Source: a virus
DNA: 30,496 nt
Virus record (IMG/VR): IMGVR_UViG_3300009130_000096
Location: 1 to 30,496 of that record
Reading direction: 5' to 3' (one strand)
In this document: one piece after another, positions 1-30,496 of the stretch
Position numbering within the stretch: the stretch's first letter is position 1
How the letters are laid out: every line of letters starts with the position of its first letter
The notes under the pieces: model-generated
What the model saw: only the letters and a program-made list of their open reading frames with translations
What the model was told of the DNA's origin: nothing
Databases searched by the model: none
Program-made: the position numbers and the translations under genes

Positions 1-903
1 ATTTTAGAGGCAGAAGCAGAAATGCTTGCTAATAAAGCAGCAGCAGATGCTTTTAAAACAGCATCTTTAGCAGAAATGTTAGCATTAAGAACAGCAGCAA
101 GTGACAAAATGGGAGTAATTGGTGACTTTACTAATTCAGTAGCAGCAGCATGGACTACAGCAGTTATTTCAGGTGGTGGTGCTCCAAGTGGTAATGCTCC
201 AGCAGCATATGATATAGCTTCTTTTATAGGAGGAACTTATCCTAATATAACACCAACAGGAGATGCAGAAGCTACTGCCCCTATAGCTTCATTATCAAAC
301 CACACTCTTCCAGTAATTTTCTCTGTTCAAAACCCAACAGGAGAAAGTGGAATAGCTCATCAGAATGGTTTCTCAACAGTAGAAAATATATTAGAAAAAA
401 CATTCTTACTAAAGGGTGCAAATGAATCTACAAGTATATCCGCAGGAGTTAAAGATTTCTGGAAATGGTTCATGGACCTAAACAATGCACCAGCTTCAAC
501 AGCAAACATTGGAGATCCTATATATGACCCAATAAAAGCTAAATGGGCTGAATTATGTGTCCCAGCTGGATTTATGGCTGATAATCAGGGAAGTGAAGAT
601 GTATTTAAACATCTTGGAACAGCTCAATTTGCATGGGCTAACCTTTCTAAAAAAGGATACTCAGATACAGCTTATACAAAAGCAGAATGGAAATCAGATG
701 CAGTTTATTTCCTTACTCAATTTCAAGTAGGTGTAGATAAAATACAAGAAATGTATGATAGTGGTATGACTGCTTATGATCAATTCGCAGACCCACTGGG
801 AGGGAAAATTGGTGAATTTTCAACATTAATAAGTGCAGCTTTAACAGAACAAAGTTCAGGATACTATTATAATGGAGAAGGAGTAGGAGAGAATCTTCTA
901 TAA
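1..903 (+). CDS. Unrecognised Ala-rich protein, 5' end missing
   Basis: The reading frame is open from base 1, so the gene is truncated by the window edge. An ATG at 22 is the first one visible but need not be the true start. About 300 residues are seen. The first 50 or so are Ala-rich and probably helical (for example ANKAAADAFKTASLAEM). The remainder is mixed, with many Gly, Ser, Thr and aromatic residues, and ends in YYYNGEGVGENLL. I see no signal peptide, membrane segment or catalytic motif, and I do not recognise the family. It lies just upstream of the tail block and is followed by a strong terminator, so it is probably the last gene of an upstream operon. A virion or head role is plausible from position only. 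Confidence 0.75.
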   Translation: MLEAEAEMLANKAAADAFKTASLAEMLALRTAASDKMGVIGDFTNSVAAAWTTAVISGGGAPSGNAPAAYDIASFIGGTYPNITPTGDAEATAPIASLSNHTLPVIFSVQNPTGESGIAHQNGFSTVENILEKTFLLKGANESTSISAGVKDFWKWFMDLNNAPASTANIGDPIYDPIKAKWAELCVPAGFMADNQGSEDVFKHLGTAQFAWANLSKKGYSDTAYTKAEWKSDAVYFLTQFQVGVDKIQEMYDSGMTAYDQFADPLGGKIGEFSTLISAALTEQSSGYYYNGEGVGENLL

Positions 904-959
904 TAAACCAATACCAATTTTATAAAGTAAAGTACACCTTTACAAAAATAAAATTTATA

Positions 960-984
960 GGGGAACGAAAGTTCCCCTTTTTTT
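960..984 (+). terminator. Rho-independent terminator
   Basis: A perfect 7-bp stem GGGGAAC / GTTCCCC closes on a GAAA tetraloop and is followed directly by seven T residues. This is a textbook intrinsic terminator. It sits 57 bases after the stop of the first gene and ends that upstream transcript. Confidence 0.93.
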
Positions 985-1040
985 ATCTCTTTTTATATAT
1001 TTATCCCATATAATAATAATGTTTTTGACAAATAAGTCAT

Positions 1041-1304
1041 ATGAGTATATTATCAGATGTTGGGGCCTTCTTTGGTCAGAAATTAGGTGAATTACAAAAC
1101 CTAGTAGACACTAAAATAAGTTCCTCAACAGATCAAGACATAGAAATAACAGATTCAAATAAAGGAGTAATTTTAAATTCATCCTCAGGAGACAGATATA
1201 GATTAAGAATAACTGATGATAAAAAATTAGTTATTGATGATATTGAATTAAATACAACCCATATAGCAGAAATACAATTAGTGCCTAGTGGTTCAAGTAG
1301 CTAA
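1041..1304 (+). CDS. Small unknown protein, 87 aa
   Basis: The protein starts MSILSDVGAFFGQKLGEL, a short amphipathic helix. A Ser/Thr/Asp-rich middle follows, then a beta-rich stretch (GDRYRLRITDDKKLVIDD). The ATG is preceded by a TTTTTGACA string and an A/T-rich leader but no Shine-Dalgarno sequence. The gene stands alone between a terminator upstream and a large inverted repeat downstream. I do not recognise the family. Its size and the strand-like second half would fit a small virion or decoration protein, but this is inference from position only. Confidence 0.7.
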   Translation: MSILSDVGAFFGQKLGELQNLVDTKISSSTDQDIEITDSNKGVILNSSSGDRYRLRITDDKKLVIDDIELNTTHIAEIQLVPSGSSS

Positions 1305-1320
1305 AAAATGGTAGTTTAAA

Positions 1321-1368
1321 ATTGGAAGGGATTTCTTTTAAAAAAGATAATATACTCACCCTTCCAAT
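1321..1368 (+). terminator. Long inverted repeat between genes; terminator-like or processing hairpin
   Basis: ATTGGAAGGG (1321-1330) and CCCTTCCAAT (1359-1368) form a perfect 10-bp stem around a 28-base A/T-rich loop. The loop contains a smaller TCTTTT/AAAAGA pairing. Only a weak T-run follows (CTACCTTTTAAT), so termination may be partial. It separates the 87-aa gene from the glycosyltransferase-like trio. It could instead be an RNA-processing or stability element. Confidence 0.6.
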
Positions 1369-1379
1369 CTACCTTTTAA

Positions 1380-1387
1380 TATTTATA
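1380..1387 (+). promoter_or_regulatory. TATTTATA element upstream of the first glycosyltransferase-like gene
   Basis: An exact TATTTATA in the context AATATTTATAT ends 4 bases before the ATG at 1392. It is one of eight exact copies found just upstream of structural or fiber genes. If it were a -10 box, transcription would begin inside the start codon region, so its mode of action here is unclear. Confidence 0.5.
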
Positions 1388-1391
1388 TCAA

Positions 1392-2297
1392 ATGAAAGGA
1401 ATCCATTCAATATATACCTTTACAGATAGAGTAAGATATAAAGAACAATCTTATTTAGATATGGGATTATTTGAAGCTTATACCTTAATTTTATCTTGTT
1501 GTTATTGGAGAAAATTCCATGGAGATATTTCATTATATTGTGATAAAGATTTTTATAAATTTATTCAAGAATATAAATTAACCTCTTTATGGGACAATAT
1601 AGATAATACTTCTTTTGATTCTATTCCTAATGATATAAATTATAGTGTTTTTTGGACTTATCCTAAAATGTATATTCATTCGTTACAAAATCAACCCTTT
1701 ACTTCATTAGATGCTGATTTATTTTTTTGGGAGCCTCTTAATTTAAAAAAAGCAAACATAATATATGCCCATCCAGAAGTAGATCTAACAGGAGAAAATT
1801 ACCCAGATTACCACACTTCAAAAGAATATAAAGATATCTTTAAAGATTTAACTTTTAATGAATATTCTAGTAATATGAATACTGCCATATTAACTATTAA
1901 TAAAGTAGATTTTTATAAAGAATTAATGGATATAACTACTAGATTTGCAAAAAGGGCTACTATTAACATTAAAAATCAAAAATCAGTTCATGAATGGACT
2001 CATACAATTTTTTGTGAACAAAAGATAATAAGAAATGTTATTGAAAAACATAATTTGTCATGTGTGCCTCACTATGAAAAAGAATATTATACTGGAGAAG
2101 GAACAATTTGGCCTGAGGGTCATAGATTTGAGTTAGATGATGCCAAAATATTTCATTTATGGGGGAGCAAAACAAGAATAAAAAATGATCAAGAAGAAAG
2201 ATATGAATTAAATAAAAGACTTCATGATTGGATCGAAACAGATTTCCCAGAAATGATGGATATAGTTACTATTTTTAAAAAAATATTAAAACTATGA
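1392..2297 (+). CDS. Glycosyltransferase-like protein, paralog 1 of 3
   Basis: This 301-aa protein has the pattern of a GT-A-fold sugar transferase. An N-terminal beta/alpha section is followed by SVFWTYPKMYIHSLQNQPF and then a DxD-type motif, LDADLFF, with Asp at residues 107 and 109. In GT-A enzymes this motif holds the metal and the nucleotide-sugar. The same block (W.YPK.YI.SLQ.EPF..LDNDA) recurs in the next two genes, so the three are paralogs, and this one is the most divergent. It lacks the NAG(I/V)YG motif of the other two and has MNTAILTIN there. There is no signal peptide or membrane segment, so it is probably cytoplasmic. The stop overlaps the next start (ATGA), implying translational coupling. 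The family assignment is from motifs only; donor and acceptor are unknown. It may modify virion proteins, DNA or host surface sugars. Confidence 0.75.
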   Translation: MKGIHSIYTFTDRVRYKEQSYLDMGLFEAYTLILSCCYWRKFHGDISLYCDKDFYKFIQEYKLTSLWDNIDNTSFDSIPNDINYSVFWTYPKMYIHSLQNQPFTSLDADLFFWEPLNLKKANIIYAHPEVDLTGENYPDYHTSKEYKDIFKDLTFNEYSSNMNTAILTINKVDFYKELMDITTRFAKRATINIKNQKSVHEWTHTIFCEQKIIRNVIEKHNLSCVPHYEKEYYTGEGTIWPEGHRFELDDAKIFHLWGSKTRIKNDQEERYELNKRLHDWIETDFPEMMDIVTIFKKILKL

Positions 2298-3154
2298 AAA
2301 TTATATATACTATTTGGTCAAAACCTCATTTAGAGAAAGGTACTAATTTTGGTTTCCCTACTTTAGAAAATTTTATTAATAGTTTTGTTCTTAGTGTAAA
2401 TGCTATGAAATTAAACTATGATGATATTCATCTTTACATAGATACCCCTGGATTAAAAATGTTAGAACCCCACCTTGATAATTTACCTATCAAAAAAATC
2501 CACAATATATTAGATGAACTAGATTGGTTACCTAGTTTTTTTTGGGCTTTTCCTAAAATTCATGTTTATGGTTTACAAGATGAACCTTTTTTACATATAG
2601 ATAATGATGCTTTTTTATTTACCAAAATCCCACAAGAAGTATTAGATGAATGGGATATAATATGTCAATGGTTTGAAAATTATTTTTGGGATGAATATTC
2701 CCAATACCTAGAAGCTTTCTCATATTGGAGAAAATTCAATATTCTTCCTATGGAATTAATGTATTATCAGATTCATAGTACATGCCCTAATGCTGGGATT
2801 TATGGACCATGTAATGAAAAAGGTTTAAAATTATTTAAATATATTTCAAAAAAAGGAATGGAAACAGCTAAAAAAATAATCTCCAATAAAAAAGTATTAA
2901 ATCAACTACTAAAAGATTTAAAAGATGGAAACTTTTTACCTTATTATGTAAATATGATAAATGAACAATCCAGTTCAGGCGTGTATATGGATAAAAATGG
3001 TTTAAAAACTTTTTCAGTCTTACCTAATGACAATGAATATGCCATTCAATTCCAACATTTAATAGGAGGAGCAAAATTAGACCCTATAGCTAATGAAAAT
3101 ATCTCTGAAAGAATAAAAAATAAAAATTGGAATTTAAAAGAACCAGAAGAATGA
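2294..3154 (+). CDS. Glycosyltransferase-like protein, paralog 2 of 3
   Basis: This 286-aa paralog begins MKIIYTIWSKP, matching the start of the third copy (MKIVYSLWTKP). It then carries DELDWLPSFFWAFPKIHVYGLQ and the DxD-type motif HIDNDAFLF (Asp103 and Asp105). The next shared landmark is CPNAGIYGPCNEKGLKLF, a Gly-containing segment of the kind that follows the metal site in sugar transferases. The gene overlaps both neighbours by ATGA, so the three are one translational unit. No export signal is visible. The role is inferred as sugar transfer with an unknown substrate. Three tandem copies suggest either stepwise building of one glycan or related acceptors. Confidence 0.77.
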   Translation: MKIIYTIWSKPHLEKGTNFGFPTLENFINSFVLSVNAMKLNYDDIHLYIDTPGLKMLEPHLDNLPIKKIHNILDELDWLPSFFWAFPKIHVYGLQDEPFLHIDNDAFLFTKIPQEVLDEWDIICQWFENYFWDEYSQYLEAFSYWRKFNILPMELMYYQIHSTCPNAGIYGPCNEKGLKLFKYISKKGMETAKKIISNKKVLNQLLKDLKDGNFLPYYVNMINEQSSSGVYMDKNGLKTFSVLPNDNEYAIQFQHLIGGAKLDPIANENISERIKNKNWNLKEPEE

Positions 3155-4041
3155 AAATAGTATACTCATTATGGACTAAGCCCCTAAGAACACATTATAA
3201 TACTTTAGGATTTGATACTTTAGATGATTTTTTCACTAGCTTTATTTTTAGTGTAAATGTCTCAAAAAGAAATTATGATAATATCCATTTTTACACAGAT
3301 GAATATGGATTAGAATTAATAGAACCCTATAAGGACCAACTCCCATTTACTAAAATCCATTGTATACTAGATGAACTAGATTGGATCCCAGTTCAATGGT
3401 GGGCATACCCAAAACTTTATATTTACTCCCTCCAAAAAGAACCTTTTATGCATTTGGATAATGATGCTTATTTGTGGGACAGACTTGACCAAGATTTAAT
3501 TGATAATCATGATTTTGTTTGTCAAAGTTATGAAGACCATAGACTTAAAGAATATTATTTTTATAGAGAAGGTTTAGAATTTTATAAAGATCACATCCCT
3601 CCCATAATGTTAAACACAGATAAATATTTTATGGCTACCAATGCAGGTGTATATGGTGCTTTTAATCAAAAAGGATTTGATTTATTTACAGCTTTACATG
3701 AAGAAGGTTATAAAAGTGCTAAATCCGTTTTAAATGATAAAAGGATAGTAGATTTTGTAGATTGGAATGATTTAAGAAACTGGGATGCTTTTCTATTAAA
3801 TGTAGTTATGGAACAAACATATTCATATATTTATGCCAAGGAAAACAATCTTAGGATTTTACAATTATTAATGACCCCTACTAGGTTTACTCATTTACTT
3901 TCTGCTGCGAAGAGAAATAAAGATCGTATGGATAAAGTAAGAACAAGACTTATAAATAAACATTTTGAACCCAAATCCCCAAAAGAAATAGAAGCTGATG
4001 AAATTGAAAAATTATATATTGCAACTTATAAAAAAGATTAA
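3151..4041 (+). CDS. Glycosyltransferase-like protein, paralog 3 of 3, possibly shortened at its C-terminus
   Basis: I place the start at the ATG at 3151 rather than the in-frame ATG at 3127. The 3151 start gives MKIVYSLWTKP, which aligns with MKIIYTIWSKP of the preceding paralog, and it recreates the ATGA stop/start overlap. The product is 296 aa. Landmarks are DELDWIPVQWWAYPKLYIYSLQ, HLDNDAYLW (DxD Asp103 and Asp105) and TNAGVYGAFNQKGFDLF. The frame ends in KKD at an A6 run (4030-4035). Directly after it a different frame stays open to the stop at 4133-4135 and encodes a basic and then polar tail with no start of its own. This could be a lost or frameshifted C-terminal extension. Donor and acceptor are unknown. 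Confidence 0.76.
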   Translation: MKIVYSLWTKPLRTHYNTLGFDTLDDFFTSFIFSVNVSKRNYDNIHFYTDEYGLELIEPYKDQLPFTKIHCILDELDWIPVQWWAYPKLYIYSLQKEPFMHLDNDAYLWDRLDQDLIDNHDFVCQSYEDHRLKEYYFYREGLEFYKDHIPPIMLNTDKYFMATNAGVYGAFNQKGFDLFTALHEEGYKSAKSVLNDKRIVDFVDWNDLRNWDAFLLNVVMEQTYSYIYAKENNLRILQLLMTPTRFTHLLSAAKRNKDRMDKVRTRLINKHFEPKSPKEIEADEIEKLYIATYKKD

Positions 4042-4135
4042 ATCTTTATTTAGAAAAAAAATAAAACCCGTTTATAAAGCCCCCTTCATTGATTATCATG
4101 ATCAACAAGGAATAAATTCCCATTACTTAGATTAA
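4042..4135 (+). other. Open out-of-frame tail after the third glycosyltransferase-like gene
   Basis: In the frame offset by +1 from the gene before it, codons stay open from before the A6 run through to TAA at 4133-4135. They encode a basic segment (KSLFRKKIKPVYK) then APFIDYHDQQGINSHYLD. There is no ATG in this stretch that could start it alone. It may be a remnant or frameshift product of the upstream gene, or chance. Confidence 0.3.
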
Positions 4136-4186
4136 AAATAGTTTGATTTCCCTCATATCCTTATATATTTTGACAAAAACACTTAA

Positions 4187-4194
4187 TATTTATA
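4187..4194 (+). promoter_or_regulatory. TATTTATA element upstream of the coiled-coil gene
   Basis: An exact TATTTATA in the context TTAATATTTATAAAC ends 3 bases before the ATG at 4198. A TTGACA string lies at 4170-4175, 11 bases upstream of it. It is the closest of the eight copies to a start codon. Confidence 0.5.
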
Positions 4195-4197
4195 AAC

Positions 4198-4446
4198 ATG
4201 GAAAAAACAGTTTTATCACAAGAAGAGCTAAATAATTTAGCCACGTTACAACAACAACAAGACAATTTTATAATTCAATTAGGACAGATTGAATATCAAA
4301 TTAGTACTTTAGAAAAACAGAAAAAAAATATTAAACAAAACATTGAGAGTTTTGAAAAAAATCAAATTGAATTAGGTGACCAACTAAAACAAAAGTACGG
4401 AGAAGGTACAGTAAATTTAGAAAGCGGAGAATTCGTTAAAGCCTAA
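4198..4446 (+). CDS. Small coiled-coil protein, 82 aa
   Basis: Residues from about 8 to 66 are rich in Gln, Glu, Lys and Leu/Ile with heptad-like spacing (for example LGQIEYQISTLEKQKKNI), which predicts one long coiled coil. The tail, YGEGTVNLESGEFVKA, looks like a short ordered end. There is no Cys, signal peptide or membrane helix. The gene sits alone between two TATTTATA elements, directly ahead of the tail sheath, so it is probably expressed with the late genes. Small coiled-coil proteins at this place in phage genomes are common, but I do not recognise the family and cannot give a function. Confidence 0.75.
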   Translation: MEKTVLSQEELNNLATLQQQQDNFIIQLGQIEYQISTLEKQKKNIKQNIESFEKNQIELGDQLKQKYGEGTVNLESGEFVKA

Positions 4447-4470
4447 TTGCGTTTTTAAAAAACTCTGCAA

Positions 4471-4478
4471 TATTTATA
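4471..4478 (+). promoter_or_regulatory. TATTTATA element upstream of the tail sheath gene
   Basis: An exact TATTTATA in the context CAATATTTATAAAC ends 22 bases before the sheath ATG. This spacing would allow a short A-rich leader if transcription starts just downstream. Confidence 0.55.
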
Positions 4479-4479
4479 A

Positions 4480-4495
4480 ACAAAATTAATTTTGT
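4480..4495 (+). promoter_or_regulatory. 16-bp perfect palindrome before the tail sheath start
   Basis: ACAAAATTAATTTTGT is its own reverse complement and lies 5 bases upstream of the sheath ATG, immediately after the TATTTATA element. As RNA it could form a 6-bp A/U-rich hairpin with a TTAA loop. As DNA it could bind a dimeric regulator. The palindrome is seen directly; its function is inferred. Confidence 0.4.
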
Positions 4496-4500
4496 AGAAA

Positions 4501-6204
4501 ATGGCAGAAACTTTATTATCCCCTGGTGTATTAGCTAGAGAAAACGATCAATCTTTTCTCCAACAGCAACCTATTCAAGCAGGTGCAGCTATCTTAGGTC
4601 CAACAGTTAAAGGACCAGTTGGAATCCCAACCATAGTTACCACATATTCAGATTATAAAAATGTATTTGGTGCCGTAGTAGAGAGTGGTAGTGATGAGTA
4701 CACTTATTTCACCTCAGTTGCAGCATATAATTATTTCCAACAAGGTGGAGATTCATTATTAGTAACAAGAGTAGTAAGTGGTTCTTATTCAGAAGCAACA
4801 AGTTCTATTGATGCCTCAGGTTCATTAACAGCTCTTACAATAGAAACCTTATCTGAAGGAACAGCACAAAATAGTTCAGGTTCAGAAGGAACAGCAGGAC
4901 AATTAACGAATGGAACTAGAGAAAATATTAGATGGGAAGTTGTAAACCCAAATTCAGGTTCAGGTACATTTAATCTATTAGTTAGAAGAGGAGATGATAT
5001 TACCAATTCTAAAACAGTATTAGAAACTTGGACTAATCTATCAATGGATCCTAACGCTTCAAATTATGTAGCTAGAGTAATTGGAGATCAAAAGCAGGAA
5101 GTAACAAGTGATGCAGGTACATATTATGTTAAAACAACAGGTACTTATGCTAATGCTTCAAGATATATTAGAATAAAATCTGTAAGTCAAAAAACATTAA
5201 ATTATTTTGATAACGCAGGAAATGCAAAATCAGAATATACATCTTCTATCCCATTAGCTGCTTCAGGTACTATGGGTGGAGCTTTAGGTACAGCATTTGA
5301 CACTATAACCGGAACATTTAATGAAAATATAGGTTCAAATACCCAAGGATTAGTAGGTGGAAATTACGATGAATCAATTTCTTTATTAGCAAATCAAGAT
5401 GAATATAAATACAATTTAATTGTAGCACCAGGATTAACTAAAGAAGACCATTCATCTCAAATTTCATCTATCATTAATAATTCTCAACAAAGAGGAGATG
5501 CAATCGCAGTAGCAGATATGGTAGGATATGCTGATACAATTACAGGAGTTACAGGTCAAGCAGCAGGAATTGATTCTTCATATGCCGCAACATATTGGCC
5601 ATGGGTTCAAACAATTGATCCAGATTTAGGAGATCAAGTTTGGGTACCAGCTTCTACAATGATTCCAGGAGTATATGCTTTTAATGATAATTCAAGTGAA
5701 GCATGGTTCGCACCTGCAGGTTTAAATAGAGGTGGATTATCAACAGTAATTAGAGCAGAAAGAAAATTAACAAACGGAAATAGAGATACATTATATCAAG
5801 GAAATGTAAACCCAATAGCTACATTCCCTAACACAGGAGTAGTAGTATTTGGACAGAAAACACTACAGAAAAGAGCAAGTGCTTTAGATAGAGTAAATGT
5901 TAGAAGATTATTAATTGAATTAAAATCTTATATTTCTCAAGTAGCAGATAACTTAGTATTTGAACAAAATACAATAGCTACAAGAAACAATTTCTTAAGC
6001 CAAGTTAACCCATATTTAGAAAGTGTTCAACAAAGACAAGGTTTATATGCCTTTAAAGTTGTAATGGATGATAGTAATAACACCCCAGATGTTATTGATA
6101 GAAATCAGTTAGTAGGTCAAATTTACATTCAGCCAACTAGAACAGCTGAATTTATTTACCTAGATTTCAACATTTTACCAACTGGAGCTACTTTCCCAGC
6201 ATAA
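4501..6204 (+). CDS. Contractile tail sheath protein (gp18-like)
   Basis: This 567-aa protein polymerises around the tail tube and contracts to drive the tube into the host. The N-terminus ETLLSPGVLARENDQSF is the typical sheath start, in which an extended strand links subunits. It continues with the conserved IQAGAAILGPTVKGPVGIPT and YFQQGGDSLLVTRVV. The C-terminal sheath domain is clear: RRLLIELKSYISQVADNLVFEQN, then NPYLESVQQRQGLYAFKVV and the final QIYIQPTRTAEFIYLDFNI. It is shorter than T4 gp18 (about 660 aa), mainly in the exposed, Ser/Gly/Thr-rich middle. The tail tube gene follows, as is standard. The upstream region has a TATTTATA element and a 16-bp palindrome but no Shine-Dalgarno sequence. 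Confidence 0.96.
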   Translation: MAETLLSPGVLARENDQSFLQQQPIQAGAAILGPTVKGPVGIPTIVTTYSDYKNVFGAVVESGSDEYTYFTSVAAYNYFQQGGDSLLVTRVVSGSYSEATSSIDASGSLTALTIETLSEGTAQNSSGSEGTAGQLTNGTRENIRWEVVNPNSGSGTFNLLVRRGDDITNSKTVLETWTNLSMDPNASNYVARVIGDQKQEVTSDAGTYYVKTTGTYANASRYIRIKSVSQKTLNYFDNAGNAKSEYTSSIPLAASGTMGGALGTAFDTITGTFNENIGSNTQGLVGGNYDESISLLANQDEYKYNLIVAPGLTKEDHSSQISSIINNSQQRGDAIAVADMVGYADTITGVTGQAAGIDSSYAATYWPWVQTIDPDLGDQVWVPASTMIPGVYAFNDNSSEAWFAPAGLNRGGLSTVIRAERKLTNGNRDTLYQGNVNPIATFPNTGVVVFGQKTLQKRASALDRVNVRRLLIELKSYISQVADNLVFEQNTIATRNNFLSQVNPYLESVQQRQGLYAFKVVMDDSNNTPDVIDRNQLVGQIYIQPTRTAEFIYLDFNILPTGATFPA

Positions 6205-6220
6205 AAATAAAAAAATTAGA

Positions 6221-6228
6221 TATTTATA
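6221..6228 (+). promoter_or_regulatory. TATTTATA element upstream of the tail tube gene
   Basis: An exact TATTTATA in the context AGATATTTATAACAAG ends 22 bases before the tube ATG. The distance is the same as for the sheath gene. Confidence 0.55.
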
Positions 6229-6250
6229 ACAAGAAATAAATTAGAACAAA

Positions 6251-6739
6251 ATGGCAGTATTAGATCCAAACGAAATATTTTTCACCGCTTTTGAGCCAAA
6301 GCAAGCTAACAGATTCATTCTTTATATGGATGGTATACCAAGCTTTATCATTAAAGGGATAGGTGCTGTATCGTTAACACAAGGCACAGTAGCCTTAAAT
6401 CATATCAACGTTCAAAGATTTGTTAAAGGTAAAACTACTTGGAACACAATCTCAATGACATTATTTGATCCTATTACACCATCAGGTGCTCAAGCAGTAA
6501 TGGAATGGGTAAGATTACATCATGAATCTGTAACAGGTAGAGATGGTTATTCTGATTTTTATAAAAAAGATCTTACAGTAAATGTATTAGGACCTGTAGG
6601 TGATATAGTATCAGAATGGATTATAAAAGGTGCTTTAATTACAGAGGCTTCATTCGGTGAGTATAATTGGGATACTGTAGATGAAGCAAAAACTATAGAT
6701 TTAACAGTACAACCAGATTACTGTGTACTGAATTTCTAA
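6251..6739 (+). CDS. Tail tube protein (gp19-like)
   Basis: The 162-aa product is almost exactly the length of T4 gp19 (163 aa). Hexameric rings of this protein stack into the inner tube through which DNA passes. Family features include an N-terminal EPKQANRFILYMDGIPSFII, the central FVKGKTTWNTISMTLFDPITPSGAQAVMEWVRLHHE and a C-terminal beta section ending in DLTVQPDYCVLNF. It directly follows the sheath gene and precedes a strong terminator, so sheath and tube may form a separately controlled, highly expressed unit. The leader is A-rich with a TATTTATA element. Confidence 0.96.
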   Translation: MAVLDPNEIFFTAFEPKQANRFILYMDGIPSFIIKGIGAVSLTQGTVALNHINVQRFVKGKTTWNTISMTLFDPITPSGAQAVMEWVRLHHESVTGRDGYSDFYKKDLTVNVLGPVGDIVSEWIIKGALITEASFGEYNWDTVDEAKTIDLTVQPDYCVLNF

Positions 6740-6762
6740 GAAGAAACACATATTTTTTAAGG

Positions 6763-6792
6763 AGGAGCTTGGCTATGTCAAGCTCCTTTTTT
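6763..6792 (+). terminator. Rho-independent terminator after the tail tube gene
   Basis: AGGAGCTTG (6763-6771) pairs perfectly with CAAGCTCCT (6779-6787) around a 7-base loop, and a run of T residues follows. It ends the sheath-tube transcript and would let these abundant structural proteins be expressed separately from the assembly factors downstream. Confidence 0.92.
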
Positions 6793-6799
6793 ATATTAA

Positions 6800-6807
6800 T
6801 ATTTATA
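6800..6807 (+). promoter_or_regulatory. TATTTATA element upstream of the tail chaperone gene
   Basis: An exact TATTTATA in the context TTAATATTTATATTAAAC ends 29 bases before the ATG at 6837 and begins 8 bases after the T-run of the terminator. It is well placed to restart transcription. Confidence 0.55.
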
Positions 6808-6836
6808 TTAAACAAGTTATTAATAAATAAAAGATT

Positions 6837-7580
6837 ATGAGTGAATTTAAGTTTCCAACTGAGGAGGTAGATTTACCTTCTAAAGGTTTAATTTATCCAA
6901 AAGAAAATCCACTTTCTATAGGCAAGATCGAAATGAAGTATATGACTGCTAAGGAAGAAGATATTTTAACAAATCAAAATTATATAAAACAAGGAGTAGT
7001 AATAGATAAGCTTCTAAAATCCTTGATAGTCTCCAAAGTAAACTATGATGAATTGATAGTAGGAGATAAAAATGCTGTATTAGTAGCAGCTCGTGTTTTA
7101 GGTTATGGTAAAGATTATGAGTTTTCTAAAAATGGAGAAAATGTAAGTGTAGACTTATCAACACTTGAAACTAGATATTTAGATGAATCTTCTATGATAG
7201 AGGGTAAAAATGAATTTGCATTCACACTACCTCATACAGACACAAAAATTACCTATAAACTTTTAACTACTAAAGACGAAAAGAAAATTGAGGCTGAAAT
7301 TAAAGGTCTTAAAAAAATCAACAAACAAGCATCTCCTGAATTATCTACAAGATTAAAGCATATGATTACTTCAGTTAATGGAGAAACAGAAGATAAGCAA
7401 ATAAGAGAGTTTGTTGATACTTATTTCTTAGCTAGAGACTCTAGAGCATTTAGAGAACATCTTAAAGAAACTCAACCAGATGTAATCATGAAATTTGATT
7501 ATGTAGGTGAAAATGGTGTAGAGGAGGATGCTGTCATACCAATGACTGCCGGGTTTTTTTGGCCTGACTCTGGAGTATAG
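6837..7580 (+). CDS. Tail assembly chaperone / gp26-like baseplate assembly protein (zero-frame product)
   Basis: This 247-aa protein begins with FPTEEVDLPSKGLIYPKENP followed by KYMTAKEEDILTNQNYI. That opening is typical of the T4 gp26-like 'base plate protein' family found just ahead of the tape measure in T4-like phages. It is cytoplasmic and thought to act in tail initiation rather than stay as a main virion part. The C-terminus TAGFFWPDSGV ends at a TAG 18 bases after a T7 run (7554-7560). Within that overlap a second ORF opens in another frame with no start of its own at its 5' end. I therefore predict this gene makes both the 247-aa form and a longer frameshifted form, as tail chaperone genes of many phages do. 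Confidence 0.85.
   Translation: MSEFKFPTEEVDLPSKGLIYPKENPLSIGKIEMKYMTAKEEDILTNQNYIKQGVVIDKLLKSLIVSKVNYDELIVGDKNAVLVAARVLGYGKDYEFSKNGENVSVDLSTLETRYLDESSMIEGKNEFAFTLPHTDTKITYKLLTTKDEKKIEAEIKGLKKINKQASPELSTRLKHMITSVNGETEDKQIREFVDTYFLARDSRAFREHLKETQPDVIMKFDYVGENGVEEDAVIPMTAGFFWPDSGV
7551..7563 (+). other. Predicted programmed +1 or -2 frameshift site (GGGTTTTTTTGGC)
   Basis: Zero-frame reading is GGG TTT TTT TGG, ending at TAG 7578-7580. The downstream frame begins after a TGA at 7543-7545 and is open to 7857, so the overlap is only about 33 bases and contains the T7 run. From P-site TTT at 7557-7559, a +1 slip (to 7558-7560) or a -2 slip (to 7555-7557) both keep perfect TTT pairing, and both lead into GGC CTG ACT. 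The fusion would be about 339 or 340 aa. Confidence 0.7.
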
Positions 7581-7857
7581 AAAATACTTATTCCAACAAA
7601 TACATGATATAGTATACCATGGTAATGGTGGATATGATTACCATACTGTATACAATATGCCTATATGGCTAAGAAACTTCACTATTAAACAAATAATAGA
7701 TTGGAGGGATAAAGAAAACAAAGCTATGGAAAAAGCTTCCAAAGGAAAAAATACTACCTCCACCAACATAGGAGATCCCATTCCAGAACATATGAAAGGC
7801 ATCTTAAATGATACTAAACGCCAATCTAATTATACTATACAAAGGGCTAAAAAATAG
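7561..7857 (+). CDS. Second frame of the tail chaperone pair (gp51-like position), probably made as a fusion
   Basis: From the shift site this frame encodes LTLEYRKYLFQQIHDIVYH, then GGYDYHTVYNMPIWLRNFTIKQIIDWRDKE and a Lys-rich tail ending RAKK, about 98 residues. The first ATG in the frame is at 7657, which would give only 66 aa and discard a plausible, ordered upstream segment. No ATG or alternative start fits in 7546-7656. The tape measure gene follows directly, exactly where the extended chaperone of G/GT-type pairs lies, and the extended product normally binds the tape measure. The position also matches gp51-like factors. A separate 66-aa product from 7657 remains possible. Confidence 0.68.
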   Translation, partial: GLTLEYRKYLFQQIHDIVYHGNGGYDYHTVYNMPIWLRNFTIKQIIDWRDKENKAMEKASKGKNTTSTNIGDPIPEHMKGILNDTKRQSNYTIQRAKK

Positions 7858-7867
7858 TATTTCGTAA

Positions 7868-7875
7868 TATTTATA
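7868..7875 (+). promoter_or_regulatory. TATTTATA element upstream of the tape measure gene
   Basis: An exact TATTTATA in the context GTAATATTTATATCCAAAC ends 16 bases before the ATG at 7892. Confidence 0.53.
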
Positions 7876-7891
7876 TCCAAACATCATTGTA

Positions 7892-10207
7892 ATGGGTAAA
7901 GCTGAAGAAGAAGCAAAGAAAATAGCCGAAAGTGTAAAAAGGGCTAAAGAGACTATGGATGAGTTGTTATTCGCAACTCGTGACTTTGCATCTGAAGCAG
8001 CTAAAGCCGCAAAAGAATTAGGTTTTAATGCAATCCAAGCAGCTGAAACTAGAAAAGCATTTAGAGATTTAGCTAAAGTTCAAGAAGAAATAGCCTTAAG
8101 TATAGAAGATGTAAACGATGGTATGAAATCCATGGCGGATGTCTCTAAAACCCAAGTAAAATTAGATCAAAGGAAGAAAAAACTTCAATTAGAATTAAAT
8201 CAATCCCTTTCAGCAAACGTAAAAAAACACGTTGATATTGAAAAGATTTTAAAAGGGGAATTTGATGTAACAAATGATATCTTAAAAAAAGGGGTTCCTA
8301 TATCTAAAAAACAAGCAGATTTACTTAAAATATACCAAGAACAATTTAAAACTCTACAGGAAACTGAAGATGAAATGGATCAAATTTCTGATAGAGCTGC
8401 TCAAATAGAAGGGGGATTAGGGGGAACTGGAAAGGCTTTAAAAGGTTTATCAAAATTATTTCCTAAATTAGGAATAGATAAAGCAGTCCAAGAAGGAAGA
8501 GAACTTTCAGCATCATTAACTAAAGGAACAGATGGAGCAGCAGGATTAGGAGTTAAAATGCAAACAGCAGCTAAAATGCTAGATAGTGTAGGTGGTGGTA
8601 TGTTAAAAGCAGTAGGACCAGCAGCTATTTTATCTAAAATGTTTAAATCTATTAAAGAGGTAGATAAAGCATCTGGTGAGTTTGCTAAAAACATGGGAAT
8701 ATCTTATAAAGAAGCTTTAGCATTAAGAGGTGAAATGAGTAGAGTTGCAGATTCCACCAAAGATATTATGGTTGACTCTAAAAGCTTAATGGAGACTCAA
8801 GTAAGATTAAATGAATACTTTGGTCAAACCGTTAAATTTTCAGGGGATCTTGCGGCAGATATGGATTCCATATCTAAAAGAACTAAAATGTCTGCTGATA
8901 CTCAAGGAATATTAGCCATGGAGTCCTTAAGAACAGGAAAAGGGGCTAAAGATATATTAAAAACAATAAATCTCCAAGTATTGGAGATGAACAAGCAAAA
9001 GGGCTTGAACATGAGTTTCAAACAAGTTCAAGATGCTATAGGTAAGACCTCTAAAGCACTTCAATTAACATTTAAAGGAAGCACAAAAGAATTGGTTAAG
9101 CAAGTAATGTCCGCTAAAAAATTAGGGGCTAATATGGAAACTATAAATAGTATAGCCTCCAGTTTACTAGATTTCGAAGGCTCTATTCAAGCAGAACTTG
9201 AAGCAGAATTATTACTTGGAAAAGAAATTAACCTAGAGAAAGCAAGACAATTTGCTCTTGAAGGAGATATGGGTAAAATGGCAGATGAAGTTCTTAAAAA
9301 TAGGGCAATTATGAATGCCTTTGAAACCAAAAATGTTATTGCTCAAGAAGCAGCAGCAAAAGCTTTAGGTTTATCTAGAGACCAATTAGCCGAGATGGTT
9401 ATGGAACAACAAAAGCAAAAAACTCTTCAAGATGCTTTTGGTGATAAAGTAACTGATATGAATGCAGCTCAAGAGGAATATAACAGATTAAGAGCAAGTG
9501 GATTATCAGCGGAGCAAGTAGCGGAGCAAATGAAGGATGATGACTTAGCTAGACAGATGGAATCCGTATCCCAAGCAGAACAATTAGAAGCCGCAATGAC
9601 AAGAATTCAAGAAATTTTTGTTCAAATAGCCGAACCTGTTTTAGGGCTTGTACAAGGAATAATGGATATGGTAGGTGGAGCCCAAAACTTAGCAGCCATT
9701 TTAAAAGGTATACTTATTACATATGTAGCGATTAAATCTGCTAATATGATTTTAGGGGCAATGGGAAAAACCCAAATAGGAATCCAAAGTACCTTAGCAG
9801 CTATAACAGCAACAAAAGCAACAGCTGAAATCTCAGCAGCCTCAGCCTTAACTCTTGGTATAGGTGTAGCCGCTATTATTGCAGGGATAGCAGCAGGGGT
9901 AATGGCAATGAGAAGCCAAGCCTCAGATGCAAAATCATCAATGAAAGATGGTGTTATTGGTCCAGGTGGTGAAATGGTAGTATCTGGCCCTAAGGGTTCT
10001 ATTCAATTAGACAAAGATGATTCTATTATAGCAGGTACAGATTTAGGAGGTAAAGGTGGAGGAGCAAAAAGAGATGCAGCTCTAATTGCTAAAGTAGAAC
10101 AACTTATAGCCGTAAATCAACAAATATTAGCTAAATCCCCAATAATAGAAATGCAAGGAAATGAAGTGGGTCAAGGAATTAACACAGACTCACGAGCAGT
10201 TCAATAA
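7892..10207 (+). CDS. Tail tape measure protein
   Basis: This 771-aa protein sets tail length and occupies the tube lumen until DNA ejection. Its first 200 residues are Lys/Glu/Ala-rich and helical (EEEAKKIAESVKRAKETMDE). A long Ala/Lys/Met-rich helical body follows, with a hydrophobic region near residues 600-675 (ILKGILITYVAIKSANMILG and LTLGIGVAAIIAGIAAGVMA). Such hydrophobic segments are usual in tape measures and may enter the host membrane. The tail of the protein is a Gly-rich beta-like stretch (VIGPGGEMVVSGPKGSIQLD) and a short coiled coil. Taking the common rule of about 0.15 nm per residue, the tail would be roughly 115 nm, which is my estimate. It follows the chaperone pair, as expected. 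Confidence 0.9.
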   Translation: MGKAEEEAKKIAESVKRAKETMDELLFATRDFASEAAKAAKELGFNAIQAAETRKAFRDLAKVQEEIALSIEDVNDGMKSMADVSKTQVKLDQRKKKLQLELNQSLSANVKKHVDIEKILKGEFDVTNDILKKGVPISKKQADLLKIYQEQFKTLQETEDEMDQISDRAAQIEGGLGGTGKALKGLSKLFPKLGIDKAVQEGRELSASLTKGTDGAAGLGVKMQTAAKMLDSVGGGMLKAVGPAAILSKMFKSIKEVDKASGEFAKNMGISYKEALALRGEMSRVADSTKDIMVDSKSLMETQVRLNEYFGQTVKFSGDLAADMDSISKRTKMSADTQGILAMESLRTGKGAKDILKTINLQVLEMNKQKGLNMSFKQVQDAIGKTSKALQLTFKGSTKELVKQVMSAKKLGANMETINSIASSLLDFEGSIQAELEAELLLGKEINLEKARQFALEGDMGKMADEVLKNRAIMNAFETKNVIAQEAAAKALGLSRDQLAEMVMEQQKQKTLQDAFGDKVTDMNAAQEEYNRLRASGLSAEQVAEQMKDDDLARQMESVSQAEQLEAAMTRIQEIFVQIAEPVLGLVQGIMDMVGGAQNLAAILKGILITYVAIKSANMILGAMGKTQIGIQSTLAAITATKATAEISAASALTLGIGVAAIIAGIAAGVMAMRSQASDAKSSMKDGVIGPGGEMVVSGPKGSIQLDKDDSIIAGTDLGGKGGGAKRDAALIAKVEQLIAVNQQILAKSPIIEMQGNEVGQGINTDSRAVQ

Positions 10208-10213
10208 CTTAAA

Positions 10214-10221
10214 TATTTATA
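10214..10221 (+). promoter_or_regulatory. TATTTATA element upstream of the 78-aa gene
   Basis: An exact TATTTATA in the context TTAAATATTTATAACAAAC ends 24 bases before the ATG at 10246. It would serve the 78-aa gene and possibly the baseplate genes behind it. Confidence 0.55.
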
Positions 10222-10245
10222 ACAAACAAATTAAAACATAATATC

Positions 10246-10482
10246 ATGGGATTAAGAAATAAATTAACAACACAAGGTTCTCCATTATCAAAAGCAAATG
10301 GAGCAACTCCCCCAACACCAATAGGAGCAACAGATCAATCTAAACTTCAAAATACTTATTCTATTAATGGTAACCCTAATGTTCCCAATAAACCATCACC
10401 ATCAACACTAGATTTAAATGGTCAAACCCCATCAAATCAATATAGAAATACTGCACCACCAGAAGGAGTAGGAAGAATTTAA
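10246..10482 (+). CDS. Small Pro/Asn-rich protein, 78 aa
   Basis: Low-complexity composition dominates: Pro, Asn, Thr, Ser and Gln with almost no hydrophobic core (PPTPIGATDQSKLQ; NVPNKPSPSTLDLNGQ). It is probably disordered. It starts with MGLRNKLTTQGSPLSK, ends 8 bases before the next ATG, and is thus in the baseplate operon. Its head resembles the disordered N-terminal part of the next protein in style, so it might be a small linker or chaperone-bound baseplate peptide, but I do not recognise it. Confidence 0.7.
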   Translation: MGLRNKLTTQGSPLSKANGATPPTPIGATDQSKLQNTYSINGNPNVPNKPSPSTLDLNGQTPSNQYRNTAPPEGVGRI

Positions 10483-10490
10483 AAAAATAA

Positions 10491-12314
10491 ATGTCATTAC
10501 TTAACCTACAAACTGATTTAAAATCACTTAAGTTTGGAGTTGGTCCTTCTTATGATAGACCTGGATTAGGAAATAGTGGTCAACCATATATAACAACCCC
10601 TATTCCATCAGATACCCCTCCAAGCCAGGGAACAGTTCTGGATCAGATAAACGATTTTTTATCTCCAATTCCTAATTCCCCTGATTTTTTACTTAGAGGG
10701 GGGATTAATGCAGCTAGAGATACTGCAACTGATGTACTTAGGTTAGGTAAATTTTTTACTAATTTAAAAAGTTCTGCAGGAGTTTCTTTTGTAGCAAAAC
10801 AAAATAGCTTATCTCAAATAGCAGTAAGAACTCAAGCAAGTGGAGAAGTACAAAATGAAGGAGTTTATACTCCTTTATCTACATTAGCCCAAGCAGGTAT
10901 AAATTTTGTAGGAGGTCATGTTGATAAACAAGGGATTAATGGAGTTACTAAATATGAAAGTTTAGCAAGAAATGAAATAACAAACCTTACAGGAAATCCA
11001 AATTCTTTAGGAGGATCCATTAATATAACAGATGAAGCAGATAATAGGTTAATCCAATTAGCAAAAGTAAAAATTGGAAAACTATATAATGTATCTACAA
11101 AAAGAAAAAAAATAACCCAAATATCCAACCAAGATGGGATTATTTTAGAATATAATGGAGGACCTAATTCAACTTTAGGTGTTGGAAGTACTCAAATAAA
11201 ATTAGCAAAAAACAATAAAGGGGGATTTTTAACAACTGTATATGATAATAGCTTAACTCCTAATTATTTAACTTGGGGGTCAAATAACATGATGGCCATA
11301 GGATTAGGATTTGAAGCAGATTTATATAGAGATACTAAATGGATACCAAATACCTGGAATAACCCCTACCATAACACCATACAAGATTTTAGAGAACCTT
11401 TATTAAAAGATAAAAAAACCTCTACTATAATGGGCATAGCCCCAGCTTATAATGATCCTGATAAAAGAATAGATGGCCCCGCAGGTTCAAGAATAAATTA
11501 CACATCCCCTGGACAAAGAGGAAATGTTATCAACTATTCTAAGGGTAAAATTGTTAACGGAAAAGTATCTGTAGTTGATCGTATTAACTTTCAACCCCTA
11601 TATAAATCCTCTGAGGTTACAGGTGATAAAGATAAAAAAAATGATTTAGTCAAATTTAGGATAGCAGCTGTATTAAGAGATAATAAAAAAGTTTTTATGC
11701 ACTTTAGAGCTTTTATAAATTCATTCTCTGATAGTTATAATGCTTCATGGGACTCTATAAAATATATGGGAAGAGGTGAAGACTTTTACAAATACAATGG
11801 ATTTGGTAGAAAAATTTCATTATCGTTCACGGTAGCAGCGCAATCAAAACCTGAATTAATGGCCCAATATAAAAAACTAAATTTTTTAGCTTCAACTCTA
11901 GCACCGGATTATGGTAAGAGTGGTTATATGGGGGGTGTTATGACTACTTTAACAGTAGGAGCTTGGTGTTACGAACTTCCTGGTTTTATTAATAGTTTAG
12001 GTTTAGAAGTTCCAACTGAATCACCTTGGGAAATTGCTGTTCCTGCTACTGAAAAAGATGCTGATACTGGAAATCCAATTTCTTCAGATAAAACAGTTAA
12101 AGAAATGCCTCACATATGTAATGTAAGCATGGAATATACACCTATTCATACATTCAGACCAGAATTACAAGATAATGATTATTATGGTAGTAAAGGTGAA
12201 GTTAGTAAATATGGAGACCAACATTATTTAGGTCTTACTAACAAATATAATAATAATTATGTTCCTGTTAGTTTATCTGATGCAGAAACACCAAATTCTA
12301 AACAATCAACGTAA
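10491..12314 (+). CDS. Baseplate protein, possibly tail-tube cap/initiator type
   Basis: The N-terminal 90 residues are Pro/Ser-rich and probably extended. The middle is variable. The C-terminal third carries the recognisable part, KKVFMHFRAFINSFSDSYNASW, then SIKYMGRGEDFYKYNGFGRKISLSF. The pattern (FRA.I..FSDSY...W....Y.GR.E.FY.Y..F.R.I.L.F) is shared by phage proteins that join the tube to the baseplate, such as T4 gp48/gp54-like proteins. A later stretch, QYKKLNFLASTLAPDYG, supports this. The product is 607 aa, longer than gp48 (about 364) or gp54 (about 320), so the match is by pattern only. Its TAATG stop/start overlap with the LysM-like gene implies coupled translation. Confidence 0.7.
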   Translation: MSLLNLQTDLKSLKFGVGPSYDRPGLGNSGQPYITTPIPSDTPPSQGTVLDQINDFLSPIPNSPDFLLRGGINAARDTATDVLRLGKFFTNLKSSAGVSFVAKQNSLSQIAVRTQASGEVQNEGVYTPLSTLAQAGINFVGGHVDKQGINGVTKYESLARNEITNLTGNPNSLGGSINITDEADNRLIQLAKVKIGKLYNVSTKRKKITQISNQDGIILEYNGGPNSTLGVGSTQIKLAKNNKGGFLTTVYDNSLTPNYLTWGSNNMMAIGLGFEADLYRDTKWIPNTWNNPYHNTIQDFREPLLKDKKTSTIMGIAPAYNDPDKRIDGPAGSRINYTSPGQRGNVINYSKGKIVNGKVSVVDRINFQPLYKSSEVTGDKDKKNDLVKFRIAAVLRDNKKVFMHFRAFINSFSDSYNASWDSIKYMGRGEDFYKYNGFGRKISLSFTVAAQSKPELMAQYKKLNFLASTLAPDYGKSGYMGGVMTTLTVGAWCYELPGFINSLGLEVPTESPWEIAVPATEKDADTGNPISSDKTVKEMPHICNVSMEYTPIHTFRPELQDNDYYGSKGEVSKYGDQHYLGLTNKYNNNYVPVSLSDAETPNSKQST

Positions 12315-12613
12315 TGGATCGTTATAGTAGTATACCAACAACAAAATCACCTGAAGGAAAAAGAATGTACACCACTGTACGTTATCCTGATGTACCTAGA
12401 TCTTTTGAAGACACATATGTCTATACAACAGTAGGAGACAGATTTGATACTTTAGCACAACAATATTATGGAGATTCTTCACTTTGGTGGATTATTTCTA
12501 TTTCAAATGATAATTTAGATCAAAACTCATTAACCCCACCAGTAGGGTCCCAAATTAGAATACCATCAAACCCAAACCCAATAATAGCAGAATATGAAGC
12601 TATAAATAGTTAA
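12314..12613 (+). CDS. LysM-like baseplate wedge protein (gp53-like)
   Basis: The 99-aa protein contains a LysM-type segment: YVYTTVGDRFDTLAQQYYGD, SSLWWIISISND, then SLTPPVGSQIRIPSNP. This is the classic order of a two-helix LysM with the closing hydrophobic strand. In T4, wedge protein gp53 carries such a fold, and P2-like gpX proteins are short LysM tail proteins. Location between two baseplate genes supports a structural use rather than free peptidoglycan binding. The start overlaps the previous stop by one base. The last codons overlap a TATAAATA string (12601-12608), which is the T4 late -10 sequence. Confidence 0.82.
   Translation: MDRYSSIPTTKSPEGKRMYTTVRYPDVPRSFEDTYVYTTVGDRFDTLAQQYYGDSSLWWIISISNDNLDQNSLTPPVGSQIRIPSNPNPIIAEYEAINS
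12601..12608 (+). promoter_or_regulatory. TATAAATA, T4-late-promoter-like sequence before the 1242-aa gene
   Basis: An exact match to the T4 late promoter -10 consensus TATAAATA lies 17 bases before the ATG at 12626. It sits inside the last codons of the LysM-like gene. The same string also occurs by chance in coding DNA of this A/T-rich genome, so support is modest. Confidence 0.25.
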
Positions 12614-12625
12614 AATTAAATAGTT

Positions 12626-15600
12626 ATGGCAAATCTTTTAGGTGAACCTTTTAGAGAATATGTAGATGACCAAATAAGGGTTAGACAAGAAGTCCATGGT
12701 AAGACAAATAGAACTACTAAAGAACTTCAATATCTTAATACTCGTAATGCTTGGATCAAAATGGCATCAGCTGTAAGTATAGATGAGGATAGATTAGACT
12801 TATTAAAAAATTTAACTGAATTTGATAAAAATGGGAAACCTGTAAAAAGGTCAAGAAATAATGAGTTATTACGAGGAATATATGATGGGAAAAATTTAGC
12901 ATTAAAAAATGTATTATTTGGGGGTTTAACTAGTTTTGGTAGTATCTACAGAACCAAAGAGGATAATGAAATAGAGGAGTATAATAAACAATACCGAAGT
13001 GGAATCACAGGTACCTCTTATTCACGAGCTTATGGTGTTGGAGGAACAGACCAATTTGGTTATTCTCCTATGCCAGGTATAACAGACATGAGCTTTAAAT
13101 GTTTGAATAGAGGTTCTATTAAAAAAATGTCTCTTAATATTAAATGTCATAATAGATCTCAATTTGATGTTATAGATGTACTTTATTTAAGATTAGGATA
13201 TTCAGTATTTGTAGAATGGGGGTATGATAAGTATTTGGATAATGATGGGGAATTAATTAATATGGGTCCTACCTTAATTGATAGAGAATTTTGGGAAGAT
13301 AAATATGATAAATCTGATTATTCAAAATGGCTTCCAGAAATAGAGGCCCAAAGAGCAAAAACCTCAGGAAATTATGATGGTGCTTTTGGGGTAGTATCAA
13401 ATTTTTCTTGGACGTTTGAAGATGATGGAACTTATAATATTTCTTTAGAAGTAACAAGTTTAGGAGATATAATAGAATCTCTAAAAGTTAATTTACCTTC
13501 TGTTTATTTATCTAAAGGAGATGCTTTTTATTCTAGAAAGTATGCAAGAATGTTAGAAAATACCCAAGGAGATGGAAAAGTAGACCAGGATACTTTTTAT
13601 TCAACCCTGTACCCTGGCTTATGGGAATCCATAGAGAGTTGGGTAAAAAGGGTAACAACTACAACTGATTTCACTTCAAGACCATCCCTAGAAAAAATAC
13701 GAGCTGCAAGATTTGAGGAATGGGACCCAAAAGGGGAAATTGCCCAACTTGCCTTCAGAGCAAATTATTTCGAAAAAGTTAAAGGATCTCTAAAAGAGGA
13801 TCATGTATTCTTAGATAATGAGGGAAATGAATGGAAAAATTCCATAATACAAGAAATAACCCAAGAGACTAATAAGAATGAAAAAGATTATGATATAAAA
13901 CAATCAGAAATTAGAAATGCTGTTGAATATGCTATAGCTAAGTATTATGATGAAAATTGGGTAAGGGGGTTTAAAAAACTTGATGAAAGGGATTTAAAAT
14001 CCCCATATGATTTAAAACAAAGTTCATTCCCTCTAGAAGGAAGAGTTGGAAAATCCCTAGAGGGAGTTAAAAAAATAAAAGTGAAAGATCGTTTTACCTA
14101 TAACTCCAGAGAAGAGGAAATAGAAAATACCCCAGCAACCCAAGATATTTCATTCCCCTTAATGGCATGGAAAGATGATAAAAGAGTTTTAGTCAATCTC
14201 CAATATCAAAGAAAAGAACGCCTATTTGAAGATTTTGCAGGGGTTGTAACAAATTCTTTTTGGAAGATAACCGAAGGTAGTTTTAATATTAGAAAACCTT
14301 TCAGTGATTTTTATACAAATCAAAAAATAAAAGATTCTTTTAAAACAATATTTACCTCAGAATGGGATACTAAGATATCTCCCCCTAATAATATTGATGT
14401 ATATGGGGATGGAGAAATCAAAAAAGGGGATATATACAATGGGTATAGATATAATCAAAAATATAGTTATGGAATAGAAATGGATTTTCTAAAACTCCAA
14501 GTATTTAATTATTTTTCCCAAGAAACAAATAAATCGTTAAGTGTTCCCATAACCAAAGATAATGAAACCATTCAAAAATTGGAACAAGAAAAGGAATTTC
14601 AAGAAAAGGAAGGAAAAACATTTGCAAAACAAGCAGAATTAGATAAAGCGTTAAGTGCTAGGGCACAAACCATAAGTGATTACAAAAACCAAAATAAAAA
14701 TAGAATTTATAGGTTTTTTTATGATATAAGACAAAATAACCCAAATTTTCAAATTCGAACATTAGGTAAATTAAAACTCCCAGGAAAAAAAATAATAGGA
14801 AAAGTTAAAACTTATATTGATATATCCCCTTTTCAGGAAGAACTTGGAGAATTTTGGGAAACCATAAAAAACCAGGGTAACCAAGCAGAAAAAGATTTCA
14901 AAGAATTTAACAATCCAGAAACATCTCCAGAAAGAAAGGCAGAATTAAACAAACTTATTAGAAAAAGAATGGAGAAAGCTAGGAATATAAACCAATCAAT
15001 TTTCTCTCTACCAGAAGTAATAAACCAATCAAGATACAAAAATTTACTATTTTTAGATAAATTAACCCCAGTAGATAATCAAGGGTATATTAGATTAGGA
15101 GCTTTCTTAAATTATTTAAATACAAATGTTATACCTAAAATAGATAGTGGAACACAAGAGGGATATCCTATAATATCTATAGATACTAATACTAGAACAA
15201 ATATATGTTATGTTATAGATAATGTAGTTTCTTTGGATATACAAAAAATAATAATAAACAATGATTATTTTATTAATGGTTTAACTAAACCCCAAGACTC
15301 TACTTCAGGAAATATTATTCCTATTTTCCCCAATGCATCTAAGTATGTAATGGGAGTAAAACAGGGAGAATTAAAATATGGCCAGATAATGAATATATAC
15401 TTCAGCTTTGATCGTTTGCAAGAAATATTTGATACGACCGTAGATAAAAGTGATGTTTATTTATTTGGAGCTTTAAAAGATATATGTTCAGATATAAATG
15501 AATGTTTAGGAAATATTAATAATATAGAACCCGTAGTAGATGAAAATAATGTTATTCATTTTATAGAACAAACTTCTATTCCTGGAGTAGAAGAAATTGC

Positions 15601-16354
15601 AAAAATATTAGAAATACCAAACTTTGATATTAAAGAAAGAGAAAAATTAGTAATTTATGGTTATGAAGGAAATAAATCTAATTTTGTTCGTAAGATAGGA
15701 CTCACAACAGAGATAAGTAAAAATTATGCTACTATGATTACAATAGGAGCAACAGCAAATGGGGCAATACCTGGGGTAGAAGCCACAGCATTCTCAAGAT
15801 GGAACCTAGGTTTAACAGATAGATTTAAAAATAATATTACTGACGCTAATGAAAATGAAAGTGTAGCCCCTATATCTTCCTCTGCGGGGCAAGAGGTACA
15901 AAGTACTTATGCTACTTTATTAAAAGAAACTATAGGGGGTAACAAAGGTTTTGGTTTATTTGGGTTAAGTAATGAAAATAATGAGTATCAAATTAACCAA
16001 GATGATATAGAATACAACTCAGGGATTATAGAGGATTTTTATAAACTAATGCAAGCCCAAAATTCCTATAGAGATGAAAAAGATAAAGAGGGGAATACTA
16101 TAGAGAGTTCTGTTGGGTTTTTACCTTTTAATCTAAAATTAGATTTAGACGGAATCTCAGGAATTAAAATTTATAATAAAATGGAAATTCAACAAAGATT
16201 TCTTCCTTCTAATTACCCAGAATCTTTGGAATTTATTATCACTCAAGTAAACCATAAATTAAGTAACAATGATTGGGTTACTTCATTAGAAACTGTAGCT
16301 ACTAGTAAGAGTGTACTAACGGATAAGAAAAAGAAACCAATAGGTAAAAAATAG
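12626..16354 (+). CDS. Very large baseplate hub-like protein, 1242 aa
   Basis: This is the largest gene in the window. Residues about 150-300 hold a conserved structural block: PGITDMSFKCLNRGSIKKMS, FDVIDVLYLRLGYSVFVEWG and NFSWTFEDDGTYNISLEVTS. Around residues 700-740 there is a Glu/Lys/Gln-rich coiled coil (KLEQEKEFQEKEGKTFAKQ). The C-terminal part includes YATMITIGATANGAIPGVEA and, near residues 1165-1230, FLPFNLKLDLDGISGIKIYN and EFIITQVNHKLSNNDWVTSL. That last pattern is usual at the end of tail hub proteins of the gp27/gpD type. I infer a composite baseplate or hub protein at the tube tip, next to the LysM-like protein and the amidase. Precise T4 equivalence is uncertain. Confidence 0.7.
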   Translation: MANLLGEPFREYVDDQIRVRQEVHGKTNRTTKELQYLNTRNAWIKMASAVSIDEDRLDLLKNLTEFDKNGKPVKRSRNNELLRGIYDGKNLALKNVLFGGLTSFGSIYRTKEDNEIEEYNKQYRSGITGTSYSRAYGVGGTDQFGYSPMPGITDMSFKCLNRGSIKKMSLNIKCHNRSQFDVIDVLYLRLGYSVFVEWGYDKYLDNDGELINMGPTLIDREFWEDKYDKSDYSKWLPEIEAQRAKTSGNYDGAFGVVSNFSWTFEDDGTYNISLEVTSLGDIIESLKVNLPSVYLSKGDAFYSRKYARMLENTQGDGKVDQDTFYSTLYPGLWESIESWVKRVTTTTDFTSRPSLEKIRAARFEEWDPKGEIAQLAFRANYFEKVKGSLKEDHVFLDNEGNEWKNSIIQEITQETNKNEKDYDIKQSEIRNAVEYAIAKYYDENWVRGFKKLDERDLKSPYDLKQSSFPLEGRVGKSLEGVKKIKVKDRFTYNSREEEIENTPATQDISFPLMAWKDDKRVLVNLQYQRKERLFEDFAGVVTNSFWKITEGSFNIRKPFSDFYTNQKIKDSFKTIFTSEWDTKISPPNNIDVYGDGEIKKGDIYNGYRYNQKYSYGIEMDFLKLQVFNYFSQETNKSLSVPITKDNETIQKLEQEKEFQEKEGKTFAKQAELDKALSARAQTISDYKNQNKNRIYRFFYDIRQNNPNFQIRTLGKLKLPGKKIIGKVKTYIDISPFQEELGEFWETIKNQGNQAEKDFKEFNNPETSPERKAELNKLIRKRMEKARNINQSIFSLPEVINQSRYKNLLFLDKLTPVDNQGYIRLGAFLNYLNTNVIPKIDSGTQEGYPIISIDTNTRTNICYVIDNVVSLDIQKIIINNDYFINGLTKPQDSTSGNIIPIFPNASKYVMGVKQGELKYGQIMNIYFSFDRLQEIFDTTVDKSDVYLFGALKDICSDINECLGNINNIEPVVDENNVIHFIEQTSIPGVEEIAKILEIPNFDIKEREKLVIYGYEGNKSNFVRKIGLTTEISKNYATMITIGATANGAIPGVEATAFSRWNLGLTDRFKNNITDANENESVAPISSSAGQEVQSTYATLLKETIGGNKGFGLFGLSNENNEYQINQDDIEYNSGIIEDFYKLMQAQNSYRDEKDKEGNTIESSVGFLPFNLKLDLDGISGIKIYNKMEIQQRFLPSNYPESLEFIITQVNHKLSNNDWVTSLETVATSKSVLTDKKKKPIGKK

Positions 16355-16359
16355 TTAAT

Positions 16360-17307
16360 ATGGCAATTATTAAAACAGCAAAATATTTAGTAGGAGCAAA
16401 TGTAACACAACCATCCCTAGACAAAAAACCAAAATTTCAAGGGTATGCAAATAAAGAAGAAATGCTAGCTGGTGAAGGATTTGCTGTTACTAAACCTAAT
16501 AGTTATAAACTTGTAAACACAACTTATGGTACAAGAAGAGGATATCCCTCAAGTATTAAACATATTTTTTTACACCACTCAGCTACTCATCAATCAGGGG
16601 GAAATGGAAATATGGTTTCTGTTTTTAATAGTAGAGGAAAAGCTTCATGTCATAGAGGAATTGATGCTGAAGGGAATATGGAAATTATACTAGAGGACAA
16701 ATATAGAGCCTTTTGCCAAGGAGTTAAAGGTATGAGACCTGACCCTAATGGGTCAGGAATGTCTGTAGAATTAATTTCTATGGGGTATCTAATAGATACT
16801 CCTATTATAGAATCCGATGGAACTTATTATAAACAGAAACCAAAACATGGAAAACAATATTGGGTAAAAAAAGAAAATACTACTCTTTCAGTTGATTTTA
16901 ATGGAAATGAGAAAGCATATAGAGGGTGGGCTCGTTGGAATGCTTATACCCAACCTCAAGTAGATGCTACTGTAGCTTTAATAAAGGAATGGTGTAAAGC
17001 GTACACTATTCCATTTGTTTTCAACCAATCTGCCTTTGATCTCATGTTTCCCCCTAAAAATAAAGTTAACTCATCTTGGAGAAAAAAAATAGGACAAACC
17101 CCAGGGGTATATAGTCATAATACTCTTAAACAAGGTAAAAGTGATATATACCCAGACCCTTTATTAATTAAAGCATTTAAAAAAGAATTCCCCCCAGGAA
17201 ATCCATTTGATTCAGCGGGGGGGGGTGTATTAGCAAGGCCCCAAACTGCTGTAATACCTCCACCTATTCCATCACCCCCAAATTTTATTCCTCAACTAAA
17301 TACTTAA
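16360..17307 (+). CDS. N-acetylmuramoyl-L-alanine amidase (PGRP/AmpD type) with Pro-rich tail
   Basis: Cleaves the amide bond between muramic acid and the peptide of peptidoglycan. The amidase domain spans about residues 65-275. IFLHHSAT supplies the first zinc His (72 or 73), SCHRGIDAEGNMEII follows, SVELIS holds the candidate catalytic Glu137, and YSHNTLKQGKSDIYPDP gives His253 and Asp262, matching the His/His/Asp zinc set of AmpD rather than the Cys of T7 lysozyme. There is no signal peptide. Residues 285-315 form a Gly- then Pro-rich tail (VIPPPIPSPPNF). Position inside the baseplate operon suggests a virion-borne lysin acting at entry, although an endolysin role at lysis is possible. A G9 run (17217-17225) encodes the Gly hinge; loss of one G would bring a stop shortly after. 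Confidence 0.88.
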   Translation: MAIIKTAKYLVGANVTQPSLDKKPKFQGYANKEEMLAGEGFAVTKPNSYKLVNTTYGTRRGYPSSIKHIFLHHSATHQSGGNGNMVSVFNSRGKASCHRGIDAEGNMEIILEDKYRAFCQGVKGMRPDPNGSGMSVELISMGYLIDTPIIESDGTYYKQKPKHGKQYWVKKENTTLSVDFNGNEKAYRGWARWNAYTQPQVDATVALIKEWCKAYTIPFVFNQSAFDLMFPPKNKVNSSWRKKIGQTPGVYSHNTLKQGKSDIYPDPLLIKAFKKEFPPGNPFDSAGGGVLARPQTAVIPPPIPSPPNFIPQLNT

Positions 17308-17311
17308 AAAA

Positions 17312-18001
17312 ATGTATTATCCTTTATCCCAAATAACACCTAATCTATACACAAATGGAGGAGAATTAATAATTGCTTCCACAGGGGAAGATTATATAGG
17401 ATATTATTATGAAACTTCCACAGGAGAAAAATATGTAGGTAAAATCCCCCAAGGAAATTCTAGCATTTTACTTATTCTCCCTCCTACGAATGCTACAGAA
17501 GAAGAAACATATTCTGACAAATATGTTAGAGAATTTTCATTTCCCCAAGATGCTGACCCTGAAATAGATGCATATGGTGATTTAGTAAATCAACTTACAA
17601 CAAAAAAATACTCTTATGTTTCTTCACAAGGTACTCCTCAAGTAAGAAAAATACCTACACCAATCAAACCTTACTATACCCAAGAAGATTTGGATAGGGG
17701 AGAGTATAAAAGATATTTTGCTAAAAAAACTAATGAACTTATATACATGGAGGTATCATTAGAAGATTACAAAAAATTAAAATCAGAAGACCCTAAAATA
17801 GCATTTGATTTATATAATTGTGTTGAAATGTGGTGGAGTTTAACCTCATTTAATAACAATGGTTATGCGGATGTAATCGAACGAGACCATAATTGGTTTG
17901 GTTTTTCTTCCTACATACAATTTTTACCTGGTCCTGTGTTAAAACCTTCTAACCCAAGTAATTCCTCTTCAACAACTTTTACGGGTAGAGGTGGATATTA
18001 A
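17312..18001 (+). CDS. Unknown protein of the baseplate region, 229 aa
   Basis: The start is MYYPLSQITPNLYTNGGELI, followed by a GEDYIGYYYETSTGEKYVGK strand-turn repeat that looks like a small beta domain. Further on is QEDLDRGEYKRYFAKKTNEL and a Trp-rich segment (VEMWWSLTSFNNNGYADVIE; NWFGFSSYIQFLPGP). The end is Ser/Thr/Gly-rich and flexible. There is no signal or membrane helix. It begins 4 bases after the amidase stop and is the last gene before the replication block. The family is unfamiliar to me. A minor baseplate role is inferred from location and aromatic, beta-rich composition. Confidence 0.72.
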   Translation: MYYPLSQITPNLYTNGGELIIASTGEDYIGYYYETSTGEKYVGKIPQGNSSILLILPPTNATEEETYSDKYVREFSFPQDADPEIDAYGDLVNQLTTKKYSYVSSQGTPQVRKIPTPIKPYYTQEDLDRGEYKRYFAKKTNELIYMEVSLEDYKKLKSEDPKIAFDLYNCVEMWWSLTSFNNNGYADVIERDHNWFGFSSYIQFLPGPVLKPSNPSNSSSTTFTGRGGY

Positions 18002-18025
18002 AGATATTTTTCGTATATTTAGTCA

Positions 18026-19282
18026 ATGTTTTGGCTAATAGAGAACACTGAACAATTAAAGGGTTTTTACAATAGGGGTTATAAAGAAGCGTATATAGAA
18101 GTTATACCATATTCTTATAAAACCCACCCTGTAAAAACTGAAGTATCCCTAGTATATTTACACCCTGTAAATTCACATAAGGGTTATATTCTATCTATAA
18201 ATCATAGTGAATCTATGCCGTTAAACAGCGAGTATATTGCTGAATTAATTAATACGTATGACACCCTATATGTTTGGGGTAAAAAGGAGTTTCTGCATTA
18301 CTTTGTGCATAAAAATTTAGTAGACATTTCTTTAAATTCTCCTGAATATGAGTTAGAAAAAACAAAAGCCCATCATATTTTAACACAAAGGAACAAAGAT
18401 AAATTGGATATTAACAGAATAGTTCCTATCGTTAAACATTATGAGGTTTGTGAAAAAAACTATAATAATTTAAAACAATATTTCAATGAACCAATCAACA
18501 AATTTTACAACAACAGAGTACCATTGGTATTCAACTCCATTGAAAGGAGTGGTATACAAGTTGACCCCGAACTATTCAAGTCTTACTTCAACCAAGATTG
18601 GGGAGATAAAGTATACACACAATATAACTACAGAACAACCACCACAAGACCCTCTAATAGATTTGGAGGAGTCAACTTCGCTGCTTTAAATAAAGAAAAT
18701 GGATGTAGGAAAGCTTTTATACCAAAAAATGATAAATTTCTTGAAATTGATATTTCTGCTTATCACCCTACCCTTGCAGCTCAGTTGGTTAATTATAAGT
18801 TCGATACTGTTGATATTCATAAGTCCTTTGCAAAGATGTATAACGTGGATTACAAAAAAGCTAAAGAGCTCACGTTCAAGCAGCTTTATGGGGGCGTTTT
18901 TAAACAGTATAGGGATCTTGAGTTCTTTCAAAAAACACAAAAATTCATAGATGGGTTATGGTATGATTTTGAGAATAAGGGTTTTATTACTTGCCCTATT
19001 TCAGAATATAAATTTGAAAAGGATAAATTAGATAACATGAATCCACAAAAACTTTTTAATTATTTACTACAAAATTTGGAGACGTCAAAAAATGTTTGTA
19101 TATTGTGGAGCGTAATAAAATTATTAAAAAATACAAAAACCAAATTAGTCTTGTACACCTATGACGCGTTTTTGTTAGATTATGATGAAACCGAAGAAAG
19201 TGTACTTAACCAAATAAAAAACGTGTTTAAACAACACGAATTAAACATAAAAATTAGTGATGGAAGCAACTATGACTTTTGA
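18026..19282 (+). CDS. Compact family A DNA polymerase
   Basis: The 418-aa protein has the polymerase half of PolA. VPLVFNSIERSGIQVDPELF is the thumb-to-palm entry (compare PLV..L..ME..GI.VD). YRTTTTRPSNRFGGVNFAAL matches the TGRLSS..PNLQN region. FLEIDISAYHPTLAAQ is motif A (catalytic Asp near residue 240). KKAKELTFKQLYGG is motif B. LVLYTYDAFLLDY is motif C, with YDA in place of the usual HDE. The first 130 residues look like a worn 3'-5' exonuclease domain: a YIEV segment sits where DxE should be, so proofreading is probably absent. The likely role is phage genome replication with the helicase, SSB and 5' nuclease downstream. It overlaps the next gene. PolA here contrasts with the family B polymerase of T4. 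Confidence 0.85.
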   Translation: MFWLIENTEQLKGFYNRGYKEAYIEVIPYSYKTHPVKTEVSLVYLHPVNSHKGYILSINHSESMPLNSEYIAELINTYDTLYVWGKKEFLHYFVHKNLVDISLNSPEYELEKTKAHHILTQRNKDKLDINRIVPIVKHYEVCEKNYNNLKQYFNEPINKFYNNRVPLVFNSIERSGIQVDPELFKSYFNQDWGDKVYTQYNYRTTTTRPSNRFGGVNFAALNKENGCRKAFIPKNDKFLEIDISAYHPTLAAQLVNYKFDTVDIHKSFAKMYNVDYKKAKELTFKQLYGGVFKQYRDLEFFQKTQKFIDGLWYDFENKGFITCPISEYKFEKDKLDNMNPQKLFNYLLQNLETSKNVCILWSVIKLLKNTKTKLVLYTYDAFLLDYDETEESVLNQIKNVFKQHELNIKISDGSNYDF

Positions 19283-19730
19283 GGAAGTATTGGATATTTA
19301 TAAAGTGGAATACGATAACGATAACTTTATAAACCTAAACGATTTGAATAATAAATTATTTTGTACTTTTGTAAGATTAGAAGAAATTGATACAAAAGTG
19401 GAAGAGCTATCTTCTACCTATTCAATAATGTATAATAAAATGTTTATTCTTCATATTAAGAGCAATAATGAATATGTTATCACGTATAATGTTGATCAAG
19501 GAAATGTTAATGAAATTCCTGAAAATACCATTCTGGTACATAGAAAAAAAGATACCAACACTCTATACACAATAAACGCCTTAAATGAGCTTATTAAAAA
19601 GCTTAATGGGGGAGTAGTAGACACAAAGTTTCCTATAAATTGGAAACATTATAGAAATTGTATATTATTAACCCAACATAACGAGTTAAAACAACTCAAC
19701 ACAAAAATTCATCAAATAATCGAACTATAG
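19260..19730 (+). CDS. Unknown replication-block protein, 156 aa
   Basis: I choose the ATG at 19260. A GTG lies one codon upstream and another ATG at 19272, so the exact start is uncertain. The gene overlaps the end of the polymerase gene by 23 bases, suggesting coupled translation. The protein is acidic and helical at first (FEEVLDIYKVEYDNDNF), followed by RLEEIDTKVEELSSTYSIMY, a beta section and a C-terminal helical region (ELKQLNTKIHQIIEL). It has no Walker motif, zinc knuckle or membrane segment. Location between polymerase and SSB suggests a replication accessory factor, but I do not recognise it. Confidence 0.68.
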   Translation: MEATMTFEEVLDIYKVEYDNDNFINLNDLNNKLFCTFVRLEEIDTKVEELSSTYSIMYNKMFILHIKSNNEYVITYNVDQGNVNEIPENTILVHRKKDTNTLYTINALNELIKKLNGGVVDTKFPINWKHYRNCILLTQHNELKQLNTKIHQIIEL

Positions 19731-19788
19731 TTTGGATATTTGAAGAAAAGTTATTATATTAAATTGTTATTTTTAAAAAGTTATAAAC

Positions 19789-20625
19789 ATGGATTTAAAC
19801 GCAATCAAAAGCCGTTTGGAGTCTTTAAATCAAGACAACAAACCAAGAAACACAGAAAAAAAGGACTATACATTAGTTTACTGGAAACCAAGACAAGAAG
19901 GAAAATACCAAATCAGGTTCGTCCCTTCAAAACTCAACAAAAACAATCCCTTCCAGGAGATTTTCATGCACTATGGAGTTGGAAAATACCCAATAGTAGC
20001 ATTAACAAACTGGGGAGAAAATGATCCTGTTGTAGATTTCACCAAGAAATTAAGAACAACAAGTGACTCTGAAAATTGGAGACTAGCTAAAAAGCTAGAT
20101 CCTAAAATGAGAGTATTTGCTCCTGTTATTGTTAGAGGTGAAGAGGAAAAAGGTGTTAGGTTATTCGAATTTAGTAAAACACTTTACCTAGAATTATTAT
20201 CAGTTGCTGATGATGAAGATTATGGTGATTTTACAGATGTATCTGAAGGTTTTGATTTTGTAGTAACAGCTACTAAAGTTCAAGATAGACCTGGATTCCA
20301 ATTAGGTTTAAGACCTAAACCAAAACAAACACCATTAAGTGAAAATGCTTCTCAAGTAGAAACATGGTTAGAAAACCAACCAGTTTTATTAGAAGAGAGA
20401 TATAAATACACTTATGATAAACTAAAAGAAGAACTTCAATCATTCTTAACAGAAGATGTTAATACTGAAGATTCTATAGTATCAGAACCAGCAAGTGAAT
20501 TTGATGGGGATACTAAAACAGTTAAAGAAGAAAAAACATTTAGTTTATCAACCCAAGGTACACCAAAGAAAGCAAAATCAGAGGAATTTGATTCATTGTT
20601 TGAGGATGATGGTTTACCATTTTAA
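19789..20625 (+). CDS. Single-stranded DNA-binding protein (gp32-like)
   Basis: Binds ssDNA cooperatively during replication and recombination and contacts other replisome proteins through its acidic tail. The 278-aa length fits T4 gp32 (301). The N-terminus (MDLNAIKSRLESLNQ) is the short basic/helical cooperativity segment. The OB-fold core begins with YTLVYWKPRQEGKYQIRFVP and includes EIFMHYGVGKYPIVALTNWG and GVRLFEFSKTLYLELL. The C-terminus ends in the acidic EEFDSLFEDDGLPF. There is no Cys in the whole protein, so the zinc ribbon of T4 gp32 is absent. The recombinase gene starts 10 bases after the stop. The leader before the start is A/T-rich without a Shine-Dalgarno sequence. Confidence 0.9.
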   Translation: MDLNAIKSRLESLNQDNKPRNTEKKDYTLVYWKPRQEGKYQIRFVPSKLNKNNPFQEIFMHYGVGKYPIVALTNWGENDPVVDFTKKLRTTSDSENWRLAKKLDPKMRVFAPVIVRGEEEKGVRLFEFSKTLYLELLSVADDEDYGDFTDVSEGFDFVVTATKVQDRPGFQLGLRPKPKQTPLSENASQVETWLENQPVLLEERYKYTYDKLKEELQSFLTEDVNTEDSIVSEPASEFDGDTKTVKEEKTFSLSTQGTPKKAKSEEFDSLFEDDGLPF

Positions 20626-20635
20626 TTAAAATTAT

Positions 20636-21712
20636 ATGCCAAGAGTTAAAAAATCGCTATCGGAGGCAGTCTCCAAAGAAATAAAATCTAAATTTGATTT
20701 AAGTTCTTTCAAAGAAAAGAAAGGACTTAAACAAAACGTTAAGTTTAAAGAACAAACTTGGATACCACTTTCACAAGCATTTCAAGATGTAACATCTATT
20801 CCAGGTATTCCTATGGGACATATAGTTTTACTTAGAGGCCATTCAGATACAGGTAAAACAACAGCATTATTAGAAACAGCAGTATCAGCTCAAAAAAGGG
20901 GCATACTGCCTGTTTTTATTATTACTGAAATGAAATGGAATTGGGAACATGCTCAACAAATGGGTCTTCAAGTAGAAGAAGTAGTAGATAAAAAAACTGG
21001 GGAAATTGTAAATTATGAAGGTGAATTTATTTACGCTGATAGAGAAACTATTCATACTATAGAAGATGTTGCTAAATTTATTTTAGATTTAATTGATGAA
21101 CAAAAACGAGGAAATTTACCATATGATTTAGTATTCTTATGGGATTCAATAGGATCAGTACCTTGTGAAATGTCAATAAAATCCAACAAAAACAATAATG
21201 AATGGAATGCAGGTGCAATGTCAACTCAATTTGGGAATAGTGTTAATCAAAGAATTACATTATCTAGAAAAGAATCATCTGCTTACACTAACACATTAGT
21301 TTGTATTAATAAAGTATGGACAGCTAAAGCAGAATCACCAATGGGTAAACCTAAACTAATGAATAAAGGTGGGTTTGCAATGTGGTTTGATTCAACATTT
21401 GTAGTTACATTTGGTAATATTTCAAATGCTGGAACATCTAAAATCAAAGCTATTAAAGATGGTAAACAAGTAGAATTTGCTAAAAGAGTTAATTTACAGA
21501 TTGATAAAAATCATATCAATGGAGTTACTACAAGGGGTAAAATTGTAATGACACCCCATGGTTTCATTAATGATAATGATAAAGAGCTTAAAGAATATAA
21601 AAATGATAATTCTCAAGCTTGGAAAGATATCCTAGGTGGTACTGACTTCCAAATAATAGAAGAGGAACAAGCATATAATGATGTTACCTCTTATGTAGAA
21701 GAACCAGAATAG
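20636..21712 (+). CDS. uvsX: UvsX/RecA-like recombinase
   Basis: An ATP-dependent strand-exchange protein for recombination-driven replication and repair. GHIVLLRGHSDTGKTTALLE carries Walker A at residues 68-75, and LVFLWDSIGS carries Walker B with Asp170. The MSTQFGNSVNQRITLSRKES segment corresponds to DNA-binding loop territory. TNTLVCINKVW is a core strand. The product is 358 aa, close to T4 UvsX (391) and bacterial RecA (about 350). The N-terminal 40 residues are Lys-rich and lack an obvious extra domain. It follows the SSB gene, its functional partner, with 10 bases between, and precedes the nuclease by 6 bases, so the genes are one operon. Confidence 0.93.
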   Translation: MPRVKKSLSEAVSKEIKSKFDLSSFKEKKGLKQNVKFKEQTWIPLSQAFQDVTSIPGIPMGHIVLLRGHSDTGKTTALLETAVSAQKRGILPVFIITEMKWNWEHAQQMGLQVEEVVDKKTGEIVNYEGEFIYADRETIHTIEDVAKFILDLIDEQKRGNLPYDLVFLWDSIGSVPCEMSIKSNKNNNEWNAGAMSTQFGNSVNQRITLSRKESSAYTNTLVCINKVWTAKAESPMGKPKLMNKGGFAMWFDSTFVVTFGNISNAGTSKIKAIKDGKQVEFAKRVNLQIDKNHINGVTTRGKIVMTPHGFINDNDKELKEYKNDNSQAWKDILGGTDFQIIEEEQAYNDVTSYVEEPE

Positions 21713-21718
21713 AATATT

Positions 21719-22744
21719 ATGGATAAGAAAAACTTACTTAAACTTCTTAATGATACTAAGGAGAATGATACTAGCTCATCTGAAGGTACAAGAACATTAC
21801 TGATTGATGGTTTAAATTTATTTTTTAGAAACTTTGCTATGATGAATATGGTTAATCCTGATGGGGTTCATATAGGTGGTTTAGGTGGCTTTTTCCGTTC
21901 ATTAGGGGCAATGATTCGTCAAACCCAACCAGATAAAGTGTATGTAGTATTTGATGGAGCCGCTTCTACTACTAGTAGAAAAAATTTATTACCTGAATAT
22001 AAATCAGGTAGAAATGAGCAAAGGGTTACTAATTGGGAAGTATTTGATAGTTTAAATGATGAACATGATTCTAAAATAGATCAAATAGTAAGAGTAATCC
22101 AATACCTAAAAACCCTTCCAGTCAAAACCTTAATTTTAGACAAAGTAGAAGCTGATGATATTATCGCTTATTTGTGTAATAAATTACCAAAACACCCCGA
22201 TGATAAACTTTTCATAGTATCCAGCGATAAGGATTTTCTCCAACTGATAAACAAAAATGTTATAGTTTACAGACCCATGGAGAAAAAATATTATACTGAA
22301 GATTTAATGAAAGAAAAGTATAAGATGCCTGCCCAAAACTTTATTTTATATAAAACCTTATTAGGGGATAATTCTGATAAAATTAAAGGGATTAAAGGAT
22401 TAGGTGAAAAAGGAATTTATAAAAAATTCCCTGAGTTAACAGAGCGTGTTTTGACTTTTGATGATATATTTACTATATGCGAGCAAAAGTTTAAGGATCA
22501 CGTAGTGTATGCTAGGGTGATACAAAGTATAGAGGATTTAGAAAAAAATTACAAAGTAATGAATTTATCTAATCCAATGATTGGAGAAAATGATAAAAAA
22601 TACTTAGATGAAGTTGTCAAATCAAAAGAATTAACATACATTCCTGAACAGTTCATTGCTTTGTACAACGAAGATAAATTGGGGGGGATGATTAGAAATC
22701 TAGAATATTGGTTAAGTGAAAATTTTGAAAAATTAGTTATATGA
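21719..22744 (+). CDS. 5'-3' exonuclease / RNase H-type (FEN family)
   Basis: Removes RNA primers and 5' flaps. Metal-binding acids are visible in order: TLLIDGLNLFFRNF (Asp30), VYVVFDGAAS, KVEADDIIAYL and FIVSSDKDFLQL. The helix-hairpin-helix needed for duplex binding is GDNSDKIKGIKGLGEKG. The length of 341 aa is near T4 RNase H (305). It lacks any polymerase domain, so with the separate PolA-type gene upstream the two halves of a bacterial Pol I are encoded apart. The stop overlaps the helicase start by ATGA (22741-22744), so translation is coupled. Confidence 0.91.
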   Translation: MDKKNLLKLLNDTKENDTSSSEGTRTLLIDGLNLFFRNFAMMNMVNPDGVHIGGLGGFFRSLGAMIRQTQPDKVYVVFDGAASTTSRKNLLPEYKSGRNEQRVTNWEVFDSLNDEHDSKIDQIVRVIQYLKTLPVKTLILDKVEADDIIAYLCNKLPKHPDDKLFIVSSDKDFLQLINKNVIVYRPMEKKYYTEDLMKEKYKMPAQNFILYKTLLGDNSDKIKGIKGLGEKGIYKKFPELTERVLTFDDIFTICEQKFKDHVVYARVIQSIEDLEKNYKVMNLSNPMIGENDKKYLDEVVKSKELTYIPEQFIALYNEDKLGGMIRNLEYWLSENFEKLVI

Positions 22745-24120
22745 CGCTTCGCAGCATACAAGAATACGGGAAAGAATTTCAAATAAAGGTTTTATCTTCT
22801 TTATTAACACATAAAGAATTTTTAACTAACATATATGATATATTAAATGAGGAGGATTTTAATAATCAAGCTCATAGGTGGATAATTAAGGAAATTTTAA
22901 AATATTATGACAAATACCACACTACACCCTCATTAGATATACTTAAAGTTGAAGTAAAAAAAGTAGAAAATGAGGTATTACAAGTATCCATTAAAGAACA
23001 ATTAAGAGAAGCTTATATAGCAAGTGAAGAAGATTTAAAGTATGTCCAAGAAGAATTTTCAGCATTTTGTAAAAACCAACAACTTAAAAAAGCTTTATTA
23101 TCCTCAGTAGATTTATTAAAAGCAGGAGATTATGATTCAATTAAAATAATGGTTGAAAATGCTTTAAAAGCAGGAAATGATAAGAATATAGGACATGAAT
23201 ACAATTTAGACATTGAAACTAGATATAGAGAAGATAATAGAGTACCTATACCTACACCTTGGGAAGATATAAATAATTTACTACAGGGAGGATTAGGTCA
23301 AGGGGATTTTGGTTTAATATTTGGTAATCCTGGAGGTGGAAAATCTTGGTCCTTGGTTGCATTAGGTGGATATGCTGTAAGAATGGGTTATAATGTATTA
23401 CATTATACTTTAGAATTAGGTGAAGATTATGTTGGAAGGAGATATGATGCGTTTTTTACTAAGATTCCTGTGAATCATATAATGCAACATAAAAATAAAG
23501 TTGAAGAAATAGTTCCTGAACTCCCAGGAAAATTAGTTATTAAAGAATTCCCTACAGGTAAAGCCACTATTCACACTGTAGAATCACATATAAACAAATG
23601 TATAGATTTAGATATCAAACCAGATTTAGTTTTAATAGATTATGTTGATCTTCTTTCAACAAAGAAACGAACTACAGACCGTAAGGGAGAAATAGATGAT
23701 ATTTATACAAGCACTAAAGGGCTTGCTCGAGAATTAAAAGTACCAATTTGGTCAGTTTCTCAAGTGAACCGAGCAGGTGCAAAAGACGATGTTATTGAAG
23801 GAGATAAAGCAGCTGGAAGTTATGATAAAATTATGATAACTGATTTTTGTTTATCTTTATCTAGAAAATCAAAAGATAAAATCAATGGCACTGGAAGGTT
23901 TCATGTAATGAAAAACAGGTATGGAATGGATGGATTAACATATGGGGTAAAAGCCGATACATCAACAGGACATTTTGAGGTTCATGATTACAATGAAGAT
24001 GATGAATTAGTATCCAATTTACAGACAAATTCACTTTCCACAGGAAACTTTAATGGTTATGATAAAGGGTATGTAGCACAACAACCCGTTACGAATGAAT
24101 TTTTTAGTATTAACTCTTAA
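22741..24120 (+). CDS. Replicative DNA helicase (DnaB/gp41-like)
   Basis: A hexameric 5'-3' helicase that unwinds the fork. Residues 1-150 are a DnaB-type helical N-terminal domain. The motor domain opens with PTPWEDINNLLQGGLGQGDF, then Walker A GNPGGGKS (195-202), HYTLELGEDYVGRRYDAFF, Walker B LVLIDYVDLLS (Asp300) and IWSVSQVNRAG (sensor-type strand). The 459-aa length is close to T4 gp41 (475). I see no primase domain or zinc motif in the N-terminus, so priming must come from another protein outside this window. It overlaps the nuclease gene and is followed after 15 bases by the ribonucleotide reductase genes. Confidence 0.93.
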   Translation: MTLRSIQEYGKEFQIKVLSSLLTHKEFLTNIYDILNEEDFNNQAHRWIIKEILKYYDKYHTTPSLDILKVEVKKVENEVLQVSIKEQLREAYIASEEDLKYVQEEFSAFCKNQQLKKALLSSVDLLKAGDYDSIKIMVENALKAGNDKNIGHEYNLDIETRYREDNRVPIPTPWEDINNLLQGGLGQGDFGLIFGNPGGGKSWSLVALGGYAVRMGYNVLHYTLELGEDYVGRRYDAFFTKIPVNHIMQHKNKVEEIVPELPGKLVIKEFPTGKATIHTVESHINKCIDLDIKPDLVLIDYVDLLSTKKRTTDRKGEIDDIYTSTKGLARELKVPIWSVSQVNRAGAKDDVIEGDKAAGSYDKIMITDFCLSLSRKSKDKINGTGRFHVMKNRYGMDGLTYGVKADTSTGHFEVHDYNEDDELVSNLQTNSLSTGNFNGYDKGYVAQQPVTNEFFSINS

Positions 24121-24135
24121 AACCCTTATTTTAAT

Positions 24136-25122
24136 ATGGTAAAATCAAGATTACTTCAGGAAAGAATAGTATATAAACCATTCGAATATCAAACAGCAGC
24201 TGACTATTGGTTAAAACAACAACAAGCACATTGGTTACATACAGAAGTACCAATGATGTCTGATATAAATGATTGGAAACAAAACTTATCGAAAACAGAA
24301 AAAAATATAATAGGATCCATTCTAAAAGGATTCGCACAAACCGAAACAGTAGTAAATGATTACTGGTCTGGATTAGTGACAAAATGGTTTCGAAAACCTG
24401 AAATAATAATGATGGCTACTACATTTGGAGCTTTTGAAACAATTCATGCTGAAGCTTATTCTTTACTTAATGAAGAATTAGGGTTAGATGATTTTAGTGA
24501 ATTTTTAGAAGATGAAACCACTATGGCTAAAATTGAAAATTTAATGAATATTAGAGATAGTTTTAATGGAGAAATTAATTGGCATGAAAGAGCAAAATCA
24601 TTAGCTATATTCTCAGCATTTACAGAGGGTGTAAATTTATTTTCTTCATTTGCTGTTTTATTATCATTTAAAATGAAAAATAAACTTAAAGGTGTAGGTC
24701 AAATAGTAGAATGGTCAATTAGAGATGAATCCCTCCACTCAGAAGCAGGATGTTGGTTATTTAGAACTTTATTAAGAGAAAACCCAGAACTTAAAACACC
24801 TGAATTAGAAACAGCAATAAATGAAGCAGCTTTACTTTCTCTTAAACTAGAACTTGATTTTATAGAAAAAGTTTATGAACTTGGTGATTTAGAGGGTTGT
24901 TCTAAGTATAATTTAACTAATTTTATAAAAAACAGAGTTAACACAAAGTTAAGTGATTTAGGATATCCCCCAATTTTAACAGATATTGATATGACAGCAG
25001 TAAATGAAATGAAATGGTTTGATGCTTTAAGTGCAGGAAAACAACATACAGATTTCTTTGCAAATAGAGTAACAAATTATAGTAAAGGACATTTAGAATG
25101 GGATACTTCTTCAATATTTTAG
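24136..25122 (+). CDS. nrdB: Class I ribonucleotide reductase, beta subunit
   Basis: Holds the di-iron centre and tyrosyl radical needed by NrdA to make dNTPs. All six iron ligands can be placed by spacing: Glu37 (HWLHTEVPM), Glu101 and His104 (FGAFETIHAEAYS), Glu164 (FTEGVNLF), Glu198 and His201 (IRDESLHSEAG). The radical Tyr108 sits at the +7 position from Glu101, as in the E. coli enzyme, so the cofactor looks intact. The length of 328 aa is slightly short of usual (about 375). It precedes nrdA by 4 bases, so beta comes before alpha, the reverse of the common bacterial nrdAB order. It probably supplies dNTPs for phage replication. Confidence 0.96.
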   Translation: MVKSRLLQERIVYKPFEYQTAADYWLKQQQAHWLHTEVPMMSDINDWKQNLSKTEKNIIGSILKGFAQTETVVNDYWSGLVTKWFRKPEIIMMATTFGAFETIHAEAYSLLNEELGLDDFSEFLEDETTMAKIENLMNIRDSFNGEINWHERAKSLAIFSAFTEGVNLFSSFAVLLSFKMKNKLKGVGQIVEWSIRDESLHSEAGCWLFRTLLRENPELKTPELETAINEAALLSLKLELDFIEKVYELGDLEGCSKYNLTNFIKNRVNTKLSDLGYPPILTDIDMTAVNEMKWFDALSAGKQHTDFFANRVTNYSKGHLEWDTSSIF

Positions 25123-25126
25123 AAAT

Positions 25127-26836
25127 ATGGATAATAGTTTAATATCAGATTACAAACAATGGGAAAAAGGAAAAGATTATCCTGATTTTCTAGATGAAGT
25201 AGCTTTATCTACAATATCTAAAGGCTATTTATTACCTGGGGAAACACCCAAAAAGGCTTATCGTAGAGTAGCTCATGCCATTGCTAGAAGATTAGGAAGA
25301 ATGGATTTAGAAAATAAATTTTTTAAATATATTTGGAATGGTTGGATAGGATTAGCTTCACCTGTATTATCAAATACCGGAACAGATAGAGGTTTACCCA
25401 TTTCATGTTTTGGGATTGATACCCCAGATTCAATTAGAGGTATAGGCTTAACTAATGCCGAATTAATGCGTTTAACCTCTTTAGGAGGTGGTGTTGGTAT
25501 TTCTTTATCAAGAATTAGAGAAAGAGGTTCCCCTATTAAGGGAAATGGTACCTCTGAGGGTATAGTTCCTTGGTCAAAAATATACGATTCAACTATAATA
25601 GCTACTAATCAGGGCAGTGTGCGAAGAGGGGCTGCTAGTGTTAATTTAGACATCAACCACCCTGATATCCATGAATTTTTACAAATAAGACGACCAAAAG
25701 GTGATCCAAATAGACAATGTTTAAATTTACATCAATGTGTAGTTGTAGATGATGCTTTTATGAGAAAGTTAAATGATAGAGATCAAGAAGCTATGGATTT
25801 ATGGTTAACAATTCTAAAATCTAGAGTAGAAACGGGTGAACCTTATATAATGTTTAAGGATAATGTTAATAAAGATAACCCAATGGCTTATCTAATGAAC
25901 AATCTAGATGTTTCAATGACTAACATTTGTTCAGAAATCACATTACACACAGATGAAGAACATAGTTTTATATGTTGTTTATCATCTCTAAATTTAGCTA
26001 AATATAACGAATGGAAAAATACAGATGTTGTAGAAACAGCTATATATTTTTTAGATGGTGTAATGCAAGAGTTTATAGATAAAACAGATGGTAAAGAAGC
26101 AATGAAGCGCACTCATAGACATGCTGTTAAGGGAAGAGCATTAGGTTTAGGAGTAATGGGTTGGCATACATTTCTACAACAAAAAGATTTACCCTTTAAT
26201 TCTATTTCTTCTACAGCTTGGACTCACACTATTTTTTCCCAAATAAAAATAAAAGCAGAAGCTGCTTCCCGCCAATTAGCTAAAGAATATGGTGAACCTT
26301 TATGGTGTAGAGGAACAGGTATGAGAAATACTCATTTGTTAGCAGTAGCACCTACAGTATCTAATTCTAGAATTAATAGCTGTTCAGCAGGGATTGAACC
26401 TCAACCAGCAAATATATACACATTTAATGGAGCAAAAGGTACTTTTATAGTAAAAAACCAAGAATTAGTTAAAAAATTAAAAGAAAATAAACATAATACT
26501 GAAAAAGTTTGGGATCAAATTTTAGCAGATAATGGTTCAGTACAAAATCTCCCATCAGAAGTATTAAATGAAGAAGATAAAGAAGTATTTTTAACTTTTT
26601 CAGAAATAAATCAATTAGGTTTGGTTCAACAAGCCGCTATAAGACAAAAATATATAGATCAAACACAATCACTAAATTTATGTTTTGATCCTACTGATTC
26701 ACCTAGATGGATAAATCAAGTTCATATGGAAAGCTGGAAATTAGGAATTAAAACACTCTATTACCTAAGAACAGACTCAGTTATTAAAGGAGATTTAGGT
26801 TCAAGAATGGCAGATTGCGTATCTTGTGACGGATAA
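25127..26836 (+). CDS. nrdA: Class I ribonucleotide reductase, alpha subunit (short form)
   Basis: Catalyses reduction of ribonucleoside diphosphates. The active-site radical motif is NICSE with Asn266, Cys268 and Glu270. The redox pair is Cys94 (PISCFGID) and Cys284 or 283 (FICCLSSLNL). Radical-transfer tyrosines are Tyr545-Tyr546 (TLYYLRT). The C-terminal thioredoxin-exchanging pair is CVSC (564-567). At 569 aa it is far shorter than the roughly 760-aa E. coli protein. The N-terminal ATP-cone is missing, so overall activity is probably not inhibited by dATP; specificity-site residues may remain. Such reduced forms are known in T4-like marine phages. It lies directly behind nrdB. Confidence 0.96.
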   Translation: MDNSLISDYKQWEKGKDYPDFLDEVALSTISKGYLLPGETPKKAYRRVAHAIARRLGRMDLENKFFKYIWNGWIGLASPVLSNTGTDRGLPISCFGIDTPDSIRGIGLTNAELMRLTSLGGGVGISLSRIRERGSPIKGNGTSEGIVPWSKIYDSTIIATNQGSVRRGAASVNLDINHPDIHEFLQIRRPKGDPNRQCLNLHQCVVVDDAFMRKLNDRDQEAMDLWLTILKSRVETGEPYIMFKDNVNKDNPMAYLMNNLDVSMTNICSEITLHTDEEHSFICCLSSLNLAKYNEWKNTDVVETAIYFLDGVMQEFIDKTDGKEAMKRTHRHAVKGRALGLGVMGWHTFLQQKDLPFNSISSTAWTHTIFSQIKIKAEAASRQLAKEYGEPLWCRGTGMRNTHLLAVAPTVSNSRINSCSAGIEPQPANIYTFNGAKGTFIVKNQELVKKLKENKHNTEKVWDQILADNGSVQNLPSEVLNEEDKEVFLTFSEINQLGLVQQAAIRQKYIDQTQSLNLCFDPTDSPRWINQVHMESWKLGIKTLYYLRTDSVIKGDLGSRMADCVSCDG

Positions 26837-26845
26837 AATTTTAAT

Positions 26846-27172
26846 ATGGCAAATAAAATAAAATGGAGTGATGCTAATTTTTTATGGAATGATAATCCAT
26901 ACAAATGGAATGATGTTAGAGAAATTGTAAAAAAAGTAGCTAAAGGAGGAGGTAGTCTTTTAGAAAATTATGAAAAACTCGATAAAAAAGAAAAGGAAAA
27001 ATTTATTGAGGTAATAGTTAAAATAAAAAGCAACATGGAATACTCATCTCCACATATTTATAATGAGAAAAAAGAAGTACATGATAATATCAAAGTTACG
27101 GCAAAAGACGTACAATTAGTTATTAAAGAGGTACTTGGAATTAACTTAGAAATAAACAATATCCATGTATAA
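26846..27172 (+). CDS. Unknown protein, 108 aa
   Basis: The N-terminus is Trp-rich with a repeated pattern, KWSDANFLWNDNPYKWNDV. It continues into a Lys/Glu-rich helical part (YEKLDKKEKEKFIEVIVKI) and ends KDVQLVIKEVLGINLEI. There is no signal or membrane helix. It starts 9 bases after nrdA and overlaps the next gene by 8 bases. The Trp/Asn-rich head is unlike enzyme families and suggests a virion or adaptor role, in line with its place between the reductase and the fiber genes, but I cannot name the family. Confidence 0.72.
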   Translation: MANKIKWSDANFLWNDNPYKWNDVREIVKKVAKGGGSLLENYEKLDKKEKEKFIEVIVKIKSNMEYSSPHIYNEKKEVHDNIKVTAKDVQLVIKEVLGINLEINNIHV

Positions 27173-27725
27173 ATTATTTACAGATAAAGCAGAAGTTTTT
27201 GAATGTGATGTAAAAGTAGAAGGAACCTCACTATCCAAATCAAAAGCAAGATTAGTTATAGAAACCCAAGAATATAGTTTGTTATTCAATGGTAATATTA
27301 ATTCGAATGGGAAATGTAAGATTCCTGTAAAAAAATTAAAAGGTTTAATTGATGAAAATTCAAAAGGGAATATCCGTTTAGAAGTTATAGCAGAAGATAC
27401 ATATTTTACTCCTTGGGAGTCTAGTTTTGAAGTACAAGCCTCTAAAAAAGTAACGGTAGAGGTAAAATCACAATCAGAAAAACCAATTATAACAGAAAGT
27501 AAAGTAAAAGTTTCTAATATTAAAAACGAAATCACTGAAAGTGAAAAGAAACATATTGTAAATATTTTAAAACTTTTAATAAAAGAAAATATCAATTTAG
27601 ATAACTTACATCTAAAGAAAGATAAGGTTAATAACATAATAGCTACTTATATAAAATCACAACCTATTAAAGAAGAAATGGCTTCTAAAATTATAGATGG
27701 TATTATAAAGGGGTTAATAAAATAA
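27165..27725 (+). CDS. Unknown protein, 186 aa, beta-domain plus helical tail
   Basis: Residues 1-100 look like a beta-rich domain: LFTDKAEVFECDVKVEGTSLS, then KARLVIETQEYSLLFNGNI and LEVIAEDTYFTPWESSFEVQ. Residues 105-186 are Lys/Glu-rich and helical, with VNIIATYIKSQPIKEE-type repeats near the end. It overlaps the previous gene by 8 bases, so the two unknown genes are probably translated together and act together. The layout could fit a scaffold or assembly protein, but that is inference from composition and position. A 163-aa antisense frame over it is dismissed as a shadow. Confidence 0.72.
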   Translation: MYKLFTDKAEVFECDVKVEGTSLSKSKARLVIETQEYSLLFNGNINSNGKCKIPVKKLKGLIDENSKGNIRLEVIAEDTYFTPWESSFEVQASKKVTVEVKSQSEKPIITESKVKVSNIKNEITESEKKHIVNILKLLIKENINLDNLHLKKDKVNNIIATYIKSQPIKEEMASKIIDGIIKGLIK

Positions 27726-27738
27726 AAAAGTTATACAT

Positions 27739-28518
27739 ATGGCACTTCCTGATTTAACAAATCAATATATTCAGGATACTTATCAAAGGTTATTACAAAT
27801 ATCCTCAAGTGGTGATATAACAGATGGTACGGGTTCTATATTTATTCCTCCTAATGCTATATCTGCTTCATATGCTACTTCAGCTTCATATGAAATAATA
27901 AAAGAAGTATCTTCAAGTCATGCAGATACCGCATCGTATGTTAATACTTTAAATCAAGATGTAAATATTAATGGTACTTTAGATGTAGATGGAGTAATTT
28001 CTGGAAGTATATTAGTATTAAATTCTGGGAGTGCTGGAGCGCCCTCAATACATTTTGGTAACCCAAGTGTAGGAATTTATTCATCAGACGGCCCATATTT
28101 AAACTTCCAAACAGGTACAAGTCCAGGAGGTAGTCCTGAGATGGAGATAAGTAATTACATTTTAATGAGAAGATATCTTAGCATGAATGGTAATTATATA
28201 TCAGGTCTTTCTAACTTAACAGGCTCATCCGGAACTTTAGGAATATCAGGATCAACAACAATTGATGGAGCACTATCAGTAGATGGTTCTTCAAGAACAT
28301 TATTTACATCTTGCAGTATGGTTTATAGTGGAAGTAATGTCACACAAGTAACACAATCATATGAAGCAGGAACACAACAAATAACAAACATACTTTACTC
28401 AGGCTCATTTGCAGATGGAAATCCTATTGAAATTAGCGTGACTGGGTCAGATGGGATTACTAAATTATATAGTATGACGTATAGTGGCAGCAACATAACC
28501 CAAATACTAGTAACATAA
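27739..28518 (+). CDS. Tail-fiber-type protein with SASY/TASY repeats
   Basis: The N-terminus (MALPDLTNQYIQDTYQRLLQ) is a likely attachment helix, followed by a Ser/Ala/Tyr repeat region, ISASYATSASYEI and SSSHADTASYV, of a kind common in fibers of marine T4-like phages. Then NINGTLDVDGVISGS gives a collagen-like or beta-helix stem of repeated 'dg' turns (a second copy is TTIDGALSVDGS). The C-terminal part repeats MVYSGSNVTQVTQ and MTYSGSNITQILV, probable small beta units. It is 259 aa with no enzyme motif. It opens the host-recognition block and is inferred to be a trimeric fiber or fiber-linker protein. Confidence 0.78.
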   Translation: MALPDLTNQYIQDTYQRLLQISSSGDITDGTGSIFIPPNAISASYATSASYEIIKEVSSSHADTASYVNTLNQDVNINGTLDVDGVISGSILVLNSGSAGAPSIHFGNPSVGIYSSDGPYLNFQTGTSPGGSPEMEISNYILMRRYLSMNGNYISGLSNLTGSSGTLGISGSTTIDGALSVDGSSRTLFTSCSMVYSGSNVTQVTQSYEAGTQQITNILYSGSFADGNPIEISVTGSDGITKLYSMTYSGSNITQILVT

Positions 28519-28526
28519 TATTTATA
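28519..28526 (+). promoter_or_regulatory. TATTTATA element upstream of the 101-aa fiber-block gene
   Basis: An exact TATTTATA in the context ATAATATTTATAATAATA starts right after the stop of the fiber gene and ends 11 bases before the ATG at 28538. It is the only intergenic copy outside 1.3-10.3 kb. Confidence 0.5.
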
Positions 28527-28537
28527 ATAATATAAAA

Positions 28538-28843
28538 ATGGCAATAATTACATTACCAAACGGAGCACAATATGATACAGGATTACCTTGGAACAATCAA
28601 CCTGATTCAGGATCATATATGTTTATGGGTGAAATTCAACAATCCCAAACCCCAGTAGAAATTAAAGAACAAACTAGAAATCCTAATTTAGAAAGAATAT
28701 TATCTCAAACATGGACAGACACCTCTTATACTGGTTCTAATTATATATATAAAACAACTTATAATTATAAATTTGGGTCTGGAGATAATAAATGTTTTGC
28801 TTTATCAGGAACAACAAATGAATTTAAAATAGAAAGTAAATAA
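28538..28843 (+). CDS. Unknown small fiber-block protein, 101 aa
   Basis: Begins MAIITLPNGAQYDTGLPWNN, then GSYMFMGEIQQSQTPVEIKE and a Tyr/Thr/Asn-rich middle (SYTGSNYIYKTTYNYKFGSG), ending in FKIESK. Composition is beta-rich and polar, as in small fiber or tip proteins. It ends 2 bases before the beta-helix gene. I do not know the family. It may be a fiber connector for the beta-helix protein. Confidence 0.72.
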   Translation: MAIITLPNGAQYDTGLPWNNQPDSGSYMFMGEIQQSQTPVEIKEQTRNPNLERILSQTWTDTSYTGSNYIYKTTYNYKFGSGDNKCFALSGTTNEFKIESK

Positions 28844-28845
28844 GC

Positions 28846-30267
28846 ATGGCAACACATTGGAAAGAAACAGGAGATTGGTATGTAGATGCTATTAATGGTG
28901 ATGATGGTAACGCAGGTACTAGTGTAGCCCCTTTTAAAACATTAAATGCAGCTGCAACTGCGGCATCAAATACAAATAAAATTGTTGTAGGAACTGGAGT
29001 ATATAATGAAGAATTAAATACTGGTGCTTCTTATTATTATTGGTGTGCAGATGGTACTGCTATATTAGATGGCTCAGGCCTTAGTAATGGTGGTGTTGTA
29101 TTTAACTGTGCAAGGAATAAGTTTACAGGATTCCATTTTATTAATGGAGCTGTGCATGGAACTGCAACTTATTATTATAGATCCGAATATCATAATTGTA
29201 CTTTTACAAATATGTCATCCATACTGCAATATAATACTTATTCCTCATATAATTGGAATACTTATGTCTTAACATTTAGAAATTGTAGATTTCAAGATTG
29301 TGATTTAGCAACAAAAAACACTAGATATATTTCTTATGCTATAGTAGATAATTGTGTTTTTATAAATTCACCTTTATTATGCGATGTTAATGGTACGAGT
29401 ACTACTACTAATAATTACCTTTGGGATATTCAAAATTGTTATTTTGGAAGATCAGATGGATATGCTAACCCTGCTGTATTATGGTTTAGAGGAGATTCTA
29501 CTGCAGCAACACTTAGAAATTGTTTTTTTGAAGCTGGTAGTCAAATAGCTTCTTATGGAGTTATTGATAATACAACTAAAGTAACAGGATCTCAATATTT
29601 TATAGATAATTACAGTAATGTAGGTGCAGTTGAAACAAATTTTATAGTAGCAACAGGATCATATAATACTAATATATCAGGTGGTGGAACATGGAATGGA
29701 GCCCAAGGAACACTTCAAGCAGGAAATAACGAAACTATTTTTGACAATTATAATCAACCGGCATTTTCCCAATTTTTTGGGAATCAAAAACCAACAACAG
29801 CTTATAATTGGAGTGGTAGTGCTGCTAATCCTTTACATACTGATGGGGGAGCTACTTGGAACAATATAATAGAAGAAAATAATTCATTACGTATTTCTTC
29901 TTCAGATGCAGGCCCAACAGGTTCTATTACTTCAGCAGTAGTAGATTTAGGACAATCAAAACCTATTGAATATATTTATAGTTCATGGACTTCTACAGTA
30001 GCTAATGCAGCTGCAATTGCAGTATACACTTCAAGTATATTAAATGAATATCCTACAAGATATACTTATGAAATGAGACATGGTAATAGTGCAGATTTAT
30101 CAAGTCTTGATTATAAGATTTATACTTTAGATGAACAGCCTTATGTTTCTTCAAATGGATCAGGTAGTGGAGATATAGGATTTTTAACTTCTAGTTATAA
30201 TTCAATTTCAGCACAATATCTTCAATTTAGATTTACTTTAAGAACTAATCTTACAGGATCAGCATAA
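28846..30267 (+). CDS. Right-handed beta-helix tail spike/fiber protein
   Basis: The 473-aa product opens with WYVDAINGDDGNAGTSVAPF followed by KTLNAAATAASNTNKIVVGT and GVYNEEL. This is the standard N-cap of pectin-lyase-fold proteins (DUF1565 style). Residues about 75-210 show rungs with N-C/F periodicity (YHNCTFTNMSS, FRNCRFQDCDL, VDNCVFINSPL, IQNCYFGRS, LRNCFFEAG). The C-terminal 130 residues, after an ENNSLRISSSDAGPTGSI segment, look like a beta-sandwich carbohydrate-binding or trimer tip (DLGQSKPIEYIYSSW; SISAQYLQFRFTLRTN). I do not see a clear catalytic acid set, so depolymerase activity is open. It is probably a surface-glycan-binding receptor protein. The stop overlaps the next start (TAATG). 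Confidence 0.82.
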   Translation: MATHWKETGDWYVDAINGDDGNAGTSVAPFKTLNAAATAASNTNKIVVGTGVYNEELNTGASYYYWCADGTAILDGSGLSNGGVVFNCARNKFTGFHFINGAVHGTATYYYRSEYHNCTFTNMSSILQYNTYSSYNWNTYVLTFRNCRFQDCDLATKNTRYISYAIVDNCVFINSPLLCDVNGTSTTTNNYLWDIQNCYFGRSDGYANPAVLWFRGDSTAATLRNCFFEAGSQIASYGVIDNTTKVTGSQYFIDNYSNVGAVETNFIVATGSYNTNISGGGTWNGAQGTLQAGNNETIFDNYNQPAFSQFFGNQKPTTAYNWSGSAANPLHTDGGATWNNIIEENNSLRISSSDAGPTGSITSAVVDLGQSKPIEYIYSSWTSTVANAAAIAVYTSSILNEYPTRYTYEMRHGNSADLSSLDYKIYTLDEQPYVSSNGSGSGDIGFLTSSYNSISAQYLQFRFTLRTNLTGSA

Positions 30268-30496
30268 TGGCAGTAGATGATAGAATATCATTTTATGGGA
30301 TTGGTATAACAGCTCCAACCCCTCAAACAAGTCTTTATGGTATAGGAATAGCTCAAGGTTTTGATATAAAAAACTGTTTACTTTTTGGTATAGGCATAGC
30401 AGCAGATAATGTTTTTAATGCTAGTGTAAAGGTTATAGATGGAACCACAAATCTTCCAATAGTAGGAGCTACTGTTACAACTGTCACAACCCAAAC
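30267..30496 (+). CDS. Truncated fiber-block protein with YGIGI repeats and a peptidase-regulatory-like domain
   Basis: The frame starts one base into the previous stop (TAATG) and runs off the window, so only 76 residues are seen. There are three repeats: SFYGIGITAPT, SLYGIGIAQGF and LLFGIGIAADN. They are followed by VKVIDGTTNLPIVGATVTTV, which matches the start of a CarboxypepD_reg-like or Big-type beta-sandwich (hydrophobic pattern v.d...g.Pi.GA.V). These domains are common in adhesive, secreted and phage fiber proteins. The coupling suggests it works with the beta-helix protein. Full length and function are unknown. Confidence 0.75.
   Translation, partial: MAVDDRISFYGIGITAPTPQTSLYGIGIAQGFDIKNCLLFGIGIAADNVFNASVKVIDGTTNLPIVGATVTTVTTQ

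Follow-up and report, generated by a model that had tools for sequence, protein, structure and literature searches.

Virion glycosylation has been reported for mycobacteriophages, in which phage enzymes put glycans on capsid and tail-tube proteins (Freeman 2023, as cited in PMC12619734). According to the initial annotation of the locus considered here, no comparable system characterised in phages was known, which is too strong, although those phages infect other hosts and give no sign of using DUF6734, the family to which the present genes belong. A further comparison is offered by extracellular contractile injection systems (eCIS), which are bacterial particles, not phage. In 15 sampled loci where their fibres carry DUF6519, the gene directly after the fibre gene is a DUF6734 gene. 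That domain is described as eBAP5, the baseplate anchor of such fibres, in a report (PMC12923769) whose main text contains neither the word glycosyltransferase nor glycosyl. Enzymes comparable in fold are the GT-A glycosyltransferases of the GT8, GT24 and GT6 types, including LgtC, glycogenin, UGGT and the blood-group transferases. TibC is a protein glycosyltransferase, and a gene of the TibC-type protein heptosyltransferases lies ahead of the sheath gene in a sister phage of the same lineage (L058), matching Glyco_transf_9 and, below threshold, TibC_1st. It differs from DUF6734 in its Pfam families (GT1 fused to GT9), and no sequence relation between the two is seen.

Organisation of the locus

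The window, i.e. the whole 30,496 nt stretch of viral DNA analysed, comes from a phage that is T4-like by PHROG and similarity matches. It harbours three consecutive genes on the + strand, C1 (1392..2297, 301 aa), C2 (2294..3154, 286 aa) and C3 (3151..4041, 296 aa from the ATG at 3151), with an ATGA overlap between C1 and C2 and again between C2 and C3. Both this arrangement and the position just ahead of the tail sheath had been described initially and are borne out here. The sheath gene (4501..6204, +; PF04984/PF17482; phrog_23 E 9.3e-73; 53.6 % to Flavobacterium phage immuto) is separated from C3 by an 82-aa ORF (4198..4446, +) that has sub-threshold matches only, to coiled-coil-type families. 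To the left lies an 87-aa gene (1041..1304, +), for which a Pfam search returned nothing above the cut-off. A shared segment, W.YPK.YI.SLQ.EPF..LDNDA, had also been proposed for the three proteins; this is exact only in part, reading WWAYPKLYIYSLQKEPFMHLDNDA in C3, FWAFPKIHVYGLQDEPFLHIDNDA in C2 and FWTYPKMYIHSLQNQPFTSLDADL in C1, whilst the DxD motif is present in all three.

A fourth small gene, missed in the initial annotation, overlaps the 3′ end of C3 (3998..4135, +) and encodes 45 aa (MKLKNYILQ...GINSHYLD). Compared with the cassette-bearing relative L006, its codon changes comprise eight synonymous and one non-synonymous, whilst the other two frames of the region past the C3 stop display 8/8 and 7/8 changed residues. 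An exact-pattern scan of viral contigs recovers the peptide from the L240/L006 contig only.

The element, C1–C3 and the small gene form a cassette that is inserted between two conserved genes and is present or absent as a unit. Alignment of the joined flanks to the empty sites of L007, L302 and L304 places the insertion at approximately 1373..4135 (+), with edges good to a few bases. Gene maps of these three relatives and of L303 reveal homologues of the 87-aa and 82-aa genes followed by the sheath gene, in that order, without the cassette. Tail tube identity to the window is 97 % in L007, which has no cassette, versus 86 % in L006, where it is present. In L007 the 82-aa gene (93 % identity) stands directly before the sheath gene, and homologues of it occur in L279 and L245 as well.

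Family, predicted fold and conserved residues

All three proteins belong to PF20508 (DUF6734), with scores of 63.6, 117.6 and 128.4 bits for C1, C2 and C3, respectively (E 2.7e-17, 9.2e-34 and 4.8e-37), across positions 1–280, 1–274 and 1–249 of the 286-position profile; membership was taken as a score above the curated cut-off of 27 bits over most of the profile. Because all three exceed this cut-off, their similarity is not due to chance. Pfam lists DUF6734 as a family without assigned function, and no description of one was found in the literature searched, the reach of which excluded most subscription journals. At E ≤ 1, DUF6734 is the sole Pfam match for C1–C3, with no Pfam glycosyltransferase family appearing; PHROG scans produce weak, uninformative matches, and the DUF6734 profile finds no PDB sequence at E ≤ 10. 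Membership of CAZy GT8, or of another named CAZy family, is rejected given this lack of sequence matches in the Pfam and PDB profile searches.

Whilst unlike the GT8/GT24/GT6-type enzymes at the sequence level, C1 and C3 resemble them in predicted fold. The C1 model (pLDDT 82.8, pTM 0.86) matches glycogenin-2 with a Z of 12.8 (rmsd 4.3, 219 aligned), and that of C3 (pLDDT 92.4, pTM 0.89) matches YeGT (Z 12.6, rmsd 3.3, 187 aligned) and LgtC (Z 12.1, rmsd 3.9, 224 aligned). The listed matches for the two models are overwhelmingly GT-A (best Z 12.6–12.8, over 187–219 residues) and include LgtC, glycogenin, UGGT, XXYLT1 and blood-group transferases, as well as WbbM. Predicted structures lacking a GT-A fold had been named beforehand as what would refute the originally suggested GT-A enzyme reading; the models of both C1 and C3 match that fold.

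Lysine, glutamine, phenylalanine, DxD, glutamate and histidine residues are invariant in 105/105 aligned DUF6734 sequences and are all kept in C1–C3 (K92, Q99, F103, D107xD109, E209 and H255 in C1; D103xD105, E224 and H255 amongst those of C2). They include, in C3 numbering, the DxD metal site D103xD105 and the C-terminal metal-type H248. DxD and a conserved C-terminal histidine in an H..G..K-like motif are features that DUF6734 has in common with the GT8/GT24/GT6-type enzymes, the histidine motif resembling H..G..K of GT8. On the strength of the models and these residues, the assignment of C1–C3 to the GT-A glycosyltransferases is well supported, and DUF6734 is placed in that class here by the same predicted features. 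The fold does not, however, tell which acceptor is used.

Relationship of the copies

A DUF6734 tree was derived from 238 domain hits, which were reduced to 168 rows, including the window's three, by removing hits that covered the profile only in part or scored low, those more than 80 % identical, those under 200 aa and the copies from the twin contig. C2 and C3 are sisters (support 100/97) and group with phage, not host, sequences, whilst C1 lies elsewhere on a long branch. The three genes had been described as paralogues, which holds in that all are PF20508 members; C1 is, however, no close paralogue of the other two. A single triplication of one gene is opposed by this topology, and forcing the copies into one clade costs 18.9 log-likelihood units (p-AU 0.053), such that a common clade is disfavoured, if not formally excluded. 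All three copies are under purifying selection, with dN/dS values of 0.18 (versus L006), 0.25 and 0.06 for C1, C2 and C3, respectively. Two viral contigs take unexpected positions in the tree, L278 amongst bacterial rows and L239 in the LanC group; such contigs may be misfiled bacterial DNA.

DUF6734 in other viruses and bacteria

DUF6734 was sampled in at least 119 bacterial and 93 viral loci, counts that represent a sample, as the pattern used requires exact residues and would miss C1-like members. Neighbour scans covered 109/162 listed bacterial and 188/203 listed viral neighbours, with short ORFs left out. Amongst the matches listed, 86/119 bacterial members derive from Bacteroidota. In the bacteria outside this phylum, DUF6519 is found directly upstream on the same strand in 15/33 of the loci listed, the distance being within 77 nt in 14 cases. 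Members linked to eCIS branch separately from the window copies, and thus their acceptor type may not carry over to the latter. The window does not share the fibre-linked layout, as its flanking 87-aa and 82-aa ORFs have no DUF6519 match. For 9/119 bacterial loci amongst the matches listed, a LanC-like gene is next on the same strand, which is a peptide-modification setting; Peptidase_C39 and ABC exporter genes are also found as neighbours.

A first genome scan gave no relative; tblastn against the phages collection yielded no match for C3 or for an L107 member, and only noise at E ≥ 0.5 for C2, whilst back-translated peptide scans of viral contigs recovered the twin contig only.

The pre-sheath slot and probable expression timing

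In sister phages, the region ahead of the sheath gene recurrently holds glycosyltransferases unrelated to DUF6734. Of the 80 loci selected by their sheath gene, 13 have a GT1/GT9 fusion gene on its upstream side and none has one downstream (324 kb versus 334 kb searched); sulfotransferase and GT9-like genes are each upstream in four loci and downstream in none. These loci contain near-duplicates (e.g. L074/L075, L083/L085 and L030/L035/L051); their genes were called by a simple ORF script, with some upstream genes scanned singly and the remainder as cluster representatives. The linkage to tail genes proposed initially is only partly upheld. In its favour are the recurrent use of the slot, the presence of DUF6734 there in a distant relative (L279), and its location beside bacterial injection-system fibre genes; against it are the empty site in close relatives and the absence of DUF6734 from all 80 sheath-selected loci (0/80), which indicates that linkage to this sheath gene is only occasional for the family. 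Only 7/93 viral DUF6734 loci, the near-twin L240 amongst them, have a recognisable sheath gene in the flank examined. A tandem pre-sheath family in L029, L041, L066 and L072 was considered as kin of the L279 gene (7552-8205), to which it is alike by eye, but a profile built from this family did not match that gene.

With regard to timing, the TATTTATA element occurs 12 times on the + strand of the window, versus 3.9 expected, and lies within 60 nt upstream of 8/31 called genes (1392, 4198, 4501, 6251, 6837, 7892, 10246 and 28538), whilst none was found upstream of replication or RNR genes in the window. Of 81 related loci examined, 60 have it ahead of the sheath gene, with a position of −28 to −39 in nearly every case, so that the element noticed at the outset as common to the cassette and structural genes is real and fixed in position. 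The sole example in the cassette, AATATTTATA (1378..1387, +), is late-promoter-like and stands 12 nt ahead of the C1 start. Judging from this virion-type element and the place ahead of the sheath gene, the cassette is probably expressed late.

Proposed function and alternatives

The reading we favour, with a probability of about 0.5, is that the cassette is exchangeable, is probably expressed late and adds sugars to a protein of the tail or fibres. C1–C3 would be putatively active, metal-dependent GT-A glycosyltransferases of DUF6734; together with the 45-aa gene and a late-type promoter element of their own, they would make up a transcription unit of ~2.75 kb, and the pre-sheath slot would be a place where this phage lineage exchanges sugar-transfer cassettes. 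The enzymes would most likely act late in infection, using nucleotide sugars of the host to assemble a short glycan on a protein of the virion, probably one exposed on the tail or fibres. The polypeptide may be primed by one enzyme and the chain extended by the others, with C1 perhaps differing in donor or acceptor. Against this reading, DUF6734 is found in other phages beside carbamoyltransferase or UDP-glucose dehydrogenase genes, which fits glycan building for other targets too.

The strongest competitor, although clearly less probable, is that the enzymes act during infection on capsule or LPS sugars of the host surface, blocking superinfection or attachment to debris; the sheath neighbourhood would then reflect late timing only. 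LPS and capsule enzymes such as LgtC and WbbM are indeed amongst the GT-A fold matches, and sugar-nucleotide genes amongst the viral DUF6734 neighbours. The link of DUF6734 to fibre and LanC genes points instead to polypeptide acceptors, and no flippase-like partner is recognised in the cassette. Known serotype conversion mostly acts in lysogeny, and the ORFs scanned in the 30-kb window yielded no recognisable lysogeny gene. Phage serotype-converting glycosyltransferases are themselves known (cited in PMC12619734). There is a smaller chance that the substrate is the 45-aa product of the fourth gene, making a phage-borne glycosylated peptide from a RiPP-like set. That the gene is kept as a protein and overlaps C3 would suit this, as would the LanC-like, Peptidase_C39 and ABC exporter genes adjoining bacterial DUF6734, but the cassette has no visible maturation or export gene and searches of other loci did not turn up the peptide.

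Glycosylation of modified bases in phage DNA, as in T-even phages, seems improbable. The window's phage is T4-like, and virus glycosyltransferases that hypermodify DNA have been reported (Pyle 2024, a reference in PMC12619734); the window's ORFs that were read include no recognisable base-modification gene, however, the cassette carries a virion-type element that is absent before replication genes, and bacterial DUF6734 sits with fibre and peptide-modification genes. Least credible of all is cargo useless to the phage, acquired from a Bacteroidota host and drifting since. Patchy presence, with empty sites in near relatives, and the predominance of Bacteroidota amongst the bacterial matches listed would agree with such an origin, yet the low dN/dS values, the invariant residues kept in every copy, the grouping of C2 and C3 with phage sequences and the recurrence of unrelated glycosyltransferases at the slot all disfavour it.

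The present findings give an unnamed family an enzyme class and propose a specific, testable connection between these glycosyltransferases and contractile particles. A broader and more tentative proposal is that DUF6734 is a GT-A family devoted to ribosomal products and recurrent on contractile nanomachines, such that phage tails and the fibres of injection systems would receive their sugar coats from one enzyme family, and contractile-tail phages would maintain a dedicated pre-sheath slot in which alternative glycosylation cassettes are swapped and the coat thereby varied. If true, many bacteria would have phages and injection systems whose particles bear glycans that have received hardly any attention, which would matter for how receptors are chosen and how the immune system recognises these particles. 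The question can be tested directly through the swap slot, as natural phages that are close relatives differ in whether they carry the cassette.

Gene content and enzyme class

The window record is classed as linear (30,496 bases) and may therefore be a fragment. It encodes a T4-like contractile-tail block, with sheath (4501–6204) and tube matching tail families. By sheath, the nearest isolate is Flavobacterium phage immuto (53.6 % identity), where a lysozyme is annotated two genes before the sheath and none of 20 features around it is named as a glycosyltransferase. The three tandem genes proposed by the initial annotation are real: C1 (1392–2297), C2 (2294–3154) and C3 (3151–4041) overlap by ATGA at 2294 and 3151, and all belong to DUF6734 above the curated cut-off. 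A fourth small gene (3998–4135) overlaps the C3 end; compared with L006, the one contig with the same cassette, it shows eight synonymous codon changes and one non-synonymous, and in the other two frames 8/8 and 7/8 residues would change.

AlphaFold2 models, built from an alignment of 105 DUF6734 members, were confident for C3 (pLDDT 92.4, pTM 0.89) and fair for C1 (pLDDT 82.8, pTM 0.86; weak at 233–249). The C3 model best matched YeGT (Z 12.6, rmsd 3.3 over 187), UGGT (Z 12.2, rmsd 4.2 over 228) and LgtC (Z 12.1, rmsd 3.9 over 224), and that of C1 glycogenin-2 (best; Z 12.8, rmsd 4.3 over 219) and UGGT (Z 12.7, rmsd 3.9 over 228), with modest Foldseek E-values (best 7.5e-5 for C3, 7.8e-7 for C1). 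GT-A transferases, mostly of retaining type, make up the overwhelming majority of listed structure matches; those to viral models include tailed-phage proteins and proteins named glycosyltransferase family 8. The layout of the family, a DxD followed by a Glu and a C-terminal His-x-x-Gly-x-x-Lys, is typical of metal-dependent GT-A enzymes, GT8 among them. K88, Q95, F99, D103, D105, E221 and H248 (C3 numbering) are invariant in all 105 sequences, and all seven are kept in C1, which has Ser at H101, Thr at G169 and His at Y92. The predicted folds of C1 and C3, with invariant DxD, Glu and His, thus uphold the GT-A class originally suggested. As sequence searches gave no support for placement in GT8, the family is not filed there.

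DUF6734 and the slot ahead of the sheath gene

Residue-pattern sampling recovered at least 119 bacterial and 93 viral DUF6734 loci, all profile-confirmed; 86 of the 119 among the matches listed are from Bacteroidota. Among the 33 other bacterial loci listed (one of unknown phylum), 15 (L203, L096, L121, L148, L124, L154, L186, L165, L139, L153, L162, L104, L201, L205 and L163) have DUF6519 directly upstream on the same strand, within 77 nt in 14 of them, and these pairs span Acidobacteriota, Pseudomonadota, Cyanobacteriota, Chlorobiota and Myxococcota. Ten of the 15 also hold another conserved gene resembling the one that precedes DUF6519 in L203, where a Baseplate_J match comes before it in turn. 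PMC12923769 describes DUF6519 as eBAP5, an N-terminal baseplate-anchor domain of injection-system fibres. In 9 of the 119 bacterial loci among the matches listed (L107, L194, L206, L178, L196, L202, L176, L102 and L171; Bacteroidota and Chlorobiota), and also in L239, DUF6734 is followed directly by a LanC-like gene in the same orientation, suggesting glycosylated lanthipeptide-like products; Peptidase_C39 and ABC exporters are present among 109 scanned bacterial neighbours. In five viral loci of a different T4-like group (L222, L229, L259, L264 and L267), DUF6734 and a sheath gene share the examined stretch, and in L259 DUF6734 lies two genes after the portal gene.

The slot was assessed in 80 sheath-selected loci picked without regard to sugar enzymes (324 kb searched upstream, 334 kb downstream). 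Ahead of the sheath, 13 loci carry a GT1/GT9 fusion gene, four a GT9-like gene (a label given by eye to a gene without Pfam match) and four a sulfotransferase gene, and APS-kinase-like and cytidylyltransferase-like genes occur there in three loci each; none of these lies downstream. DUF6734 was found in 0 of the 80. In the nearest kin of C2/C3 (L230, L295 and L261), DUF6734 is accompanied by GT9-like, sulfotransferase, kinase and cytidylyltransferase genes. L279, located via DUF6734 and hence outside the 80-locus count, has DUF6734 in the pre-sheath slot beside genes with radical SAM matches. This exchange slot, and the tie of the unnamed family DUF6734 to contractile particles, is a stronger finding than the original observation.

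Two further arrangements were seen. Four consecutive related genes (379–5767) precede DUF6734 and sheath in the phage L279; three were tested, all with radical SAM matches, of which two score under the curated cut-off; one of the three hits SPASM as well. Elsewhere, tandem paralogues of ~250 aa, two to four in a row, precede the GT1/GT9 gene and sheath (L029 2398–5385, L041 1167–3215, L066 2354–3858, L072 1635–3142); one member begins MKIALLISGQPR, and a Pfam scan of one member returned no match.

Movement and history of the cassette

Scanning with the left flanking gene located four cassette-free relatives, L302, L303, L304 and L007, with the two flanking genes adjacent ahead of the sheath; the window flanks, once joined, can be aligned with the empty sites. 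In its tube and gp26-like genes L007 shares 97 % identity with the window, whilst cassette-bearing L006 has diverged (tube 86 %, gp26-like 61 %) and yet retains cassette proteins 90–95 % identical. The cassette therefore moves independently of its surroundings, gain or loss fitting alike.

In the family tree C2 and C3 are sisters (support 100/97), with viral contigs L230, L284 and L295 as their next kin, and C1 forms a long branch. A single clade of all three was disfavoured (p-AU 0.053).

Sheaths of L007 (644–2722), L303 (7655–9724) and L304 (7652–9724) are ~690 aa long vs 567 in the window, with aligned parts 78–90 % identical, which suggests that close relatives differ by the gain or loss of an extra sheath domain. 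Upstream of the cassette, L006 carries two consecutive Ala-rich paralogous ORFs (MAQNEKALGVIALAMNAKF...; 3931–5734), and the first window ORF (1–903) is the cut end of one such paralogue; these are possibly virion decoration proteins.

Proposed role

C1–C3, made late together with the small protein, most likely build a glycan on a tail or fibre protein exposed on the particle, a reading for which we infer catalysis, timing and acceptor and whose main line the initial annotation had rightly proposed. Once transcription has switched to the late mode, from TATTTATA before C1, the four proteins would be made alongside tail proteins; C1–C3 would need a metal ion and draw nucleotide sugars from the host, and a short glycan would be primed, then extended, on its target. 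The DUF6734 settings share a ribosomal product as plausible acceptor, so a protein target is favoured. Phage virion glycosylation as such is known, being already described in PMC12619734 (citing Freeman 2023), and the window cassette would be a variant thereof.

Foremost among four rivals is modification of the host surface by C1–C3, followed by a peptide substrate. Glycosylation of DNA ranks third. Ranked last is a cassette of neutral cargo; dN/dS values against L006 (C1 0.18, C2 0.25, C3 0.06; sheath 0.26, tube 0.14) show all three copies to be under purifying selection.

A candidate late promoter and an antisense hairpin

TATTTATA occurs at 1380, 4187, 4471, 6221, 6800, 7868, 10214 and 28519, 11–37 nt before virion-block genes as well as a single gene that neighbours fibre-like ORFs; the copy before C1 stands 12 nt ahead of its start. 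In 60 of 81 related loci it precedes the sheath gene, with hardly any variation in distance, and it is two bases apart from TATAAATA, the T4 late-promoter core. It may be the late promoter of this phage lineage.

Just after gene 1041 (1041–1304), a hairpin (1321–1368) carries GATAATATACTCA at 1346–1358, which reads as the exact reverse complement of the region at the start codon of the same gene (1042–1054, within 1041–1055). The stretch and its complementarity are identical in L006, L302, L303 and L304, and the stretch is also present in L007; stem bases differ among relatives whilst the stretch stays identical. Antisense self-control of gene 1041 translation is possible on this pattern. Among 1875 genes, a 12-nt antisense match to the gene's own start, soon after its stop, was found in four, including two instances of gene 1041.

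Follow-up and report, generated by a model that had tools for sequence, protein, structure and literature searches.

The window, meaning here the whole stretch of 30,496 bases that was analysed, is a fragment of the genome of an uncultivated T4-like myovirus, a virus of bacteria. Genes for a tail sheath, a tail tube and a tape-measure protein lie in this order on one strand, and between the latter two are found two overlapping open reading frames, ORF1 and ORF2 (Table 1). ORF1 begins with the ATG at 6837 and ends with a TAG at 7578-7580. The frame of ORF2, which is +1 (equivalent to -2) relative to that of ORF1, is open after a TGA at 7543-7545 and ends with a TAG at 7855-7857; the first ATG, GTG or TTG within it is the ATG at 7657. 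The overlap contains a run of exactly seven Ts (7554-7560, within GGGTTTTTTTGGC). The TGA, the T run, the ORF1 stop and the ATG had been placed at these positions in an original prediction that a +1 or -2 frameshift takes place at the run, and rechecking of the sequence confirmed them. By itself the T7 run is unremarkable, as there are seven runs of at least seven Ts in the window; as far as sequence comparison can tell, it is the context of the run that goes beyond chance. Elsewhere in the window, three tandem genes (1392-4041) all match DUF6734 (E 3e-17 to 5e-37), the second and third being paralogues with 37% identity, and a 418-residue protein (18026-19282) resembles by eye a fragment of a family A DNA polymerase, with no Pfam match at E 0.01.

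Table 1. Features of the chaperone locus, in window coordinates.
Feature	Position	Strand	Evidence
Tail sheath (gp18-like)	4501..6204	+	phrog_23 tail sheath, E 9e-73; Pfam Phage_sheath_1; upstream context
Tail tube (gp19-like)	6251..6739	+	phrog_4542 tail tube, E 7e-20; directly 5' of ORF1
ORF1, putative short tail assembly chaperone, T4 gp26-like, counterpart of lambda G	6837..7580	+	247 aa, 28.1 kDa; phrog_150
ORF1/+1-frame overlap	7546..7580	+	substitutions among relatives mostly at third position of +1 frame
Putative slip site UUU_UUU_UGG	7554..7562	+	identical in 115/139 distinct contexts; variants all YUU_U or UUU_C
ORF2, +1 frame, predicted C-terminal extension of long chaperone	7561..7857	+	same-frame homologues in 174/182 distinct loci
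Tape-measure protein	7892..10207	+	directly 3'; 28% identity over 587 residues, E 1e-45, to immuto protein annotated as tail tape measure

ORF1 matches phrog_150, a family labelled 'baseplate hub' (E 1e-8), and the spliced product of ORF1 and ORF2 aligns to positions 10-271 of the 282 in this family. Among named relatives, ORF1 is closest to the baseplate hub subunit of Flavobacterium phage immuto (61% identity), while its score against PF12322 (19.7 bits) falls below the cut-off of 24.5. ORF1 is best described as a divergent T4 gp26-like protein, with a presumed function as a tail assembly chaperone. ORF2 matches DUF6760 only weakly (E 0.12, below cut-off) and this identity is not claimed. 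The structures of ORF1 and ORF2 were predicted separately. The AlphaFold2 model of ORF1 has a mean pLDDT of 89, and that of ORF2, built from 78 sequences, has helices at residues 9-25, 32-36 and 40-66, with pLDDT 92-95 over residues 11-60. The part of ORF2 that precedes its first possible start codon had been expected to encode an ordered segment; this was borne out, as helix 9-25 (the LEYRKYLFQQIHDIVYH region) is situated there and close to the segment originally singled out. Foldseek searches of the two models against the PDB gave no significant match, the HK97 tail assembly chaperone 2OB9 appearing at rank 6 with a non-significant E of 1.8, and no match was found in a PDB sequence search.

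The arrangement of the two frames is conserved. A tblastn search with ORF2 identified homologues in immuto, Microcystis phage Mel-JY01 and the metagenomic phage LR756508, each of them starting within the overlap with ORF1 and sharing the +1 frame. The first scans of viral contigs returned this arrangement at 80 of 80 loci and then at 94 of 96, and in a third set of 48 distinct loci, which was found via ORF2, it was present at 41. Few new loci were added by scanning with SP-15 and PA5oct. After de-duplication there were 182 distinct loci. At 174 of these ORF2 occupies the +1 frame and runs open across the site, at six it does so in the -1 frame, and at the remaining two it is not open. Independent genomes with T7, T8, T4 or T3-C-T3 at the site keep the same frames, which was the comparison of T runs and frames originally proposed as a check.

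Selection on ORF2 is evident from the pattern of substitutions. Over the 24 codons past the overlap, substitutions at positions 1, 2 and 3 of the +1 frame number 8173, 5619 and 18912, and within the overlap they number 4623, 4690 and 10608, although these counts are not test statistics because pairs of relatives are not independent. The third position of the +1 frame, which in the overlap is the first position of the ORF1 frame, is thus again the most variable, indicating that the +1 frame is translated and that it is the more constrained of the two frames there.

A closer comparison was made of 139 distinct contexts, which form 65 clusters below 75% nucleotide identity. The site is TTTTTTTGG in 115 of them, TTCTTTTGG in nine, TTTCTTTGG in eight and CTTTTTTGG in three; rarer forms are TTTTTTTAC (two), TTTCTTTAC (one) and TTTCTATTC (one). 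At all 174 loci of the +1 type the site conforms to YUU_U or UUU_C, the sequences found being UUU_UUU_UGG, UUU_CUU_UGG, UUC_UUU_UGG, CUU_UUU_UGG, UUU_UUU_UAC/UAU/UUC, UUU_CUU_UAC and UUU_CUA_UUC. Re-pairing in the +1 direction is possible at every one, either with U after UUU or CUU, or with C after UUU. UGG occupies the A site in 135 of the 139 contexts. UUC accounts for 206 of 1117 phenylalanine codons (18%) in the body of ORF1 and is missing from the slip codon (0 of 129), as re-pairing requires; treating clusters as independent, the chance of this is about 3e-6. UUC does appear one codon before the slip codon. Near the site, no stimulatory stem was detected (mean z -0.3 to -1.0, with no region special), no Shine-Dalgarno-like element was found or enriched, and there was no match to an Rfam family. 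GGGG is enriched upstream (28 against about 4), since many relatives share a GCCGGGTTT or TCGGGTTT context.

Very probably, ORF1 and ORF2 constitute a single tail assembly chaperone gene that is read in two ways by means of a +1 frameshift. The original prediction of a frameshifting chaperone pair of the gp26/gp51 type ahead of the tape-measure gene is strongly supported by the comparison, with the same frame at 174 of 182 loci. As to direction, the original alternatives were +1 and -2. Tail chaperone genes of Mu-like phages use a -2 frameshift, and the T7 run of the window would allow UUU to re-pair on UUU two bases back, giving AGFFFGLTLEYR. This is improbable, as re-pairing at -2 is not available throughout the family. 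In relatives with UUC_UUU_UGG (nine distinct contexts in two clusters) tRNA-Phe would come to lie on UCU after a -2 slip, and the site of LR756508, AAC_UUU_CUA_UUC, permits +1 re-pairing with no -2 option; yet the frame of ORF2 is unchanged in both. Sites that exclude -2 are a minority (UUC_UUU_UGG in nine contexts and UUU_CUA_UUC in one), and the T7 run of the window alone also permits it, but as these relatives fit only a +1 slip, the direction is best read as +1.

A second possibility, somewhat less probable again, is that ORF2 is a separate gene with a start of its own, either the ATG at 7657 or a non-standard codon, possibly coupled to termination of ORF1. The annotators of immuto and Mel-JY01 called two ORFs, and 69 of the 139 contexts contain some start codon in the frame of ORF2, at the slip or upstream of it, which counts against the frameshift. 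In the other 70 there is no ATG, GTG or TTG there, and the first start is often 87-96 nucleotides downstream of the slip, inside the folded domain. The ATG at 7657 is residue 38 of ORF2, so that a protein begun at this point would be without the first two helices and the conserved GNGGYDYHTVYN segment, and the stretch upstream of this ATG is itself conserved as protein. At two loci, L100 and L105, ORF2 does have its own ATG, a few bases past the ORF1 stop; relatives of this kind had been named in advance as evidence against a frameshift. Such an ORF2 is therefore present in relatives, but in both cases its frame is a different one and the slip site has changed (TTC_TTG_TAT and TTC_CTT_TGG, respectively). 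At these loci the frameshift appears to have been replaced by the ATG, with a new N-terminal segment on ORF2. L105 still has CUU_U, showing that presence of the motif alone does not demonstrate its use.

A third explanation, rated lower still, places the slip in transcription: RNA polymerase would slide on the T run and make some mRNAs one base short or two bases long, with no shift by the ribosome. T7 homopolymers can promote such slippage and most of the loci have T7 or T8, but the same frame is kept at sites where the longest run is T3 or T4 (UUU_CUU_UGG, UUC_UUU_UGG and UUU_CUA_UUC), and these speak against it. It is also countered by the six loci of the -1 type (L338, L340, L341, L347, L348 and L362). 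Here the sequence is AAT_TTT_TTC_TGG, which includes a perfect heptamer of the classical -1 type, U_UUU_UUC, and it is the -1 frame that ORF2 occupies, with no stop codon interrupting it at the site. The six are close relatives and may therefore represent one event; as compared across genomes, site and frame co-vary within the chaperone family. Finally, a sequencing or assembly error in what is truly one continuous ORF can be dismissed: homopolymers are error-prone, but the same +1 frame is kept through the site at 174 of 182 distinct loci, including those of isolates and those with no homopolymer.

With a +1 frameshift, most ribosomes would stop at 7578-7580 and yield the short, gp26-like form of 247 residues, while a minority would slip at UUU_UUU_UGG. 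In the latter, peptidyl-tRNA-Phe in the P site is proposed to re-pair from the second UUU (7557-7559) to the UUU at 7558-7560, after which GGC (7561-7563) would be the next codon read. The long form would comprise 339 residues (39.0 kDa) with the junction AGFFGLTLEYR, and the tryptic junction peptide predicted for the window sequence is FDYVGENGVEEDAVIPMTAGFFGLTLEYR. By analogy with lambda G and GT, both forms may coat the tape measure, and the extra domain of the long form may recruit tail tube subunits.

This appears to be a conserved, programmed +1 frameshift that resembles lambda G/GT in its working and differs from it in direction and site. In lambda, an overlapping pair of ORFs ahead of the tape-measure gene gives a short protein and a rarer, C-terminally extended fusion (PMC5009743), and the pair between the tail tube and tape-measure genes of the window would do likewise. 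ORF2 would correspond to lambda T and to the C-terminal part of gp51 in T4. As with lambda, ORF2 lacks a start of its own (in 70 of the 139 contexts) and lies in one fixed, conserved frame (at 174 of the 182 loci). Lambda shifts by -1 on X_XXY_YYZ, whereas at the window the shift would be +1, on UUU_UUU_UGG, and not -1. Bacterial prfB also uses a +1 shift, at CUU_UGA, with an upstream Shine-Dalgarno sequence and a stop codon in the A site. The window has UGG in the A site, with the stop several codons further on, and there is no Shine-Dalgarno enrichment. In influenza virus, PA-X is produced by a +1 frameshift at UCC_UUU_CGU, where slippage on UUU_C is established (PMC3498833). The genes are different, but in prfB and PA-X, as proposed here, the P-site tRNA slips +1 at a UUU or CUU that has a pyrimidine after it, and the UUC_UUU_CGU site of Streptococcus phage GXN1 is close to that of PA-X.

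GXN1 (L006) is one of several more distant phages in which a +1-frame ORF2 overlaps the end of a gp26-like gene, the others being Bacillus phage SP-15 (L004), Listeria phage LIS04 (L194) and Rhodothermus phage RM378 (L005); in RM378 the chaperone gene precedes those for the tail tube and sheath. Cyanophages have the same two-domain chaperone, in which a T-rich Phe-Phe site again gives access to ORF2 through a shift of frame, but the site is the heptamer U_UUU_UUC, followed by one codon and then a stop, and ORF2 is in the -1 frame. This holds for nearly all the distinct cyanophage loci examined, one of which appears frame-disrupted. At these loci (L209-L288, L195 and L368), gp26 and gp51 have the appearance of a single gene with a -1 site at U_UUU_UUC, and the short gp51 that has been annotated is missing its true N-terminal part. 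The -1 layout is also found in PA5oct, K64-1, GAP32, SCTP-2, XaC1 and Atu_ph07, and in Vibrio phage PG216 (Schizotequatrovirus), Aeromonas phage phiAS5, Stenotrophomonas phage Marzo and Rhizobium phage IC12; the site in phiM12 is U_UUU_UUU. In Salmonella phage CRW-SP2 (L374, Ackermannviridae), a gp26-like ORF ends GAA_ATT_TTC_ATT_TAA and has an ORF2-like extension in the -1 frame, with a slip site weaker than U_UUU_UUC.

In T4 itself, gp26 and gp51 are two separate, complete genes on opposite strands and there is no frameshift. Profiles of the spliced +1 family and the spliced cyanophage-type -1 family align from end to end (99.7%, E 2e-25); the cyanophage-type profile in turn aligns with T4 gp51 (99.2% over 247 columns) and with gp26 (99.7%). 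When the +1 family was compared directly with the T4 proteins by profile, no match appeared, so the relationship is drawn via the cyanophages. By this route the whole fusion would have its T4 equivalent in gp51, and the short form in gp26.

A 2016 review describes conservation of the G-T frameshift as wide among long-tailed phages, 'except T4' (PMC5009743), and cyanophage gp51 has been reported to have only about 20% of the length of its T4 counterpart (Sullivan et al., PMC3037559). The -1 layout would explain the latter, gp51 being the frameshift-accessed tail of gp26. The original prediction was offered as not known to be described for such phages. For the +1 form no description was found in the literature searched, although absence is not proven. 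The -1 version, which occurs in cyanophages and others, may in part have been covered already: Vladimirov, Gautam and Davidson reportedly identified T4-like chaperone genes in 2022 (Virology 566:9), under a title said to favour a mechanism other than frameshifting. That work is cited in a 2025 paper for poly-T -1 slippery sequences in T4-like phages (PMC12846349), which suggests that the -1 form may be known.

The annotations examined (immuto, Mel-JY01 and the cyanophages) give two genes and miss the fusion. The +1 version would need only a short motif, with no evident stimulator, and within the family the changes in direction form a natural series. The comparison places frameshifting in many T4-like phages, T4 having been cited as the exception to it. 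It seems likely that T4-like phages keep a two-form chaperone while the route to its production changes, the direction of the shift and the slip sequence switching together within one gene family. With a similar degree of confidence, these routes would be a +1 shift in the clade of the window and in SP-15, LIS04, GXN1 and RM378; a -1 shift in cyanophages, in several jumbo and other myophages and in the six close relatives; a separate start at L100 and L105; and two genes in T4.
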